DNA from: Dactylosporangium vinaceum
Lineage (GTDB): Bacteria; Actinomycetota; Actinomycetes; Mycobacteriales; Micromonosporaceae
Length of the DNA stretch: 64,000 nucleotides
Assembly: GCF_019904175.1 (NCBI RefSeq)
Contig: NZ_CP061913.1
Coordinates: forward strand, 9,362,001 to 9,426,000
Reading direction: 5' to 3'
Position numbers and translations under genes: made by a program. How positions within the stretch are numbered: the stretch's first letter is position 1; each line of letters starts with the position of its first letter. Positions 1 to 64,000 of the stretch are shown here, in pieces. The notes under the pieces were generated by a model. It was not told the DNA's origin. It searched no databases and was given only the letters and a program-made list of their open reading frames with translations.

Positions 1-881
1 TACTGCGAAAGCTCGAACAACGTCCCGAAGAGCACGAAGAACACCACGGCCAGGGACAGCGCGGCGACCGCGAAGGTGCGGTTGGCGAACAGATCCAGCC
101 GGACCAGCGGGGCGGCGCTGCGGCGCTGCCACCAGACGAACGCGGCGACGAGCACGAGCGCCAGGCCGAACTCGCCGAGCGTCACGGTGTCGGCCCAGCC
201 GCGGGCCGGGGCCTGGATCACGGCGTCGACGAGCGCGGCCACAGCGGCGGTGGACAGCAGCGCGCCCAGCAGGTCCAGGCGGCCGCCGCGGACCGCGGGC
301 ACCGGCGGGACCAGGGCGAGCACGGCGGCGATGGCGAAGGCGACGAGCGGCACGTTGATCCAGAAGGCGCTGCTCCAGGCAAAGTGCTCGAGGAGGGCGC
401 CGCCGGTGACGGGGCCGACGAGCACGCCGATGCCGGCCGCGGCCGACCAGGCACCGAACGCCTTGGGCCGCTCGTGCGCCGGGAAGATGCGGACGATTAT
501 CGCGAGGGTGGCCGGCATGACGAACGCGGCGCCCAGGCCCATCACCGCGCGCCAGGCGATGAGCTGGCCGGGCGAGCCGGACAGGGCGGCGATCGCCGAG
601 CCGCCGCCGAAGACGGCCAGGCCGCCGAGCAGCGCGGTGCGGGAGCCGAGGCGGGCGCCGAGGGTCCCGGCCAGGATGAGCGCCGAGGCGAAGACGAGCG
701 TGTACGCGTCGGTGATCCACTGCAGGTCGGAGGTGCTCGCCTTCAGGGCGTGCGCCAGCGACGGCAGCGCGGTGTTCAGCACGGAGTTGTCGAGGGTGAC
801 GGCGACGAGCGTCAGGCTGAGCACCGCGAGAGCGGCCCAGCGACGAGGGTGGGCCGGAGGATCGACCACTGATGAGGACAT
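1..881 (-). CDS. MFS transporter, DHA2 (14-TM) drug exporter type, 3' end outside window
   Basis: About 293 codons of a proton-driven multidrug exporter are present; the C-terminal part lies beyond the left edge. The ATG at 881 follows a GGGAG ribosome site. The N-terminus (MSSSVVDPPAHPRRWAALAV) leads into a first membrane helix. The segment LDNSVLNTALPSLAHAL carries the family motif in which the usual VDxTIVNVALP is slightly varied. Repeated hydrophobic helices follow, with a GPVTGG motif-C-like stretch in helix 5 typical of antiporters. No substrate can be inferred. The palindrome just upstream suggests control by a TetR-type repressor, and no such gene lies in the window next to it. The MFS/DHA2 family call is firm; specific drugs are unknown. 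Confidence 0.85.
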   Translation of the reverse strand, partial: MSSSVVDPPAHPRRWAALAVLSLTLVAVTLDNSVLNTALPSLAHALKASTSDLQWITDAYTLVFASALILAGTLGARLGSRTALLGGLAVFGGGSAIAALSGSPGQLIAWRAVMGLGAAFVMPATLAIIVRIFPAHERPKAFGAWSAAAGIGVLVGPVTGGALLEHFAWSSAFWINVPLVAFAIAAVLALVPPVPAVRGGRLDLLGALLSTAAVAALVDAVIQAPARGWADTVTLGEFGLALVLVAAFVWWQRRSAAPLVRLDLFANRTFAVAALSLAVVFFVLFGTLFELSQ

Positions 882-892
882 GCCGGGGCTCC

Positions 893-920
893 CTTACGGA
901 CGTTTGTTTACGCCCGTAAG
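893..920. promoter_or_regulatory. Palindromic operator in front of the MFS gene
   Basis: CTTACGG (893-899) and CCGTAAG (914-920) form a perfect 7-bp inverted repeat with a 14-bp centre. A second nested palindrome, TTAC-GCCC-GTAA, spans 908-919. The site sits between the candidate -10 and the start codon of the exporter. TetR-family repressors of efflux genes usually bind there. The binder is not identified. Confidence 0.55.
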
Positions 921-947
921 GTTAGACCCGTCAGCTAACGCTTGTAA
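919..947 (-). promoter_or_regulatory. Candidate promoter of the MFS gene
   Basis: On the minus strand TTACAA (947-942) and TAACCT (924-919) are separated by 17 bases, a good sigma-70-like arrangement. It lies inside the last codons of the neighbouring racemase gene, and the palindrome overlaps the expected transcription start. Inferred by eye only. Confidence 0.4.
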
Positions 948-2055
948 AGTTAATCCACTCTGTTTCCGTCGTCACAGCGTCGAGGACGTCCCGCAGCGGC
1001 TCCACGCCGATGCCGGGCCCGGTCGGGACCGGCACGTGGCCGTCCTTGAGGACGAACGGGTCGGTGATGTCCTGGGCGTAGTAGCGGTCCGAGGCCGAGG
1101 TATCGCCCGGCAGCGTGAAGCCGGGCAGCGCGGCGAGCGCGATGTTCGCCGCCCGGCCCAGCCCGGTCTCCAGCATGCCGCCGGCCCAGACCGCCACCCC
1201 GTTGGCCGCGCACACGTCGTGGATGCGCCGCGCTTCCAGGTAGCCCCCGACCCGCCCCGGCTTGATGTTGATGATCCGGCAGGCACCCATGGCGATCGCG
1301 TCGGCCGCGGCCCGGGCGCTGACGATCGACTCGTCGAGGCAGATCGGGGTGCGGATGAGCTCGGCCAGGCGGGCGTGGCCGCGGATGTCGTCCTCCGGCA
1401 GCGGCTGCTCGATGAGCAGCAGGCCGAACGGGTCGAGCCGGGCCAGCCGGTCCGCGTCCTGCAGTGTGTACGCGGTGTTGGCGTCGACCTGCAGCAGGAC
1501 CTCGTCGCCGAAGCGCTCACGGACCGCCCGCACCGGCTCGACGTCCCACCCGGGCTCGATCTTCAGCTTGATGCGCAGGTAGCCCGACTCGAGGTACCCG
1601 CCGACGGCCTCCAGCAGCGCGGGGACGGAGTCCATGATGCCGACGGAGACGCCGGCCGGGACCTGGTCCTTGACCGCGCCGAGGAACGCGCCGAGCGGGA
1701 GGCCGGCCGCGCGCAGGTGGGCGTCGAGGACGGCCGTCTGCACCGCCGCCTTGGCCATCGGGTGGCCCTTGAGCGGCTCGAACAGCGGCTCCAGCTGGAA
1801 CACGTGGCCGTCGAAGCGGCGCAGGAGCGGGATGAGGTAGCGCTTGATGAACGCCTGGGCCCCGTCGACGTACTCCGGCGAGTAGAACGGCCCGGTCAGC
1901 GCCACGCACTCGCCCCAGCCCTCGGCCGCGGCCGTCACCGCCCGCACGAGCAGCACGTCGCGGGCGTGCTCGGTCCCGAACGAGGTGCGAAACGGCGCCA
2001 CCAGCGGCATCGCGATGCGGCGCAGCTCGATCCCCTGGAGTCTCAGGGTGCTCAT
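931..2055 (-). CDS. Enolase-superfamily N-succinylamino acid racemase / o-succinylbenzoate synthase
   Basis: The 374-residue protein belongs to the muconate-lactonizing subgroup of the enolase superfamily (NSAR/OSBS type). The lysine pair is in IKLKI (K163, K165). The metal ligands are D191 (QVDANTA), E216 (IEQPLPEDD) and D241 (CLDES), and the opposite catalytic lysine is K265 (NIKPGRVGG). The ATG at 2055 was chosen because it overlaps the stop of the upstream acetyltransferase (ATGA) and removes an arginine-rich extension. The family contains enzymes with either activity. There are no other menaquinone genes here, and the operon partners are a GNAT acyltransferase and an M20 deacylase. That context favours racemisation of N-acyl (probably N-succinyl) amino acids. 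It is the last gene of the operon. Confidence 0.85.
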   Translation of the reverse strand: MSTLRLQGIELRRIAMPLVAPFRTSFGTEHARDVLLVRAVTAAAEGWGECVALTGPFYSPEYVDGAQAFIKRYLIPLLRRFDGHVFQLEPLFEPLKGHPMAKAAVQTAVLDAHLRAAGLPLGAFLGAVKDQVPAGVSVGIMDSVPALLEAVGGYLESGYLRIKLKIEPGWDVEPVRAVRERFGDEVLLQVDANTAYTLQDADRLARLDPFGLLLIEQPLPEDDIRGHARLAELIRTPICLDESIVSARAAADAIAMGACRIINIKPGRVGGYLEARRIHDVCAANGVAVWAGGMLETGLGRAANIALAALPGFTLPGDTSASDRYYAQDITDPFVLKDGHVPVPTGPGIGVEPLRDVLDAVTTETEWINFTSVS

Positions 2056-2873
2056 CCCACACGCTCCAGGAGGTAGCGGCCGTCGCGGGTCATGCCGGCG
2101 ATGCGGTATCCGGTCGCGAGCCGGCTCATGAGCGCGTCGCGCACCGCGACCCGCCACGCCAGCGCCGCCGCCCGGTCCCGGGACCGCAGCTGCTCCGCGT
2201 CGAGGGGGACGGCCACTGAGAGGACACCGGCCGGCTCGGCCGCGGCGTGCACCTGCGGCCGGCCGTCCGGCGCGCGGGAGACGAGCGGCACCGCTCCCTG
2301 CAGGTCGGCCGGCTCCACCCGCGGCCGATCCAGGTGCCAGACGACGAGAATCCGGTCGGTCAGGTCGCCGGCGTTGATGCCGTCCGTCATCGCGCCGTAG
2401 AACTCGGGGAGGTACTCGACCGCCTCGGCGCCGAGCTTCTGCAGGTTGAAGTAGGCGTTGCGCAAGATCAGCGGGTCGTAGGTCCAGTGCACCTCGCGCA
2501 CGCCCCGGGCCAGCGTCCAGGCCCGCTGATGGAACTTCAGCGCCTGCCCGACGCCGTGGCCGTGGCCGTCGCGCTCCACGCCGGCCAGGTGGGAGTGCAG
2601 GTGGATGTGCTCACCGTGGCGGCCCCAGAAGCCGACCGACGCCCCGACGAGCGCGGCCCCGCGGTAGGCGCCGGCCACGTAGTTGCCCGAGTGGGCATAC
2701 GTGCGCAGCATCGACGCCGAGCAGATCTCGGCCGGGTGCTCGGCCCGCCAGACCCGCTGCAGCAGCGCCGAGCACTCGGCCAGCTCGGCCGAGCCGGTCA
2801 GCTCGACCACCTTGACCCCGATGCGGTCGGCGGCGGCCGCGGCCTGCGTCCAGGCGTCGACGGGGGCTTCCAT
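2052..2873 (-). CDS. GNAT-family N-acyltransferase (COG3375-like), putative amino acid N-succinyltransferase
   Basis: This 273-residue protein has the GNAT fold. The segment HGHGVGQALK is an acyl-CoA pyrophosphate-binding loop of the R/Q-x-x-G-x-G/A type. The stretch WTYDPLILRNAYFNLQKLGA and the following EFYGAMTDGINAGDLTDR are characteristic of the uncharacterised COG3375 acetyltransferases. Those are repeatedly found beside N-succinylamino acid racemases. In Geobacillus kaustophilus the equivalent partner was shown to succinylate D-amino acids. The same role is inferred here, not shown. Its ATG (2873) overlaps the M20 gene's stop by one base, and its stop overlaps the racemase ATG, so the three genes are translationally coupled. 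Confidence 0.75.
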   Translation of the reverse strand: MEAPVDAWTQAAAAADRIGVKVVELTGSAELAECSALLQRVWRAEHPAEICSASMLRTYAHSGNYVAGAYRGAALVGASVGFWGRHGEHIHLHSHLAGVERDGHGHGVGQALKFHQRAWTLARGVREVHWTYDPLILRNAYFNLQKLGAEAVEYLPEFYGAMTDGINAGDLTDRILVVWHLDRPRVEPADLQGAVPLVSRAPDGRPQVHAAAEPAGVLSVAVPLDAEQLRSRDRAAALAWRVAVRDALMSRLATGYRIAGMTRDGRYLLERVG

Positions 2874-3991
2874 CACTCGGCCCGCCCGATGGTGGCGGTG
2901 AGCGTGCTGACCAGGGCGGCCCGGTCCGGCAGGCTGGACAACTCGATCCATTCCCCCTCCGCGTGCGCGTTGCCGCCGATCGCGCCGAGCCCGTCGAGGG
3001 TCCGCACGCCGATGCCGGCCGTGAGATTGCCGTCCGAGCCGCCGCCGACCGCCTCGCTGACGAGCCCCGGTCCCCCGAGCCGCTGCGCGAGGGCGAACAG
3101 CTCGGCCGCGGCCGTCTCCGGCATCGCCGGGCGGGCCGGGCCGGCCTCGACGTCGAGCCGCGCGCCTTCCAGGACCGGTTCGAGCGCGCGCAGGGCGGCG
3201 TCGACCCGCTCCAGCTCGGCCTGGTCGAACGAGCGCACGTCGACGCTGACCCGGGCCGCGGCCGGGATGGTGTTGCTGGTGGTGCCGGCGGTGGAGTCGG
3301 TCGGCGAGACGGTGGTGCCGCGCTGCGGATCGGCCAGGGCCGCAATCCGCAGGATCTGGTGCGACAGCTCGACACCGGCGTTGATGCCCAGGTGCGGCGC
3401 GTTGCCGGCGTGCGCGGCCCGCCCGGTGACCCGCACCGAGTAGTGCGAGATCCCCTTGCGGGCCACCTTGAGCCGGCCCTGGGTGCTGCCCTCCAGCACC
3501 AGGGCGCCGGCCGCGCCGCGGGCCGTGTCATGGATCAGCTCGGTCGAGGTCGGCGAGCCGATCTCCTCGTCGGCGTTGACGATCACCGCCACGCCGTCGA
3601 GGTCGTCGCACACGGCGAGGGCGTGGAAGAGGACGACCAGGCCGGCCTTCATGTCGACAACGCCGGGGCCGGTGGCCCGGTCACCGTCGACGCTGAAGGG
3701 CCAGCGGGCCAGCGTGCCGCGCGGCCAGACGGTGTCGTGGTGGCCGATGAGCACGACCCGGGACGGCCCGGAGCCGAAGCGCCACCGCAGGTGCGGCCGG
3801 TCGGCGACCACCACCCGTTCGGGGGACTGACCGGTGCAGCGGGTCCCGAGGGCGGCGACCACGTCCGCGCTGCGGGCCAGTGCGTCGGGGTCCGACGACG
3901 GGGATTCGACAGCAATCAGTTCGGCCAGATCGTCGAGCATCCGGGGGGCGGCGGCAGCCAGGTGCGCCCTTAAGGAGGAAAGCGCCGTCAT
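2873..3991 (-). CDS. M20-family metallohydrolase (CPG2-like), putative N-acyl-L-amino acid deacylase
   Basis: This 372-residue di-zinc hydrolase of peptidase family M20 has the expected metal and catalytic motifs. They are LIGHHDTV (H84/D86 region), GVVDMKAG (D113) and VNADEEIGS (E142 catalytic base, E143 ligand). The dimerisation-domain histidine is in GRAAHAGNAPH. The ATG at 3991 sits in an ATGA overlap with the regulator gene upstream and has AAGGAGG just downstream inside the coding region. In the racemase operon it most likely hydrolyses the N-succinyl-L-amino acid to the free L-amino acid. A peptidase or glutamate carboxypeptidase-like role is the alternative. Confidence 0.82.
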   Translation of the reverse strand: MTALSSLRAHLAAAAPRMLDDLAELIAVESPSSDPDALARSADVVAALGTRCTGQSPERVVVADRPHLRWRFGSGPSRVVLIGHHDTVWPRGTLARWPFSVDGDRATGPGVVDMKAGLVVLFHALAVCDDLDGVAVIVNADEEIGSPTSTELIHDTARGAAGALVLEGSTQGRLKVARKGISHYSVRVTGRAAHAGNAPHLGINAGVELSHQILRIAALADPQRGTTVSPTDSTAGTTSNTIPAAARVSVDVRSFDQAELERVDAALRALEPVLEGARLDVEAGPARPAMPETAAAELFALAQRLGGPGLVSEAVGGGSDGNLTAGIGVRTLDGLGAIGGNAHAEGEWIELSSLPDRAALVSTLTATIGRAE

Positions 3992-6816
3992 CCCCTCACG
4001 GTAGCGGTCCACTCCCCCGGAAGCTTGGCCCGCACCACAGCGGCCTGCGCCGGATCGAACTCGTCGAGGATCTCCACACTGCGCCGCCAGGCGTCGGCGG
4101 CCGCGGGCGCGTCGCCCAGATCGGCGTACGCGTCGCCGAGGTGGCACAGCACACACGCCTGGCCGGACCGGTCGCCGAGCTCGCGGTACGCCCGCAGCGC
4201 ATGCCCGAAGCAGGCGACCGCCTGGCGCGGGTCCCCGAGCCGGTGGTGCGCGTAGCCGACGGCGTCCCAGGTGCCGGCCTCACCGTGCCGGTCGCCGACC
4301 TCGCGGTTCTCCACGAGGGCGTCCCGGCAGAGCCGCAGCGCCTGCTGGTACTCCCCCAGCTGCCCCAGGATCCAGCCTGTCGCGTTCAGGGCGCGGGCCC
4401 GCCAGAGCTTGTCGCCGAGGCGCTCGAACAGGGCCAGGGCCTGCTCGCTGTGGCTCAGGGCGTCGCGGTAGCGCCGCTGCGCATGCTGCAGCCAGCCCAG
4501 CTGATAGTGCGCGCGGGCCAGCCCCGGCGCGTCGTCGAGCTGCTCGAAGAGGGACAGGGCGGTCCAGAGGTACTGATGGGCCTCGTCGAACCGGCCGATC
4601 CGGGCGTACACCTGGCCGAGCTCGCAGGAGGCCGCCCCCTGACCCGGGCGGTCGCCGAGGCGGCGCAGGGCCCGCAGCGCCGCCTCCTGGGTGGCGACCA
4701 GCTCCTGCCACTGCCCGTGCCAGTCCAGGAACGTCGTCATCGCCGCGGCCAGCCGCCACGTGTGCTCGTCCAGGCCCAGCTCGGCGGCGAGGCGGACGGC
4801 GGCCAGCAGCGAGCGGCACTCGTCGTCGAACCACGCCTGCGCCTCCTCCCGCGGCGGGGCCGGCACCGCGATCGCCGGGTGCCGGGCGGCCCGCGGCACC
4901 GGGTCCCGGGCCGGGTCGAGCCGCTGCGCGGCCGCCTGCGCGGTGGCCACGTAGTGCTCCAGCAGGCGGTTGACGGCGGCGGCCCGCCCGTCCTCGGCGT
5001 CGGCGGTCTCGACGAGCTCGGTGGCGTAGGCCCGCAGCAGGTCGTGGAAGGTGTACCGCCCCGGCCGCTGCTCCACCACGAGCCCGGCCCGGTCCAGCTC
5101 GGCCAGGCTGGTGCGGGCCTGCGGGACGGGGACGCCGGCCAGGCTGGCCACCGCCCCGATGCCCAGGTCGGGCCCGGGGCCGAGGCTCATCCGGCGCAGC
5201 ACCGCGGCCGCGGCCGGGCTGAGCGCGCGGTACGACCAGGAGAACACCGCCCGCACGTCGGAGGCGGGGTCGGCCCCGGCGACCGCGTCGAGCGTCGTGC
5301 GGAAGCGGCCGAGCTCCTCCGCGAACGCCGACAGCGGCAGGTCGGGCCGGGTCGCGGCGCGGCCCGCGACGACGGCGAGGGCGATCGGCAGGCGGGCGCA
5401 GCGGGTGGCGATCCGCTCGACCGCCTCCGGCTCGGCCGCGACCCGCCGCGCCCCGAGCCGGCTGACCAGCAGGTCCCGGGCCTCGCCGTCGGTGAGCAGG
5501 TCGACCGGGACCGGCACCGCCCCCTCGATCGCGACGAGCGAGGTCAGCGAGTCGCGGCTGGTGACCACGACCAGGCAGCCGGGCGCGGCCGGCAGCAGCG
5601 GCCGGACCTGCTCGGCGTCGCGGGCGTTGTCCAGCAGGATGAGCACCCGCCGACCGGCGAGCTGGCTGCGCAGCAGGGCCGAGAGCCCGGCGAGGTCGGC
5701 CGGGATGCGCTCGGCCGGCACGCCGAGCGCGTCGAGGAAGCCGCGCACGGCGTCGGCCGGCGGCATCGGCGTGTCGGCGGGGTCGAAGCCGCGCAGGTTG
5801 ACGTACAGCTGCCCGTCGGGGAACCGGTCGGCGACCCGGTGGGCCCAGTGCACGGCCAGCGCGGACTTCCCGACACCGGCCGTGCCGGAGACCACGGCGA
5901 CGAACACGGCGCTGCCGGGCGGGGTCCACTCCGCGGGCAGCAGCGCATCGAGCCGCGCCAGCTGACCGTCCCGGCCGGCGAACGTGCGAACCGCCAGAGG
6001 AATCTGCGCCGGTACGGCCTGAGGCGCGACCTCCCGCGCCGGCTCCTCGGCCGCGACGGTGACGGTGGCGGCGGCCCGGGGCGCGTCGAGGTGCTCAGCC
6101 TGGCGCAGCATCGCCGACTCGAGCTCACGCAGGGCCGGCCCGGGCTCGATGCCGAGGTCGTCGCGCAGGGTCCGGCGGAGGCGCTGGAAGGTGCTCAGGG
6201 CGTCGGCCTGGCGGCCCATGCGGTACAGGGCGAGCATGAGCTGCCCGTGCAGCTGCTCGTCGAACGGGTGCTCGCGGGTCAGCTGCTCCAGCTCGGGCAG
6301 CAGCTGGGCGTGGTGGCCGAGGCCGAGCCGGGCCGCGAGCAGCGCCCGCTTGCCCTGCAGCCACAGCTGCCCGAGCCGCTCGGCCTGCTCCTCCAGCCAG
6401 GTCACGCCGGTCGCGTCGGCCATCGGCTGCCCGCGCCACAGGTCAAGGGCGCGCTGCAGATCGCGGGCCCGGACGGCGTCGTCGCCGTCGCGCAGCCCGG
6501 CCCCGATGAGCCGCTCGGCAATGGCGACGTCGGTCCCGTCCGGCCCGACATCGAGGACATATCCCGGCGGCCGCGAACGCACAGCCGCCTTGTCGGACAA
6601 TGTCCGGCGTAAATACGACAGATGACTCTGCAGCGCGTTGACGGCATTCGGCGGCGCGGCGCCGTCCCACACCAGCTCGACCAGCCGGCCGGTGCTCACG
6701 ACCTCACCGGCGTGCAGGCCGAGGATGGCCAGCACGGCCTTGCGGCGCAGCCCCTGCACCGCCCGGGCCTCGCCGCCGACCACCACGTCTATGGGTCCAA
6801 GTAGCCGAACCCGCAC
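3988..6816 (-). CDS. AfsR/SARP-family transcriptional regulator with NB-ARC ATPase and TPR domains
   Basis: About 942 residues. The order is an OmpR-type winged helix at 1-95 (VRVRLLGPIDV... RRKAVLAILGLHAGEVV), a bacterial transcriptional activation domain to about 245, an NB-ARC ATPase with P-loop GTAGVGKS near residue 310, and TPR repeats over the last third (for example AHYQLGWLQHAQRRYRDALS). The GTG at 6816 was chosen because the OmpR-like domain begins there and a GGGGGG run lies 7-9 bases upstream. Unusually, the regulator is the first gene of the operon it probably controls. Its TGA overlaps the ATG of the M20 gene. SARPs usually activate secondary-metabolism genes; the signal bound by the TPR part is unknown. 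Confidence 0.9.
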   Translation of the reverse strand: MRVRLLGPIDVVVGGEARAVQGLRRKAVLAILGLHAGEVVSTGRLVELVWDGAAPPNAVNALQSHLSYLRRTLSDKAAVRSRPPGYVLDVGPDGTDVAIAERLIGAGLRDGDDAVRARDLQRALDLWRGQPMADATGVTWLEEQAERLGQLWLQGKRALLAARLGLGHHAQLLPELEQLTREHPFDEQLHGQLMLALYRMGRQADALSTFQRLRRTLRDDLGIEPGPALRELESAMLRQAEHLDAPRAAATVTVAAEEPAREVAPQAVPAQIPLAVRTFAGRDGQLARLDALLPAEWTPPGSAVFVAVVSGTAGVGKSALAVHWAHRVADRFPDGQLYVNLRGFDPADTPMPPADAVRGFLDALGVPAERIPADLAGLSALLRSQLAGRRVLILLDNARDAEQVRPLLPAAPGCLVVVTSRDSLTSLVAIEGAVPVPVDLLTDGEARDLLVSRLGARRVAAEPEAVERIATRCARLPIALAVVAGRAATRPDLPLSAFAEELGRFRTTLDAVAGADPASDVRAVFSWSYRALSPAAAAVLRRMSLGPGPDLGIGAVASLAGVPVPQARTSLAELDRAGLVVEQRPGRYTFHDLLRAYATELVETADAEDGRAAAVNRLLEHYVATAQAAAQRLDPARDPVPRAARHPAIAVPAPPREEAQAWFDDECRSLLAAVRLAAELGLDEHTWRLAAAMTTFLDWHGQWQELVATQEAALRALRRLGDRPGQGAASCELGQVYARIGRFDEAHQYLWTALSLFEQLDDAPGLARAHYQLGWLQHAQRRYRDALSHSEQALALFERLGDKLWRARALNATGWILGQLGEYQQALRLCRDALVENREVGDRHGEAGTWDAVGYAHHRLGDPRQAVACFGHALRAYRELGDRSGQACVLCHLGDAYADLGDAPAAADAWRRSVEILDEFDPAQAAVVRAKLPGEWTATVRG

Positions 6817-6884
6817 TGGCTGCCCCCCAACATGCGCGATTCGCGTCGAAACGATACACCGCGATGGGGTTTGCGGGTGCTGAC

Positions 6885-6897
6885 TATCTTGGGGGCA
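6885..6897 (+). promoter_or_regulatory. Candidate leaderless promoter of the PH-domain gene
   Basis: TATCTT (6885-6890) is a good TAnnnT -10 element, and six bases later comes the ATG at 6897. That spacing is typical of actinobacterial leaderless transcripts. The G-run 6891-6895 is too close to the ATG to serve as a ribosome site, which fits a leaderless start. No convincing -35 is seen. Confidence 0.35.
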
Positions 6898-7268
6898 TGG
6901 CACAGCAGGCGAAATACGACCGCCGGGAGCAGTACGAGCAGATCGTCTCCGGACTGCTACCGGGCGAGACCATCATCGCCGTCTATGACGCGGTGGGGGT
7001 CGGCACCGGTTTCATCGGCCTCACCGACAGGCGGGTCATCATGCAGGACCGCTCGTTCGTCGGCAAGCGGGTCGCGATCACGTCGATCCCGTACGGCAAG
7101 GTGACAGCGGTCTCGGTCGTCAGCAACAAGTCGTGGGCGGGCAGCTTCTTCAGCAGCGGTACCATCGCGGTGCACGTCGGCACACACACGTACGAAGTGG
7201 ACGTCCGCGGCGTCGAGAAGACCCAGCACATCCACAACGTGATCCTGCACTACGCCAGCAGCCACTAG
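6897..7268 (+). CDS. Small PH-domain protein
   Basis: This 123-residue cytoplasmic protein is made almost entirely of one bacterial PH-like domain. A short lead (MAQQAKYDRREQYEQIVSGL) is followed by strands such as TGFIGLTDRRVIMQDRS, ITSIPYGKVTAVSVV and GTIAVHVGTHTYEVDVRG. The pattern 'LTDRRV' followed by 'IPYGKV' is typical of bPH-type domains whose role is mostly unknown. An ATG 33 bases upstream (6864) is in frame but would put non-conserved residues ahead of the domain. There is no membrane segment. It may be co-transcribed with the small gene at 7344. Confidence 0.75.
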   Translation: MAQQAKYDRREQYEQIVSGLLPGETIIAVYDAVGVGTGFIGLTDRRVIMQDRSFVGKRVAITSIPYGKVTAVSVVSNKSWAGSFFSSGTIAVHVGTHTYEVDVRGVEKTQHIHNVILHYASSH

Positions 7269-7343
7269 CCCCCACCCGCAGCCGGCCGACCGCGTCCCGA
7301 CCGACGGGGCCGGTGTCGCCTGACAGCCCCTCGGAGGACCTCG

Positions 7344-7523
7344 TTGCCGATCCTGTTTCGCAAGGCGCTCCGCATCGGACCACTGATCCTGAACTTCACC
7401 CCCAAGGGCTTCTCCTCGTGGTCGCTGAAGATCGGCAAGTGGTCCTGGAACTCACGCACCCGCGCCCACCGCTACGACCTGCCGGGACCGTTCTCCTGGC
7501 GCAGCAAGGGCAAGCGCGGCTGA
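7344..7523 (+). CDS. 59-residue DUF4236-like basic protein with TTG start
   Basis: A short gene easily missed because it starts with TTG. GGAGGA (7333-7338) stands five bases before TTG at 7344. The product reads MPILFRKALRIGPLILNF, then TPKGFSSWSLKIGKWSWN and a basic tail ending KGKRG. The opening 'FRKxxRIGPLxLNFTxxG' resembles the DUF4236 family of small actinobacterial proteins, whose function is unknown. It is rich in Arg, Lys and Trp. The stop (7521-7523) is followed by a CTCCCC-ATCA-GGGGAG hairpin at 7537-7552. The strong ribosome site and the DUF4236-like pattern make it a convincing gene. Confidence 0.7.
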   Translation: MPILFRKALRIGPLILNFTPKGFSSWSLKIGKWSWNSRTRAHRYDLPGPFSWRSKGKRG

Positions 7524-7616
7524 GTTTCGCGCTTCGCTCCCCATCAGGGGAGTCCCTCCACCCGAACCCCCGCCCACACGTCGTTGCCGCCCGTGGGCAG
7601 AGGGGCCGGCTTCGCG

Positions 7617-7650
7617 GGGTGTGCGGCCTTCACGGACCGCACACCCTTCT
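7617..7650 (+). terminator. Intrinsic terminator after the small plus-strand genes
   Basis: GGGTGTGCGG (7617-7626) pairs perfectly with CCGCACACCC (7637-7646) over a 10-base loop. The T-rich stretch TTCTCGTTT follows. This is the clearest terminator shape on the plus strand in this part of the window. It lies between the small genes and the opposing gene at 7717. Confidence 0.65.
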
Positions 7651-7716
7651 CGTTTCCACCCGGAGCCGACATCGGGGCCGGGGTCGGCTGGCGGGAGGCC
7701 GCAGTCGAAGCGGCTC

Positions 7717-8172
7717 CTACCCGTGGACCGGCACCGCCGCGATGTGCAGCGAGGCGATCGGCAGGGTGCGCGGGTCGACGCTCCACTCGGCCGCGGTCCG
7801 GAAGACGTCGTTCTCGTCGATGAGGGCGTCCTCGTCGGACATGCTCACGTCCGCACCGTAGGCCCGGGCCCAGCGGTGCATCACGAGGCTGCGATCGGTC
7901 GCGAAGTACTGCACCTCGGCCCCGAGCCGCATCGACAGCGCCGCGATGCCGTTCCAGCGGAACAGCCACTTCCCCGCCACCAGGCACCACTTGTCCACGA
8001 CCGCGACCACCACCCGGTCGTCGGTGAAGTGCGCCAGGTCGAGCCCGGTGCGTGGCTCCACCACGCCCAGGTCGCGCAGGTCCAGTGCATCCATAACGTG
8101 CGCCCACTCGGCCGCCACGGCCAGCCACGCCATCTTCGGCCCGAAGCCCGTCGTACTCACGCGGACAAACAT
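7717..8172 (-). CDS. Hypothetical protein, about 151 residues
   Basis: I do not recognise this protein. It starts at ATG 8172 (MFVRVSTTGFGPKMAWLAVA) or at an in-frame GTG at 8184. It is acidic, without signal peptide or transmembrane helices. It has a conserved-looking middle, HFTDDRVVVAVVDKWCLVAG, and a run of Asp/Glu (MSDEDALIDENDVFRT). Codon use looks normal for the genome, and the reading frame is open over its whole length. It faces the GntR/ABC operon, and its start region overlaps the TTGACA element of that operon's promoter. Both could therefore be affected by the same operator. Confidence 0.55.
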   Translation of the reverse strand: MFVRVSTTGFGPKMAWLAVAAEWAHVMDALDLRDLGVVEPRTGLDLAHFTDDRVVVAVVDKWCLVAGKWLFRWNGIAALSMRLGAEVQYFATDRSLVMHRWARAYGADVSMSDEDALIDENDVFRTAAEWSVDPRTLPIASLHIAAVPVHG

Positions 8173-8177
8173 AGCCC

Positions 8178-8206
8178 TTGACACCCGGGTTCGTCGGTTG
8201 CATGGT
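8178..8206 (+). promoter_or_regulatory. Candidate promoter of the GntR-ABC operon
   Basis: A consensus -35 TTGACA (8178-8183) is followed 17 bases later by CATGGT (8201-8206) as a weak -10. The palindromic operator begins at 8204, so a bound repressor would block this promoter. The leader to the ATG at 8302 would be about 90 bases. Confidence 0.45.
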
Positions 8207-8227
8207 TAGTTACATGAGTAATGAACC
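8204..8227. promoter_or_regulatory. Probable GntR (YtrA-type) operator
   Basis: The pattern GGTTnnTTAC-N4-GTAAnnAACC is a perfect interrupted inverted repeat. It covers the start-proximal part of the candidate promoter of the adjacent GntR-ABC operon. YtrA-type regulators normally repress their own operon through such a site. The assignment to this regulator is by position and symmetry. Confidence 0.6.
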
Positions 8228-8301
8228 CATGAGCCGATGGCCGGCCGACCGCGCCAGAACCGGCGCGGCGCCGTTCGCCCGAGCCGCCCCGGGCCGCGGC
8301 C

Positions 8302-8670
8302 ATGGATGACGGGCGGCCGATCTTTCTCCAGATCGCCGAGCAGATCGAGAGCTCGATCATCGACGGGAGCCTGGCCGAGGAGACCCAGGTCCCCTCGACG
8401 AACGAGCTCGCCGCCTTCCACCGCATCAACCCGGCCACCGCCGCCAAGGGCGTCAACCAGCTCGTCGACGACGGCATCCTCTACAAGAAGCGAGGCATCG
8501 GCATGTTCGTCTCCCCCGGCGCACAGGCCAAGCTCCGGCAGCGGCGGCGCGACCAGTTCGCCGAGCAGTACCTCCAGCCGCTGTTCACCGAGGCGGCGAA
8601 GCTCGGCATCGAGGGCAGCGAGCTGCGGGCCATGATCGAGCACCACCTGACCAAGGAGCAGCAGGCATGA
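8302..8670 (+). CDS. GntR-family regulator, YtrA subfamily
   Basis: This 122-residue protein has an N-terminal winged helix (MDDGRPIFLQIAEQIESSII ... QVPSTNELAAFHRINPATAA) and only a short C-terminal helical tail. That is the hallmark of YtrA-type GntR regulators, which have almost no effector domain. The pattern 'ILYKKRGIGMFV' is the typical wing. It is the first gene of an operon with an ABC ATPase (4-base overlap, ATGA at 8667) and a permease, the usual YtrA setting. It is probably an autorepressor responding to cell-wall or membrane stress signals. Confidence 0.9.
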   Translation: MDDGRPIFLQIAEQIESSIIDGSLAEETQVPSTNELAAFHRINPATAAKGVNQLVDDGILYKKRGIGMFVSPGAQAKLRQRRRDQFAEQYLQPLFTEAAKLGIEGSELRAMIEHHLTKEQQA

Positions 8671-9548
8671 GCACTGTCGCCCGCGCCGACGGCGTCACCA
8701 AGCGCTTCCGCGGTGTCACGGCCCTCGACGGGGTCAGCTTCGAGCTGCAGCGCAACGGCATCTACGGCCTGCTGGGGCGCAACGGCGCCGGCAAGACCAC
8801 CCTGATGCAGGTCATGACCGGTCAGCAGCTCCCATCGGCCGGCTCGGTCGAGCTCTTCGGCGGCCACCCCTACGAGAACGCGGCGGTCCTCGGTGAGGTC
8901 GCGTTCATCAAGGAGAGCCAGCGGTACCCGGACAACTTCCGCGTGCGCGACGCGCTCACCGCGGGCCGGCTGCTGTTCCGCTACTGGGACGAGGCTCTCG
9001 CCCGCTCCCTGGTGCGCGACTTCGACATCCCGGTGAAGCGCACCGTCAAGAAGCTCTCGCGCGGCCAGCTGTCCGCGCTCGGCGTGACCCTGGGCCTGGC
9101 CGCCCGGGCCCCGCTCACCTTCTTCGACGAGCCGTACCTGGGTCTGGACGCGGTCGCCCGGCAGCTCTTCTACGACCGCCTGCTGGCCGACTACGCCGAG
9201 TTCCCGCGCACCATCGTGCTCTCCACCCACCTCATCGACGAGGTCGCCGGGCTGATCGAGCACGTCCTGCTCATCGAGCGCGGCCGCCTGGTCCTCGACG
9301 AGCGCGCCGAGGCCCTCCGCGGCCAGGTCATCACGCTGACCGGCCCCTCCACCGCGGTCGACGCCCTGACCGCCAACACCGACGAGCTGCACCGCGAGCG
9401 CCTCGGCAATCTGACCCGGGCCACCGTCCGCGGCCGCGTCGAGCCGGGCGACGCCCGCGCCGCCGGTGTCGAGCTCCAGCCCGTCTCCCTGCAGCAGCTG
9501 GTCGTCCGTATCACCGCCGCCACCGTCCAGAAGGAGCCAGTGCCGTGA
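8667..9548 (+). CDS. ABC transporter ATP-binding protein
   Basis: The 293-residue ATPase has Walker A GRNGAGKTT, a Q-loop region, a somewhat atypical signature LSRGQLSALG, Walker B LTFFDEPYLGLD and the H-loop STHLIDE. The signature has 'SRGQ' instead of 'SGGQ', as in many YtrB-like ATPases. The C-terminal 80 residues form a regulatory extension. It pairs with the permease that begins in a GTGA overlap with its stop. With the YtrA-type regulator upstream, an exporter or membrane-stress response role is likely. The substrate is unknown. Confidence 0.9.
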   Translation: MSTVARADGVTKRFRGVTALDGVSFELQRNGIYGLLGRNGAGKTTLMQVMTGQQLPSAGSVELFGGHPYENAAVLGEVAFIKESQRYPDNFRVRDALTAGRLLFRYWDEALARSLVRDFDIPVKRTVKKLSRGQLSALGVTLGLAARAPLTFFDEPYLGLDAVARQLFYDRLLADYAEFPRTIVLSTHLIDEVAGLIEHVLLIERGRLVLDERAEALRGQVITLTGPSTAVDALTANTDELHRERLGNLTRATVRGRVEPGDARAAGVELQPVSLQQLVVRITAATVQKEPVP

Positions 9549-10243
9549 ACCGCATCGTCTCGATCGCGCGCATGCAGACGCTGGGCCGGCTCGACGCGCT
9601 GGTCTGGCCGCTCGGCGTGCTGCTGATCGCCTTCACCATCAACATCCTGATCTTCGCGAGCCTTCCGCACGGCATGCTGGAGACCGACCCCATCAGCGGC
9701 GCCCTGGCCAGCATCTACATCACCTGCCTTGCCTTCGGCGCGGTCGCCGTCAACCAGCACTTCCCGCTGGCCCTGGGCCTGAGCGTCACCCGCCGCGAGT
9801 TCACGCTGGGCCTTGGCCTCTTCGCCGCCGTCCAGGTCGTGGCCTACGCGATATTCCTGGTCGTCATGCAGGCCATCGAGGACGCCACCGACGGCTGGGG
9901 CCTGCACCTGCGCTTCTTCGGCCTGGGCGTCATCGACGAGCACGCCGTCCCGGTCCAGTTCGCCATCTACGCCGTGCCGATGCTGGCCATGACCCTTCTC
10001 GGCACCACGGCCGGCGCCCTGTACATGCGCTGGCGGGCCACGGGCCTGATCACCGCGGCCATGCTCGTCCTGCTGGTCCTGGGCGGCGCCGCGGCGCTCA
10101 TCGGCCACTACGACGGCTGGCCGGCCGTGGGCCGCTGGTTCGTCCACTCGAGCCTGGTCACCCTGACCGCCGGCTGGCCGCTGCTCCTGGTCGCGCTCCT
10201 GGGCGCCGGCTCCTGGGCCGCGCTGCGCCGGGCCACCCCGTAG
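9545..10243 (+). CDS. ABC transporter permease
   Basis: The 232-residue integral membrane protein has about six hydrophobic helices (e.g. ALVWPLGVLLIAFTINILIF, LASIYITCLAFGAVAVNQH and a C-terminal VTLTAGWPLLLVALLGAG). The segment LALGLSVTRREFTLGLGLF, a conserved cytoplasmic loop in ABC-2-like permeases of YtrA operons, follows helix 2. Its GTG start overlaps the ATPase stop (GTGA at 9545-9548). Its TAG ends at 10243, and the next base begins the stop of the convergent oxidoreductase gene, leaving no spacer. Confidence 0.85.
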   Translation: MNRIVSIARMQTLGRLDALVWPLGVLLIAFTINILIFASLPHGMLETDPISGALASIYITCLAFGAVAVNQHFPLALGLSVTRREFTLGLGLFAAVQVVAYAIFLVVMQAIEDATDGWGLHLRFFGLGVIDEHAVPVQFAIYAVPMLAMTLLGTTAGALYMRWRATGLITAAMLVLLVLGGAAALIGHYDGWPAVGRWFVHSSLVTLTAGWPLLLVALLGAGSWAALRRATP

Positions 10244-11149
10244 TCAGGGGCGCAGGATCAGCTTGCCGGTGGTGTGGCCGGCCTCGCCGATCGCGTGTGC
10301 CCGGCCCGCCTCGGCCAGCGGGAAGACCTGCTCGACAAGGACCCGCAACTCCCCTTCCAGCGCGTGGGCGGCAAGCACGTCGAGCCCCGCGCGGTCCGGC
10401 TCCACGAGCATGAGGACGCCCTCGACGTCGACGACGGCCTGGGCGTCCTCGCTGTTGAGCGCCACGATCAGGCCCTCGGGCCGCAGGGTGGCCGCCAGCT
10501 CGGGGATCCGGCCCCCGACGGTGGCGAGGACCACGTCGATGTCCTCGAGCGCCGAGTAGTCCTCGGTGTGGTGGTCGAGCACCTGGTCCGCGCCGAGCGA
10601 GCGGACCAGGTCGTGTTTGGCGGCGGATGCGGTACCGATGACGTAGGCCCCTCGCATCTTCGCCACCTGCACCGCGAGATGCCCGACCCCACCGGCCGCC
10701 GCGGGGATCAGGACTCGCTGCCCGGGCAGCACGGCGGCGGTCTCGACCAGGGCCTGCAGCGCGGTGAGCCCGGCCAGCCCGAGCCCGGCCGCCTCCTCGA
10801 ACGTGAGGTTCGGGGGCTTGCCGGTGAAGTGCCGGGCGGGGCCGGTGACGAACTCCGCGTACGCCGCCGCCTCCTGCGGAAACCACGGCATCCCGAACAC
10901 CTCGTCGCCGACCGCGAAGCGCGTGACCCCGACCCCGGTGGCCGCCACGATCCCGGCGACCTCCCACCCGACGGTGAACGGCGGCGCCCCGAGGGAGCCG
11001 CCGTTCGTCCGCGCCTTCCAGTCGACCGGGTTCACCCCGATCGCGCGGGTCTCGACGAGGATCTCGGTGGGCCCCGGCGCGGGGGCCTCGACCTCGACGA
11101 GCCGCAGCACCTCAGGGCCGCCCAGCTCATCCTGAGTGATCTTCCGCAT
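10244..11149 (-). CDS. NADP-dependent quinone-type oxidoreductase (zinc-independent MDR family)
   Basis: The 301-residue medium-chain dehydrogenase/reductase has the N-terminal GroES-like half (GPTEILVETRAIGVNPVDWK, FAVGDEVFGM). The Rossmann half carries the nucleotide loop AAAGGVGHLAVQVAKMRGA, in place of the plain GxGxxG of zinc alcohol dehydrogenases. Zinc ligands are absent, so it belongs with quinone oxidoreductases and enone reductases. The substrate cannot be predicted. It lies downstream of argH, with a 49-base gap holding a small GTCCC/GGGAC hairpin (about 11158-11174). Its own transcription is probably separate. Confidence 0.88.
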   Translation of the reverse strand: MRKITQDELGGPEVLRLVEVEAPAPGPTEILVETRAIGVNPVDWKARTNGGSLGAPPFTVGWEVAGIVAATGVGVTRFAVGDEVFGMPWFPQEAAAYAEFVTGPARHFTGKPPNLTFEEAAGLGLAGLTALQALVETAAVLPGQRVLIPAAAGGVGHLAVQVAKMRGAYVIGTASAAKHDLVRSLGADQVLDHHTEDYSALEDIDVVLATVGGRIPELAATLRPEGLIVALNSEDAQAVVDVEGVLMLVEPDRAGLDVLAAHALEGELRVLVEQVFPLAEAGRAHAIGEAGHTTGKLILRP

Positions 11150-11198
11150 GCCCGAATTGTCCCAAGAGCCGGGACTCGAGACATCCGGAACCGCAGCT

Positions 11199-12656
<1,458 letters not shown>

Positions 12657-12667
12657 TCAGGGGCCCG

Positions 12668-15232
<2,565 letters not shown>

Positions 15233-15236
<4 letters not shown>

Positions 15237-16129
15237 TGCGCCACCACCATTGTCCCGAACCCCTCCGACGTGAACACTTCCAGCAGCAGCGAGTGCGGCA
15301 CCCGCCCGTCGACGACGTGCGCGGCCGGCACCCCGCCCTTGACCGCCCGCAGGCAGGCCTCCATCTTCGGCACCATCCCCGCCTCCAGGCTCGGCAGCAG
15401 CTCCGCGAGCTCGTCCGCGGTGAGCTGGGCGATGAGCGACTCCGGGTCCGGGTAGTTGCGGTACAGGCCCTCGACGTCGGTCAGCACCACGAGCTTGCGC
15501 GCCTGCAGCGCGACGGCGAGAGCGCCGGCCGCGGTGTCGGCGTTGAGGTTGTGCAGCACCCCGTCGGCGTCCGGGGCGACCGTCGACACGACCGGGATGC
15601 GCCCGGCCGCGATCAGGTCGGCCACGGCCGAGACGTTGACGTGCTCGACGTCGCCGACCTGGCCGATGTCGACGGGGGCGCCGTCGACGATCGCGGGCCG
15701 GCGCACGGCGGTGAACAGCCCGGCGTCCTCGCCCGACATGCCGACGGCGTGCGGGCCGTGCTCGTTCATGAGCCCGACGAGCTCGCGGCCGACCTGGCCG
15801 ACGAGCACCATGCGGACCACGTCGGCGGTCTCCGGGGTGGTGACCCGCAGGCCGCCCTTGAACTCGCTGGCGATGCCGAGCCGCTTGAGCATGGCCGAGA
15901 TCTGCGGCCCGCCGCCGTGCACGACGACCGGCTTGATCCCGACGTGGCGCAGGAACACCATGTCCGCGGCGAACGCCCGCTTGAGCTCATTGTCGATCAT
16001 GGCGTTGCCGCCGTACTTCACCACGAGCGTCGAGCCCGAGAAGCGCTCCAGCCACGGCAGCGCCTCGATGAGCGTATTGGCCTTGCCGAGCGCGATCCCC
16101 AGATCCCGCCCGTTCATACGCCCCCTCAT
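15233..16129 (-). CDS. argB: Acetylglutamate kinase
   Basis: The enzyme phosphorylates N-acetylglutamate, the usual arginine-feedback point. The kinase motifs are VVKYGGNAM (phosphate lysine) and [13 protein letters not shown] (substrate glycine loop). The C-terminal [12 protein letters not shown] is also typical. The ATG at 16129 was chosen because it overlaps (ATGA) the stop of the last repeat-encoded peptide upstream. It gives [18 protein letters not shown] before the conserved LIEALPW. The internal ATG at 16117, preceded by AGGGGG three bases before, is the alternative (294 residues). The overlap with argD at the other end is also four bases. Confidence 0.95.
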
Positions 16130-16375
16130 GAGCCCTCCGCTTCGCTCCGGGCCCATGAGCCCCACTGCGCTTGCTGATGAGCGGCCTCTCCGCTGCGCTC
16201 CGAACCGCTCATGAGCCCTCCGCTTCGCTCCGGGCCCATGAGCCCCACTGCGCTTGCTGATGAGCGGCCTCTCCGCTGCGCTCCGAACCGCTCATGAGCC
16301 CTCCGCTTCGCTCCGGGCCCATGAGCCCCACTGCGCTTGCTGATGAGCGGCCTCTCCGCTTCGCTCCGAACCGCT
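16127..16375 (-). repeat. Three tandem 83-bp units encoding stop-start-linked 28-residue peptides
   Basis: Units lie at 16127-16209, 16210-16292 and 16293-16375. The first two are identical; the third differs by one base (T for G), which is synonymous in the peptide. On the minus strand each unit opens ATGAGC, its ATG overlapping the preceding stop. It encodes [18 protein letters not shown], then [10 protein letters not shown], and ends TGA overlapping the next unit's ATG. The first ATG overlaps the argJ stop (16375-16377). The last TGA overlaps the argB ATG at 16129. Each unit also folds into two hairpins: GAGCGG...CCGCTC, and a GGGCCC / CCCTCC-rich one. Whether the peptides are made is unknown. 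Related copies lie at 40706-40801 and 51023-51342. Confidence 0.9.
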
Positions 16376-17550
16376 CATGAGCTGTAGGCCGAGTTCTCGT
16401 GGACGTAGCCCATGGAGAGGTCGTTCGTCCAGATGGTGGCCGCCTCGATCCCGGCGTGCAGCTCCACGGTGACGGTGACCGCCCGCCCGCTGAGGTCCAC
16501 CTTGGACCGGTCCTCGCCGGCCGCGCCGCCCTTGCAGATCCAGACGCCGTTGATGGCCACGTCGACCTGGTCCGGCTCGAACCGGGCCGAGGTGGTGCCG
16601 ATCGCGGCCAGGATGCGGCCCCAGTTGGGGTCGTTGCCGAAGAACGCGGTCTTCACGAGGTTGTTGCGGGCGATCGACCGGCCGACCTCGACCGCGTCGG
16701 CGGCCGTGTCGGCCCCGGTGACCTCGATCGCGATCTCCTTGGTGGCGCCCTCGGCGTCGGCGATGAGCTGGCGGGCCAGGTCGGCGCAGACCGCGGTGAC
16801 GGCCTCGGCCAGCTCGTAGGGCGTCGGCTCGATCCCGGAGGCGCCGCTGGCCATGAGCAGGACCGTGTCGTTGGTGGACATGCAGCCGTCGGAGTCGATG
16901 CGGTCGAAGGTGACGGCGGTCGCCAGCCGCAGCGCGGTGTCGAGCGTCGTCGCGTCGGCGACCGCGTCGGTGGTGAGCACCACGAGCATGGTGGCCAGGC
17001 CGGGCGCGAGCATGCCGGCGCCCTTGGCCATCCCGCCGACGGTGAAGCCCTGGCCGCTGTGGACGGCGGTCTTGGCCACGGTGTCGGTGGTCATGATGGC
17101 CTGGGCCGCCGCGGCGCCGCCGTCGCGGGACAGCGCCCGGGCGGCCGCATCGACGCCGGCCAGGAGCTTCGGCATCGGCAGCCGCTCGCCGATGAGCCCG
17201 GTGGAGCAGACGGCGACGTCACCGGCGCCGACCGGGAAGCGGGAGGCCCGCCCGGACAGCACGGCCGCGGTGCGCTCGGCGGTGGCGTGGGTGTCCTGGA
17301 ACCCGGCCGGGCCGGTGCAGGCGTTGGCGCCGCCGGAGTTGAGGATGACGGCCCGCACGATGCCGCCCTTCAGCACCTGCTGGCTCCACAGCACCGGGGC
17401 GGCCTTGATGCGGTTGCCGGTGAAGACGGCGGCGGCGGTGGTGTCGGGCCCGTCGTTGATGACCAGGGCCACGTCAAGCGCTCCGGCCACGGCCTTGAGC
17501 CCGGCGGGTACCCCCGCCGCCCGGAAGCCTTTCGGCGCGGTCACGGTCAT
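16375..17550 (-). CDS. argJ: Bifunctional glutamate N-acetyltransferase / ornithine acetyltransferase
   Basis: The 391-residue enzyme recycles the acetyl group from N-acetylornithine to glutamate, replacing argA and argE. It is an Ntn-type protein that cleaves itself at a threonine in KGAGMLAPGLATMLVVLTTD, here LA-T-ML. Other conserved parts are ILNSGGANACTG, SDGCMSTNDT and NDPNWGRI. The ATG at 17550 overlaps the argC stop (ATGA). Its own TGA at 16375-16377 is the first base group of the tandem repeat array. Confidence 0.97.
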   Translation of the reverse strand: MTVTAPKGFRAAGVPAGLKAVAGALDVALVINDGPDTTAAAVFTGNRIKAAPVLWSQQVLKGGIVRAVILNSGGANACTGPAGFQDTHATAERTAAVLSGRASRFPVGAGDVAVCSTGLIGERLPMPKLLAGVDAAARALSRDGGAAAAQAIMTTDTVAKTAVHSGQGFTVGGMAKGAGMLAPGLATMLVVLTTDAVADATTLDTALRLATAVTFDRIDSDGCMSTNDTVLLMASGASGIEPTPYELAEAVTAVCADLARQLIADAEGATKEIAIEVTGADTAADAVEVGRSIARNNLVKTAFFGNDPNWGRILAAIGTTSARFEPDQVDVAINGVWICKGGAAGEDRSKVDLSGRAVTVTVELHAGIEAATIWTNDLSMGYVHENSAYSS

Positions 17551-18551
17551 GGCGCGATCCCGTCGACGGCGAGGCCGGCCACCTCGGGCAGGCCCAGCAT
17601 GATGTTCGCGTTCTGCACGGCCTGCCCCGCCGCGCCCTTGACCAGGTTGTCGGTCGCGGAGACGACGACGATCCGGCCGCTGTCCACGTCCACGGTGGCC
17701 TGCAGGTGCGCGGAGTTGGAGCCGAGGGTGGCGCCGGTCTGGGGCCACTGGCCCTCGGGGAGCACGTGCACGAACGGCTCGCCGTCGTAGGCGGCGGCCA
17801 GGACTTCGCGCGGGTCGGCGCCGGTGAGCGCCCGGGCCGTGACCGTGGCCAGGATGCCCCGCGGCATCGGGGCCAGGATCGGGGTCATCGACAGCGTGCG
17901 GGCCCCGCTGGCCTGCTTGATCTCGGGGACGTGCTGGTGGGCGCCGACCTTGTACGGCGACATCGACCCCATCACCTCGGAGGCCAGCAGGTGCTGCTTG
18001 GCCGAGCGGCCCGCACCCGAGGTGCCGGAGGCGGCGACCACGACGACGTCCTCGGGGTCGGCGACCCCGGCCGCGATGAGCGGGGCCAGCGCGAGGATGG
18101 TGGTGACGGCGTAGCAGCCGGTGTTGGCGACCCGGGTCGACGCGGCGATCCGCTCCCGCTGGCCGGGCAGCTCGGGCAGGCCGTAGGTCCAGGTGCCGGC
18201 GTGCGGCCCGGAGTAGTACTGCTCCCACTCGGCGGCGCTGCGGAGCCGGAAGTCGGCCCCGATGTCGACGACCTTCACCGACTCGGGCAGCTGAGCCGCG
18301 AGGGCGGCCGACTCACCGTGCGGGAGGGCCAGGAAGACCAGGTCGGCGTCGGCGAGCGCCTCCGGCCCGGTCGGGGCCAGGACGACGTCACGGAAGGATC
18401 GCACGTGTGGGTGGACGGTTGCGATTGTCGATCCGGCCTGCGCGAACCCGGTGGCGGTGGCGAGCTCGAGGTGCGGATGGCCGGCGATGAGCCGTAGAAG
18501 CTCACCGCCGGCGTAGCCCGAGGCCCCCGCGACGGCGACACGTATTCCCAT
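17547..18551 (-). CDS. argC: N-acetyl-gamma-glutamyl-phosphate reductase
   Basis: The 334-residue NADPH enzyme makes N-acetylglutamate semialdehyde. The Rossmann start is VAVAGASGYAGGELLRLI. The catalytic cysteine is in VANTGCYAVTTILAL, and the conserved histidine and glycine region follows (KVGAHQHVPEI). It is the first gene of the arginine operon. The promoter and ARG box lie immediately before its ATG, leaving almost no leader. Confidence 0.97.
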   Translation of the reverse strand: MGIRVAVAGASGYAGGELLRLIAGHPHLELATATGFAQAGSTIATVHPHVRSFRDVVLAPTGPEALADADLVFLALPHGESAALAAQLPESVKVVDIGADFRLRSAAEWEQYYSGPHAGTWTYGLPELPGQRERIAASTRVANTGCYAVTTILALAPLIAAGVADPEDVVVVAASGTSGAGRSAKQHLLASEVMGSMSPYKVGAHQHVPEIKQASGARTLSMTPILAPMPRGILATVTARALTGADPREVLAAAYDGEPFVHVLPEGQWPQTGATLGSNSAHLQATVDVDSGRIVVVSATDNLVKGAAGQAVQNANIMLGLPEVAGLAVDGIAP

Positions 18552-18558
18552 ACGCTCG

Positions 18559-18588
18559 ACTGTATCTCTATGCAGGAGCCTGTTTCAA
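18559..18588 (-). promoter_or_regulatory. argC promoter, probably leaderless
   Basis: On the minus strand TTGAAA (18588-18583) and TACAGT (18564-18559) are 18 bases apart. The argC ATG begins at 18551, about seven bases after the -10, so transcription would start at or next to the A of the start codon. The ARG box lies in the spacer and overlaps the -10. Confidence 0.55.
18561..18574. promoter_or_regulatory. ARG box (ArgR operator)
   Basis: TGTATCTCTATGCA fits the TGnAT-N4-ATnCA form of the bacterial ARG box (consensus TGAATwwwwATTCA). It overlaps the -10 of the argC promoter. Binding of ArgR, encoded in the same operon, would block transcription of argCJBDFR(H) when arginine is plentiful. 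Confidence 0.7.
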
Positions 18589-18596
18589 GCAGGTAA

Positions 18597-20003
18597 CTAG
18601 GCGCCCTTGAGACTCAGGTCGTCCAGGACGAACGCCGTGGCCAGCTTGCTGCCCTCGACACCGGTGAACGTAATGGTCACCGAGCCGGAGCCGTTGACGG
18701 TGAGTGTCTTCTGCGAGTAGCCGCCCGTCGCGCTGGCGTTCGAGTACGTGGCGAGCGTCGTCCCGCCGGCCGCGACCGTGAGCTTGTCGTATGCGGTGCT
18801 GCCGGTCTCGTCGGTGTCGACCAGGAGCCAGAAGCTCAGCGTCGCCCGGGCACACCCGGACGGGATCGTCACCGTCTGCGACAGGGTGTCGGTGTGCGCG
18901 GTGCCGTACCCGTCGAGCCACGCCTTCCAGGATCCGGCGTGCGCGGGCTCCGACGTGTCGTTGGTCACCACGCCCGAGCTGGCCGTCCACGCGGTCGCAC
19001 CGGACTCGAAGCCGGGGTTGGCGAACAGCTCAGCGCCGGAGCAGCCGGTGCCCGGCGGCGTGGTCGTGGGCGGCGGTGTCGCCGTCCCGGTCCCGGCCAG
19101 CCAGGCGGTGGCATTGAGCGCCAATGCGGCGTTGGTACCGGCAGTGTCGTTCCACCCGTCGTAGAGCGTATTGCCGCTCTGCCCGGTGCCGTCGTCGATC
19201 GGCGAGCTGTCGCCCCACACGGCCACCCGCCCCGCACCGAAGGTGGACGTCGTGAAGAACGCGCCGGTCGTGCCGCCGGGGGTGAAGCCGCTGCGGTACA
19301 CCAGGCCCTTGACCGAGGCGTTGTCCGCCGGGTGCAGCGTCTGCGTGGAGCCGTTGCGGATGATGCTGCCGCGGACCTTCCCGAACGACCCGTTGATCAC
19401 GGGGTCGGTCGTGCTCGAGATGGCCACCGGGTTCTCGGTGCCGATGTTGTTGACGTCGATGCTGAACCCGAAGGGGTCGGTGTTGTCGACGCCGTTGTTC
19501 GTGAGCAGGTCGTTGCCGATGCGCACCGAGTCCCAGCCGTCACTGTTGCGGTCGCTGGCGGTGTGGTCGACGATCAGGAAGAACCCGCCACCGGCCTGGA
19601 TGAACCTCATGATCGCGGTCTTCTCGGCCGCGCTGAGCGGCGAGTTGGGCTCCGGCATCACGAACTCGTCGAAGTTCTTGAGGTCGAGTGCCCCCGACCC
19701 GCCGTAGGTGATCGTGTTGCCGGCGGGCAGCGTCTTGAGGCTGTACTGCCCCGTCCGCTGCAGCGCCACGCCCCAGGCCGACAGTGCGCCGGTCCAGGAG
19801 GTCTCACCGCTCGGGTTGCCGTTCTGCGCGAGCGGGTCGGGCTGCGCGGTACTGATGATCCAGTCGGCGTTCCCCGCCGTCTCCGCCTTGGTGTTGTCGA
19901 ACAGGACTCGGTGCACGGCGGCGGCCTGCGATTCGGCCGCCCCTGCCACATAGGTGATGCCCGCCGTCATGAGTGCGACGGCGAGCAGGGCACGTTTCAA
20001 CAC
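18597..20003 (-). CDS. Secreted protein with GATase1-like N-domain and C-terminal beta-sandwich domain
   Basis: The 468-residue exported protein starts with GTG at 20003, five bases after GGAGG. A signal peptide (MLKRALLAVALMTAGITYVA, then GAAESQAAA) is followed by a roughly 290-residue domain beginning VHRVLFDNTKAETAGNADWI. That domain has segments such as FDEFVMPEPNSPLSAAEKTA and GGGFFLIVDHTASDRNSDGW. They suggest a ThuA/DUF4350-like class I glutamine-amidotransferase fold. A threonine-proline linker (TATPPPTTTPPGTG) then leads to a C-terminal carbohydrate-binding or pre-peptidase-like beta-sandwich (ELFANPGFESGATAW ... LDDLSLKG). I cannot name a catalytic activity. A polysaccharide-related extracellular role is possible but not shown. 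Confidence 0.7.
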   Translation of the reverse strand: MLKRALLAVALMTAGITYVAGAAESQAAAVHRVLFDNTKAETAGNADWIISTAQPDPLAQNGNPSGETSWTGALSAWGVALQRTGQYSLKTLPAGNTITYGGSGALDLKNFDEFVMPEPNSPLSAAEKTAIMRFIQAGGGFFLIVDHTASDRNSDGWDSVRIGNDLLTNNGVDNTDPFGFSIDVNNIGTENPVAISSTTDPVINGSFGKVRGSIIRNGSTQTLHPADNASVKGLVYRSGFTPGGTTGAFFTTSTFGAGRVAVWGDSSPIDDGTGQSGNTLYDGWNDTAGTNAALALNATAWLAGTGTATPPPTTTPPGTGCSGAELFANPGFESGATAWTASSGVVTNDTSEPAHAGSWKAWLDGYGTAHTDTLSQTVTIPSGCARATLSFWLLVDTDETGSTAYDKLTVAAGGTTLATYSNASATGGYSQKTLTVNGSGSVTITFTGVEGSKLATAFVLDDLSLKGA

Positions 20004-20061
20004 TGCTACCTCCGGGGTGAGGAATCGGAGGAAGTCTATGTAAACATTGATGTCACCAGTA

Positions 20062-20499
20062 TTAACGCGCGGGTAAGGCTAGGGTCCGAAGCTCGACCCG
20101 GATGTTGCCCCGCGTTGCCCGGGAGTACGGACAGACGTGGTGCGCCTCCGCGACGAGCCGCTCCGCGGTGGCGGGCTCCACGTTCGGCAGGCCGACGAGC
20201 ACCGTGGCGGCCAGGCCGACGTTCCCGTCCTCCTCGTTGCCGATGCTGACGCGCACCGTGACGGTGGAGTCCGACACGTCGGCCTTCGCCGGCCGGGCGA
20301 TCAGCCGCAGGGCGCTGTGGAAGCACGCCGCATAGCCGGCCGCGAACAACTGCTCCGGGTTGGCGCCCTCGCCGGTGCCGCCGAGTGCGGGTGGCATGGC
20401 CAGGTCGAGGTCGATGCGGCCGTCCGCGGTGGTGACGTGCCCGTTGCGGCCGTCGCCGGTGGAGAGGGCCTCGGCGGTGTAGAGCACTGTGATCGTCAT
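20062..20499 (-). CDS. ohr: Organic hydroperoxide resistance protein (OsmC/Ohr family)
   Basis: The 145-residue thiol peroxidase has the two redox cysteines of the Ohr group, in AGYAACFHSAL and EAHHVCPYSRA. It also has the conserved opening YTAEALSTGDGRNGHV and the catalytic arginine environment. It reduces organic peroxides with a lipoyl-type electron donor. The ATG at 20499 gives the family's normal start, MTITVLYTAEA. Ohr genes usually sit by a MarR-type OhrR; here the divergent neighbour is an AraC-type regulator with a cupin-like sensor. Confidence 0.93.
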   Translation of the reverse strand: MTITVLYTAEALSTGDGRNGHVTTADGRIDLDLAMPPALGGTGEGANPEQLFAAGYAACFHSALRLIARPAKADVSDSTVTVRVSIGNEEDGNVGLAATVLVGLPNVEPATAERLVAEAHHVCPYSRATRGNIRVELRTLALPAR

Positions 20500-20600
20500 G
20501 CCTGGAGCGTATGGAGGCCGCGAGCGCCGCTCCATGGCTCACGATCTCGGTTTCATGTCCGATCGTCTCGTTGGCGCTCGCAGGCCGATACGCTCTGACC

Positions 20601-21545
20601 GTGGACGTGCTGAGTGACACCATCGTGGTCATGCGCACCGGGCGGCCGCACTCCGCCCAGATCCGCAAGTGCGCGCCGTGGGGGGTGCGGGCCGAGCCGT
20701 TCCACGGGGCCGGCTTCCACGTGGTGCTCGAGGGCACCTGCTGGCTGGTCCCGGCGGACGGCGCGCCGATCGCCCTGGGGCCGGGTGACGTGGTGTGCCT
20801 GCCGCACGGCCGCGGCCACGCGCTTGCCGACAGCCTCACGACCCCGCTGACGGACGTTCCCTCGGCCTCGCTGGCGGCGATCAGGCCATATGCGGATGCC
20901 GGGGCCGGGACCGCGACGGTCCTGCTGTGCGGTGCCTACACGCTCGACCGGACCCGGCCGCACCCGCTGTTCGCGGAGCTGCCCGACGTCATCCACCTGC
21001 CGGCCCGGCTCGGCCACCACTCATCGCTGCACGCCGCCGTCGGCCTGCTCGCCGCCGAGGTCGGCCGCCCCGGCCACGGCACCGAGGCCGTCGTGGCCGC
21101 GCTGCTGGACATGATGCTGCTGTACATCCTGCGGTCCTGGCTCGAGCGGCAGGACCCGGCGACCGGCTGGGCGGCGACGCTGCGCGATCCGGCCGTCGCC
21201 GCGGCCCTGCGCCGGATCCACGAAGATCCCGCCGGGCCGTGGACCGTCGAGACGCTCGGCGCCGCGGCCGGACTGTCCCGGGCGGCGTTCTCCCGCCGGT
21301 TCACCGCGCTCGTCGGCCGGCCGCCGCTCGGCTACCTCACCTGGTGGCGACTGACGCTTGCCGCCCGGCTGCTGCGGGACGGCGACCAGCCGGTGCAGGC
21401 GGTCGCGCGGCGCGTCGGATACACCTCGGAGTTCGCGTTCGCCAAGGCGTTCAAGCGGGAGCACGGCGTGGCACCCGGCCGTTACCGCCGGGCGCTCACT
21501 CCGGGTCCAGGAACCGGGCCAGCTGGGAGCGGTTCCGGACGTTGA
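20601..21545 (+). CDS. AraC-family regulator with N-terminal cupin domain
   Basis: About 314 residues starting at GTG 20601 (VDVLSDTIVVMRTGRPHSAQ). The N-terminal half is an AraC-binding cupin of the cupin_6 type (FHVVLEGTCWLVPADGAPIA, GPGDVVCLPHGRGH). The C-terminal pair of helix-turn-helix motifs is in VETLGAAAGLSRAAFSRRFT and VAYT-type RRVGYTSEFAFAKAFKREHG. Regulators of this type often control adjacent redox or short-chain dehydrogenase genes. The divergent ohr is the obvious candidate target. Its 3' end overlaps the convergent LuxR gene by 50 bases. Confidence 0.88.
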   Translation: MDVLSDTIVVMRTGRPHSAQIRKCAPWGVRAEPFHGAGFHVVLEGTCWLVPADGAPIALGPGDVVCLPHGRGHALADSLTTPLTDVPSASLAAIRPYADAGAGTATVLLCGAYTLDRTRPHPLFAELPDVIHLPARLGHHSSLHAAVGLLAAEVGRPGHGTEAVVAALLDMMLLYILRSWLERQDPATGWAATLRDPAVAAALRRIHEDPAGPWTVETLGAAAGLSRAAFSRRFTALVGRPPLGYLTWWRLTLAARLLRDGDQPVQAVARRVGYTSEFAFAKAFKREHGVAPGRYRRALTPGPGTGPAGSGSGR

Positions 21546-24213
21546 GGCGGCGGTACAGGCGGGTCAGGTTGGCCTCGACCGCCTTGATCGACAGGAACAG
21601 GGCCCGGGCGATCTCGCGGTTCGTCGCGCCCGCGCGGACCAGCTCCACGATGCGGCGCTCGGTCTCCGAGAGGCCGGCGCCCCGGCCGCCGTCCAGGCGG
21701 GCCAGGTCGGCCGCGGCGACCTCGCGCCACGGGTGGGCGTCGGCGGCGCCGTAGCGGCGCACCGCCTCCGACAGCGCGGCGCGCGCGGCCCCGCGGCGGT
21801 GGGCGCGGCGCTCCAGGCCGCCGAGCGTGTAGTACGCCCGGGCCAACTCCAGCGGGTACGGGTGGTCGGGCCACTCCTCGATCGCCCGGTGCAGGGCCTC
21901 GGCGCCCTCGCGGGCCTCCCCCGTCGCCGCCGTCAGCACCGCGCGGGCCCGGGCCAGGCCCAGGAAGACCACCTGGCGGTCCAGGTGGCGGGCCCGCTGC
22001 TCGACCTCGTCGAGCACCGCGGCCGCCTCCGCGCGGGCGCCCGCGCCGACAAGGGCCTCGACGAAGTCGGCGTGCCACGGCAGGACGCCGGGGTCGAGCC
22101 GGCCCAGGCGCTGGTCCAGGGCGTACGCCTCGCGCATCGCCTCGGCCGCGGCCACCGGGTCGCCGCGGAGCATGTGGACCAGGCCGCTGATGGCGTAGGC
22201 GAGTTTGATCCAGTCCTCGTCCCCGGCGGCCAGACACGCGGCCAGGCCCCGGTCCGAGTAGCCCGCGGCCGCGGTGGCGCTGCCGCCGGCGTACTCCACC
22301 AGCGCCGCCACCAGGTACCCCGGCCCGGGGGTGGTCTCGACGTCGACGTAGAGGCGCACGCAGTCGCGGCCGGCCACGAGCGCGTCGGCGCAGCGGCCGG
22401 CCCGCCAGTAGATGCCGGCCACCGAGACCAGCACGGCGGCCAGGTCGCGGACGGTCCCGGCCCGCTCGACGGCGATCCGGAGGGCCTCGATGCGGCGCAC
22501 CGCCTCGGCCGTCTCGCCCTTGAACAGCCGGCTCATTGCGGCCACCTGCCGGGCCGCGACTGTCGCCGGGGTCAGTGACAGGCCACGGGCGAGCTTGCCG
22601 GCCCGCTCGAGGTACTCGTCCCCCTCCGTCCCCAGCAGGATGTTGCCCCGCCAGCTGAGGACCTCGACCAGGCGCTCCATGTCGCCGCAGAGCTCGGCGG
22701 CCTCCTCGGCCCGCTTGAGCTCGGCCAGCGCCGCCTCGCCGTCGCCGTCCCAGTAGGCCTTGACCGCCTTGTAGAGCCGGACGTGGGCCAGCAGGTCGGG
22801 GGTGTCGACGGCCTCGACGAACGCGGCGTCGAGCAGCGGGCCGGAGTTGGAGTGGTCCTCGCCCGACATCTCGACGAGCAGCAGCCGGGCGCCGACCCGG
22901 GTGCGCCGGTCGGCGGCGTCGCGCAGGGCGGCCGCGGCGTGGCGGCGGGCGTCGGCGGGCGAGCCGGCGGAGTACGCGTACTGCGCCGCGCTGAGCCGGC
23001 GGACCGCGGCGACCCCGGGGGTGGCGCGGGGGGTGCGGTCGGCGGCCAGGGCGGCGAGGTCGGCGGCCATGGCCGGGGCGCCGCGCAGGCGGGCCGCGGA
23101 GGCCGCGTCGGCCAGGCACTCGGCCAGGCCCTCATCGGGCTCGGGGCGGGCGGCGGCCAGGTGCCGGGCCCGGTCCACCGGGTCGGTGACGGTGTCGGCC
23201 AGCCGCTCGTGGGTCTCCCGGCGGGCGGCGGCCGTCGCGTCCGCGTAGACCATCTCGCGCAGCAGCGGGTGCGAGAACCGTATGGCGCCGTCCGGCTCGA
23301 CGTGCAGTACCCCCGCCGCGATCCCGGCCTCGACGTGCAGCTCGGCGATGCCGCAGGCGCCGAGCAGGGCCAGGCTGGGGCGGGCCGCGGAGGCGACGAC
23401 GAGCAGCGCGGGCCAGTCGTCGGCCGGCAGGGTGGCCAGGCGGGCGGCGAGCAGCTCGCGGAGGCGGTCGGGCACGGGCAGGGGGTCGGTGACCGGAAAC
23501 GAGCTGCTGCCGATGGCCCGGCCGAGCTCGACGGCGTAGAGCGGGTTGCCCGCGCTCGCCTCGAAGATCCGCTGGACGTGGGCCCGCCCGGCCTCGGCCC
23601 CGAACCGCGCGCGCAGCAGGTCGGCGATGTCGCTCTGGGGCAGCGGCGGCACCGGCAGCGTCACGCTCGGTGGCGGGCACAGGTCGAGCCGGGTCGGGGC
23701 GCCGCCGTCGGGCACCCGCTCGGCCGCCAGGACCTTGACCGGCACCTCGCCGAGCCGGCGGGACACGAACCGCAGCACGCCGGCGCTGGGCTCGTCGATC
23801 CACTGCACGTCGTCGAGGATGAGCAGGATCGGCCGGTCGGCCGCCAACGCCCGGAAGAGCTCGAGGACCGCCAGCCGTACCGCCAGCTGGTCGTGCGGCG
23901 TCGCCGGCAGGGCGCTGCGCAGCAGGGCGCCGTCGAGCGCGGCCCGCAGGTGGGCCGGGAGCAGGTCGGAGGCGTCGGGGGCACCGTCGAAGAGGTCGAC
24001 CAGGGCCAGGTACGGCAGGTCCGCCTCGGCCTCGGCGGCCGCCGCGCGCAGCACCAGCGCCTCGGTCTCGGCCGCCGCGAGGGCGTCGAGGATCGTGGAC
24101 TTCCCGATGCCCGCCGGGCCGCACAGCACGACGCTGCCCCCCGCCGCGAGCCGCTCACGGGCATGGCTCAGCAGATCGGCCCGGCCGATGGGTGCCGACG
24201 GGGTGCTCACCAC
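21496..24213 (-). CDS. LAL-type LuxR regulator with AAA ATPase domain
   Basis: This 905-residue regulator of the large ATP-binding LuxR class starts with a double GTG at 24213/24210. The P-loop is GPAGIGKST (about 31-39), and Walker B is ILLILDDVQWIDEPSAG near 130. A long helical TPR-like middle follows. The C-terminal LuxR helix-turn-helix is LSETERRIVELVRAGATNRE with NREIARALFLSIKAVEANLT. Such proteins, related to MalT, often switch on secondary metabolism or catabolic genes. No target is evident here. A perfect palindrome lies 16 bases in front of its start. Confidence 0.92.
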   Translation of the reverse strand: MVSTPSAPIGRADLLSHARERLAAGGSVVLCGPAGIGKSTILDALAAAETEALVLRAAAAEAEADLPYLALVDLFDGAPDASDLLPAHLRAALDGALLRSALPATPHDQLAVRLAVLELFRALAADRPILLILDDVQWIDEPSAGVLRFVSRRLGEVPVKVLAAERVPDGGAPTRLDLCPPPSVTLPVPPLPQSDIADLLRARFGAEAGRAHVQRIFEASAGNPLYAVELGRAIGSSSFPVTDPLPVPDRLRELLAARLATLPADDWPALLVVASAARPSLALLGACGIAELHVEAGIAAGVLHVEPDGAIRFSHPLLREMVYADATAAARRETHERLADTVTDPVDRARHLAAARPEPDEGLAECLADAASAARLRGAPAMAADLAALAADRTPRATPGVAAVRRLSAAQYAYSAGSPADARRHAAAALRDAADRRTRVGARLLLVEMSGEDHSNSGPLLDAAFVEAVDTPDLLAHVRLYKAVKAYWDGDGEAALAELKRAEEAAELCGDMERLVEVLSWRGNILLGTEGDEYLERAGKLARGLSLTPATVAARQVAAMSRLFKGETAEAVRRIEALRIAVERAGTVRDLAAVLVSVAGIYWRAGRCADALVAGRDCVRLYVDVETTPGPGYLVAALVEYAGGSATAAAGYSDRGLAACLAAGDEDWIKLAYAISGLVHMLRGDPVAAAEAMREAYALDQRLGRLDPGVLPWHADFVEALVGAGARAEAAAVLDEVEQRARHLDRQVVFLGLARARAVLTAATGEAREGAEALHRAIEEWPDHPYPLELARAYYTLGGLERRAHRRGAARAALSEAVRRYGAADAHPWREVAAADLARLDGGRGAGLSETERRIVELVRAGATNREIARALFLSIKAVEANLTRLYRRLNVRNRSQLARFLDPE

Positions 24214-24228
24214 GACGCCGAGTCTCTA

Positions 24229-24244
24229 ACGAACGCCCGTTCGT
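24229..24244. promoter_or_regulatory. Perfect palindrome in front of the LuxR gene
   Basis: ACGAACG-CC-CGTTCGT is a 7-bp perfect inverted repeat with a 2-bp centre, 16 bases upstream of the GTG. It resembles a TetR- or autoregulator-type operator. The protein that binds is unknown; autoregulation is one option. Confidence 0.45.
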
Positions 24245-24299
24245 CGCAACGGCCGGAGAACGGGGCAAGACGGTAAGATGACGCCGGATCGACTCCGGA

Positions 24300-25595
24300 T
24301 CATCGCAACCGGGCGCAGGGCAGCACCGCCTCCCACCCGAGCACCGGCCATGCGGCGATGTGGACGCTCACGCGCGCCAAACCGGGCCGGACAAGGCATT
24401 CCGCCCGCCCCTGCGCCACCGCCGCCCCCCAGCGCGGGCTGCCGTCCCGGGGGCTCGCGGGCCGGAAGTTGGCCGCGAGCACGACTGTGAGAAGTGTCGC
24501 GAACACGACAAGCGGGACCTTCACCGAAACGCAACCCAGGGCTCTTCCCGAGCGTTGGACCCCGGCCGCCAGCACCACCCCGGCCGCGAGGTTCGGCAGG
24601 CTGATGAGCACCAGGTACCGGTCCTCCCCGAACCCGTGGGCACCGAGCTGCACGGCCCCGGCGAGCGCCCCGAACCCGGCCAGCGCGGCGGCCAATCGCA
24701 ACTCTCGGTAGCACCGTGACCACAGCGCCAGTCCGGTGAGTGCGACCGGAATGAGCAGGCCGATGGCCGTCACCGCCCGGTGGCTCCATGCATCATCTGA
24801 GATTTCGAGCCACGCCGGACCGAGGAAGGACCGCGGCACACCCCACCGCAGGTACATGGCGGCCACCGTCACCGGGTTGTGCTCGGGCCGCTCGCCGAGC
24901 CCTCGCCGGGTCGCTCCGGTGAGCAGCGGGACGAGCTGCAGGAGGCTGCCGGGGATGACGCCGAGCAGCTTCCAGGCCCACTCGCGGTTGCGATATCTGA
25001 CGAGACCGACGAACGCCACCGCGGTCAGCAGGACGCCGAGCATCGAGTTGAGCACCGCGAGGCCCGCCAGCCCGACGGCCAGCGGGCTCGCTCGCCTCCG
25101 CAGCAGCATCCAGAGGCCGGCGTAGACGAGCGGAAACTGCAGCTGGGCGAGCGCGTTGGGCACGAACCCCATGGGCAGCGCCGCGGCCACCCCGATCAGC
25201 GCCGCCGGCAAGGCGTCCAGCCGGGACCGCGCCGCCCGGAACACCGCCAGCCCGAGCGCGCTGGTGATGCCCGCGTCGATCACCGCGTTCAGCGAGGCCG
25301 CCCACGCGACCGGGAACAGCGCGATGAACGCCCAGCACAGGCGCGCGACGATGTGGAAATACCCGTTGAAGGGCGTCAGGATCGCCTCGTACCACGGGAG
25401 GTTCAGCGCGTCGGTGAGGAAGTTCTGCCCGTCCTCGGCCCAGAGCGAGTCAAGCGCGCCGGGCTCGCGGGTCCGGGCGAGCCCGAGCAGCGCACCCGCC
25501 AGCACTACCGCGAACCCCGCCGCGGCCCGGGGTGGCACTGCCGCGCGAGGCGGCTGGCGTGCTGGTTCACGGCTGAGGTCGGTTGCGACGGTCAC
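24300..25595 (-). CDS. Polytopic membrane protein, possible GT-C-type glycosyltransferase
   Basis: The 431-residue protein has about ten transmembrane helices. Early in the chain is SLWAEDGQNFLTDALNLPWY, followed by TPFNGYFHIVARLCW. An acidic pair soon after the first helix and a periplasmic loop with aromatic residues are characteristic of GT-C enzymes using lipid-linked sugars. It starts with GTG at 25595, directly after the terminator of the upstream epimerase operon. A separate, perhaps leaderless, promoter is therefore expected. The neighbouring sugar-nucleotide genes support a glycan role, but I do not recognise a named family. Confidence 0.65.
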   Translation of the reverse strand: MTVATDLSREPARQPPRAAVPPRAAAGFAVVLAGALLGLARTREPGALDSLWAEDGQNFLTDALNLPWYEAILTPFNGYFHIVARLCWAFIALFPVAWAASLNAVIDAGITSALGLAVFRAARSRLDALPAALIGVAAALPMGFVPNALAQLQFPLVYAGLWMLLRRRASPLAVGLAGLAVLNSMLGVLLTAVAFVGLVRYRNREWAWKLLGVIPGSLLQLVPLLTGATRRGLGERPEHNPVTVAAMYLRWGVPRSFLGPAWLEISDDAWSHRAVTAIGLLIPVALTGLALWSRCYRELRLAAALAGFGALAGAVQLGAHGFGEDRYLVLISLPNLAAGVVLAAGVQRSGRALGCVSVKVPLVVFATLLTVVLAANFRPASPRDGSPRWGAAVAQGRAECLVRPGLARVSVHIAAWPVLGWEAVLPCARLR

Positions 25596-25603
25596 GCCGG
25601 TAC

Positions 25604-25640
25604 AACGAAAAAGGGCCCCGCCGAGCGGCGGGACCCTTCG
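25604..25640 (-). terminator. Rho-independent terminator after the epimerase gene
   Basis: AAGGG/CCCTT and CCCGCC/GGCGGG (25611-25638, one mismatch) form a strong stem with a four-base GAGC loop. On the minus strand it is followed by TTTTTCGTT. It closes the dehydrogenase-GT2-epimerase operon. Confidence 0.8.
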
Positions 25641-25653
25641 TCGAAACCAGCCT

Positions 25654-26679
25654 TTACAGGCGGCCTTCCTTGACCGCCTCGGTCACCCACGGGATGACCT
25701 CGTCGAGCATCTCGTCGAGCGAGGTCGTGGCCTCGAACCCGAGCACCTCGCGCGCCTTGGTGACGTCCGGGACCCGCTTCTGGACGTCGTACTCGTACGG
25801 GTCGTCGGAGACCACTCGCAGCGGCACGTCCGCGCCCTTGATCTTGCGCCAGATCACCGCGGCCAGGTCCAGCACCGTCGTCGACTCGGCGGTCGAGATG
25901 TTGAAGTCCTGGTTGGTCGCCGCGTCCGACTCCATGCAGGCGATGATGCCCTTGGCCAGGTCGCCGCCGTACGTGTAGTGGCGGACCTGCTCACCGGAGC
26001 CCAGGATGTGCAGCGGGTCCTGGCCCTTGACGATCTTCTGGACCAGGTCGGGCACGACGTGCGACATGGCCAGCTTCACGTTGCCGGAGAGAACCTCGAC
26101 CTCGCCGAGGGCCCGGCCCTCGCCGACGCCGACGCAGTTGAACGGGCGCACGATCGTGTAGGGCAGCTTGTACTGGTCCCACGCGGCCTTCGCGAAGTAC
26201 TCGACGGCCAGCTTCTGGAACCCGTAGGAGGACAGCGGCGGTGGCACCTCGCGCTCGTCGCCCTCCTTCGACGGCCAGTGCGTCGTGGACTCGAAGACCA
26301 TCGACGACGACATGTACGTCATCTTCTTCAGCGTCCCGTGCTGGTGCGCCTTGATCGCGGCGTCGCAGGACGAGGCCATGATCCGCTCGTTGCTGGCCAG
26401 CAGGTCGTACGCATACGCGTGGAAGTACGAGATGCCGCCGATGAGCGCGGCGCCCGCGATGAAGTGCTCGCAGCCGTCGAGCAGGTCGGTGACCAGGTCG
26501 ACGTCGCGGGCGTCACCCTCGACGAAGCGGTAGTCCGGGTGGGAGTCGTAGCTGCGGGTGACCGGACCGTACTTCGAGTAGTTGTCCAGGCCGACCACCT
26601 GGTAGCCGCGGGCGAGCAGCTCCTCGACGACATATCCACCGATGAAGCCGGCCGAGCCGGTGACCAGGACCTTTGCCAC
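25654..26679 (-). CDS. NAD-dependent nucleotide-sugar epimerase/dehydratase
   Basis: This 341-residue extended short-chain dehydrogenase has the NAD loop VTGSAGFIGGYVVEELL. Its active site is in MTYMSSSMVFES with YGFQKLAVEYFAK (Tyr-x3-Lys). The segment 'VRPFNCVGVGEGRALG' is typical of UDP-glucose/UDP-glucuronate 4-epimerases and decarboxylases. It sits directly downstream of a nucleotide-sugar dehydrogenase and a glycosyltransferase. That suggests it acts on the UDP-uronic acid or related sugar made by that dehydrogenase. The exact reaction is open. Confidence 0.85.
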   Translation of the reverse strand: MAKVLVTGSAGFIGGYVVEELLARGYQVVGLDNYSKYGPVTRSYDSHPDYRFVEGDARDVDLVTDLLDGCEHFIAGAALIGGISYFHAYAYDLLASNERIMASSCDAAIKAHQHGTLKKMTYMSSSMVFESTTHWPSKEGDEREVPPPLSSYGFQKLAVEYFAKAAWDQYKLPYTIVRPFNCVGVGEGRALGEVEVLSGNVKLAMSHVVPDLVQKIVKGQDPLHILGSGEQVRHYTYGGDLAKGIIACMESDAATNQDFNISTAESTTVLDLAAVIWRKIKGADVPLRVVSDDPYEYDVQKRVPDVTKAREVLGFEATTSLDEMLDEVIPWVTEAVKEGRL

Positions 26680-26688
26680 GAATACTCC

Positions 26689-27486
26689 TTATCCTTGATG
26701 AGCCGTCGAACTCTCACGGGCGGCCTGCGCGTCATCCCGCGCGGCCGTGGAAGCCGGGCGTTTCGCCAGCTTCTCCACACTCAGTCTGGGGCCGAACGCG
26801 AACCAGTACCACTTGAGGTAGCTCGGCATGAACCGGCCCACGTCGAACCGGGACTCGCCGAGCTGCCGGTCGAGCCAGATCGTCGGGATCTCGGCCACGG
26901 GCAGCCGCAGCCGGGTCGCCTTGGCGGTCAGCTCGATGCCGATCTCGAAGCCGGTCTTCGACTCGATCCCGACCTGGCGCACGAACTGTGTCGAGTACGC
27001 CTTGAAGCTGTTGGTGGCGTCACGGGTGCCGACGCGGGCGAACCAGTGCAGCGTGCGGCCGGCGTTGCGCGACAGCATCCGCTTGAACCGCGGCCCGCCG
27101 ACCTGCTGGCCACCCGGCATGTAACGCGACGCCGCCGCGACCACGACCCCGCGGTCGACGAGCCGGGCCAGGTCCTCGATCTGGCGCGGGTCGTCGGAGC
27201 CGTCGGCCATGGTGACGACGGCCACGGGGGCCCGGGCCACGTCGATGCCGAAGCGGATCGCGTTGGCCGGGCCGCGGCCGTAGGTGTTGAGCACCGGCCG
27301 GACCCGCGGGTCACGGGCCTGGACCTCCAGCGCGAACGGCACTGTCGTGTCATCGGGCATGTCGTGCACCACGAGCACTTCCGCCGGCATCATCACTTCG
27401 CGGAGGATGCGCTCCAGGCAGCGGACGATCGCCTCGCCCTCGTTGTAGACCGGGATGACCACAGAGATCTGTGGCGTCAAGCTCAT
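26689..27486 (-). CDS. Family 2 glycosyltransferase
   Basis: The 265-residue GT-A enzyme starts ISVVIPVYNEGEAIVRCLER and has the nucleotide-binding aspartate regions VLVVHDMPDDTT and VVTMADGSDDP. Similarity is to dolichol-phosphate-mannose or undecaprenyl-type GT2 enzymes (SRYMPGGQQVGGP; RDATNSFKAYS). No C-terminal membrane helices are seen, so it is probably peripheral. The ATG at 27486 overlaps the stop of the upstream dehydrogenase (ATGA). Confidence 0.88.
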   Translation of the reverse strand: MSLTPQISVVIPVYNEGEAIVRCLERILREVMMPAEVLVVHDMPDDTTVPFALEVQARDPRVRPVLNTYGRGPANAIRFGIDVARAPVAVVTMADGSDDPRQIEDLARLVDRGVVVAAASRYMPGGQQVGGPRFKRMLSRNAGRTLHWFARVGTRDATNSFKAYSTQFVRQVGIESKTGFEIGIELTAKATRLRLPVAEIPTIWLDRQLGESRFDVGRFMPSYLKWYWFAFGPRLSVEKLAKRPASTAARDDAQAARESSTAHQG

Positions 27487-28694
27487 ATACGCACGCCCTT
27501 GTTCGTCACGCCCCACATGTCGGCAACCGGAATTTCGGTCTGCAGGTCACGGTACTCGGGGTGAGGAGCGGCGATGATGAGCAGGTCCGCGCGGGTGAGG
27601 ACCTCGTCGAGCGGGACGAACCGGTCGTCCTTGACGTACGGGTCGGAGCACAGCGTCTCCTTGGCCCGCAGCATGACGACCTTGCGCAGCTTGTAGGCGA
27701 GCGACTCGCGGATGTCGTCGCTGCCGCCCTTGAACGCCATGCCCAGGATGCCGACGGTCATCTCCGACAGGTCGAAGCGCTCCTGGAGCTTCGACACGAC
27801 GTACAGCGGCAGGCCCTCGTTGATGAGCATCGCGCTGTGGCCGAGCACGAAGTTGTTGTTGTTGAACGCCGCCAGCTGCATGGTGTCCTTGAGCAGGCAC
27901 GGCCCGGCCGCGAAGCCGGCGCCGGGCATGTCCGTGGCCCGGGGATACTGGAAGCGGATCGCGTGGCGGATGCGCTCGAAGTCCAGGCCGAAGTCGTTGG
28001 ACATCATCCAGAACTGGTTGGCCGCGGCGAACTTGATGTAGCGCCAGGTGTTGGTGAAGAGCTTGGCGAGCTCCGCCTCTTCCGGCTCCAGGACCACGAT
28101 CTGGTTGGCCAGGTTGCGGAACAGCTTCTCGGCCCGCTCGGTCGCCTCCGGCGTGCGCGCGGCGACGATCTGCGGCAGCTCGAACAGCTCGGTCATCGCC
28201 TTGCCCTCGGCGATGCGCTCGGGGCAGAAGGCGACGTCGGCGTTCACCCCGAGCTTCTTGATCAGCTTCTCGGTGAGGGCCGTGACGCCGGGGTGGACGG
28301 TGCTGCGCAGCACGATCAACTGCCCGTCGCGCAGGTATTCCGCGCAGCGCTCGATCGCCTTCGGCACGGCCGCGATGTTGGGGTTGAGGTGCTCGTCGAC
28401 GGGCGTGCCCACGATCACGACGAGGTTCTCGGCCGAGGCGACGCTCGCCGGGTCGGTGCTCGCCTTGAGCCGGCCCTCGGCCACGGCCTTCGCGAGCGGC
28501 TCGGCCGCACCCTCTTCGTCGAACGGCAGGGTGCCGCTGTTGACCACGTTGACCGCGGCCTCATTGATGTCGTACAGGGTCACCTGCAAGCCGCGGGAGG
28601 CCAGCGCGATCCCGAGTGGGAGCCCCACCCGGCCGCAGCCGCCGATCACCACGACGTCGGTGGTGAACCCCGCCGATGCATTGACGTCTGTCAC
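27483..28694 (-). CDS. Nucleotide-sugar dehydrogenase (UDP-glucose/GDP-mannose dehydrogenase family)
   Basis: The 403-residue NAD enzyme oxidises C6 of a sugar nucleotide to an acid. The NAD loop is VVVIGGCGRVGLPLGIALAS, and the catalytic cysteine is in AAGPCLLKDTMQLA. 'LAKLFTNTWRYIKFAAANQF' is the central helical domain. The length and the 'VFLRSTV'-like RSTVHPGVT motif are closest to WecC-like UDP-ManNAc/UDP-GalNAc dehydrogenases rather than UDP-glucose enzymes. First gene of a three-gene glycan operon. Confidence 0.9.
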   Translation of the reverse strand: MTDVNASAGFTTDVVVIGGCGRVGLPLGIALASRGLQVTLYDINEAAVNVVNSGTLPFDEEGAAEPLAKAVAEGRLKASTDPASVASAENLVVIVGTPVDEHLNPNIAAVPKAIERCAEYLRDGQLIVLRSTVHPGVTALTEKLIKKLGVNADVAFCPERIAEGKAMTELFELPQIVAARTPEATERAEKLFRNLANQIVVLEPEEAELAKLFTNTWRYIKFAAANQFWMMSNDFGLDFERIRHAIRFQYPRATDMPGAGFAAGPCLLKDTMQLAAFNNNNFVLGHSAMLINEGLPLYVVSKLQERFDLSEMTVGILGMAFKGGSDDIRESLAYKLRKVVMLRAKETLCSDPYVKDDRFVPLDEVLTRADLLIIAAPHPEYRDLQTEIPVADMWGVTNKGVRI

Positions 28695-28868
28695 GCTCTG
28701 CCCCTTCGATCGGCCTTATATAGAGGAACGCCGCCAACAGCAATAGGCGCGCCGACGGTACCACCTCCGGCCCGGCCGTCCCCCATCGAGCATTACGCAC
28801 AGTGTCTGATAACGGATACAGGTGACGGCGGCCACATCATTGAGGTGCGACCGCCGTCAACAGTACTG

Positions 28869-31343
28869 TCACGCTCCGCGCAGGACCGCCCCGAACCGAT
28901 CGGCGGCGACGGCGACGGCGGCGTCCCGGGCGGCGAGAGCCTCCTCGCCGGTGAGCGTGCGGTCCGGCGCACGGAACGTCAGCTTGTAGGCCAGGGACTT
29001 GCGGCCCTCGCCCAGCTGCGCCCCGGAGTACACGTCGAACAGCCGCAGCGACTCCAGCAGCGTCCCGGCGCCCTCGGCGAGCGCGGCCTCGACCGCACCG
29101 GCCGGGGTCGCGCCGTCGACGACGAGCGCCACGTCGATGAGCGCCGCCGGGAAGTTCGACAGCCGGGGCGCGATGGACACGCCCGGGATCGGCACGGCGT
29201 CCAGGTCCAGCTCCATCGCGACGGTACGGCGGGGAAGGTCCAGATCCGCGCATACAGCCGGATGCAGCTCGCCCGCGTGCCCGACGACGACGTCACCGAC
29301 GAGGAGCGCGGCGCACCGGCCCGGGTGCCACGGCGCCTCGGCCGCGGCCCGGACGGTCAGCTCCACGCCGGCCGCCGCGGCGGCGATCCGGGCCGACTCG
29401 ACCGCGTCGGCCCAGTCGGCCGGGCGCCCGCCGCCCCACCAGCCGGCCGGGTCGGCCTCGCCGGCGATGACGGTGGCCACGTGCCACGGTTGGTGCGGCA
29501 GCAGCCGGTCGACCGCGGCGAACTCCTCCGCGCTCGGTGGGCCGTCCACACCGTGGGCCGGCGCGATCGGCAGCGGGCCGTCGGGCAGGAACACCGGCCC
29601 GATCTCGAACAGCGCGAGGTCGCGCAGGCCGCGCCCGAGGTTGCGGCGCAGGGCGGCCAGCAGCGGCGGCAGCAGCGACGTGCGCAGCCCCGGCTCCTCG
29701 TCGGAGAGCGGGTTGCGCAGCAGCAGCATCTCCCGCCGCGGGTCGCCGTCCGGCACGCGCAGCGCGTCGAGGGCCGCGGAGCCGACGAACGGCCAGCACA
29801 GCGTCTCGACGTACCCGGCGTCGGCGAGCGCCCGCCCGACGGTCCGGCGGCGGCGCTGACCGGCGGTCAGGCCGCGGCCCGGCGGGGCGATCGGCAGAAC
29901 ACTGGGGATTCGGTCGTACCCGTCCAGGCGCAGCACCTCCTCGGCGAGGTCGGCCGGGTCGTTCAGGTCGTGCCGCCAGCTCGGCGGGGTCACGGTGAGC
30001 CGGTCACCGTCGGCCACCACCTGGGTGCCGATCATCGCGAGGATCTCCAGCACCCGCTCCGGCGTGTAGTCGACGCCGGCCAGCTGCGAGGGGCGCTGGA
30101 CCGACATCGTCACCGGCGCGGGCGGGACCACGGCGTAGATGTCGGTGACGCCCGTGGAGACGGTGCCGCCGCCGTACTCGGCCAGCAGCGCCGCCGCCCG
30201 CGCGCACGCGGCCGGGGTGATCTGCGGGTCGACGCCACGCTCGTAGCGCTTGCCGGCCTCGCTCGGCAGCTTGTGCCGGCGGATCGTGCGGGCGACCGAG
30301 CGCGGGTCCCAGTGCGCGGCCTCGAAGAGCACGTCGACGGTGCTCGCCGAGACCTCGGTGGTGGTGCCGCCCATGACCGCGGCGAGCGAGACGACGCCGG
30401 TGCCGTCGGCGATGACGATGTCCTCGGGGTCGAGGACCCGGCTGACGCCGTCGAGTGTGGTCAGCTTCTCGCCCTGCTGCGCGCGCCGGACGACGAGTGG
30501 GCCCGTGAGCCGCTCGAGGTCCCACGCGTGCATCGGCTGGCCCATCTCGATCATCACGTAGTTGGTGATGTCGACCGGCAGCGAGATCGAGCGGATGCCG
30601 GCCGTGGCCAGGCGAGTCTTGATCCACTGCGGGGTCGCCGCGGCCGGGTCGACACCGCGGACCGCGACGGCGGTGAACCTGTCGCAGGCAACGGTGTCGA
30701 GGACCTCGATCGGGTAGGCGTCGCTGCCGTCGCCGTCGATCGGCAGGACCGCCGCGACCGGGTCGCGGTAGGCGCTGCCGAGGGAGTGCGACAGTTCACG
30801 GGCGATGCCGCGGACGGAGAAGCAGTACCCGCGGTCGGGCGTGATGTTGATGTCGACCACGACGTCGTCGAGGCCCACGATCGGGCGGGCCTCGTCGCCC
30901 GGCTTCGCGGACTGCTCGGCGAGCACGATGATCCCGTCGTGGTCATCGCTCACGCCGAGCTCCTGGCCGGAGCAGATCATGCCGTTGGAGATGTGGCCGT
31001 AGGTCTTGCGCGCGGCGATCTTGAAGCCGCCGGGCAGCTCGGCCCCGGGCAGCGCCACGACGACCAGGTCGCCCTGGGCGAAGTTGCGCGCGCCGCAGAT
31101 GATCCCCTGGGGCTCCGGGTTGCCGACGTCGACAAGGCAGTACCGGATGGGCTTCTTCAGCCCTTGCAGTTCCTCGATGTTCTCGACGCGGCCGACGACG
31201 AGCGGGCCCGTGACGGAGGCGCCGGCGTCGAGCAGCTCCTCGACCTCCAGACCGACCTTGACGAGGGCCTTTTCGAGGCCGTCGGCGTCGAGATCGGCCG
31301 GCAGATCGACGTGCTCGCGCAGCCAGGAAAGCGAAACGCGCAC
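28869..31343 (-). CDS. pheT: Phenylalanyl-tRNA synthetase beta subunit
   Basis: The 824-residue subunit pairs with PheS in an alpha2-beta2 synthetase. The N-terminus is VRVSLSWLREHVDL, followed by the EMAP-like tRNA-binding domain (about 40-150: GRVENIEELQGLKKPIRYCL). B3/B4 editing and B5 domains follow. The C-terminal anticodon-binding FDX-ACB domain includes SYKLTF-like SLAYKLTFRAPDRTLTGEE. The GTG at 31343 lies one base after the pheS stop. Confidence 0.96.
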   Translation of the reverse strand: MRVSLSWLREHVDLPADLDADGLEKALVKVGLEVEELLDAGASVTGPLVVGRVENIEELQGLKKPIRYCLVDVGNPEPQGIICGARNFAQGDLVVVALPGAELPGGFKIAARKTYGHISNGMICSGQELGVSDDHDGIIVLAEQSAKPGDEARPIVGLDDVVVDINITPDRGYCFSVRGIARELSHSLGSAYRDPVAAVLPIDGDGSDAYPIEVLDTVACDRFTAVAVRGVDPAAATPQWIKTRLATAGIRSISLPVDITNYVMIEMGQPMHAWDLERLTGPLVVRRAQQGEKLTTLDGVSRVLDPEDIVIADGTGVVSLAAVMGGTTTEVSASTVDVLFEAAHWDPRSVARTIRRHKLPSEAGKRYERGVDPQITPAACARAAALLAEYGGGTVSTGVTDIYAVVPPAPVTMSVQRPSQLAGVDYTPERVLEILAMIGTQVVADGDRLTVTPPSWRHDLNDPADLAEEVLRLDGYDRIPSVLPIAPPGRGLTAGQRRRRTVGRALADAGYVETLCWPFVGSAALDALRVPDGDPRREMLLLRNPLSDEEPGLRTSLLPPLLAALRRNLGRGLRDLALFEIGPVFLPDGPLPIAPAHGVDGPPSAEEFAAVDRLLPHQPWHVATVIAGEADPAGWWGGGRPADWADAVESARIAAAAAGVELTVRAAAEAPWHPGRCAALLVGDVVVGHAGELHPAVCADLDLPRRTVAMELDLDAVPIPGVSIAPRLSNFPAALIDVALVVDGATPAGAVEAALAEGAGTLLESLRLFDVYSGAQLGEGRKSLAYKLTFRAPDRTLTGEEALAARDAAVAVAADRFGAVLRGA

Positions 31344-31344
31344 C

Positions 31345-32499
<1,155 letters not shown>

Positions 32500-32558
32500 T
32501 CAGGAGGTGGCGCTTCCCGACTGCCCACCGCATCCGGCGGGCCGCATAAAGGAAGACA

Positions 32559-33317
32559 TCACTCCACACTCCTCATCGCTTTCGCGGAACTGTACAAGCA
32601 TACGGCCGCGGCCGCAGCCAGATTCAGGCTCTCCGCTCCCCCGTAGAGAGGCACGCGGACGCGGAGATCGGCGGCGAGGTCCCTGGGCAGGCCGTGCGCC
32701 TCGGAGCCGAACAGCCAGGCGGTCGGGCGGTGCAGATCGGATAAGTCGAACAAATCCGATTTGCCGTAACCATCCGCCGCCAAGACCTGCAGGCCGGCGG
32801 CTTGCAACGTGGCAATCGCTGCCGCAGTGTCCCGGGCCCGGACGATGTCGACGTGGAACAGGCTGCCGGCACTCGAGCGCACGGCCTTGCCATTGTAGGG
32901 GTCGACGGTGTCCCCCGCGAAGATGACGGTCTTCGCGCCGGCGGCGTCCGCGGTGCGCAGAACGGTGCCGGCGTTGCCGGGGTCGCGGATGTCGACGCAG
33001 ACGGCGACGAGCCGGGGCTTGCGCGCGAGCGCCTGTTCGAGCGGGACATCGCGCTGCCGGCAGACGGCTACAAGACCCTGTGGCTGCACGGTGTCCGCGA
33101 GCGCTTCCATCGCGGCGTCGTCAACCAGCGAGGCGGACCACTCGGGATGGCGGGCGGCCGCGTCGGCGGTGGCGAAGAGCTCCGTCACGACTCCGGCTCG
33201 GAAAGCCTCGCGGACGGCCTGGGGGCCCTCGGCCAGGAAGCGGCCGGTCTCGTCCCGGTCACGGCGGCGATGCAGGCGCCGAGCAGCGACGACCCGGGGC
33301 GTTCGAACGGTGAACAC
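32559..33317 (-). CDS. SpoU/TrmH-family RNA 2'-O-methyltransferase
   Basis: About 252 residues from GTG 33317. The N-terminal substrate-binding domain (GRFLAEGPQAVREAF) is followed by the SPOUT knot domain. Its motifs are DIRDPGNAGTVLRTADAAGA (motif 1), WLFGSEAHGLP (motif 2) and VPLYGGAESLNLAAAAAVCLY (motif 3). It methylates the ribose of a tRNA or 23S rRNA nucleotide, as TrmH and RlmB do; the exact target is unknown. An in-frame TTG at 33356 overlaps the rplT end and would add 13 residues. Its place between rplT and pheS is the usual actinobacterial one. Confidence 0.92.
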   Translation of the reverse strand: MFTVRTPRVVAARRLHRRRDRDETGRFLAEGPQAVREAFRAGVVTELFATADAAARHPEWSASLVDDAAMEALADTVQPQGLVAVCRQRDVPLEQALARKPRLVAVCVDIRDPGNAGTVLRTADAAGAKTVIFAGDTVDPYNGKAVRSSAGSLFHVDIVRARDTAAAIATLQAAGLQVLAADGYGKSDLFDLSDLHRPTAWLFGSEAHGLPRDLAADLRVRVPLYGGAESLNLAAAAAVCLYSSAKAMRSVE

Positions 33318-33342
33318 CCCGGGTCGCGAGCTCGACTGCGGA

Positions 33343-33705
33343 TCAGGCGGCGGCAACGGCCGTCTTCGCCACCTGGACCAGGCCGGTGAAGGCCTTCTCG
33401 TCGCTGACGGCGAGCTCGGCCAGGATCTTGCGGTCCACCTCGACGCCGGCCAGGCGCAGGCCCTGGATCAGGCGGTTGTACGTCATGCCGTTCGCGCGGG
33501 CCGCGGCGTTGATGCGGGTGATCCACAGCTGGCGGAAGTCACCCTTGCGGTCGCGACGGTCGCGGTAGGCGTACTGCATCGAGTGCAGCACCTGCTCCTT
33601 GGCCTTGCGGTACAGGCGCGAGCGCTGCCCACGGTAGCCGCTGGCGGTCTCCAGGACGGTGCGGCGCTTCTTCTGGGCATTTACTGCCCGCTTCACGCGT
33701 GCCAC
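33343..33705 (-). CDS. rplT: 50S ribosomal protein L20
   Basis: The 120-residue basic protein starts [20 protein letters not shown] and contains [20 protein letters not shown], both L20 signatures. It assembles early with 23S rRNA. In many bacteria it also represses its own operon by binding the mRNA, which could apply to the structured infC leader and spacer here. Confidence 0.98.
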
Positions 33706-33798
33706 GGTTCTAACTCCTCAGGCGAGACCGGCCTCGGGGCGCTGCCCCATCGCGGGCCGGTCGAAAGTCAAGAAAGATTGGGGGGACGACGCCGAGGG

Positions 33799-33993
33799 TT
33801 ATCGGCCGAGCATCTTGTTGATGCGGCGGGTCTCCGACGGAGCGAGCTCCACGCTGCCGGTGAGGCGGCGGGTGCGCTTGCTCGACTTGACCTCGAGGAG
33901 GTGGCGCTTACCGGCGGGCTCGGCGAGGTACTTGCCGCGACCGGTGACCTTCACGCGCTTCTTCATCCCGGAGTGCGGTTTGAACTTCGGCAT
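33799..33993 (-). CDS. rpmI: 50S ribosomal protein L35
   Basis: This 64-residue basic protein starts MPKFKPHSGMKKRVKVTGRG and ends ETRRINKMLGR, as is normal for L35. It stands in the infC-rpmI-rplT operon. Confidence 0.98.
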   Translation of the reverse strand: MPKFKPHSGMKKRVKVTGRGKYLAEPAGKRHLLEVKSSKRTRRLTGSVELAPSETRRINKMLGR

Positions 33994-34092
33994 GGCTGAT
34001 GTTGCCCTTCAATCGCAGCGCCGCGCAGCCGGGCACCCGCGCAGTGCAGGAGCCGCCCGCACGACGCGGTGGTGGACACGGTGGTGCTACGC

Positions 34093-34198
34093 CCCGGGCC
34101 GTTTGTGAACGGCCCGGGCGTCAATTCACCCAGTCCGACTCGATGATGCTTCGCAGCTGTCGAATCGGACCGGGGCCCGAGTGGTGCGCGGCCCCGGT
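34093..34198 (-). other. Two strong hairpins in the infC-rpmI spacer
   Basis: Hairpin 1 is CCCGGGCCGTT (34093-34103) with AACGGCCCGGG (34108-34118), an 11-bp perfect stem with a 4-base loop. Hairpin 2 is ACCGGGGCC (34169-34177) with GGCCCCGGT (34190-34198). Neither has a T-tract on the minus strand. They may slow transcription, mark processing, or bind a ribosomal protein such as L20. No gene fits in this 221-base spacer. Confidence 0.55.
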
Positions 34199-34214
34199 GT
34201 GCGGGCCGGATGGA

Positions 34215-34832
34215 TCAGGCCTGGTCGGCGGTGACCGGCTCCGGCAGCTCGGCGACTGGTTCGCCCTCCCCGCCCGTGCCGTCTTCCGACTTCTCGCGGC
34301 GCTCGGTGGCCGCGGCCTTCACGTTCCGGTGCGGTGCCAGGACCATGATCATGTTGCGGCCGTCCTGCTTGGGCGAGGACTCGACGAAGCCCAGCTCCGA
34401 GATCTCCTCCGAGAGCTTGCGCAGCAGCCGGAAACCAAGCTCCGGGCGGCTCTGCTCGCGGCCACGGAACATGATCGTTACCTTGACCTTGTCGCCCGCC
34501 TTGAGGAACCGCACCACGTGACCCTTTTTGGTCTCGTAGTCGTGCGGATCGATCTTCGGGCGGAGCTTCATCTCCTTGATGACGGTCTGCTGCTGGTTAC
34601 GCCGGGCTTCCCGGGCCTTGAGCGCGCTCTCGTACTTGAACTTGCCGAAGTCCATGAGCTTGCAGACGGGCGGGCGGGCCATGGGCGCAACTTCAACCAG
34701 GTCCAGGTCCACGTCGGCGGCCAGCTGGAGTGCGCGCTCGAGCGGGACGATGCCCACCTGCTCGCCCTCCGGGCCGACCAGCCGGACCTCACGTGCCCGG
34801 ATCTGCTCGTTGATGCGTGGCTCGACGGTGAT
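34215..34832 (-). CDS. infC: Translation initiation factor IF-3, AUC start codon
   Basis: About 205 residues. The conserved N-terminus ([20 protein letters not shown]) extends upstream of the first GTG at 34757. The only start that fits is ATC at 34830-34832, which has GAGGAGG (34837-34843) four bases before it. There is no ATG, GTG or TTG in frame between them. A rare AUC/AUU start is the known autoregulation device of infC, since IF-3 rejects non-standard start codons. The C-terminal domain ([20 protein letters not shown]) is intact. A Glu/Gly-rich tail ends the protein. Confidence 0.93.
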
Positions 34833-34903
34833 GGGGCCTCCTCGATAGGTACTTCAACTCATGCGGCCGACCACACCCGCTTGAGGTCCGCGCTGGAGAC
34901 GCC

Positions 34904-34963
34904 AAAAACCCCCGCCGCGCATACGCAGGCGAGGGCCGCTCGACGAGTTGCCGGAGCAACTCG
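34904..34963 (-). promoter_or_regulatory. infC operon leader with attenuator-like hairpin
   Basis: On the minus strand CCCTCGCC (34935-34928) pairs with GGCGGGGG (34916-34909; one G-T pair). TTTTTGG follows, an intrinsic-terminator shape about 70 bases before the infC start. Just upstream CGAGTTG/CAACTCG (34944-34950, 34957-34963) forms a second perfect 7-bp stem. Such an arrangement suggests transcription attenuation of infC-rpmI-rplT, perhaps by L20. No match to a named RNA family was checked. Confidence 0.55.
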
Positions 34964-35059
34964 CCGGACCGGACCCGGCCGCCGTGTCAGCTGCGCGGGT
35001 GGGAGCTTGACGCTCCGCTTCGAACACCCCGATGTCGGTCGGGATGCGGTCGACGTCGT

Positions 35060-35545
35060 CTACTCTACCACGGCCTTGGGGTCAACCGCGGCCGGCGTCC
35101 GGCTGGCCGTGTGGAGAGCGCGCAGCGCCCGGGCCGCCTTGACCGCGTAGTCCTTGTCGGACATCTGCACCGCCATGACCGCGACCCGCTCGTCGTCCTG
35201 CAGGTCGAGGGTGAGCCAAGGGGCGCCGCGGCCGAACGTCACCGCGCGGACCACGTCCCACGGCAGGTCGTAGGAGCCGATGATGTTGCGCACCCGCACA
35301 CCCTGCGCGTCGGCCTCCACCCGGGGCCGGGTCATCAGCAGGATGCCGGCGGCGGCGCACAGGCCGAGGCCGATCATCGCCGCCTGGTCGCCGCGCTGGA
35401 AGTAGCCGGGGCCGTCGCCGGTCTTGCCGTGCAGCCCGAACGCGATGAGCGTGAAGACCACCACGACCACCACGGCGAGGACATAGGCGATGATCCGGGC
35501 CCGCTGCGGACGGGCGACGACGGGGGCCGATTGCACGCTGCTCAC
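35060..35545 (-). CDS. Membrane-anchored PH-domain protein
   Basis: This 161-residue protein has two transmembrane helices: IIAYVLAVVVVVVFTLIAFG (about 18-37) and AAMIGLGLCAAAGILLMT (about 55-72). A PH-like domain follows (VEADAQGVRVRNIIGSYDLP, FGRGAPWLTLDL). It is a well-known hypothetical beside hisG in actinobacteria; the function is unknown. Its 3' end may carry the promoter of the infC operon: TTGACC at 35085-35080 and TAGACG at 35062-35057, spaced 17, a weak match. Confidence 0.85.
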   Translation of the reverse strand: MSSVQSAPVVARPQRARIIAYVLAVVVVVVFTLIAFGLHGKTGDGPGYFQRGDQAAMIGLGLCAAAGILLMTRPRVEADAQGVRVRNIIGSYDLPWDVVRAVTFGRGAPWLTLDLQDDERVAVMAVQMSDKDYAVKAARALRALHTASRTPAAVDPKAVVE

Positions 35546-35561
35546 GGCCCCCAGTCTGCCA

Positions 35562-36413
35562 CTACAACCGGCAGGCGTGGATTCCGGTCACCAGGATGGC
35601 CCGGGCGCCGATCGCGTAGAGCTCGTCCATGATCCGGTGGACCTCGGCCTGCGGGACCATCGCCTGCACGGCGAACCAGCCCTCGCGGTGCAGCTTGGAG
35701 ATCGTCGGCGACTCGATGCCCGGGGTCAGCGCGACAGCGGCGTCGAGGCCGTCCTGCTGGACGTCGTAGGCGAGCATGACGTACTGCCGGGCCACCAGGA
35801 CGCCCTGGAGGCGGCGGAGCAGCTGCGGTACACCCGCCGGAAGCTCGTCACCGGCCCGCCGGATGAGCAGCGCCGACGACTTCATGATCGGCTCGCCGAG
35901 CACGTCGAGCCCGGCCTGGCGCAGCGTCTTGCCGGTCTCGACCACGTCCGCGACGACGTCGGCGACGCCGAGGCGGATGGCGTTCTCCACGGCGCCGTCC
36001 AGCCGGATGATCGACGCCTGCACGCTGTGCTCGGCGAAGTAGCGCTCCATGACGCCCGGGAAGGCGGTGGCGACCCGAAGCCCCTCCAGGTCGGCCGGGC
36101 TGGTGCCCTTCAGCGAGCCCGGGACGGCGGCGAAGCGGATCGTGGCCCGGCCGAAGTTGAGGTCGAGCACCTCGACGGCCGGGCTACCGGCGTCGACGAG
36201 CAGGTCACGGCCGGTGATGCCGAGGTCCAGGTCGCCGGAGCCGACGTACGTGGCGATGTCGCGCGGGCGCAGGTAGAAGAACTCGACGCCGTTGGCCTCG
36301 TCGAGGCAGAGCAGATCCTTGGGGTCGGAGCGCTGGCGGTAGCCGGCCTCCTGGAGCATCTGGCTGGCGGGCAGGGCGAGGACGCCCTTGTTGGGCACGG
36401 CGATTCTCAGCAT
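35562..36413 (-). CDS. hisG: ATP phosphoribosyltransferase (long form)
   Basis: The 283-residue first enzyme of histidine synthesis joins ATP and PRPP. The N-terminus is MLRIAVPNKGVLALPASQML, and the PRPP-binding region is DVVADVVETGKTLRQAGL. The C-terminal ACT-like regulatory domain (PTISKLHREGWFAVQAMVP) marks the long, hexameric, histidine-inhibited form. It follows hisE by 45 bases. Confidence 0.97.
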   Translation of the reverse strand: MLRIAVPNKGVLALPASQMLQEAGYRQRSDPKDLLCLDEANGVEFFYLRPRDIATYVGSGDLDLGITGRDLLVDAGSPAVEVLDLNFGRATIRFAAVPGSLKGTSPADLEGLRVATAFPGVMERYFAEHSVQASIIRLDGAVENAIRLGVADVVADVVETGKTLRQAGLDVLGEPIMKSSALLIRRAGDELPAGVPQLLRRLQGVLVARQYVMLAYDVQQDGLDAAVALTPGIESPTISKLHREGWFAVQAMVPQAEVHRIMDELYAIGARAILVTGIHACRL

Positions 36414-36458
36414 TGCGGGGTCTCCTGACGGGTGGCGGACGGTGCTCGCGGGCGGCGT

Positions 36459-36722
36459 CTACAGATGTCGGTAGACGTCGTCCAGCGACAGCCCGGTCGC
36501 CAGCATCAGGCACTGCACCTGGTACAGCAGCTGCGAAAGCTCTTCCGCGGTGCGCTGCGGCCCCTCGTGCTCGGCCGCCATCCAGCTCTCGGCGGCCTCC
36601 TCGACGACCTTCTTGCCGATGAAATGCACACCCTTCTCCAGCGCGGCGACGGTGCCGGATTCCGGGGTGCCGGCCGCGGCCTTGGCGCTCAGCTCGGCGA
36701 ACAGCTCGTCGAAGGTCTTCAC
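36459..36722 (-). CDS. hisE: Phosphoribosyl-ATP diphosphatase
   Basis: The 87-residue enzyme does the second step of histidine synthesis. [18 protein letters not shown] carries the MazG-like metal-binding glutamates. The GTG at 36722 ([20 protein letters not shown]) gives the usual family length. An in-frame GTG at 36791 overlaps the stop of the upstream GerMN gene as GTGA and would add 23 residues. The extension is not family-like, yet the overlap is the pattern seen elsewhere in this genome, so translational coupling is possible. Confidence 0.93.
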
Positions 36723-36787
36723 GGGGACGGATTCTCGCAGGCCCGCGCCCGGAAACGGAATCCGGTTACTGACAGGCGTGTCGCGCC

Positions 36788-37774
36788 TCACCCCACGGTG
36801 AAATCATGGTCGTCGATCCACTCCTCGGACCCGTCCTTCTCGGAAACCACAAACCCCTCGACGGTGTACCGCCCGGCCGGCAACGTCAGCTGGAGGCGCG
36901 CCTCGCCCAGGGCCGGCGCACCCGCGCTGAGCTGCACCGTGCGCTCGTCGACAAGCTCCCCGGCGGCGTTGCGGACCCGCAGGTCGAGGGTGCCCTCGAC
37001 GACGACCCCGGCGAGGTACACCGTGAACGTCTTGCCCACCACGGCGCCCTCGTCGGGCTCGATGACCCACACCGGCCCCTGCAGCTCGGCCAGCAGGCCG
37101 GGCCGCATGACGCCGCCGGTGTCGACGGCGCCCCAGAGGCGGGGCTGCGCCCGGCCGTCGACCAGGAGGCGGATGCCGTCGGCGTGCTTGATCGAGGTGT
37201 ACGTCGCCGCCGCGGCCACGGTGTAGAGCAGCTGCTGCACGGCCAGCTTCGGATCGTCGGGTTTCGCGCCGACGCCGCCGAGGTCCACGGTGACCTGGGC
37301 CTGGCTGATCGTGACCCGGTTGACCTTGACGGTGCCCGGCCACAGGCTGCGGTAGTCGGGGTCCTTGGCCCGGCCCAGCAGCGACAGCTCGACGGCGGCC
37401 TCGATGCGACCCTCGTCGGTCATCGCGGTGGCGGGGAGGAACTCGCGGTACAGGCGGCCGTGGTTCGTGAAGTAGGCCGGCAGGCTGATCGTCGCCGTCG
37501 TCGCGTTCAGGCTGGGCCGTGGCGAATGCCCGGCCCCGCCGGCGGCCGGCAGATTGTCCCGCGGCGCGCGGTTGACCTGCACGGCCACCACGCCGGCGGC
37601 GATCGCGGTGGCGACGGCGGCGACGGTGCCCACGATCGTCCACAGGCGGCCGGTCCACGCGCGGGCGGCGCGGGCCCGGATGCGCGGCAGGGCGTCGGGC
37701 GACGGCTCGACCTCGTCGGCCCGGGCCCGCAGCGCCTCCCGCAAGCGATCCTCAGGAGTCCGACCGGGCCTCAC
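36788..37774 (-). CDS. Membrane protein with GerMN and Gmad2 domains, partner of the adjacent sigma factor
   Basis: The 328-residue protein has a basic cytoplasmic N-terminus of about 42 residues ([20 protein letters not shown]) and one transmembrane helix ([20 protein letters not shown]). The extracytoplasmic region has a GerMN domain ([20 protein letters not shown]...[20 protein letters not shown]) and a C-terminal Gmad2 immunoglobulin-like domain ([20 protein letters not shown]). The type-II anchoring next to a sigma factor gene resembles anti-sigma or sensor proteins. No zinc anti-sigma motif is present. Role inferred from context. Confidence 0.78.
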
Positions 37775-37835
37775 GACGTCACCTCCGCGCGCTCCGGCGC
37801 CGGCGCGAGGCCCGTCTCCCTGTGCTGGCTCACGA

Positions 37836-38465
37836 TCACAGCGCCTCTTCCAGTGTCTTGCGCAGCGCCTGCATCCCGCGGGACACGTGGCTCTTGACGG
37901 CGCCGCGGCTGCAGCCCATCGCGTCGGCCATCTCGGCCTCGGTGAGCTCGGCGTAGTACCGCAGCACGATGGCCTCGCGCTGGCGGGTGGGCAGGCGCCG
38001 TACCGCCGCGAGCACTTCCCGGTGCCGCAGCAGGCTCAGCGCCCCCGTCTCGGCGCTGACCACCACCTGCGGCCCGTCCGGCCCCTTGGCCACGTGGCGC
38101 TCGACGACCCCGCGCTTGCGCAGCGCCGACCGGGCCCCGTTGAGCACGCTGGTCCGCAGATACGCGAGCGCTTTGTCCGCGTCGCGCAGGCGCCCCCACC
38201 TGCGGTGCAGCGCCACGTACGCGTCCTGGACCACGTCCTCGGCCACCGCCTCGTCGTGCAGCAGCAGCACCGCGAGCCGGACCAGCCCCCGGTAGTGGGC
38301 GGCGAACAGCGCCCCGATGGCGTCGTCGGCGCTCAGGTGGTGGAGGTCGTCCACCTCCGCGCCGCGCGCCGAATCGCCGGGGGTCGCTGCCTGCACGGGC
38401 CCACGGTGCCATGCCGCGGCCGCGGTTTCGGCTGTCACGCCCAGACGACGCGCGGGTCCGCCCAT
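37836..38465 (-). CDS. SigE-type ECF-like RNA polymerase sigma factor
   Basis: The 209-residue sigma-70-family protein has region 2 in FAAHYRGLVRLAVLLLHDEA with DVVQDAYVALHRRW. Region 4 is in RLPTRQREAIVLRYYAELTE and MADAMGCSRGAVKSHVSRGM. The start is uncertain: ATG 38465 is used, but GTG 38396 (VQAATPGDSARG) would remove a poorly conserved 23-residue lead. It belongs to the actinobacterial SigE-family subset found with GerMN-type membrane proteins. Its 5' end faces the plus-strand gene at 38504, leaving 38 bases. Confidence 0.88.
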   Translation of the reverse strand: MGGPARRLGVTAETAAAAWHRGPVQAATPGDSARGAEVDDLHHLSADDAIGALFAAHYRGLVRLAVLLLHDEAVAEDVVQDAYVALHRRWGRLRDADKALAYLRTSVLNGARSALRKRGVVERHVAKGPDGPQVVVSAETGALSLLRHREVLAAVRRLPTRQREAIVLRYYAELTEAEMADAMGCSRGAVKSHVSRGMQALRKTLEEAL

Positions 38466-38503
38466 CGGTTTACCGGGCCGATCACGTGGTTACCCTGTCG
38501 GGC

Positions 38504-38983
38504 GTGACGACTTTCACCGACGAAGAGTGGGGCCTGCTCGTCGGCCTCCCCCAGTCCGTCCTGATCGCAGCCTCTCAGGCCGAGCACGACAGCGCCCGGC
38601 GCACCCGTGAGGAGTGGGCGGCGGGCATGACCGCCATCGCCGACGGCCGCGGCTCGTCGAGCGAGCTCGTGATGTCGGTGGCGTCCGAGGTGGTGGCCCG
38701 TCAGGGTGACATCACCGAGGGCGAGGAGCCGCCGATCATCGAGTTCCCGGACCGCGACGCCGGCCTGGCCGACGTCATCTCCCGCGCCGGCGCCGCCCAC
38801 GAGCTCCTGGCGGCCAAGGCGGAACCGGCCGACGCCGAGGCGTACCGCTACTGGGTCGTCACCCTGGCCGACACGGTCGTGGGCGCGGCCAGCAGCGGCG
38901 GTGTCCTCGGCATCGGCGGCGAGCAGGTCACCCCCGCGGAGCGCTCGTTCCGCGACCAGCTGGCCGCCGCGCTCGAGGTGTAG
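38504..38983 (+). CDS. Conserved-looking hypothetical protein, about 159 residues
   Basis: Starts with GTG at 38504 (VTTFTDEEWGLLVGLPQSVL). TACCCT at 38491-38496 stands seven bases before it, so a leaderless transcript is possible. The protein is acidic, helical and soluble. Segments such as SELVMSVASEVVARQGDITE and EAYRYWVVTLADTVVGAASS are followed by GGVLGIGGEQVTPAERSF. The repeated Ala/Glu pattern and the 'VA.AA..GG..G.GG' end recall small actinobacterial proteins of unknown function. Convergent with ribH. Confidence 0.6.
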   Translation: MTTFTDEEWGLLVGLPQSVLIAASQAEHDSARRTREEWAAGMTAIADGRGSSSELVMSVASEVVARQGDITEGEEPPIIEFPDRDAGLADVISRAGAAHELLAAKAEPADAEAYRYWVVTLADTVVGAASSGGVLGIGGEQVTPAERSFRDQLAAALEV

Positions 38984-38984
38984 A

Positions 38985-39461
38985 TCAGGACTTCGCGACG
39001 AGGCGGAGGGCCACAGCGGCGTCGAGGGCGGCCAGGGTCGCCCCGTAGCCCTTGTCCTCCGCCGAGTCCGGGAACCCGGCCCGGGCCCGGGCCTGGTCGA
39101 ACGACTCGACCGTGAGCACCCCGTGGGCGACAGGCGTGTTCTCGTCGAGCGCCACCCGGGTGAGGCCGTCGGTCACCGACTGGCAGACGTAGTCGAAGTG
39201 GGCCGTGTCGCCGCGGATGACGACGCCCAGGGCCACGACCGCGTCGAATCGGTGGGCCAGAGCCTGCGCCAGGACCGGCAGCTCGACCGCCCCGTCCACC
39301 CGGGCCACCGTGATGTGGTCGACGTTCGACGCCTCGCCGGCCTCGATCGCCCGGTTGAGCATGTGGTCAACCAGCTCGGCGTGCCACCGCGTGGCCACGA
39401 TGCCGAGCGTCAAACCCGTGCCGTCCACCCGTTGCAGTACGGGCGCCCCGATACCTGCCAT
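38985..39461 (-). CDS. ribH: 6,7-dimethyl-8-ribityllumazine synthase
   Basis: The 158-residue enzyme makes the lumazine precursor of riboflavin. ALGVVIRGDTAHFDYVCQSV and NTPVAHGVLTV carry the substrate-binding and catalytic-histidine motifs. Its ATG (39461) shares a base with the ribBA stop (TAATG). Last gene of the riboflavin operon. Confidence 0.97.
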   Translation of the reverse strand: MAGIGAPVLQRVDGTGLTLGIVATRWHAELVDHMLNRAIEAGEASNVDHITVARVDGAVELPVLAQALAHRFDAVVALGVVIRGDTAHFDYVCQSVTDGLTRVALDENTPVAHGVLTVESFDQARARAGFPDSAEDKGYGATLAALDAAVALRLVAKS

Positions 39462-40801
39462 TACGCCAGTCCCTCCGCAACCTCGTCGAGCTCGTCCAGC
39501 AGGTGCCCCATCCGGTCCCGCTTGGTGCGCAGGTAGCGCACGTTCTCGGGGTGCGGCCGGGTCGGCAGGGGCACGCGACCCAGTACGGACAGACCGTACC
39601 CTTCCAGACCGGCATGTTTGGCCGGATTGTTCGTCAGCAGCCGCATGGTTTTGATACCGAGGTCGACCAGGATCTGAGCGCCGGTCCCGTACTCCCGGGC
39701 GTCCGCGGGCAGCCCGAGGTCGAGATTGGCGTCGAGGGTGTCGCGGCCGAGGTCCTGCAGTTGGTACGCCTGCAACTTGTGCATCAGCCCGATGCCCCGG
39801 CCCTCGTGGCCGCGCATGTAGAGCACGACCCCGCGACCCTCGGCGGCGACCATCTTCATGGACGCCTCCAGCTGCGGGCCGCAGTCGCAGCGCACCGAGC
39901 TGAACACGTCGCCGGTCAGGCACTCGGAGTGCACGCGCACGAGGACGTCCTCGCCGTCGCCGAGGTCGCCGTAGACCAGGGCGATGTGCTCGCCGGTGCC
40001 GTACTTCTGCGTGTACCCGACCGCCTGGAACACCCCGTGCTCGGTGGGCAGCCGCGTCTGCGCGACCCGGTCGATCTGCTCCTCGGTGTGGCGCCGGTGG
40101 GCGATGAGGTCGGCGATGCTGATCAGCGCCAGGTCGTGCTCCTCGGCAAACTTGCGCAGGTCGGGCAGGCGCATCATGGTGCCGTCGTCGTTGACCATCT
40201 CGCAGAGCACGCCGGCGGGGCGCAGGCCGGCCATGACGGCCAGGTCGATGGCGGCCTCGGTGTGCCCGGCCCGGCGCAGGACCCCGCCGTCCTTGGCCCG
40301 CAGCGGCACGATGTGCCCGGGCCGGGACAGGTCCTCGGGGCCGGTCTCGGCCGAGGCGAGCAGCCGGATGGTGCGGGCCCGGTCGGCGGCCGAGATGCCG
40401 GTGGTGCCGCCGAAGCGCGCGTCGACGGTCACGGTGTAGGCGGTCCCGCGCCGGTCCTGGTTGGTGCGGTACATCGGCGGGAGGTCGAGCCGGTCGGCCT
40501 CGGCCTCGGTGATCGGCACGCAGATGTAGCCGGAGGTGTAGCGCACCATGAACGCGACGAGCTCCGGCGTGGCGAACTCGGCCGCGAAGATCAGATCGCC
40601 CTCGTTCTCGCGGTCCTCGTCGTCGACAACGATGACCGGCCGCCCAGCCGCGATGTCCTTGACGGCCCGCTCGATCGGGTCGAGATCGGTGATCGGCCCG
40701 TTCGCGGCACCGCCGCCGCTTCGCTCCGGCGCCACCGTGAGGCGGGGTGCGCCCGGCGCCTCCCGATGAGCGCCATCTCCGCTCCGCTTCGAGGCGCTCA
40801 T
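39461..40801 (-). CDS. ribBA: Bifunctional DHBP synthase / GTP cyclohydrolase II, with repeat-derived N-terminus
   Basis: About 446 residues. Residues ~36-235 are 3,4-dihydroxy-2-butanone-4-phosphate synthase ([36 protein letters not shown]). The rest is GTP cyclohydrolase II with the zinc cysteines in [20 protein letters not shown]. The first ~35 residues ([18 protein letters not shown] ...) are not part of the enzyme. They are encoded by a copy of the intergenic repeat family, whose ATG overlaps the ribE stop as ATGA. Conserved sequence begins at [12 protein letters not shown]; no other start stands closer with a ribosome site. Confidence 0.93.
40706..40801 (-). repeat. Single copy of the stop-start repeat family, fused to ribBA
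   Basis: On the minus strand the copy begins at the ribE stop (ATGAGC at 40801), then GCGCCTCGAAGCGGAGCGG. It folds as GAGCGCC...GGCGCTC and a second GGCGCC...GGTGCC hairpin enclosing CCGGAGCGAAGCGGCGG. Base-by-base it aligns with the argJ-argB units (ATGAGCG..TCGrAGCGrAGCGG, then CGCTCATC, then CCGGAGCGAAGCGG). Here the frame stays open into ribBA. Confidence 0.8.
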
Positions 40802-41397
40802 GACTGCGACGCTTTCCCGAGCAGCTTCTCCACGTACTTCGCCATGATGTCGACCTCCAGGTTGACGCGCTCGCCGACGCCCTTGGCGCCGAGCGTGGTG
40901 AGCTTGAGCGTGGTCGGGATCAGGCCGACCGAGAACGTGTCGCCGGTGACGGCCATGACGGTCAGCGAGATGCCGTCGACGGTGATGGAGCCCTTCTCCA
41001 CGACGTAGCGCCCCAGCCCCTCCGGCAGCGCGAACGTCACCGTCTCCCACTGGTCGCCGGCCTCGCGCCCGATGATCTCGCCGACCCCGTCGACGTGCCC
41101 CTGCACGATGTGCCCGCCGAGCCGGGTGGCGACCGTCGCGGCCCGCTCCAGGTTGACCGCGGAGCCCGCCCGCAGCGCCCCGAGCGTCGAGCGGGTGAGC
41201 GTCTCGCCCATGACGTCGGCGGTGAACACTCCATCGGCGTTGTCGACGACGGTGAGGCAGACCCCGTTGACGGAGATCGAGTCCCCGTGGGCGGCGTCGC
41301 CCGTCACTGTCGCACCGCGGATCGACAGCCGGGCGGAGTCCCCCAGCGTATCGATCCCGACGACCGTCCCGAGCTCTTCGATGATGCCGGTGAACAC
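40798..41397 (-). CDS. ribE: Riboflavin synthase alpha subunit
   Basis: The 199-residue enzyme dismutates two lumazines into riboflavin. It has the duplicated lumazine-binding repeats, starting [15 protein letters not shown] and, in the second half, [14 protein letters not shown]. The stop (40798-40800) overlaps the ribBA ATG. ribD ends 3 bases upstream of its start. Confidence 0.97.
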
Positions 41398-41400
41398 TGC

Positions 41401-42435
41401 TCACGCACCTTTCACTGTTGCCGTCAGGCGCACATCGGGCCCGATCATGGCGAGGTCGACAACGTCGAGCGTCAATGCCTCGGCGATGCTGGATATTCCG
41501 GCGGGGCCCAGGGCGGCCGGCCCGGCCCCGAGCAGCTTGGGCGCGAGGTAGGCGACCACCCGGTCGACGAGCCCCCCGGCCAGGAACGCTCCCGCGAGCG
41601 TCGGCCCGCCTTCGAGCAGCGCAACCCGCACGCCGCGCGCATAGAGCTCGCGGAGCATGGCCGCCAGGTCCACCGTCCGGCCCGCTCCCGGCTCGACGAG
41701 CCAGGTCGGGGCCGAAGCGTCAAAGACCTTCGATCCGGCGGCGGTATCCCGGGCGCCCGCGACGACCACGCGAAGCGGCTGCCGGGCGGCGAGCTCGCCG
41801 AGTGGGGAACGCACCGTGAGCTGCGGATCGTCGGCCCGGACGGTGCCGGCGCCGGCGATGATCGCATCGACCTGCCCGCGCAGGCGGTGCACGTCCGCCC
41901 GGGCCGCCGGCGACGTGATCCACTTACTGGTCCCGTCAGCGGCGGCCGACCGCCCGTCGAGCGTGGCCGCGAACTTCCAGATCACGTAAGGAGTGCCGCG
42001 GGACACGGCGGTGAGCCAGCCCTCCATGGCTTCCCGGGCGGCCTCCTGCAGTGTCACCCCGAACTCCACGGCGACACCGGCGGCGCGCAGCGTCTCGGCT
42101 CCGCCCGCGGCCAGCGGGTTGGGGTCGGCGACGGCCACGACGACCCGGGCGACGCCCGCCGCGACGAGGGCCTTGGAGCACGGTCCGGTCCGGCCGGTGT
42201 GGTCACACGGTTCGAGCGTCACGTACGCGGTGGCGCCCCGAGCCCGCTCCCCCGCCATCTGCAGCGCCCTGACCTCGGCGTGCGGCCCTCCGACGGGCGC
42301 CGTGCGCCCCTCACCGGCGACGGTGCCGTCGGCCGCCACGATCACGCAGCCGACGTTGGGGTTGGGGCTGGTCTCGCCGAGGCTCAGGCGCGCGAGCTCG
42401 ATGGCGCGTCGCATGAACGTCTCGTCGTCAGCCAT
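41401..42435 (-). CDS. ribD: Bifunctional diaminohydroxyphosphoribosylaminopyrimidine deaminase / reductase
   Basis: The 344-residue enzyme has an N-terminal zinc deaminase domain ([28 protein letters not shown]) and a C-terminal DHFR-like reductase ([34 protein letters not shown]). First gene of the rib operon. Its ribosome site GGGAGAGGG is partly inside a hairpin downstream of the FMN riboswitch. Confidence 0.97.
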
Positions 42436-42443
42436 GGCCCTCT

Positions 42444-42470
42444 CCCGCGTGGTCAGTGATCACACGCGGG
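42444..42470 (-). promoter_or_regulatory. Hairpin covering part of the ribD ribosome site
   Basis: In the transcript CCCGCGTG (42470-42463) pairs with CACGCGGG (42451-42444). The last three bases of the 3' arm begin GGGAGAGGG, the ribD ribosome site. This could be the translation-control platform of the FMN riboswitch. The pairing is seen; the role is inferred. Confidence 0.45.
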
Positions 42471-42566
42471 GGGACGCCGACGGATCCCGGCACTGCGGCC
42501 AGGGAGCATACAGCGACCCACCGAAACCCGCCCAAAAAGGACAGACTCCGGATCCCGCGCGCTGAA

Positions 42567-42697
42567 CTCCCATCCGGACTTTGACCGTCGGCCCTGGACT
42601 CACACCAGGTCCACCGGCCGATGGCTTCGACCGGGTCGCGGGCTTCCGTCCCTCTCGGAACGGTTACCGCCGGTTCGGAATTTCACCGAGCCCCGCC
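42567..42697 (-). ncRNA. FMN riboswitch (RFN element)
   Basis: On the minus strand the conserved RFN blocks appear in order: GGGGCTCGGTGAAATTCC, then GAACCGGCGGTAACC, GAGTCCAGGGCCGACGG and AGTCCGGATGGGAG at the 3' end. It lies about 130 bases before ribD and should shut down ribD-E-BA-H when FMN is abundant. The region 42698-42867 upstream holds its promoter. I only see a weak GTGACA-N17-GACGGT there. Confidence 0.95.
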
Positions 42698-42867
42698 AGC
42701 GCGTGGTGGGTACGTAACCCGAGTCTTGCACAGATTCCGCGGTCCTTACCGTCCTGCGTTTCGGGAGATGTGTCACAGCCCCGCTTCAGACCGCCCCAAG
42801 CCCGCGACGGCCGCCCAGGGCTCACCCTGCCCGACGCCTACCGTGCGGCACCGGCCGCCGGATGACC

Positions 42868-42904
42868 GCATGGGCGGCCCGGCGTCAGCCGGAGCCGCCC
42901 ATGC
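42868..42904 (-). terminator. Terminator of the DUF4142 gene (I-shaped)
   Basis: GCATGGGCGGC (42868-42878) pairs with GCCGCCCATGC (42894-42904), with an inner CCGG/CCGG stem. It lies 16 bases after the gene's stop and has no T-tract, as in many actinobacterial terminators. Confidence 0.6.
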
Positions 42905-42920
42905 GCGGGCAACGGACCGC

Positions 42921-43805
42921 CTACGGCACGGTGGTCGGCAGGGTCAGCGGGCCCGTCGGCAGCGGGAAGCGGGTCGGCCAGGAGGTCGGCAGGATCGTCG
43001 GCCACAGGGTGAGCGTCGGGCGCCCCGTGGGCCGGGTGCCGGTCGGCGTCGGGCGGACCGTGTGGGTGCGGGTCGGCGTGGCCGTCGGGGTGGCCGTCGG
43101 CGTGTGGCGCGGGCGGGTGGTCGGCCAGGCCGTCGGGTGGGTCGTCGGGCGATGCGTCGGGCGGTCCGTCGGCCACGGGTCCGGACGGCCGGTCCAGGTC
43201 GGCCACGGGTTGGGCCCGTGGGTCCAGGTCGGGCCGGGATCGGGGGTCGGGAAGTCGTTGCTGTTGCCGGTGCCGCAGGACAGGTTCTTCACGTTCGTCG
43301 CGGCCATCGCCAGGTGTTTGCGCAGCGTCGGCAGCGTGTCCCGGGCGAACGAGCGCAGCTTCGAGTTCTGGCCGTCGGCCGCCTCGCGCTCGAACAGGCC
43401 GACGTCGGCGCCATGGTCGGCGTACATGGTGGGCGCGTACGAGCAGTCGAACGCCGAGCCGGACAGCCCCGACCAGATGCCGATGATGGCGCGCTGGACG
43501 CTGTCGGGCTTGTCCGGGGCGGTCAGGCCGAGGTCCTCGGCCAGGGTGGCCAGCCGGTCGCCGGCTTTCGTATGGTCGGTGACCATTTGCCGGCCGAACG
43601 ACCGTAGGGCGGAGTTCGTGGCCTGGTCGGCCGCGACCTTCCCGCCCGCTACCTCATAGGCGCTGCCGTGCCCGGCGGCGTCGACGAACATCTTGTCCAT
43701 CGACGACAGATCCTTCGCGGCGGCCTGGGCCGGCGCGGGTGCCACAGCGGCGGCGAGCACGGCCGCCGCAGCGGCGGCGACTTTGATACTGAACAGGACG
43801 CGCAT
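42921..43805 (-). CDS. Secreted DUF4142 protein with Pro/Thr/Trp-rich tail
   Basis: About 294 residues from ATG 43805, which has GGAGGGC just before it. The signal peptide ends near AAAVAPAPAQAAA. The next ~160 residues are a DUF4142 ferritin-like helical domain (FVDAAGHGSAYEVAGGKVAA, FGRQMVTDHTKAGDRL). After the CGTGNSNDFP segment comes a tail of about 105 residues with irregular repeats such as DPWPTDRP, HPTAWPTTRP and ATPTATPTRT. The tail probably spans or binds the cell wall; it has no LPxTG motif. Confidence 0.8.
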   Translation of the reverse strand: MRVLFSIKVAAAAAAVLAAAVAPAPAQAAAKDLSSMDKMFVDAAGHGSAYEVAGGKVAADQATNSALRSFGRQMVTDHTKAGDRLATLAEDLGLTAPDKPDSVQRAIIGIWSGLSGSAFDCSYAPTMYADHGADVGLFEREAADGQNSKLRSFARDTLPTLRKHLAMAATNVKNLSCGTGNSNDFPTPDPGPTWTHGPNPWPTWTGRPDPWPTDRPTHRPTTHPTAWPTTRPRHTPTATPTATPTRTHTVRPTPTGTRPTGRPTLTLWPTILPTSWPTRFPLPTGPLTLPTTVP

Positions 43806-43955
43806 GGCGCCCTCCAATCGTGGAGACAGAGCGTACGTCGCCACTCTCAGTAATCAAGCCGCCACAAATCTTCGATTCCCCCGAAGTTGCACCCCGCTGG
43901 CAACCGCCGCCGCCGTGACGGGCCGGGCGCCGCCGGCCCCGACGGCACCGGGCGT

Positions 43956-44906
43956 CTAGAGGTCGACGGTGCTGCGGCGGTCGACGGCCACGTAGTTGCC
44001 GTTGTGCTTCTTCGCGACCTTCTTCATCTCCGTGGCGATGGCAATGATCTCGCGCGGGTCGGCGAAGCCGCTGTCCTGGGTCACCACGGCCACGCCGATC
44101 GAGAGGGTCACCAGGTTGGGGTGCTGGACCTCGCCGGTGCGGGAGACGACCTCGATGTAGCCGCGCTCGGCGTCGATCGGGTCGTAGAGGGCGTCCGCGG
44201 CCGCGCTGTAGGCGAGAATGGCGTTGGTGGTGAGGTCCTTCAGCTGCTCCGGGGCGCAGACCAGGAGGAAGTCGTCGCCGCCGATGTGGCCCAGGAAGGC
44301 CGGGGGCAGGCCGACGTCGACAACGGCCCGGTGCAGGGCGCGGGCCAGGGCGATGATGAACTCGTCGCCGCGCTGGAAGCCGTAGACATCGTTGACCGGC
44401 TTGAAGCGGTCGATGTCGACGTGGGACACGGCGAAGTCGGTGCCGGCCCGGGCCCGGTCGGTGATCTCGCGCAGGATGCGGGTGTTGCCGGGGAGGCCGG
44501 TGAGCGGGGAGACCTCGCGGTTCTCCTGGTTGCGGCGCAGCGTGGAGCGCACCCGCCAGACCAGCTCCATCGTGTCGAACGGCTTGACCAGGTAGTCGTC
44601 GGCGCCGGCCTGCAGGCCGATGACCTTGTCCGCGGTCTGGCCGCGGGCGGTGAGCAGGATGACCGGCATCGAGGCGGTCATCGGGTCGGCCCGCAGGCGG
44701 CGGGTCAGCTCCAGGCCGTCGAGCTGCGGCATCATCCAGTCGACGACGGCCAGCGCGGGCTTGTACTCCTGGATCATGGCGAGCGCGGTGGCACCGTCGT
44801 TGGCCACCATCACCTCGAACCCTTCCAGGTCGAGGTTCACCTTGATGAACCGGGCGATGTCGTTGTCGTCGTCGACCACCAGGATCAGGTCGCGTTCGCC
44901 CACCAC
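43956..44906 (-). CDS. Response regulator with receiver and GGDEF-type domain (GGDDF)
   Basis: The 316-residue protein starts with GTG at 44906. The receiver domain (LILVVDDDNDIARFIKVNLD) has the phospho-acceptor Asp in ALAVVDWMMPQLDG and Lys in DDYLVKPFDTMEL. The GGDEF domain begins SPLTGLPGNTRI and has HVDIDRFKPVNDVYGFQRGD. The signature is GHIGGDDFLLV, GGDDF in place of GGDEF/GGEEF, so diguanylate cyclase activity is uncertain. No obvious RxxD inhibitory site was seen. No kinase is nearby. Its start faces rpe in the same direction. Confidence 0.85.
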   Translation of the reverse strand: MVGERDLILVVDDDNDIARFIKVNLDLEGFEVMVANDGATALAMIQEYKPALAVVDWMMPQLDGLELTRRLRADPMTASMPVILLTARGQTADKVIGLQAGADDYLVKPFDTMELVWRVRSTLRRNQENREVSPLTGLPGNTRILREITDRARAGTDFAVSHVDIDRFKPVNDVYGFQRGDEFIIALARALHRAVVDVGLPPAFLGHIGGDDFLLVCAPEQLKDLTTNAILAYSAAADALYDPIDAERGYIEVVSRTGEVQHPNLVTLSIGVAVVTQDSGFADPREIIAIATEMKKVAKKHNGNYVAVDRRSTVDL

Positions 44907-44942
44907 AGTCCCGTCCGAAGAGTCCGAAGAGCCGGAAAAAAC

Positions 44943-45602
44943 CTACGACGCCAGAGCCCGGAGCTTGCGTACGGCCGCGGCCGGGTCGTCCGCGCCGTAC
45001 ACCGCGGTGCCGGCGACGAACGTGTCGGCCCCGGCCTCGGCACAGGCCGCGATCGTATCTTCGGCCACACCGCCGTCGACTTCAATGCGCAATTCCAGGT
45101 GACCGGTGTCAATGTGGCGACGGGCGGTGCGGACCTTGTCCAGCAGCTCGGGCAGGAACGCCTGGCCGCCGAAGCCGGCCTTGATGGTCATGATGAGCAG
45201 CAGGTCGAAGTGGGGCAGCAGCTCGAGGTACCCCTCCACCGGCGTGTCGCGATCGATGGCCAGCCCGGCCCGGCTCCCGGCCGAGCGCAGATCCTTCGCG
45301 ATGGCGGCGGGGTCCGCGGCGGCCTCGGCGTGGAACGTCACGTTGTAGGCCCCGGCCTCGGCGTAGCCGGTCGCCCACCGGGCCGGGTCCGCGATCATGA
45401 GGTGGCAGTCGAACGGGAGCGTCGTCGCCTTGCGCAGGCTCTGCACCACCGGCAGCCCGATCGTCAGGTTGGGCACGAAGTGGTAGTCCATGACGTCCAC
45501 GTGCAGCCAGTCCGCGGCCCCTTCGACGGCCCGGGCCGAGTCGGCGAGCCGGGCGAAGTCCGCGGCGAGGATCGAGGGCGCAATCAGCACGTTGTCCGGC
45601 AC
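44943..45602 (-). CDS. rpe: Ribulose-phosphate 3-epimerase
   Basis: The 219-residue TIM-barrel enzyme of the pentose phosphate pathway has [30 protein letters not shown] (metal site) and [20 protein letters not shown]. Start is GTG 45602. The pathway supplies ribulose-5-phosphate to the riboflavin operon downstream, and rpe commonly neighbours it in actinobacteria. Confidence 0.96.
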
Positions 45603-45748
45603 AGCGTGATGGTAGCGGCAATCGCCGGGCCGCAGGCCGCGTAGCTCCGCTTCGCACGGGCCGGCAGCACCCCGCGGTCCCGGGCCGCACCGGCTACACG
45701 GAAGATCACCGGGGAGTTGCGGCCTGGGCGCCGTCCACGGCTGCCAGA

Positions 45749-46303
45749 ATGTCGGCCATGGATGTCGTCGAGGCGATCGTCGCCGATCACGTGCGGTTCG
45801 AGTCCCTCCTGCGCGTGCTGCGGGCCCGCGACACCGACGCCGAGGCGGTGCGGACCCGCCGCCGGCAGGCCCGCACCGAGCTGGCCCACCTGCTCGTCGG
45901 GCACGCGCAGGCCGAGGAGTCGCAGGTGTACCCCAAGGTCCGCGAGCTCGCGGGCGGCGGCGACCACGTCGCGCACGGCGCCGACGAGCACGTCGACGGC
46001 CACCGCAGGCTGCTCGCGCTGCTCGACGTCGAGGACGTGCTGGCGCCCGCGTTCGACCGGGCCGTGGGCAAGCTGGCCAACTCCCTCGCCCACCACCTCG
46101 ACGAGGAGGAGCGGACGCTGCTCAACGACGCCCGGCTCCAGCTCGACCCGGCCACCCGCGCGGCCCTCGGCGTCGCCTGGACCGCCGAGCGCGACCGGCT
46201 CATCGCCGCGGGCTGCGGCGCTCGCGAGAAGGTCGCCGCCCTCATCCCCGACGCGAGGCCGCCCCACCAGCGCGACCCGCTGCACCACGACGCTCTGGGC
46301 TAG
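45749..46303 (+). CDS. Hemerythrin HHE-domain protein
   Basis: The 184-residue helical protein has the di-iron histidine pattern: DHVRFE near the start, [13 protein letters not shown], the [10 protein letters not shown] pair, and [16 protein letters not shown] proteins bind oxygen, nitric oxide or iron. A second ATG at 45758 ([14 protein letters not shown]) may be the true start. It is a lone plus-strand gene between rpe and rsmB. Its stop overlaps the rsmB stop by four bases. Confidence 0.88.
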
Positions 46304-47748
46304 CCCGGACCGCGCCGCAGCAGCGCGATGAACATGGCGTCGGTCCCGTGGCGGTGCGGCCACAGCTGCACCGTCGGGCCCGTCCCCGTCTCGGGCAGCG
46401 ACGGCGGCAGATACGGCCGGGCGTCGACGAGGTCGACCTCGATCGACGAGCGGCGGGCCGCCTCCGTCACCGAGACCTCCGTCTCCGCCTGGTGCGGCGA
46501 GCACGTGACGTAGGCCACGACGCCGCCCGGGCGGACCGCGCGGAACGCCGCCTGGAGCAGCTCGCGCTGCAGCTTCGTCAGCGGCGGTAGATCCGACGGC
46601 TGCCGGCGCCAGCGGGCCTCGGGGCGACGGCGCAGGGCGCCCAGACCCGTGCAGGGCGCGTCGACCAGGACCCGGTCGAAGACGCCCTCGGGCAGGTCGG
46701 GGTCCTTGCCGACGTCGCGGCCGTCGGCGTTGATCGTGTACACCGGCAGCCCGTCGGTGGCCTTGGCCACGAGCGCCGCCCGGTGGTGGGTCACCTCGAC
46801 GGCCGTGAGGTGGGCGCCGCGCTGCGCCGCCAGCGCGCCGAGCAGCCCGGCCTTGCCGCCGGGGCCGGCGCAGAGATCCAGCCAGCGCTCGTCGGGGCCG
46901 GTGATGGCGGCCTGCGCGAGCACTTCTGCGACAAGCTGGCTGCCCTCGTCCTGGACGTGCGCGCGGCCGTCGCGGATCGCCGGGATCGCGGCCGGGTCGC
47001 CACCGCCGGCCAGGACCACCGCGAACGGCGAGTAGCGGCCCGCGGTGGCCCCCCGCAGGGATGCGGCCAGGTCGTCGCGGCCGATCAGGCCGGGGCGGGC
47101 GCAGAGATGCACCGGCGGTGGGAGGTTGTCCGCGTCGAGCGCCAGTTCGGCCTCGTCGAGCGAGCCAAGGGCGTCGGCGAACGCGTTCACCACCCACGCC
47201 GGGTGGGCGTGGACAAGCGCGGCCCGGGCCACCGGGTCGGCCGGGGCGAGCCGCTCCAGCCACGCTGCCCGGTCGGACTCGGCCACCCGGCGCAGGACCG
47301 CGTTGGCGAACCCGGCCGCGCCCGGCACCAGCGAGCGGACCAGGTCGACGGTGGTGGCCACGGCGGCGTGGGCGCCGACGCGCATGTGCAGCAGCTGGTA
47401 GGCGCCGATGCGCAGCGCGTCGCGGACCGGCGGGTCGATGCGCTCGACCGCGCGGTCGGCCGCGGCGGCGATGATCGCGTCGAGGGTGCCGGTCTGGCGC
47501 AGCGAGCCGTACGTCAGCTCCGTCGCGAACGCCGCGTCGCGCCCCGTCACCCCGGTTTCCCGCAGCAGGCCGGGGAGCACCAGGTTGGCGTAGGCGTCGT
47601 CGCGGTGCACGGCCGCGACCGCCTCGTACGCGGCCTCGCGGGCCGGGTCGATGGCGGGCCGCCCGCCGCGTGGGGGCCGGTTGAGCCGATCGTCGCGCCC
47701 ACCGGCCGGCCGCTGTCCCGGGCCGCGCCGCGGTATCGGGCGGGTCAA
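46300..47748 (-). CDS. rsmB: 16S rRNA (cytosine-C5)-methyltransferase (RsmB/Fmu)
   Basis: About 482 residues with a TTG start (47748) overlapping the fmt stop as TTGA. The N-terminal NusB-like RNA-binding domain ([40 protein letters not shown]) precedes a SAM-dependent methyltransferase. The latter has [40 protein letters not shown] (catalytic Cys) and [11 protein letters not shown] (second Cys). It methylates C967 of 16S rRNA in E. coli. Part of the def-fmt-rsmB operon. Confidence 0.95.
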
Positions 47749-48692
47749 GAGACGAGCTCCCCGGACTCGACCCGGGCTCCGCGCGCCCATGCATCGGCCG
47801 GCATGGCCTTCTTACCGGGCGCGGTCACGGTGCCGAGCACGACAGGCACGGTACCCGTCCCGACGAGCACCCGGTTGCGCTCCACGACGACCGCACCCGG
47901 CCCCGGCGCGGGCGGCCCACCGGTGATCACCGTCGCCGCGGTCAGCGGCGTGACCGGCCCCAGCTTGAGCCGCTCACCGCGGAACGTCGTCCACGGCCCC
48001 GGCGCCGGCGTGCACGCGCGGACCCGCCGGTCGACCGCGAACGCGGGATCGGACCAGCGCACCTGGGCGTCCTCGACCGTGAGCTTCGGAGCTGTCGATA
48101 TGCCTTCCTTCGGCTGCGGTACCGCCGTCAGCGCCCCGCTCGCGATCCCGTCCAGGACCCGCACGAGCAGCTCCGCGCCCGCCGTGGACAGCCGGTCGAG
48201 CAGGTCGCCGGAGGTGTCGCGCGGCCCGATGGGCTCGGTGAGCGTCCCGAACACGGGGCCCGTGTCCAGGCCCTCCTCGAGCAGGAACACGCTCGCCCCG
48301 GTGATCTCGTCGCCGTGCAGCACCGAATGCTGCACCGGTGCCGCCCCGCGCCAGGCCGGCAGCAGCGAGAAGTGCAGGTTGACCCAGCCGAACCGCGGGA
48401 TGTCGAGCGCCGGACGCGGGACCAGCGCCCCGTACGCCACCACCGGCGCGCAGTCCGGCTCCAGCGCCCGCAGCCGCTCCTGGAACTCCGGCTCGCGCGG
48501 CTTCGCCGGCGTCAGCACGGGAATCCCGCGCTCCTGCGCCCAGGCGCTGACCGGCGACGGCACCAGCTGCCGGCCCCGCCCCGCGGGGGCATCGGGGCGG
48601 GTGACGACCGCCACGAGCTCGTGCTCGGAGGCGGCGATGGCATCGAGGGCGGGCAGCGCCACGGCCGGCGTCCCCGCGAAGACGAGCCTCAC
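47745..48692 (-). CDS. fmt: Methionyl-tRNA formyltransferase
   Basis: The 315-residue enzyme formylates initiator Met-tRNA. The conserved motifs are [40 protein letters not shown] and [12 protein letters not shown]. The GTG at 48692 overlaps the def stop (GTGA). Its own stop overlaps the rsmB start. Confidence 0.97.
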
Positions 48693-49237
48693 CGGATGCC
48701 GAACAGGCCGTGCGGGCTCGCCTTGACCACCGGCGGCGTCTCGGGGTTGTACCACTCCGCCGCCCGGATCTCCTTCATCGCCTGCTTGCGCCGCTCGGAG
48801 TCGAGCCGGTCCACGAACAGGACCCCGTCGAGGTGATCCGTCTCGTGCTGGGCGCACCGGGCCATCAGCCCGGTCCCGACGATCTGGATCGCCTCGCCGT
48901 GCTGATCGAACCCCTTGGCGATGACGTTCTGCCGGCGTTTCGTGTCGACGTAGACCCCGGGGATCGACAGGCACCCCTCGGGGCCGTCCTGCTCCTCCTC
49001 GTCGGGGAACTCGAGCACCGGGTTCACCAGGTGCCCGACCACGTCGTCGACGTCGAACGTGAACACCCGCAGCCCGACGCCGATCTGCGGCGCCGCCAGC
49101 CCGGTCCCGTTCTGCTGGTGCATGGTCTCCAGCAGATCCCCGACCAGCTTGCGCAGCTCCTTGTCGAAGTCGACAACCGGGTCGGCAGCGGTGCGCAACA
49201 CCGGATCGCCGAACAGACGGACGGACTGGACGGTCAA
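48689..49237 (-). CDS. def: Peptide deformylase
   Basis: About 182 residues with the three metal motifs: [19 protein letters not shown] (Cys ligand) and QHETDHLDG (HExxH). It removes the formyl group from new proteins. The start is TTG 49237, eight bases after GAGG. A second TTG at 49252 is in frame. Confidence 0.95.
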
Positions 49238-49301
49238 GCGGCACCTCGGCAAGGAAGATCGGCTGAAATCGGCAGCTCAAAGTCTAAGCTAGCGTTGGAG
49301 C

Positions 49302-51026
49302 GTGTCCGAAACGCCTCGCGTCTCTCTGCGGTCACTACTGCCCTACCTCCGCGATCACCGGGCCACCCTCGCCCTCGTCGGTGTCCTCTCCCTCTTCGGC
49401 GCGGTCACCACGCTCGCCCAGCCGCTGCTCACCCGGCAGGTCCTCGACGGGCTGCAGGCGTCGCAGAAGATCGCCGGCACCGTCGCCCTGCTGGTCATCG
49501 TGCTGGCGGCGGTCGCCGTGCTCAACGCGGTCCGGGACTACCTGCTCCAGCGCACCGCCGAAGGCCTCGTCCTCGGCTCGCGGCGGCGGCTGACCCGGCA
49601 CCTGCTGCGGCTGCCGATCAGCGAATACGACAGGCGGCGGACCGGTGACCTGCTCTCGCGGGTCGGGGCCGACACCACGCTGCTGCGGGCCGTCGTCACG
49701 TCCGGGCTGTTCGAGACCGTCACCGGGGCGGTCATGGTGGTCGGGGCGACGGTGGCGATGCTGCTGCTCGACTGGGTGCTGTTCCTCACCGCCGCGCTCG
49801 GGCTCGCGCTGGGGCTCTCGATCGCCCTCGTCTTCTCCCGGCGGGTTCGGCCCGCCTCGGAGGAGGCCCAGGCCCGCATCGGTGAGATGACGAGCGCTGT
49901 CGAGCGGGCGCTGTCGGCTGCCCGGACCATCCGGGCCAGCAACGCCGAGGACCGCGAGATCGCGACCGTCGAGTCGAGTGCCGAGGAGGCGTACCGGGCC
50001 GGCGTCCGCATCGCCCGGCTCCAGGCGATGATCGGGCCGGCCAGCATCGCGGCGATCCAGGGTGCCTTCCTGCTGCTGCTCGGCGTCGGCGGGGCGCGGG
50101 TGGCGGCCGGCACGATCTCCGTCGGCGACCTGGTGGCCTTCGTCCTTTACCTGTTCTTCCTGGTCATGCCGCTGGGGCAGGCCCTGCACGCGTACACCCA
50201 GCTCCAGACCGGGCTCGGGGCGCTGCAGCGGATGGAGGACATCCTGGCGGTACCCCTCGAGGCCGACGCCGGCACCGCGACGCCCGCGAGCACGCCGGCG
50301 GCGGTGGTGTTCGAGCGCGTCACATTCGGCTACGACCGGAGCCCGATCGTGACCGACGTCTCATTCACTGTCGCCTACGGCACCCGCACCGCCCTGGTCG
50401 GCCCGTCCGGTGCCGGCAAGTCGACGCTGCTGCAGCTGGTCGAGCGCTTCTACGACGTCACCGCGGGCACGATCCGGGTGGCCGGGGCCGACGTGCGCGA
50501 GCTGCCCCGGCAGGTGCTGCGGGCCCAGCTCGGCTACGTCGAGCAGGAGGCACCGGTGCTGGCCGGCACGCTGCGGGAGAATCTGCGCCTGACCGTGCCG
50601 GCGGCGACCGAGGCGCAGATGCTGCAGGTCCTCGCGGCGGTGAACCTGACGGAGATCGTCAGCCGCACCCCGGAGGGGCTCGACGCCCAGGTGGGCGAGG
50701 GCGGCGTGCTGCTGTCGGGCGGTGAGCGGCAGCGGCTGGCCATCGCCCGGACCCTGCTGGCGGCGCCCCCGATCCTGCTGCTGGACGAGCCGACGTCGAA
50801 CCTCGACGCGCGCAACGAGGTGGCCCTGCGCGAGGCGATCGACATGGTGGCCCGCGACCGGACGATGATCGTTGTCGCGCACCGCCTCTCGACGGTGGTC
50901 GACGCGGACCAGATCGTGGTGATGGACGGCGGCCGGGTCGCCGCGGTGGGCCGGCACGAGGAGCTCCTGGAGATCAGCCCGCTCTACCGCGAGCTCGCCA
51001 CCAACCAGCTCCTCGTGGCGCCGTGA
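49302..51026 (+). CDS. ABC transporter, fused permease and ATPase (type I exporter)
   Basis: The 574-residue half-transporter has six helices in residues ~20-310. The ATPase domain has Walker A VGPSGAGKSTLLQL, signature LLSGGERQRLAIARTLL, Walker B ILLLDEPTSNLD and the H-loop VVAHRLSTVVD. It resembles MsbA/LmrA-type multidrug or lipid exporters. It starts with GTG 49302 and lies on the plus strand in an otherwise minus-strand housekeeping region. Its stop (51024-51026) is the first codon of the repeat array. Confidence 0.93.
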   Translation: MSETPRVSLRSLLPYLRDHRATLALVGVLSLFGAVTTLAQPLLTRQVLDGLQASQKIAGTVALLVIVLAAVAVLNAVRDYLLQRTAEGLVLGSRRRLTRHLLRLPISEYDRRRTGDLLSRVGADTTLLRAVVTSGLFETVTGAVMVVGATVAMLLLDWVLFLTAALGLALGLSIALVFSRRVRPASEEAQARIGEMTSAVERALSAARTIRASNAEDREIATVESSAEEAYRAGVRIARLQAMIGPASIAAIQGAFLLLLGVGGARVAAGTISVGDLVAFVLYLFFLVMPLGQALHAYTQLQTGLGALQRMEDILAVPLEADAGTATPASTPAAVVFERVTFGYDRSPIVTDVSFTVAYGTRTALVGPSGAGKSTLLQLVERFYDVTAGTIRVAGADVRELPRQVLRAQLGYVEQEAPVLAGTLRENLRLTVPAATEAQMLQVLAAVNLTEIVSRTPEGLDAQVGEGGVLLSGGERQRLAIARTLLAAPPILLLDEPTSNLDARNEVALREAIDMVARDRTMIVVAHRLSTVVDADQIVVMDGGRVAAVGRHEELLEISPLYRELATNQLLVAP

Positions 51027-51349
51027 GCGGTAACGAGCGAAGCGAGTTGGCCGCTCACCAAGCAGCACAGTTCGGCGCCGGCGCCGGAGCCTGCGGAGGC
51101 GCCGTGAGCGGTAACGAGCGAAGCGAGTTGGCCGCTCACCAAGCAGCACAGTTCGGCGCCGGCGCCGGAGCCTGCGGAGGCGCCGTGAGCGGTAATGAGC
51201 GAAGCGAGTTGGCCGCTCACCAAGCAGCACAGTGTGGTGGCGGTGCCGGAGCCTGCGGAGGCGCCGTCGGTAAGGAGCGAAGCGAGTTGGCCGCTCACCA
51301 TCAGCACAGTTCGGCGGCGGCGCCGGAGCCTGCGGAGGCGCCGGCATGA
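51023..51349 (+). repeat. Four tandem ~81-bp units forming a 108-codon ORF between the ABC and kinase genes
   Basis: Units start at 51023, 51104, 51185 and 51266. The first two are identical; the third has base changes and the fourth is 77 bases. The period of 81 keeps one reading frame. It opens with GTG overlapping the exporter's stop (GTGA) and encodes [18 protein letters not shown], then [10 protein letters not shown], repeated. In unit four a one-base loss shifts the frame so that the TGA (51347-51349) overlaps the kinase ATG. The peptide is homologous to those encoded by the argJ-argB units. Each unit also contains two G/C-rich hairpins. Whether it is translated is unknown. Confidence 0.88.
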
Positions 51350-51936
51350 GCGCGCCCGCGTGGGTGGTGGCCGGGCCGCCCGGGGCCGGCAAGTCGACGG
51401 TGGCCAACCTGCTGCTGCGGCTGCTCTCCCCCACTCCGGCGCTGCTGGACAAGGACACCGTCTACGGCGACTTCGTGGCGGCCACGCTGGAGGCGGCCGG
51501 GCGCCCGGCCGGCGAGCGCGAGGGGCCCTGGTACGACGCGAACATCAAGGTGCACGAGTACGCCGGGCTGGCCGCGACCGCCCGGGAGATCCGCGGCCAC
51601 GGCTGCCCGGTCCTGCTCTCGGGGCCGTTCACCGGCCAGATCCGCGACCCGGTGCGCTGGGCCGCGTTCGTCTCGGCGCTGGGTGGCGACCCCGTGACGC
51701 TCGTCTGGGTCCGCTCCGACCCGCAGACCCTGCGGCAGCGGCTGCTGGAGCGCGGCTCGCACCGCGACGGGCAGAAGCTGGCCCGCTGGCCGGAGTTCCT
51801 GGCCGCGATCCCGCCCGGCCGCGCACCGGCCGTGCCGCACGTCGAGGTCGACAACCGGGCCGGCGCGCCGCCGCTGCTACAGCAGATCGAGCGGATCCAC
51901 CTGAATCTTGACCGGATCGGCGGCCTTCCGGACTGA
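51346..51936 (+). CDS. P-loop kinase-like ATP-binding protein
   Basis: The 196-residue protein has Walker [18 protein letters not shown] at the N-terminus. Other features are a [19 protein letters not shown] switch-like segment, [12 protein letters not shown], and a lid-like arginine stretch [16 protein letters not shown]. It resembles AAA_33/zeta-toxin-like or chloramphenicol phosphotransferase-like small kinases; the substrate is unknown. The ATG overlaps the stop of the repeat ORF, so its translation may depend on reading through the array. Its 3' end overlaps priA by 60 bases on the other strand. Confidence 0.78.
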
Positions 51937-53952
51937 GCGGGCCCCGGCCGCCGCCTTCAGCGCCAGCGCGAGCGCCTTGCCGGCCGAGCGCGTGGTGCGC
52001 ACCAGCATCCGCTCCTGACCCTCGGCCGCCGGGACCGGGCCGAGCACCTCGGCGCCCGGGGGCAGCTCGGCCAGCGCCAGCAGCTCGGCCACGGCCGCCG
52101 GCGGCCCGGTCAGCGCGGCCATCCGCGCGGCCGGCGGGAAGCCGAGCTCGCGGCGCTCCGCCAGTTCGCGGGCGGCGAGCCAGGCCGGGTCGAAGCGCAG
52201 CAGCGCCTGCACCGCCACCAGCCCCCCGTCGGCGACCACGACGACCGGCGCGCCCGGGCGCGCGAGCGCGGCGGCGGCGAACCACCGGCGCAGCGCCTCC
52301 TCGGTGCCCCGCAGGTCGGCCCGGGTCAGGAACGCCCACGCGTCAAGCAGCAGCACCGCACCGAAGCCGCCGTCGGCGAGCGGTTCGGCGCCGGGCGTGG
52401 AGACGACGAGCATGGCCTCGTGCGGCACTGACGTGAGGATGCCGTCGCGGCCCGAGGTGCGCACGGGCGTGTCCGGGAAGGCGCGGGCCAGCTCCTCCGC
52501 GGTCCGGCGGGCCCCGATGACGGCCGCCCGCAGCCGCCGGCTGCCGCACTCGGGGCAGGCGTGGTCCGCCGCGGGCCGCCCGCACCAGCGGCAGAACGGC
52601 ACACCGTCGGCGGCCGGGAGGGCCAGCGGGCCCGAACACACCACACACCGGGCCGGCGTGAAGCAGTCGGCGCAGGAGACGGCCGGCAGGTAACCGCGCC
52701 GCGGGACCTGGATCAGCACCGGGGCGCCGCCGCTCAACGCCTCGCGGGCCGCTCGCCACGCGATAGTGGGGAGCCGGGCCGCGGCCGCCTGCGGGTCACG
52801 GGCGCGCTCGTGCTCGCCGACGGTGAGGACCCGGGGCATCAGGCGGCGCAGCTCGTCCCGGGCCGCGCTGACGTCGATGGCCCAGCCCGTTTCGACAAGC
52901 TGCTGGGCTTCGGCGGTACGTCCGAACCCCCCGACGATCGCCGCGCAGCGCTCCTGCTCGGCCCGGGCGAGCAGCACCTGGCGGGCGTGCGGATACGGTG
53001 CCCGCTGGTCGCTGTGCAGGTCGTCGCCGTCGTCCCAGATGGCGACGAGGCCGAGGCCGGCGACCGGGGCGAACGCGGCCGCGCGGGTGCCGATCACGAT
53101 GCGGGCGCTCCCGCGGGCGACGGCCAGGAAGCGGCGATAGCGCTCGGCCGGCCCGATTGCGGCCGACAGGGCGACGTGGTGGCCGGGGCCGCCCAGGACC
53201 GCCAGCAGTGCGGCGTCCAGCCGGTCGAGGTCGCGGGCGTCGGCCACCACGATCAGGGCCCCGCGGCCGGCGGCGAGGGTTGTCGCGGCCGCCTCGGCCA
53301 GCCGGGCCGGCCAGTCCTCGCCGGGCAGGGCGGTCCAGACGGCGCGCGGGGCGCGGTCGTCGGCGAGCGCGCGCAGCAGCGCGGCGCCGGCGGTGTAGCG
53401 CGACCAGGGCTCTCCCGCGACGGCCCCGGTGAACGGCGGTGGCGGCTCGGCCGGGGGGGCCGACTCGACCTTCGCCTGGCGCGGCGGGATGGCCAGGCGC
53501 AGCACGTCGGAGAGGGTGCCGGCGTAGCGGTCGGCGACCTCGCGGGCCAGCCGGGCGACCTCGGGCGTGAGGACGCGCTCGGGTGAGATCACCCGGTCCA
53601 GGAACGAGAGCCGGCCCTCGTGCTCGCTGCCGGCCGCCCGCTCCAGGACAAAGCCGTCGACGAGCTGGCCGGAGAAGCGGACCTTGACGCGTGTGCCGGG
53701 CCGGGCGCTGTCGGCGGCGTCGATCGGCACCAGGTAGTCGAAGGGGCGGTCGAGATGCGGCAGCGGGCTGTCGACGCACACGCGGGCGATCGGCAAATCG
53801 TCGGTGGCGCGTTTCGGCGGGGCCGCCTTGCGGGCCGCGCGGGCCTTGCCGCCGGCATTTCCGGCAATGCGCTCGGCGGCGGCGCGCGGCTTTAGTGCCG
53901 ACTCCGGGAAGAGTCCCGGTTCAATAGGCTCGGATCGATCGGTTGAGCGCAC
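51877..53952 (-). CDS. priA: PriA-like primosomal protein with degenerate helicase motifs
   Basis: About 691 residues from GTG 53952. The N-terminal 3'BD domain has [16 protein letters not shown]. In the helicase half the Walker A position reads [11 protein letters not shown] and Walker B reads [10 protein letters not shown], neither catalytic. The eight zinc-cluster cysteines are present ([13 protein letters not shown] ... [19 protein letters not shown]). Actinobacterial PriA proteins are known to have lost ATPase motifs. It probably keeps a structural role in replication restart. The N-terminal 50 residues are low-complexity. Confidence 0.93.
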
Positions 53953-54019
53953 GACTTCTGGGCGTGAAGGTGAATGAATAGACTCGGGTGGATTGCCGCC
54001 AGGTGGCGGAAATGACGAA

Positions 54020-54052
54020 GGCCGATCAATCCGGGATCCGGGCTGATCGGCC
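54020..54052 (-). terminator. Terminator after metK
   Basis: GGCCGATCA (54020-54028) pairs with TGATCGGCC (54044-54052). Inside is CCGGGATCCGG. On the minus strand the short T-rich run TTCGTCATTTCC follows. It lies 28 bases after the metK stop. Confidence 0.65.
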
Positions 54053-54079
54053 AACGTCAGAAAACGTTTCGAAAATGCG

Positions 54080-55273
<1,194 letters not shown>

Positions 55274-55322
55274 TGGTGCTCCTCAGGGGGATGCGGCGGA
55301 CGACAGGATGAGTTTCGCCAGA

Positions 55323-55328
55323 GTGTAC
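55323..55328 (-). promoter_or_regulatory. Possible -10 element for metK
   Basis: TACACT on the minus strand, about 50 bases before the metK start in the 128-base gap after coaBC, fits TAnnnT. There is no clear -35. Weak evidence. Confidence 0.25.
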
Positions 55329-55401
55329 GACCTTGCTCTAAAGCGGCGGTCGACGGTCCGGCGGGTTTCTGGGCGCCTCGTCGCGCCCGGCACGTCATCG
55401 A

Positions 55402-56625
55402 TCAGGCAAAACGGGCGATCACGCGATCCCAAATCCTATCCGCCAGATCGTCTTTGGGCAGCTCCGGCAGGTCGTCACGGGTGCCGTCGGCGCCGAGGAT
55501 GACGGCCTGGTTGTGCTCGGCCCCGAACGTCTTGTCGACCCCGACCTCGTTCACCACGATCAGATCGGCCCGCTTGCGCAGCAGCTTCTCCTGGCCGGCC
55601 GCGAGCGCGCGGTCGAGGCCGGCGGTCTCGGCCGCGAACGCGACGAGCACCTGCCCCTCGGGCTTGGCCGCGCCGAGCTCGGCGGCGATGTCGGGGTTGG
55701 TGACCAGCTCCAGCACGGGCGCCGCGCCGTCGACCTTCTTGATTTTGGTCGCGGAGAGGCTGGCCGGGCGGAAGTCGGCCGGAGCGGCCGCCATGACCAC
55801 GGCGTCGGCCGCCTTGGCGGCGGTGACGACGGCGACGCGCAGCTGCTCAGTGGTCTCGACCCGCACCACGTCGACCCCGGCCGGGTCGGCCAGTGTGACG
55901 TTCGCCGCGATGAGCGTGACCCGGGCGCCACGGGCCACGGCGGCCCGGGCCAGCGCGTATCCCTGCTTGCCCGACGATCGGTTGCCGATGAAGCGCACCG
56001 GGTCGATGGGCTCGCGCGTCCCGCCGGCGGTCACGACGACGTGCCGCCCCGCCATGTCCGGGGAGGTGCGTCCGCGGGCGAGCAGCCGGGTCGCGGCGGC
56101 GAAGATCTCGGCGGGCTCGGGCAGCCGCCCCTTGCCGGTGTCGGCGCCGGTCAGGCGGCCGACCGCAGGCTCGAGGACCACCGCGCCGCGGGCCCGCAGC
56201 GTGGCCACGTTGGCCTGGGTCGCGGGGTGCTCCCACATCTCCGTGTGCATGGCCGGGGCGTAGAGCACCGGGCACCGGGCGGTGAGCAGCGTGTTGGTGA
56301 GCAGGTCGTCGGCCAGGCCGTGCGCGGCCTTGGCGAGCAGGTCGGCCGTGGCCGGGGCGATGACGACGAGGTCGGCCTCGCGGCCGAGGCGGACGTGCGG
56401 CACCTCGTGGGCGCCGGTCCAGACGTCGGTGCTGACCGGCTGGCCGGACAGGGCGGCCCAGGTGGCCTCGCCGACGAACGTGAGCGCGGCGGCGGTAGGG
56501 GCGACCCGCACGCGGTGACCGGACTCGGTCAGCAGCCGCAGCAGCTCACAGGCCTTGTAGGCGGCGATGCCGCCGGCGACGCCGAGGACGACCCGAGGCC
56601 GTTCCCCGGCGCGCTGGTCAGACAT
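55402..56625 (-). CDS. coaBC: Bifunctional phosphopantothenoylcysteine decarboxylase / synthase
   Basis: The 407-residue coenzyme A enzyme has an N-terminal flavoprotein decarboxylase domain (VVLGVAGGIAAYKACELLRL, PAMHTEMWEHPATQAN). The C-terminal CoaB synthase has VTAGGTREPIDPVRFIGNRS and MAAAPADFRP. It follows rpoZ by four bases, the usual actinobacterial order. Confidence 0.96.
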   Translation of the reverse strand: MSDQRAGERPRVVLGVAGGIAAYKACELLRLLTESGHRVRVAPTAAALTFVGEATWAALSGQPVSTDVWTGAHEVPHVRLGREADLVVIAPATADLLAKAAHGLADDLLTNTLLTARCPVLYAPAMHTEMWEHPATQANVATLRARGAVVLEPAVGRLTGADTGKGRLPEPAEIFAAATRLLARGRTSPDMAGRHVVVTAGGTREPIDPVRFIGNRSSGKQGYALARAAVARGARVTLIAANVTLADPAGVDVVRVETTEQLRVAVVTAAKAADAVVMAAAPADFRPASLSATKIKKVDGAAPVLELVTNPDIAAELGAAKPEGQVLVAFAAETAGLDRALAAGQEKLLRKRADLIVVNEVGVDKTFGAEHNQAVILGADGTRDDLPELPKDDLADRIWDRVIARFA

Positions 56626-56629
56626 GCGA

Positions 56630-56899
56630 TCAGGCGACTTCTTCGATGCGCTCGGCGGTCAGCAGCCCGCTGTTGATCTCGCGCAGGGCGATGGAGAGCG
56701 GCTTCTCCTGCGGCGTGGTCTCGACAAGCGGGCCCACGTACTCGAGGAGACCCTCGCCCAGCTGGCTGTAGTAGGCATTGACCTGGCGGGCACGCTTCGC
56801 CGCGAAGATCACCAGGGCGTACTTCGACGTCGTCTTCTCGAGCAGCTCGTCGATCGGCGGGTTGGTGATCCCCTGCGGGTCTGCCACGGTTCCGGCCAC
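56630..56899 (-). CDS. rpoZ: RNA polymerase omega subunit
   Basis: The 89-residue protein has [20 protein letters not shown] and [20 protein letters not shown], and it stabilises the beta' subunit. The GTG at 56899 has GAGG nine bases before it; a second GTG at 56887 is possible. It has its own promoter region (TGGTAAGGT extended -10 at about 56967-56975). gmk, normally the gene before it, is absent here. Confidence 0.95.
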
Positions 56900-57010
56900 G
56901 AAAACAACCTCAAAACTTTCGGAGTGGATAGCTTGGCGAGCGTCGGAACGGCTCGCGAACCGGTCAACCTTACCAGACCTGCGGTTATACCACCGCATCG
57001 CGAACATGCC

Positions 57011-57040
57011 GACGCGCCCGGACGGATGTCCGGGCGCGTC
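57011..57040 (-). terminator. 13-bp hairpin terminator between mihF and rpoZ
   Basis: GACGCGCCCGGAC (57011-57023) pairs perfectly with GTCCGGGCGCGTC (57028-57040) around a GGAT loop. No T-tract follows on the minus strand, as in I-shaped terminators. It probably ends the mihF transcript before the rpoZ promoter. Confidence 0.7.
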
Positions 57041-57083
57041 GAGGTCGTGCGTGTGCAACCGGTCCGGGGGGACCGCCGGGGCG

Positions 57084-57404
57084 TCACTTGCCGCCGGCGA
57101 ACTCCCCGAGCAGGGCCTTCCGCTGCTGGTCACCGAGGCCGCGCAGGCGGCGGCTCTCGGCGATCTTCAGCTTCTCCATGATCTGCGTTGCCCGGATCTT
57201 GCCGATGCCGGGCATCGCCTGGAGCACGGCCGACACCTTGAGCTTACCGACGACATCGTCGGACTCCGCACGGTCGATCACGGCGGCAAGCGTCGTCTTG
57301 CCCTGCTTGAGTTGCTCCTTCAGCTCAGCGCGAGCCTTACGGATCTCAGCCGCCTTTTCCAAAGCGGCAGCGCGCTGTTCCGGGCTCAGTGACGGGAGCG
57401 GCAC
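57084..57404 (-). CDS. mihF: Integration host factor, actinobacterial type (MihF)
   Basis: The 106-residue nucleoid protein starts with GTG 57404 (GAGGAGACCTG just before). An N-terminal helix ([20 protein letters not shown]) is followed by the helix-two-turn-helix domain ([35 protein letters not shown]). It is needed for nucleoid shape and mycobacteriophage-type integration in the actinobacteria where it was studied. Confidence 0.97.
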
Positions 57405-57523
57405 CAGGTCTCCTCAGGTCCCTTGAAAAAAGTGTTGATGGTCTAGCGCCGGGAAAACTAGCGGTCAGAAGCCATTTCGGCAACGTCAGAAGACAAGATC
57501 GACGCCTTGTGAAGATTCGGTGA

Positions 57524-58417
57524 TCACGCAGTGACCGCAATTGCGGACGCACAGGAATCACGCGCGCGCTCCGCCGCGGCCCGCAACGCGGCCTGATCCG
57601 GACCCGCCGAGAGGACCTCACGGGACCACGAGGGCAGAACGAGATCGAGCGCGTTCCCGAATACGGCGCGCAGATCCTCGGCCTTCCCGCCCTGCGCCCC
57701 GAGACCCGGCGCGAGGATCGGTCCATTGAGATCGATCAGCCTGTGACCGGTCGGGCCGACCGTCGCCCCGACCACCACGCCGACGTCCCCCATGGGGCTC
57801 ACACCCGCATTGACCTGGGAAATCTCGTCGATGATGGTCTGCGCGACGGTCCGCCCGTCGGCCGCGACGGCCCGCTGGACGGCCGCACCCTCGGGATTCG
57901 AGGTGAGGGCGAGCACGAACGCCCCGAGGCCGTTTTCGCGGGCTTTCCCGACAAACGGGCGAAGCGCCCCGAAGCCCAGGTAGGGACTCACGGTGACCGC
58001 GTCGGCGCAGAGCGGGGAGGCCGGATCGAGGTACGCGTCGGCGTACGCAGCCGCCGTGGAACCGATGTCACCCCGCTTGACGTCGAGAATTACAAGACTT
58101 CCGGAGCCCCTCAACTGTCGGATAACCGACTCAAGCACGGCTATGCCCCTGGAGCCGAAACGCTCAAAAAAGGCGGACTGGGGCTTGATCGCCGCAACCC
58201 GTCCGGCCAGGGCCTCACCGACCGTCCGACTGAACGCTTCCAGGCCCTTGACATCGTCCGAGAGGCCCCAGGAGGCCAGGAGGGAGGGGTGCGGATCGAT
58301 CCCGACGCACAGCGGCCCCAGGGAGTCCATGGCGGCCCGTAGGCGGGCGCCGAAGCCGGCGCCGGCCGGCACCGTCTCCCCCGGCGAGACCTGTGTCGCC
58401 TGACCGCTCTCTGTCAT
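57524..58417 (-). CDS. pyrF: Orotidine-5'-phosphate decarboxylase
   Basis: The 297-residue enzyme makes [23 protein letters not shown] is the catalytic Lys-Asp motif; it is the longer type-2 form of actinobacteria and some others. The ATG overlaps the pyrD stop. Last gene of the pyrimidine operon, followed by a 119-base gap with the mihF promoter. Confidence 0.97.
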
Positions 58418-59408
58418 GTGACGCTCCTCGTCGCTGCGACCGCACCCCGGACGAGCGCTGGGCCGCGGTAGATGAATCCGGTGTAGAGCTGGACCAGCGC
58501 TGCGCCGGCGTCGAGCATCCGCTGCGCGTCGTCGGGGCGGGTGATGCCGCCCACACCGATGACCGGCAGCCCGCTCTCCTTGGCCACGAACCGCACGACC
58601 TCCAGGGCCCGCGGGGCGAGCGGCCGCCCGCTGAGGCCGCCAGCCTCGGGCGTGTCGACCCCGGGGCGCTCGACAGTCGTGTTCGTCGCGATGAGCCCGG
58701 CCACGTCCAGGCCGAGGCAGACGTCCAGGAGGTCACCCAGGGCCGCGTCGGTCAGGTCGGGTGCGACCTTGACCAGGATCGGCACCGGGCCGCCGAGCGT
58801 CAGGGCCTCGGCGCGCAGGGCACCCAGCAGGGCCGACAGGTGCGCCTTGTCCTGCAGCTCGCGCAGGCCCGGCGTGTTGGGCGAGCTGACGTTCACGGCG
58901 AAGTAGGAGCCCAGGCCGTACAGCTGCCGAAAACTGTGCACGTAGTCCTCGACGGCACCCGTCAGCGGCGTGACCTTGCTCTTGCCCAGGCTGATGCCCA
59001 GCGGCACCGGCAGCGGGCCCAGCGCGCGCAGCCGGGCCGCGAGCGCGTCGGCGCCGGCGTTGTTGAAGCCCATCCGGTTGACGATCGCCTTGTGCTCGGG
59101 CAGCCGGAACAGCCGCGGCCGCTCGTTGCCCGGCTGCGCGTGCCGCGTGACGGTGCCGACCTCGACGAAGCCGAAGCCCAGCCGCGGCCAGGCCCCGAGC
59201 GCGCGGCCGTCCTTGTCCATGCCCGCGGCGAGCCCGACCGGGTTGGGGAAGTCGACCCCGAACACGGTCCGGCGGGCGCCCGGCGGGCTGTACGGGCGCC
59301 GGGCCCGCGGCAGCCGCGCCAGGGCGCGCAGGGTCCGCTCGTGCACCGACTCGGCGTCGCCGCCGCCCAGCCGGAACAGCACCGGGCGGACGATCCGCTC
59401 GTAGGTCG

Positions 59409-59412
<4 letters not shown>
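58414..59412 (-). CDS. pyrD: Dihydroorotate dehydrogenase (quinone), class 2
   Basis: The 332-residue membrane-associated enzyme passes electrons to quinone. [37 protein letters not shown] (catalytic Ser) and [20 protein letters not shown] mark it. The N-terminal helix [14 protein letters not shown] fits class 2. The GTG at 59412 overlaps the carB stop (GTGA). Confidence 0.96.
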
Positions 59413-62703
<3,291 letters not shown>

Positions 62704-62711
<8 letters not shown>

Positions 62712-63816
62712 TGGTCTGCATCAGCTCCGCGAATCGATCGAACAGGTAATCCGCGTCGTGCGGCCCCGCTGCCGCCTCCGGGTGGTATTGCACGGTGAAG
62801 GCCGGGGTGTCGAGGCAGCGCAGGCCCTCGACCACGTTGTCGTTGAGGCAGACGTGGCTGACCTCGACGGCACCGAACTCGGTGGTGACTTTCTCGTCGA
62901 GCGGCGCCTTGACCGCGAAGCCGTGGTTGTGGCTGGTGACCTCGACCTTGCCGGTGGTGCGGTCGAGCACCGGCTGGTTGATGCCGCGGTGGCCGTAGCC
63001 GAGCTTGTAGGTGCCGAACCCGAGCGCGCGGCCCAGGATCTGGCTGCCGAAGCAGATGCCGAACAGCGGGATCCGCTCCCCCATGACCGCCCGGGCCAGC
63101 TCGACCGGGGCGTCGGCGGTGGCCGGGTCGCCGGGGCCGGGCGAGAAGAACACCGCGTCGGCGCCGAGGGCCTTGATGTCCGCGAGGGTCGCCGAGGCCG
63201 GCAGCACGTGGGTGGTGACCCCGCGGGCGGCGAGGCGGCGGGGCACGTTGCGCTTGATGCCCAGGTCGATCGCCGCGACCGTGAGCCGGTGCTCGCCGAC
63301 GGCCTCCACGGTGTAGCGCCGCGGCGTGCTGACCTCCGCGGAGAGGTCGGCGCCGAGCATCTCCGGCTGCTGGCGGACGCGCTCGAGCAGCCCCTCGGGG
63401 TCGTCGTCGACGCTCGACACCCCGACCCGCATGGCACCCCGCTCGCGCAGGTGCCGGGTCAGGGCCCGGGTGTCGATGCCGCTGATCCCGACGACGCCCT
63501 CGGTCGCGAGCCGGTCGTTGAGGCTGCCGGTGGCCCGCCAGTTGGAGTAGGTCCGGGACGGGTCGCGCAGGACGTAGCCGGCGACCCAGATGCGGTCCGA
63601 CTCGTCGTCCTCGTCGTTGATGCCGGTGTTGCCGATCTGCGGCGCGGTCTGGACGACGACCTGGCGGTGGTAGGAGGGGTCGGTGAGCGTCTCCTGGTAA
63701 CCGGTCATACCGGTGTTGAAGACCGCCTCGCCGAACGTCTCACCGACGGCGCCGAAGGCCTCTCCGCGAAACGTGCGCCCGTCTTCCAGTACAAGCAAAG
63801 CTTCTCTGTGCTTCAC
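62704..63816 (-). CDS. carA: Carbamoyl phosphate synthetase small subunit
   Basis: The 370-residue glutaminase has the nucleophile cysteine in [13 protein letters not shown] and the catalytic His-Glu in [13 protein letters not shown]. The N-terminal domain is [20 protein letters not shown]. Start is GTG 63816, overlapping the pyrC stop (GTGA). Confidence 0.97.
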
Positions 63817-64000
63817 CGTGTCGCCTTTCCGTTCAGCACCGTCGGCTCGCCGCGCAGGTAGGTCGCCTCGATGCGGCCGCGCAGCTCCATACCGGCGTAA
63901 GGGGTGTTGCGTGAGCGGCTGGCCAGTGCCGTCGGGTCGACGGTCCAGCGCACGCTCGGGTCGAAGATCGCGATGTTGGCCGGCTGCCCGACCTCGATGG
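63813..64000 (-). CDS. pyrC: Dihydroorotase, C-terminal part (5' end outside window)
   Basis: Only the last ~62 codons are present. Reading in, they give [20 protein letters not shown], a [20 protein letters not shown] segment and the end [10 protein letters not shown], as in actinobacterial dihydroorotases. It precedes carA in the pyrimidine operon (pyrC-carA-carB-pyrD-pyrF), and its TGA overlaps the carA GTG. Confidence 0.9.

Follow-up and report, generated by a model that had tools for sequence, protein, structure and literature searches.

In the leader of Bacillus subtilis, the L20 site is the H1/H2 junction and the terminator forms upon L20 binding, and this type of L20 RNA has been called narrowly distributed to Firmicutes (both in excerpts of PMC6097659). 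The L20 motif was also placed in Firmicutes and Thermotogales in a study that had Corynebacteriaceae and Mycobacteriaceae among its groups (excerpts of PMC3766115). As would be the case here, L20 controls its own operon, rpmI-rplT, in Escherichia coli (excerpts of PMC10931766); unlike here, that control is translational and relies on a pseudoknot together with a hairpin of the operon mRNA, with no terminator in an infC leader. The L20 r-leader of Deltaproteobacteria is likewise a predicted L20-binding RNA, and it is set apart from the present one by description only, having two G-C pairs and an AA dimer on a different scaffold (excerpts of PMC7247131). Furthermore, the infC 5′ UTR of Mycobacterium tuberculosis (326 nt; UTR/CDS of 2.6 and 4.9) resembles the present RNA as a long, abundant leader for which an L20-like control was suggested by its authors; compared by description, it comes without a described structure or terminator in the excerpts of PMC3207917. 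As for Streptomyces, the AUC start of infC and its autocontrol by IF3 have already been stated (excerpts of PMC5472188), so that two layers of control would act on the operon. No report of an actinobacterial L20 leader was found among the openly licensed papers searched, and a search by term inside PMC4681348, PMC8079986, PMC4046766, PMC3765725 and PMC13236596 did not find infC.

The leader analysed here is considered likely to be a diverged L20 leader that acts as a transcription attenuator of infC-rpmI-rplT, with L20 assigned as its ligand by homology. The preliminary description had proposed an actinobacterial L20-type transcription attenuator, which is supported by a class-wide core, by the enrichment of terminators and by the register of RF00558 (L20_leader) elsewhere in the phylum. 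Computation established the core together with its covariation and location, the enrichment of terminators and the register common with L20_leader.

Operon, leader and terminator in D. vinaceum

The window, a stretch of 64,000 nucleotides from Dactylosporangium vinaceum, carries on its minus strand infC, rpmI and rplT in this order, with a SpoU-type methylase gene next after rplT (Table 1). It occupies 9.36-9.43 Mb of a 12 Mb genome, and the named record closest to the IF3 of this genome is from Dactylosporangium (92%). The operon had been read as infC-rpmI-rplT from the outset, and the Pfam domains of all three genes bear this out. Regarding the gene start, ATC stood at the aligned infC start codon in 146 of 158 rows of relatives, an AUC start being class-wide, and in most of the other rows the match began a few codons later, with ATC or ATT just ahead of it; a standard gene caller would place this start wrongly. 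A PH-domain gene lies upstream (35060-35545, minus strand); with its end at 35060, it overlaps the hexamer predicted as −10 for the infC leader. In many leaders a hexamer of the type TAnnnT precedes the GACC strand at a constant short interval, most often 8 nt (62 of 186 leaders), and no −35 was found when looked for at normal spacing to the putative −10 TAGAGT. Transcription of the leader would be expected to start at about 35055. Elsewhere in the window, an FMN riboswitch (RF00050; 42557-42704, minus strand, 98.2 bits) was the sole Rfam match at gathering.

Table 1. Features of the infC-rpmI-rplT operon and its leader in the window
Feature	Position	Strand	Basis or remark
Putative −10 hexamer TAGAGT (TAnnnT type)	35062..35067	−	Inferred from sequence
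P0 5′ strand GACCG, near the expected transcription start	35047..35051	−	Weak support
Conserved L20-type core, GAAGCGGAGC..GCUCCCACCCG..CGGGUCCGGUC	34967..35021	−	R1 match; alignments A1 and A2
AAG	35018..35020	−	Invariant: A1 49/49, A2 48/48
P1 5′ strand GGAGC	35012..35016	−	Pairs with 35002-35006
P1 3′ strand GCUCC	35002..35006	−	Pairs with 35012-35016
P2 5′ strand ACCCG	34996..35000	−	P2 cells 96.2% paired in A2
P2 3′ strand CGGGU	34973..34977	−	Micromonosporaceae: complementary to terminator 5′ arm
P0 3′ strand CGGUC	34967..34971	−	Weak support
Spacer hairpin CGAGTTG/CAACTCG, lineage-specific	34944..34963	−	Fold and comparison
Intrinsic terminator hairpin	34907..34937	−	−21.2 kcal/mol
U-tract TTTTT, predicted 3′ end of attenuated RNA	34904..34908	−	Sequence; Streptomyces Scr1601 counterpart
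Shine-Dalgarno of infC, GAGGAGG	34837..34843	−	Read from sequence
infC (IF3)	34215..34832	−	Pfam IF3_N and IF3_C; AUC start at 34832
rpmI (ribosomal protein L35)	33799..33993	−	Pfam Ribosomal_L35p
rplT (ribosomal protein L20), presumed effector	33343..33705	−	Pfam Ribosomal_L20

On the minus strand, CGAGTTG (34963-34957), CTCCGG, CAACTCG (34950-34944) and TCGAGC precede the terminator, which consists of GGCCCTCGCC (34937-34928), TGCGTATGCGC and GGCGGGGGTT (34916-34907); positions 34908-34904 are all T, and GG follows. The GC stem with TTTTTGG that had been noticed about 70 bases before infC is thus present, its U-run (34908-34904) ending 72 nt before the AUC at 34832. The 71-nt stretch of the hairpins folded at −44.4 kcal/mol, compared with −31.0 (sd 3.3) for 200 dinucleotide shuffles, one of which was as good (z −4.0), and an energy scan gave the terminator hairpin a score of 28.7 (−21.2 kcal/mol, 5 T in 9). 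A simple terminator scan returned no sites because its loop limit was 8, the loop here being 11; moreover, the terminator was absent from the minimum free energy structure of the whole 286-nt leader, in which strands of the core take up its 3′ arm. Along with the upstream core, a terminator in this position is a conserved feature of the leaders, and a terminator-like hairpin (score ≥26) was found between the core and the start in 162 of 233 leaders, compared with a shuffle mean of 17.0. The seven-base stem CGAGTTG/CAACTCG is perfect, as had been described, but it belongs to a variable spacer hairpin that is not kept in the nearest relatives (L002, L003 and L111). The feature had been delimited to 34904-34963, and the conserved part (35021-34967), which falls outside and upstream of this interval, was missed.

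Distribution and covariation of the core

The core has the architecture AAG-N-[P1]-C-[ACC..GGU]. A regular expression (AAG, stem, C/U-CCACC) matched 233 of 238 leaders, a set made up of 80 named loci, 57 loci from class and family searches, 100 fetched stretches and the window, in which some species may occur twice. Among those missed, L021, L032 and L061 were matched by the covariance model, and L189 and L217 had variant forms of the core, recognized by eye only. In the Phytohabitans leader L021, the core (1427-1483) lies 573 nt before infC, with a long G+C-rich insertion between them.

Covariance model R1, built from alignment A1 (49 sequences), matched the window at 35021-34967 with 51.9 bits (E 4.8e-11), and this infC leader was the one significant match across the 11.96 Mb of the organism's own genome, the next having an E of 0.11. 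At E≤1e-3, R1 gave 117 matches in 115 of 148 class genomes, a count that is partly by construction because this model, like model R2 described below, was built partly from genomes later searched; this does not apply to the single location per genome. In particular, 115 of the 117 matches shared the strand of infC and lay 81-239 nt upstream of its start. At E≤0.1, a match was found in 128 of the 148 genomes, IF3 itself being detected in 142 of them. Two matches, G111:C1:1175121-1175171 (E 5.4e-6) and G006:C133:33145-33193 (E 3.1e-4), were not upstream of infC, and they represent either a second L20-type site or chance. Outside the class, weak R1 matches lay before infC, by eye, in only 3 of 12 genomes. 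The covariance search over actinobacterial infC leaders, which had been suggested as a check in the preliminary description, thus recovered a class-wide core, and the conserved infC-leader core seems to be common to most of the class Actinomycetia.

All cells of P1 were paired (100%) in alignment A1, where three of its four pairs varied on both sides; P2 was 98% paired and mostly invariant. A second alignment (A2, 48 sequences) included 22 leaders from other classes of the phylum, taken from the 25 of 40 other-class loci in which a core was accepted. The core picks in L262 and L284 were judged spurious, L274 and L275 turned out to be rRNA loci, and one family (f46) had no core among these 40 loci. 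The ten pairs of P1 and P2 were 97.2% formed in A2, with a covariation of 0.489 compared with 0.221 (sd 0.015) for shuffles and at most 0.167 for slid versions. Moreover, all five P1 pairs changed on both sides (pair 6:27 at the base of P1, for example, being GC in 33 sequences, AU in 15 and broken in none), AAG, ACC and the C that separates the helices were invariant, and the lengths of the P1 and P2 loops varied freely. The four GACC:GGUC pairs of P0 were formed in 85-96% of 177 distinct rows, with covariation at one pair, which weakly suggests a real helix between GACC near the start and GGUC after P2.

Two other explanations of the terminator bear on these data. Ribosome-mediated attenuation via a small upstream ORF is scarcely credible: the SD-like sites before ATG or GTG in 65 of 184 leaders would fit it, a count that says little because the core itself contains GGAG, but core lengths are even over the three frames (60, 63 and 72), the frame is not kept across the core and the P1 and P2 loops are free to vary in length. 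An ordinary unregulated terminator with no leader role, such as that of the upstream gene at 35060-35545, is considered highly improbable. A promoter further downstream would allow it, several infC promoters being described in Streptomyces (excerpts of PMC5472188); however, a covarying core precedes infC in most of the class, and the Scr1601 match presented below has the start and the end expected of a leader RNA.

Relation to L20_leader and Scr1601

Rfam, RF00558 included, had no match in the window leader, either at gathering (58.7 bits for RF00558) or at E≤5, nor did RF00558 match in any of 10 class genomes; the window leader, which falls short of the gathering score, is therefore treated as a diverged variant and not filed as a member. 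In other classes, RF00558 matched before infC, with 65.6 bits in L281 (cut-off 58.7) and below the cut-off in the others. Over 119 genomes of the phylum at E≤0.01, it gave 42 matches, one of them above the cut-off, of which 29 (in 29 genomes, including the 19 best matches) were upstream of infC and 13 elsewhere. Model R2, built from A2, gave 22 matches at E≤0.01, all before infC and many from its building sequences. All eight genomes with matches to both models had R2 starting exactly 5 nt inside RF00558, an offset that aligns AAG with AAG; five of these genomes contributed to A2, and G226, G268 and G303 were not used for R2. Furthermore, L276 was matched by both R1 and RF00558.

The RF00558 consensus (AAG, a, AGAAGC..GCUUCU, C, gCC..GGc) has the same topology as the A2 core and, comparing consensus with A2, its AAG-N-P1-C-P2 junction is present in the window leader. 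Both precede the same operon, run from AAG through a single base, P1 and a lone C to a P2 closed by CC/GG, and have an intrinsic terminator downstream of the P1/P2 junction. The present leader departs from RF00558 in opening P1 with G-C where the latter has A-U, in its variable P2, in the loss of the conserved loop and in its expression platform. The leaders L277, L281, L282, L288 and L294, from other classes, carry CGGCG in the P2 loop, as RF00558 partly does (gacgC), a feature apparently lost in the class Actinomycetia. L20 was named as the ligand because the topology and register of the core match RF00558 and the B. subtilis L20 site lies at the same junction.

The organism's own 23S rRNA was also searched for AAGNGG followed by CCnACC, and nothing was found at the presumed place of H40/H41. 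The same leader and attenuator might respond to another ligand (IF3, L35, a small molecule or other factor), which is unlikely: core topology and register match the L20 leader via intermediates in the same phylum, and strong core matches lie almost only before the operon encoding L20. On the side of another ligand stand the identification of L20 by homology, the 23S mimicry that was not found in that search, the RF00558 model not extending to the class Actinomycetia, and the control that IF3 already exerts on infC via its AUC start in Streptomyces (excerpts of PMC5472188).

The Streptomyces leader L025 matched RF02830 (Scr1601) with 169.1 bits at 1698-1915, with its core at 1745-1801, its T-run at 1910-1915 and infC at 2001, the match starting at AACGACC and stopping at the last T of the terminator T-run. 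Scr1601 appeared in 5 of 98 class genomes, all of the genus Streptomyces, and had no match in the window leader or the rest of its genome. As an orthologous leader, it shares with the window leader its place before infC, the R1 core and the end at the T-run, and differs from it in being restricted to Streptomyces and filed as an sRNA gene. In excerpts of PMC8388888, Scr1601 is given, citing Vockenhuber et al., as belonging to a set of 11 ncRNAs that were confirmed in S. coelicolor, and its S. ambofaciens homologue is predicted within a UTR. Since its bounds run from the start of the infC leader to the T-run and the homologue falls within a UTR, Scr1601 is best read as the terminated infC leader rather than as an sRNA gene. 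A mainly trans-acting role for the short RNA, in line with the sRNA entry for Streptomyces in Rfam and with the confirmed expression in S. coelicolor, is very unlikely: the RNA precedes infC and ends at the attenuator, it is homologous to L20 leaders of other classes, and the S. ambofaciens homologue is predicted inside a UTR.

Candidate antiterminators and proposed control by L20

Two comparisons with permuted pairs gave no signal. A free duplex search of upstream segments against the core end was no better than permuted pairs (−17.13 vs. −17.33), and neither was the P1 strand against the terminator arm in 184 leaders (−8.08 vs. −8.21), a result of the near invariance of the core strand; unrelated terminator arms were taken as the control in its place. 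The core 5′ strand was then complementary to the terminator 5′ arm in 67 leaders from 22 families, Micromonosporaceae and Streptomyces being left out, with a family mean of −9.81 for the duplex compared with −6.96 (sd 0.30) for 283 unrelated terminators. None of 200 control draws was as low, and 18 of the 22 families were below the control. Moreover, with registers chosen as those of best pairing, the unpaired N of AAGNGG lay opposite G as a C or U in 58 of 63 cases and opposite U as an A in two. On complementarity, a candidate antiterminator outside Micromonosporaceae and Streptomyces is well supported. The P2 strand paired worse than control arms in Streptomyces and other families, and the antiterminator figures for Streptomyces are unreliable because the finder chose the wrong hairpin in many of its leaders.

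Within Micromonosporaceae, the P1 strand paired more weakly with its own terminator arm than with controls (−6.40 vs. −7.62), and the P2 3′ strand paired somewhat better (−16.05 vs. −14.70, z −3.2, among related and non-independent sequences). The P2 strand GCCGGGUCC resembles the terminator 3′ arm GCCGGGGCC, and the Micromonosporaceae antiterminator is probably this strand. The antiterminator in the window's own lineage is weakly supported: the nascent folds of the window and of L017 contained none, that of the window keeping P1 and P2, so for the switch in D. vinaceum, as for L20 as the ligand and for the direction of control, we infer rather than observe. A single L20-binding core with different antiterminators per lineage (AAGNGGAG in most families and the P2 3′ strand in Micromonosporaceae) is tentatively put forward.

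In the proposed mechanism, the nascent RNA would fold the core, in which the invariant AAG and the single C flank the P1/P2 junction, presumably the equivalent of the L20 site in the Bacillus leader. With L20 in excess over free 23S rRNA, L20 would hold the core, the terminator (34937-34907) would form and RNA polymerase would stop at 34908-34904. With L20 scarce, part of the core would pair with the terminator 5′ arm, leading to read-through into infC. In most families the pairing part would be the core 5′ strand AAGNGGAG, and in Micromonosporaceae probably the P2 3′ strand, which nearly duplicates the terminator 3′ arm. Since AAGNGGAG belongs to the presumed site of L20, its bases would be contested between L20 and the terminator 5′ arm in most families.

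The leader would extend the B. subtilis-type L20 RNA to most of Actinomycetia, and it gives the Streptomyces “sRNA” Scr1601 a likely identity. If the lineage-specific antiterminators hold true, the L20 leader would be much more ancient and widespread than in the Firmicutes-centred view, with Scr1601 among its products. Furthermore, the leader may offer a reason for the abundance of the M. tuberculosis infC UTR, and it makes the way in which antibiotic producers control their ribosomal protein synthesis directly testable.

Follow-up and report, generated by a model that had tools for sequence, protein, structure and literature searches.

A probable MIRU-like start-codon element behind the exporter–kinase repeat array of Dactylosporangium vinaceum

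MIRUs are units of 40–100 bp found at 41 loci of M. tuberculosis H37Rv (PMC2734929), and their published unit lengths are 77 and 53 (PMC4213456). According to PMC12548453, which cites Supply et al. 1997, they are apparently mobile and insert at start codons, where they couple an inner ORF to the gene at a spacing of −4 nt. Our account of them draws on PMC12548453, PMC2734929, PMC4213456, and PMC4128351. The Dactylosporangium repeats described here likewise consist of dispersed units of 40–100 bp at dozens of loci (115 units at 57 sites), form tandem arrays, and are inserted at start codons between codirectional genes, with an internal ORF coupled at −4 nt (52 of the 57 sites are closed by a 4-nt overlap, and empty sites carry a single ATGA). 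By our own observation, the MIRU lengths 77 and 53 are 2 mod 3, as are the Dactylosporangium lengths 89, 86, and 83. In contrast to MIRUs, the units belong to another genus, measure 80–90 nt, and have two palindromes with GGAGC-loop-GCGGA cores; their start codon lies within a covarying hairpin, and their arrays are read through as a single ORF or continue in frame into the gene. Judged by description rather than by sequence homology, the Dactylosporangium element is of the same kind as MIRU in mechanism, and we call it MIRU-like, not MIRU. REP/BIME elements with RAYT are also short imperfect palindromes in tandem, intergenic clusters, but this genome has no RAYT match, and REPs are not characterized by frame-closed ORFs or by the targeting of start codons. 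Ordinary ATGA termination–reinitiation junctions are, judging from the congeners, the likely ancestral state of the occupied junctions, although they have no insert, extra ORF, or added GGAGG. Our literature search found no paper describing repeats of this kind in Dactylosporangium or Actinoplanes.

The array between the exporter and kinase genes

The array lies in the 12-Mb genome of D. vinaceum, at positions 51023–51345 (+) of the window (the whole 64-kb stretch of DNA analyzed), and is composed of three 81-nt units followed by one 80-nt unit. TRF delimited it at 51017–51343, with a period of 81, 4.1 copies, 93% matches, and a score of 563. The array and its arithmetic are certain. The features of the locus, and the two other copies in the window, are as follows.

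49302..51026, + strand: ABC exporter (membrane and ATPase domains), upstream gene; ORF with Pfam PF00664 (E = 3.4e-42) and PF00005 (E = 3e-32)
51023–51103, 51104–51184, 51185–51265, and 51266–51345, + strand: tandem array of the MIRU-like element; TRF and unit boundaries
51023..51349, + strand: run-through ORF of the array, 108 codons, GTG to TGA; ORF list
51023..51058, + strand: hairpin 1 of unit 1 (GTGAGCGG...CCGCTCAC), start codon within the stem; fold and family covariation
51074..51103, + strand: second palindrome of unit 1 (GGCGCC...GGAGCCTGCGGAGGCGCC); fold, with weaker comparative support
51334..51338, + strand: GGAGG Shine-Dalgarno-like site supplied by the last unit, 7 nt 5' of the kinase ATG; sequence
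51346..51936, + strand: P-loop kinase (AAA_33), downstream gene; ORF with Pfam PF13671 (E = 1.3e-9)
16129..16378, − strand: argJ–argB array, the second of this family in the window; three units of 83 nt, each containing an ORF of 28 codons, with ATGA closure
37774..37839, − strand: third copy, single and truncated; 65 nt from GTGA to GTGA, closed 22-codon ORF

An earlier note on this DNA had described units of about 81 bases that read as one ORF, lie between an ABC exporter and a P-loop kinase, and are joined to both by 4-base overlaps. Each of these statements was borne out: the boundaries give 81/81/81/80 and 108 codons from GTG to TGA, the Pfam matches identify the neighbors as named, and the ORF overlaps the exporter stop by GTGA and the kinase start by ATGA. 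The note also ascribed the fit of the end frame to a one-base change in the last unit. A single net base does set the end frame, but unit 4 need not be the unit that changed. Relative to unit 1, unit 4 is 3 nt shorter where GTGAGCGG is replaced by GTCGG, 1 nt shorter at a second position (CTCACCATCAG against CTCACCAAGCAG), and 3 nt longer owing to a GGC 5' of the ATG. The CTCAC...CAG spacing is 16 nt in unit 4 and in most 89-nt and 86-nt copies elsewhere, versus 17 nt in units 1–3. Because unit 4 has the majority spacing, a deletion in this last unit is no more likely than an insertion in the units that were amplified.

The dispersed family and the structure of its units

We counted 141 occurrences of the core GGAGCGNAGCGNA in the 12-Mb genome and 3 of the reversed control, and the array is therefore far beyond chance. 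With two mismatches allowed, the unit head has about 113 copies in this genome and no more than two per genome in 394 others from the class, and is almost absent from sampled genomes of the same order. When we surveyed the stretches around the core sites of the D. vinaceum genome, the downstream gene start was resolved at 57 element sites, whose 115 units are mostly 81–90 nt long. Most often the unit measures 89 nt (ATGAGCGGTACGGAGCGCAGCGGAGTGGCCGCTCATCAGTGTTGCAGGGCGGAGCTCAGGCCGGCGCCGGAGCTTGCGGAGGTGGCGGC, then ATGA); other lengths are 80, 81, 83, 84, 86, 88, 90, and 92 nt, and some units are truncated. The exact array unit used as a query matched only the exporter–kinase array, because its subfamily has GAGCGAAGCGAG where most others have GGAGCGNAGCGGA. 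The core-plus-GGCC pattern was found in 7 of 7 sampled Dactylosporangium genomes, 2 to 87 times each; outside the genus it occurred 26 times in one genome and sporadically elsewhere in the family. The window itself contains three element loci (the exporter–kinase array, the argJ–argB array, and the copy at 37774–37839), and the kinship that the earlier note had seen between the first two was upheld, both being members of one dispersed family. It is nearly certain that this is a dispersed element sited at start codons. As a side observation, the genome with 26 matches (G061), from another genus of the same family, was the sole rich genome outside Dactylosporangium in our sample, and horizontal spread or a second host is possible for its copies.

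Each unit comprises a 5' imperfect palindrome that opens with the start codon (ATGA or GTGA), a spacer, and a second GC-rich palindrome that terminates in GGAGG and a short spacer. Hairpin 1 pairs ATGAGCGG with CCGCTCAT, and its variants are changed on both sides (GTGAGCGG/CCGCTCAC, GTGAACGG/CCGTTCAC, ATGACCGG/CCGGTCAT, and ATGAGTGG/CCACTCAT). Across 27 distinct units, 94.9% of cells pair, and there are 25 two-sided changes versus 6.3 in shuffles; none of 500 shuffles reached 25, and slid controls were far lower. Thermodynamic folding of single units was no better than that of shuffles (z of −1.45 and 0.01), and the case for hairpin 1 therefore rests on covariation, not on energy. The hairpin, which is present in every unit of the array and is 3 nt shorter in unit 4, may act as RNA or as single-stranded DNA. 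The second palindrome is mostly paired by pair count, but its variable columns 64/85 show no clear covariation, and we make a weaker claim for it for this reason. The 3' part of the element reads GCGGAGG plus 7 nt, after which the next start follows, and GGAGG, AGGAG, or GAGGT precedes the start at 52 of the 57 element ends in D. vinaceum. No Rfam model matched positions 50900–51500 up to E = 1. We also observed that the apex of the core reads GCGNAGC (e.g., at 51035–51046), with all four bases occurring at N, and that the flanking GGA...GGA could contribute sheared G-A pairs. GCGNAGC is a type of very stable DNA mini-hairpin with a GNA loop (PMC4686876); the apex fits this type, a likeness that we offer as a lead only.

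Frame closure and the state of the junctions in congeners

The frame at the gene start follows a simple rule: a last unit of length 2 mod 3 gives an ORF whose terminal TGA overlaps the gene start, and a last unit of 0 mod 3 lets the ORF continue in frame into the gene. In D. vinaceum, 52 of the 57 sites are closed, 5 are fused in frame, and none is broken, after correction of one misassigned end (L133, whose units are 90/90/89 and which is hence closed). The count in four congeners (D. fulvum, D. sp. AC04546, D. sucinum, and G064) gave 36 closed, 19 fused, and 1 broken, after correction of four misassigned ends. The apparent frame-breaker is a 139-nt array in D. fulvum, and only 1 of 40 distinct array lengths breaks the frame. 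In other words, 112 of the 113 sites resolved across five genomes keep the frame at the gene start, as the earlier note had reported for the array. These results strongly support frame closure as a rule, with the caveat that the sites are related by descent and the counts are not independent events; given the shared descent of the units, many sites owe their closure in part to inheritance and not to independent selection. The earlier note had contrasted the reading-frame solution of the exporter–kinase array with that of the arg array. This solution is not unique, as at least four other multiple-of-three arrays end in a unit of 2 mod 3 that closes them, namely 90/90/89 (L079 and L133), 84/84/83 (L082), and 84×4+29 (L105). 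Judged by frame composition, the first start overlaps the end of the upstream coding frame at 43 of the 57 sites; several of the remaining first starts are preceded by intergenic sequence.

The nearest named relatives are other Dactylosporangium species. Their exporter–kinase junction is a bare ATGA overlap in D. sp. AC04546 and D. sucinum and a bare GTGA in D. aurantiacum. In D. siamense it holds a frame-closed half-element of 32 nt. The D. fulvum junction also has a half-element; there the exporter stops at TAA and the kinase starts at a GTG preceded by GGAGGG, with no overlap. D. fulvum also has a bare ATGA between argJ and argB and a bare GTGA at an ABC junction. Conversely, a site filled in D. 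sucinum is empty, with a bare ATGA, in D. vinaceum, D. fulvum, and D. sp. AC04546 (GTGCGCAT-ATGA-CCTTGACG), and the D. sucinum insert there is flanked by ATGA on either side. Occupied sites read ATGA-[element]-ATGA, and the element loci differ between the species. Since empty sites have a single ATGA and inserts have ATGA on both sides, the overlaps at the array ends represent the residue of insertion at ATGA, not a locus-specific construction. The earlier note had named homologous loci with a broken frame, or a kinase start with a strong ribosome site of its own, as what would count against its reading, and this was partly observed: a strong GGAGG lies 7 nt 5' of the kinase ATG, and the D. 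fulvum junction, with its half-element, lacks the overlap and has its own GGAGG before GTG. Furthermore, the L127 locus of D. vinaceum (9460432–9460610) and a D. fulvum junction near 8108016 are the same junction with different element subfamilies, which suggests repeated insertion or turnover at favored junctions.

Explanations for the array

We consider that the array arose by local expansion from a MIRU-like, mobile or expandable Dactylosporangium element that acts as a translational relay and is tolerated rather than locus-specific, and we put the probability of this reading at about 0.8. Copies of the element sit at gene start codons, mostly where the start overlaps the preceding stop (ATGA), with ATGA or GTGA left on either side. 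The stop of the upstream gene overlaps the start of the first unit; each unit forms a short ORF, units of length 0 mod 3 merge into one ORF, and the TGA of the last unit overlaps the gene start while placing GGAGG ahead of it. Ribosomes would translate the array ORF and then re-initiate at the kinase. Closure is presumably maintained by selection against translation-breaking inserts, and the presence and absence of copies across genomes indicate that the element probably moves or once moved. At this locus, plain ATGA coupling between exporter and kinase most likely gave way to a relay that brings a ribosome site of its own, and the effect on kinase output is most likely little or modest. A neutral or mildly tuning effect is likely because three congeners have bare junctions, and the kinase may not need coupling at all because of its direct GGAGG site.

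Several other readings were weighed. If the array were a locus-specific regulatory device, its copy number and start-codon hairpin would tune kinase translation against that of the exporter, and it would be kept for this purpose. The start codon does sit in a conserved, covarying hairpin, half-elements occupy the same junction in D. fulvum and D. siamense, and another junction (G000 concatenate 138663) has differing arrays in two species. However, the junction is a bare ATGA or GTGA in three congeners, the same element precedes dozens of unrelated genes, and in D. fulvum it is absent from argB and from an ABC gene; we regard such a device as unlikely. Still less probable is a REP/BIME-type palindromic element moved by a RAYT (Y1) transposase, with its siting at start codons a side effect. 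Two imperfect palindromes per unit and the tandem arrays fit this, but the entire D. vinaceum genome contains no Y1 transposase match (PF01797; the control was positive in 5 of 14 genomes), and exact start-codon placement with frame closure is foreign to REP.

The least probable reading is a functional repeat-peptide gene of 108 codons, which we regard as very improbable. The frame is open in 38 of 38 arrays of the 89-nt type and in the exporter–kinase array, as would be expected if an open frame, and not a certain peptide, is needed. Diversity at codon positions 1, 2, and 3 of the 89-nt unit (positions 5–89) is 0.207, 0.204, and 0.159, and the synonymous fraction is lowest in the ORF frame (0.157 versus 0.307 and 0.385 in the others). 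Because the variation has no third-position excess, selection probably does not act on the peptide, and the idea of a meaningful repeat peptide is not supported; Pfam gave only sub-threshold HTH and weak Gly-zipper matches, and the peptide is missing at the congener loci. A peptide function was discarded on the codon-position data. Returning to the MIRU-like relay, two D. fulvum findings count against it, namely the apparent 139-nt frame-breaker and the exporter–kinase insert, which ends the overlap. As to how the element might move, we tentatively suggest, at odds well below even, start-codon-targeting transposition, in which the GGA-GC-loop-GC-GGA cores would form highly stable single-stranded DNA mini-hairpins recognized by a putative enzyme inserting at ATGA, and the stop–start relay carried by every insert would keep it harmless.

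The family shows that frame-closed repeats inserting at start codons are not peculiar to mycobacteria. With more than 100 copies, units of several lengths, and close relatives whose sites are empty, the soil bacterial genus Dactylosporangium is convenient for studying how such elements move and for asking whether a translational relay lets repeats live harmlessly inside operons. For annotation, ORFs of 28–30 codons and longer run-through ORFs are unlikely to be genes when they lie at such junctions, and 84-nt units can displace the called start of the following gene. At L072, L113, and L125 in D. vinaceum and at L263, L267, and L274 in congeners, an array of 84-nt units reads in frame into the gene behind it; each unit there offers an in-frame ATG, a gain of 28 residues per unit in the protein is possible, and the start-site annotation of genes behind such arrays is probably unreliable.
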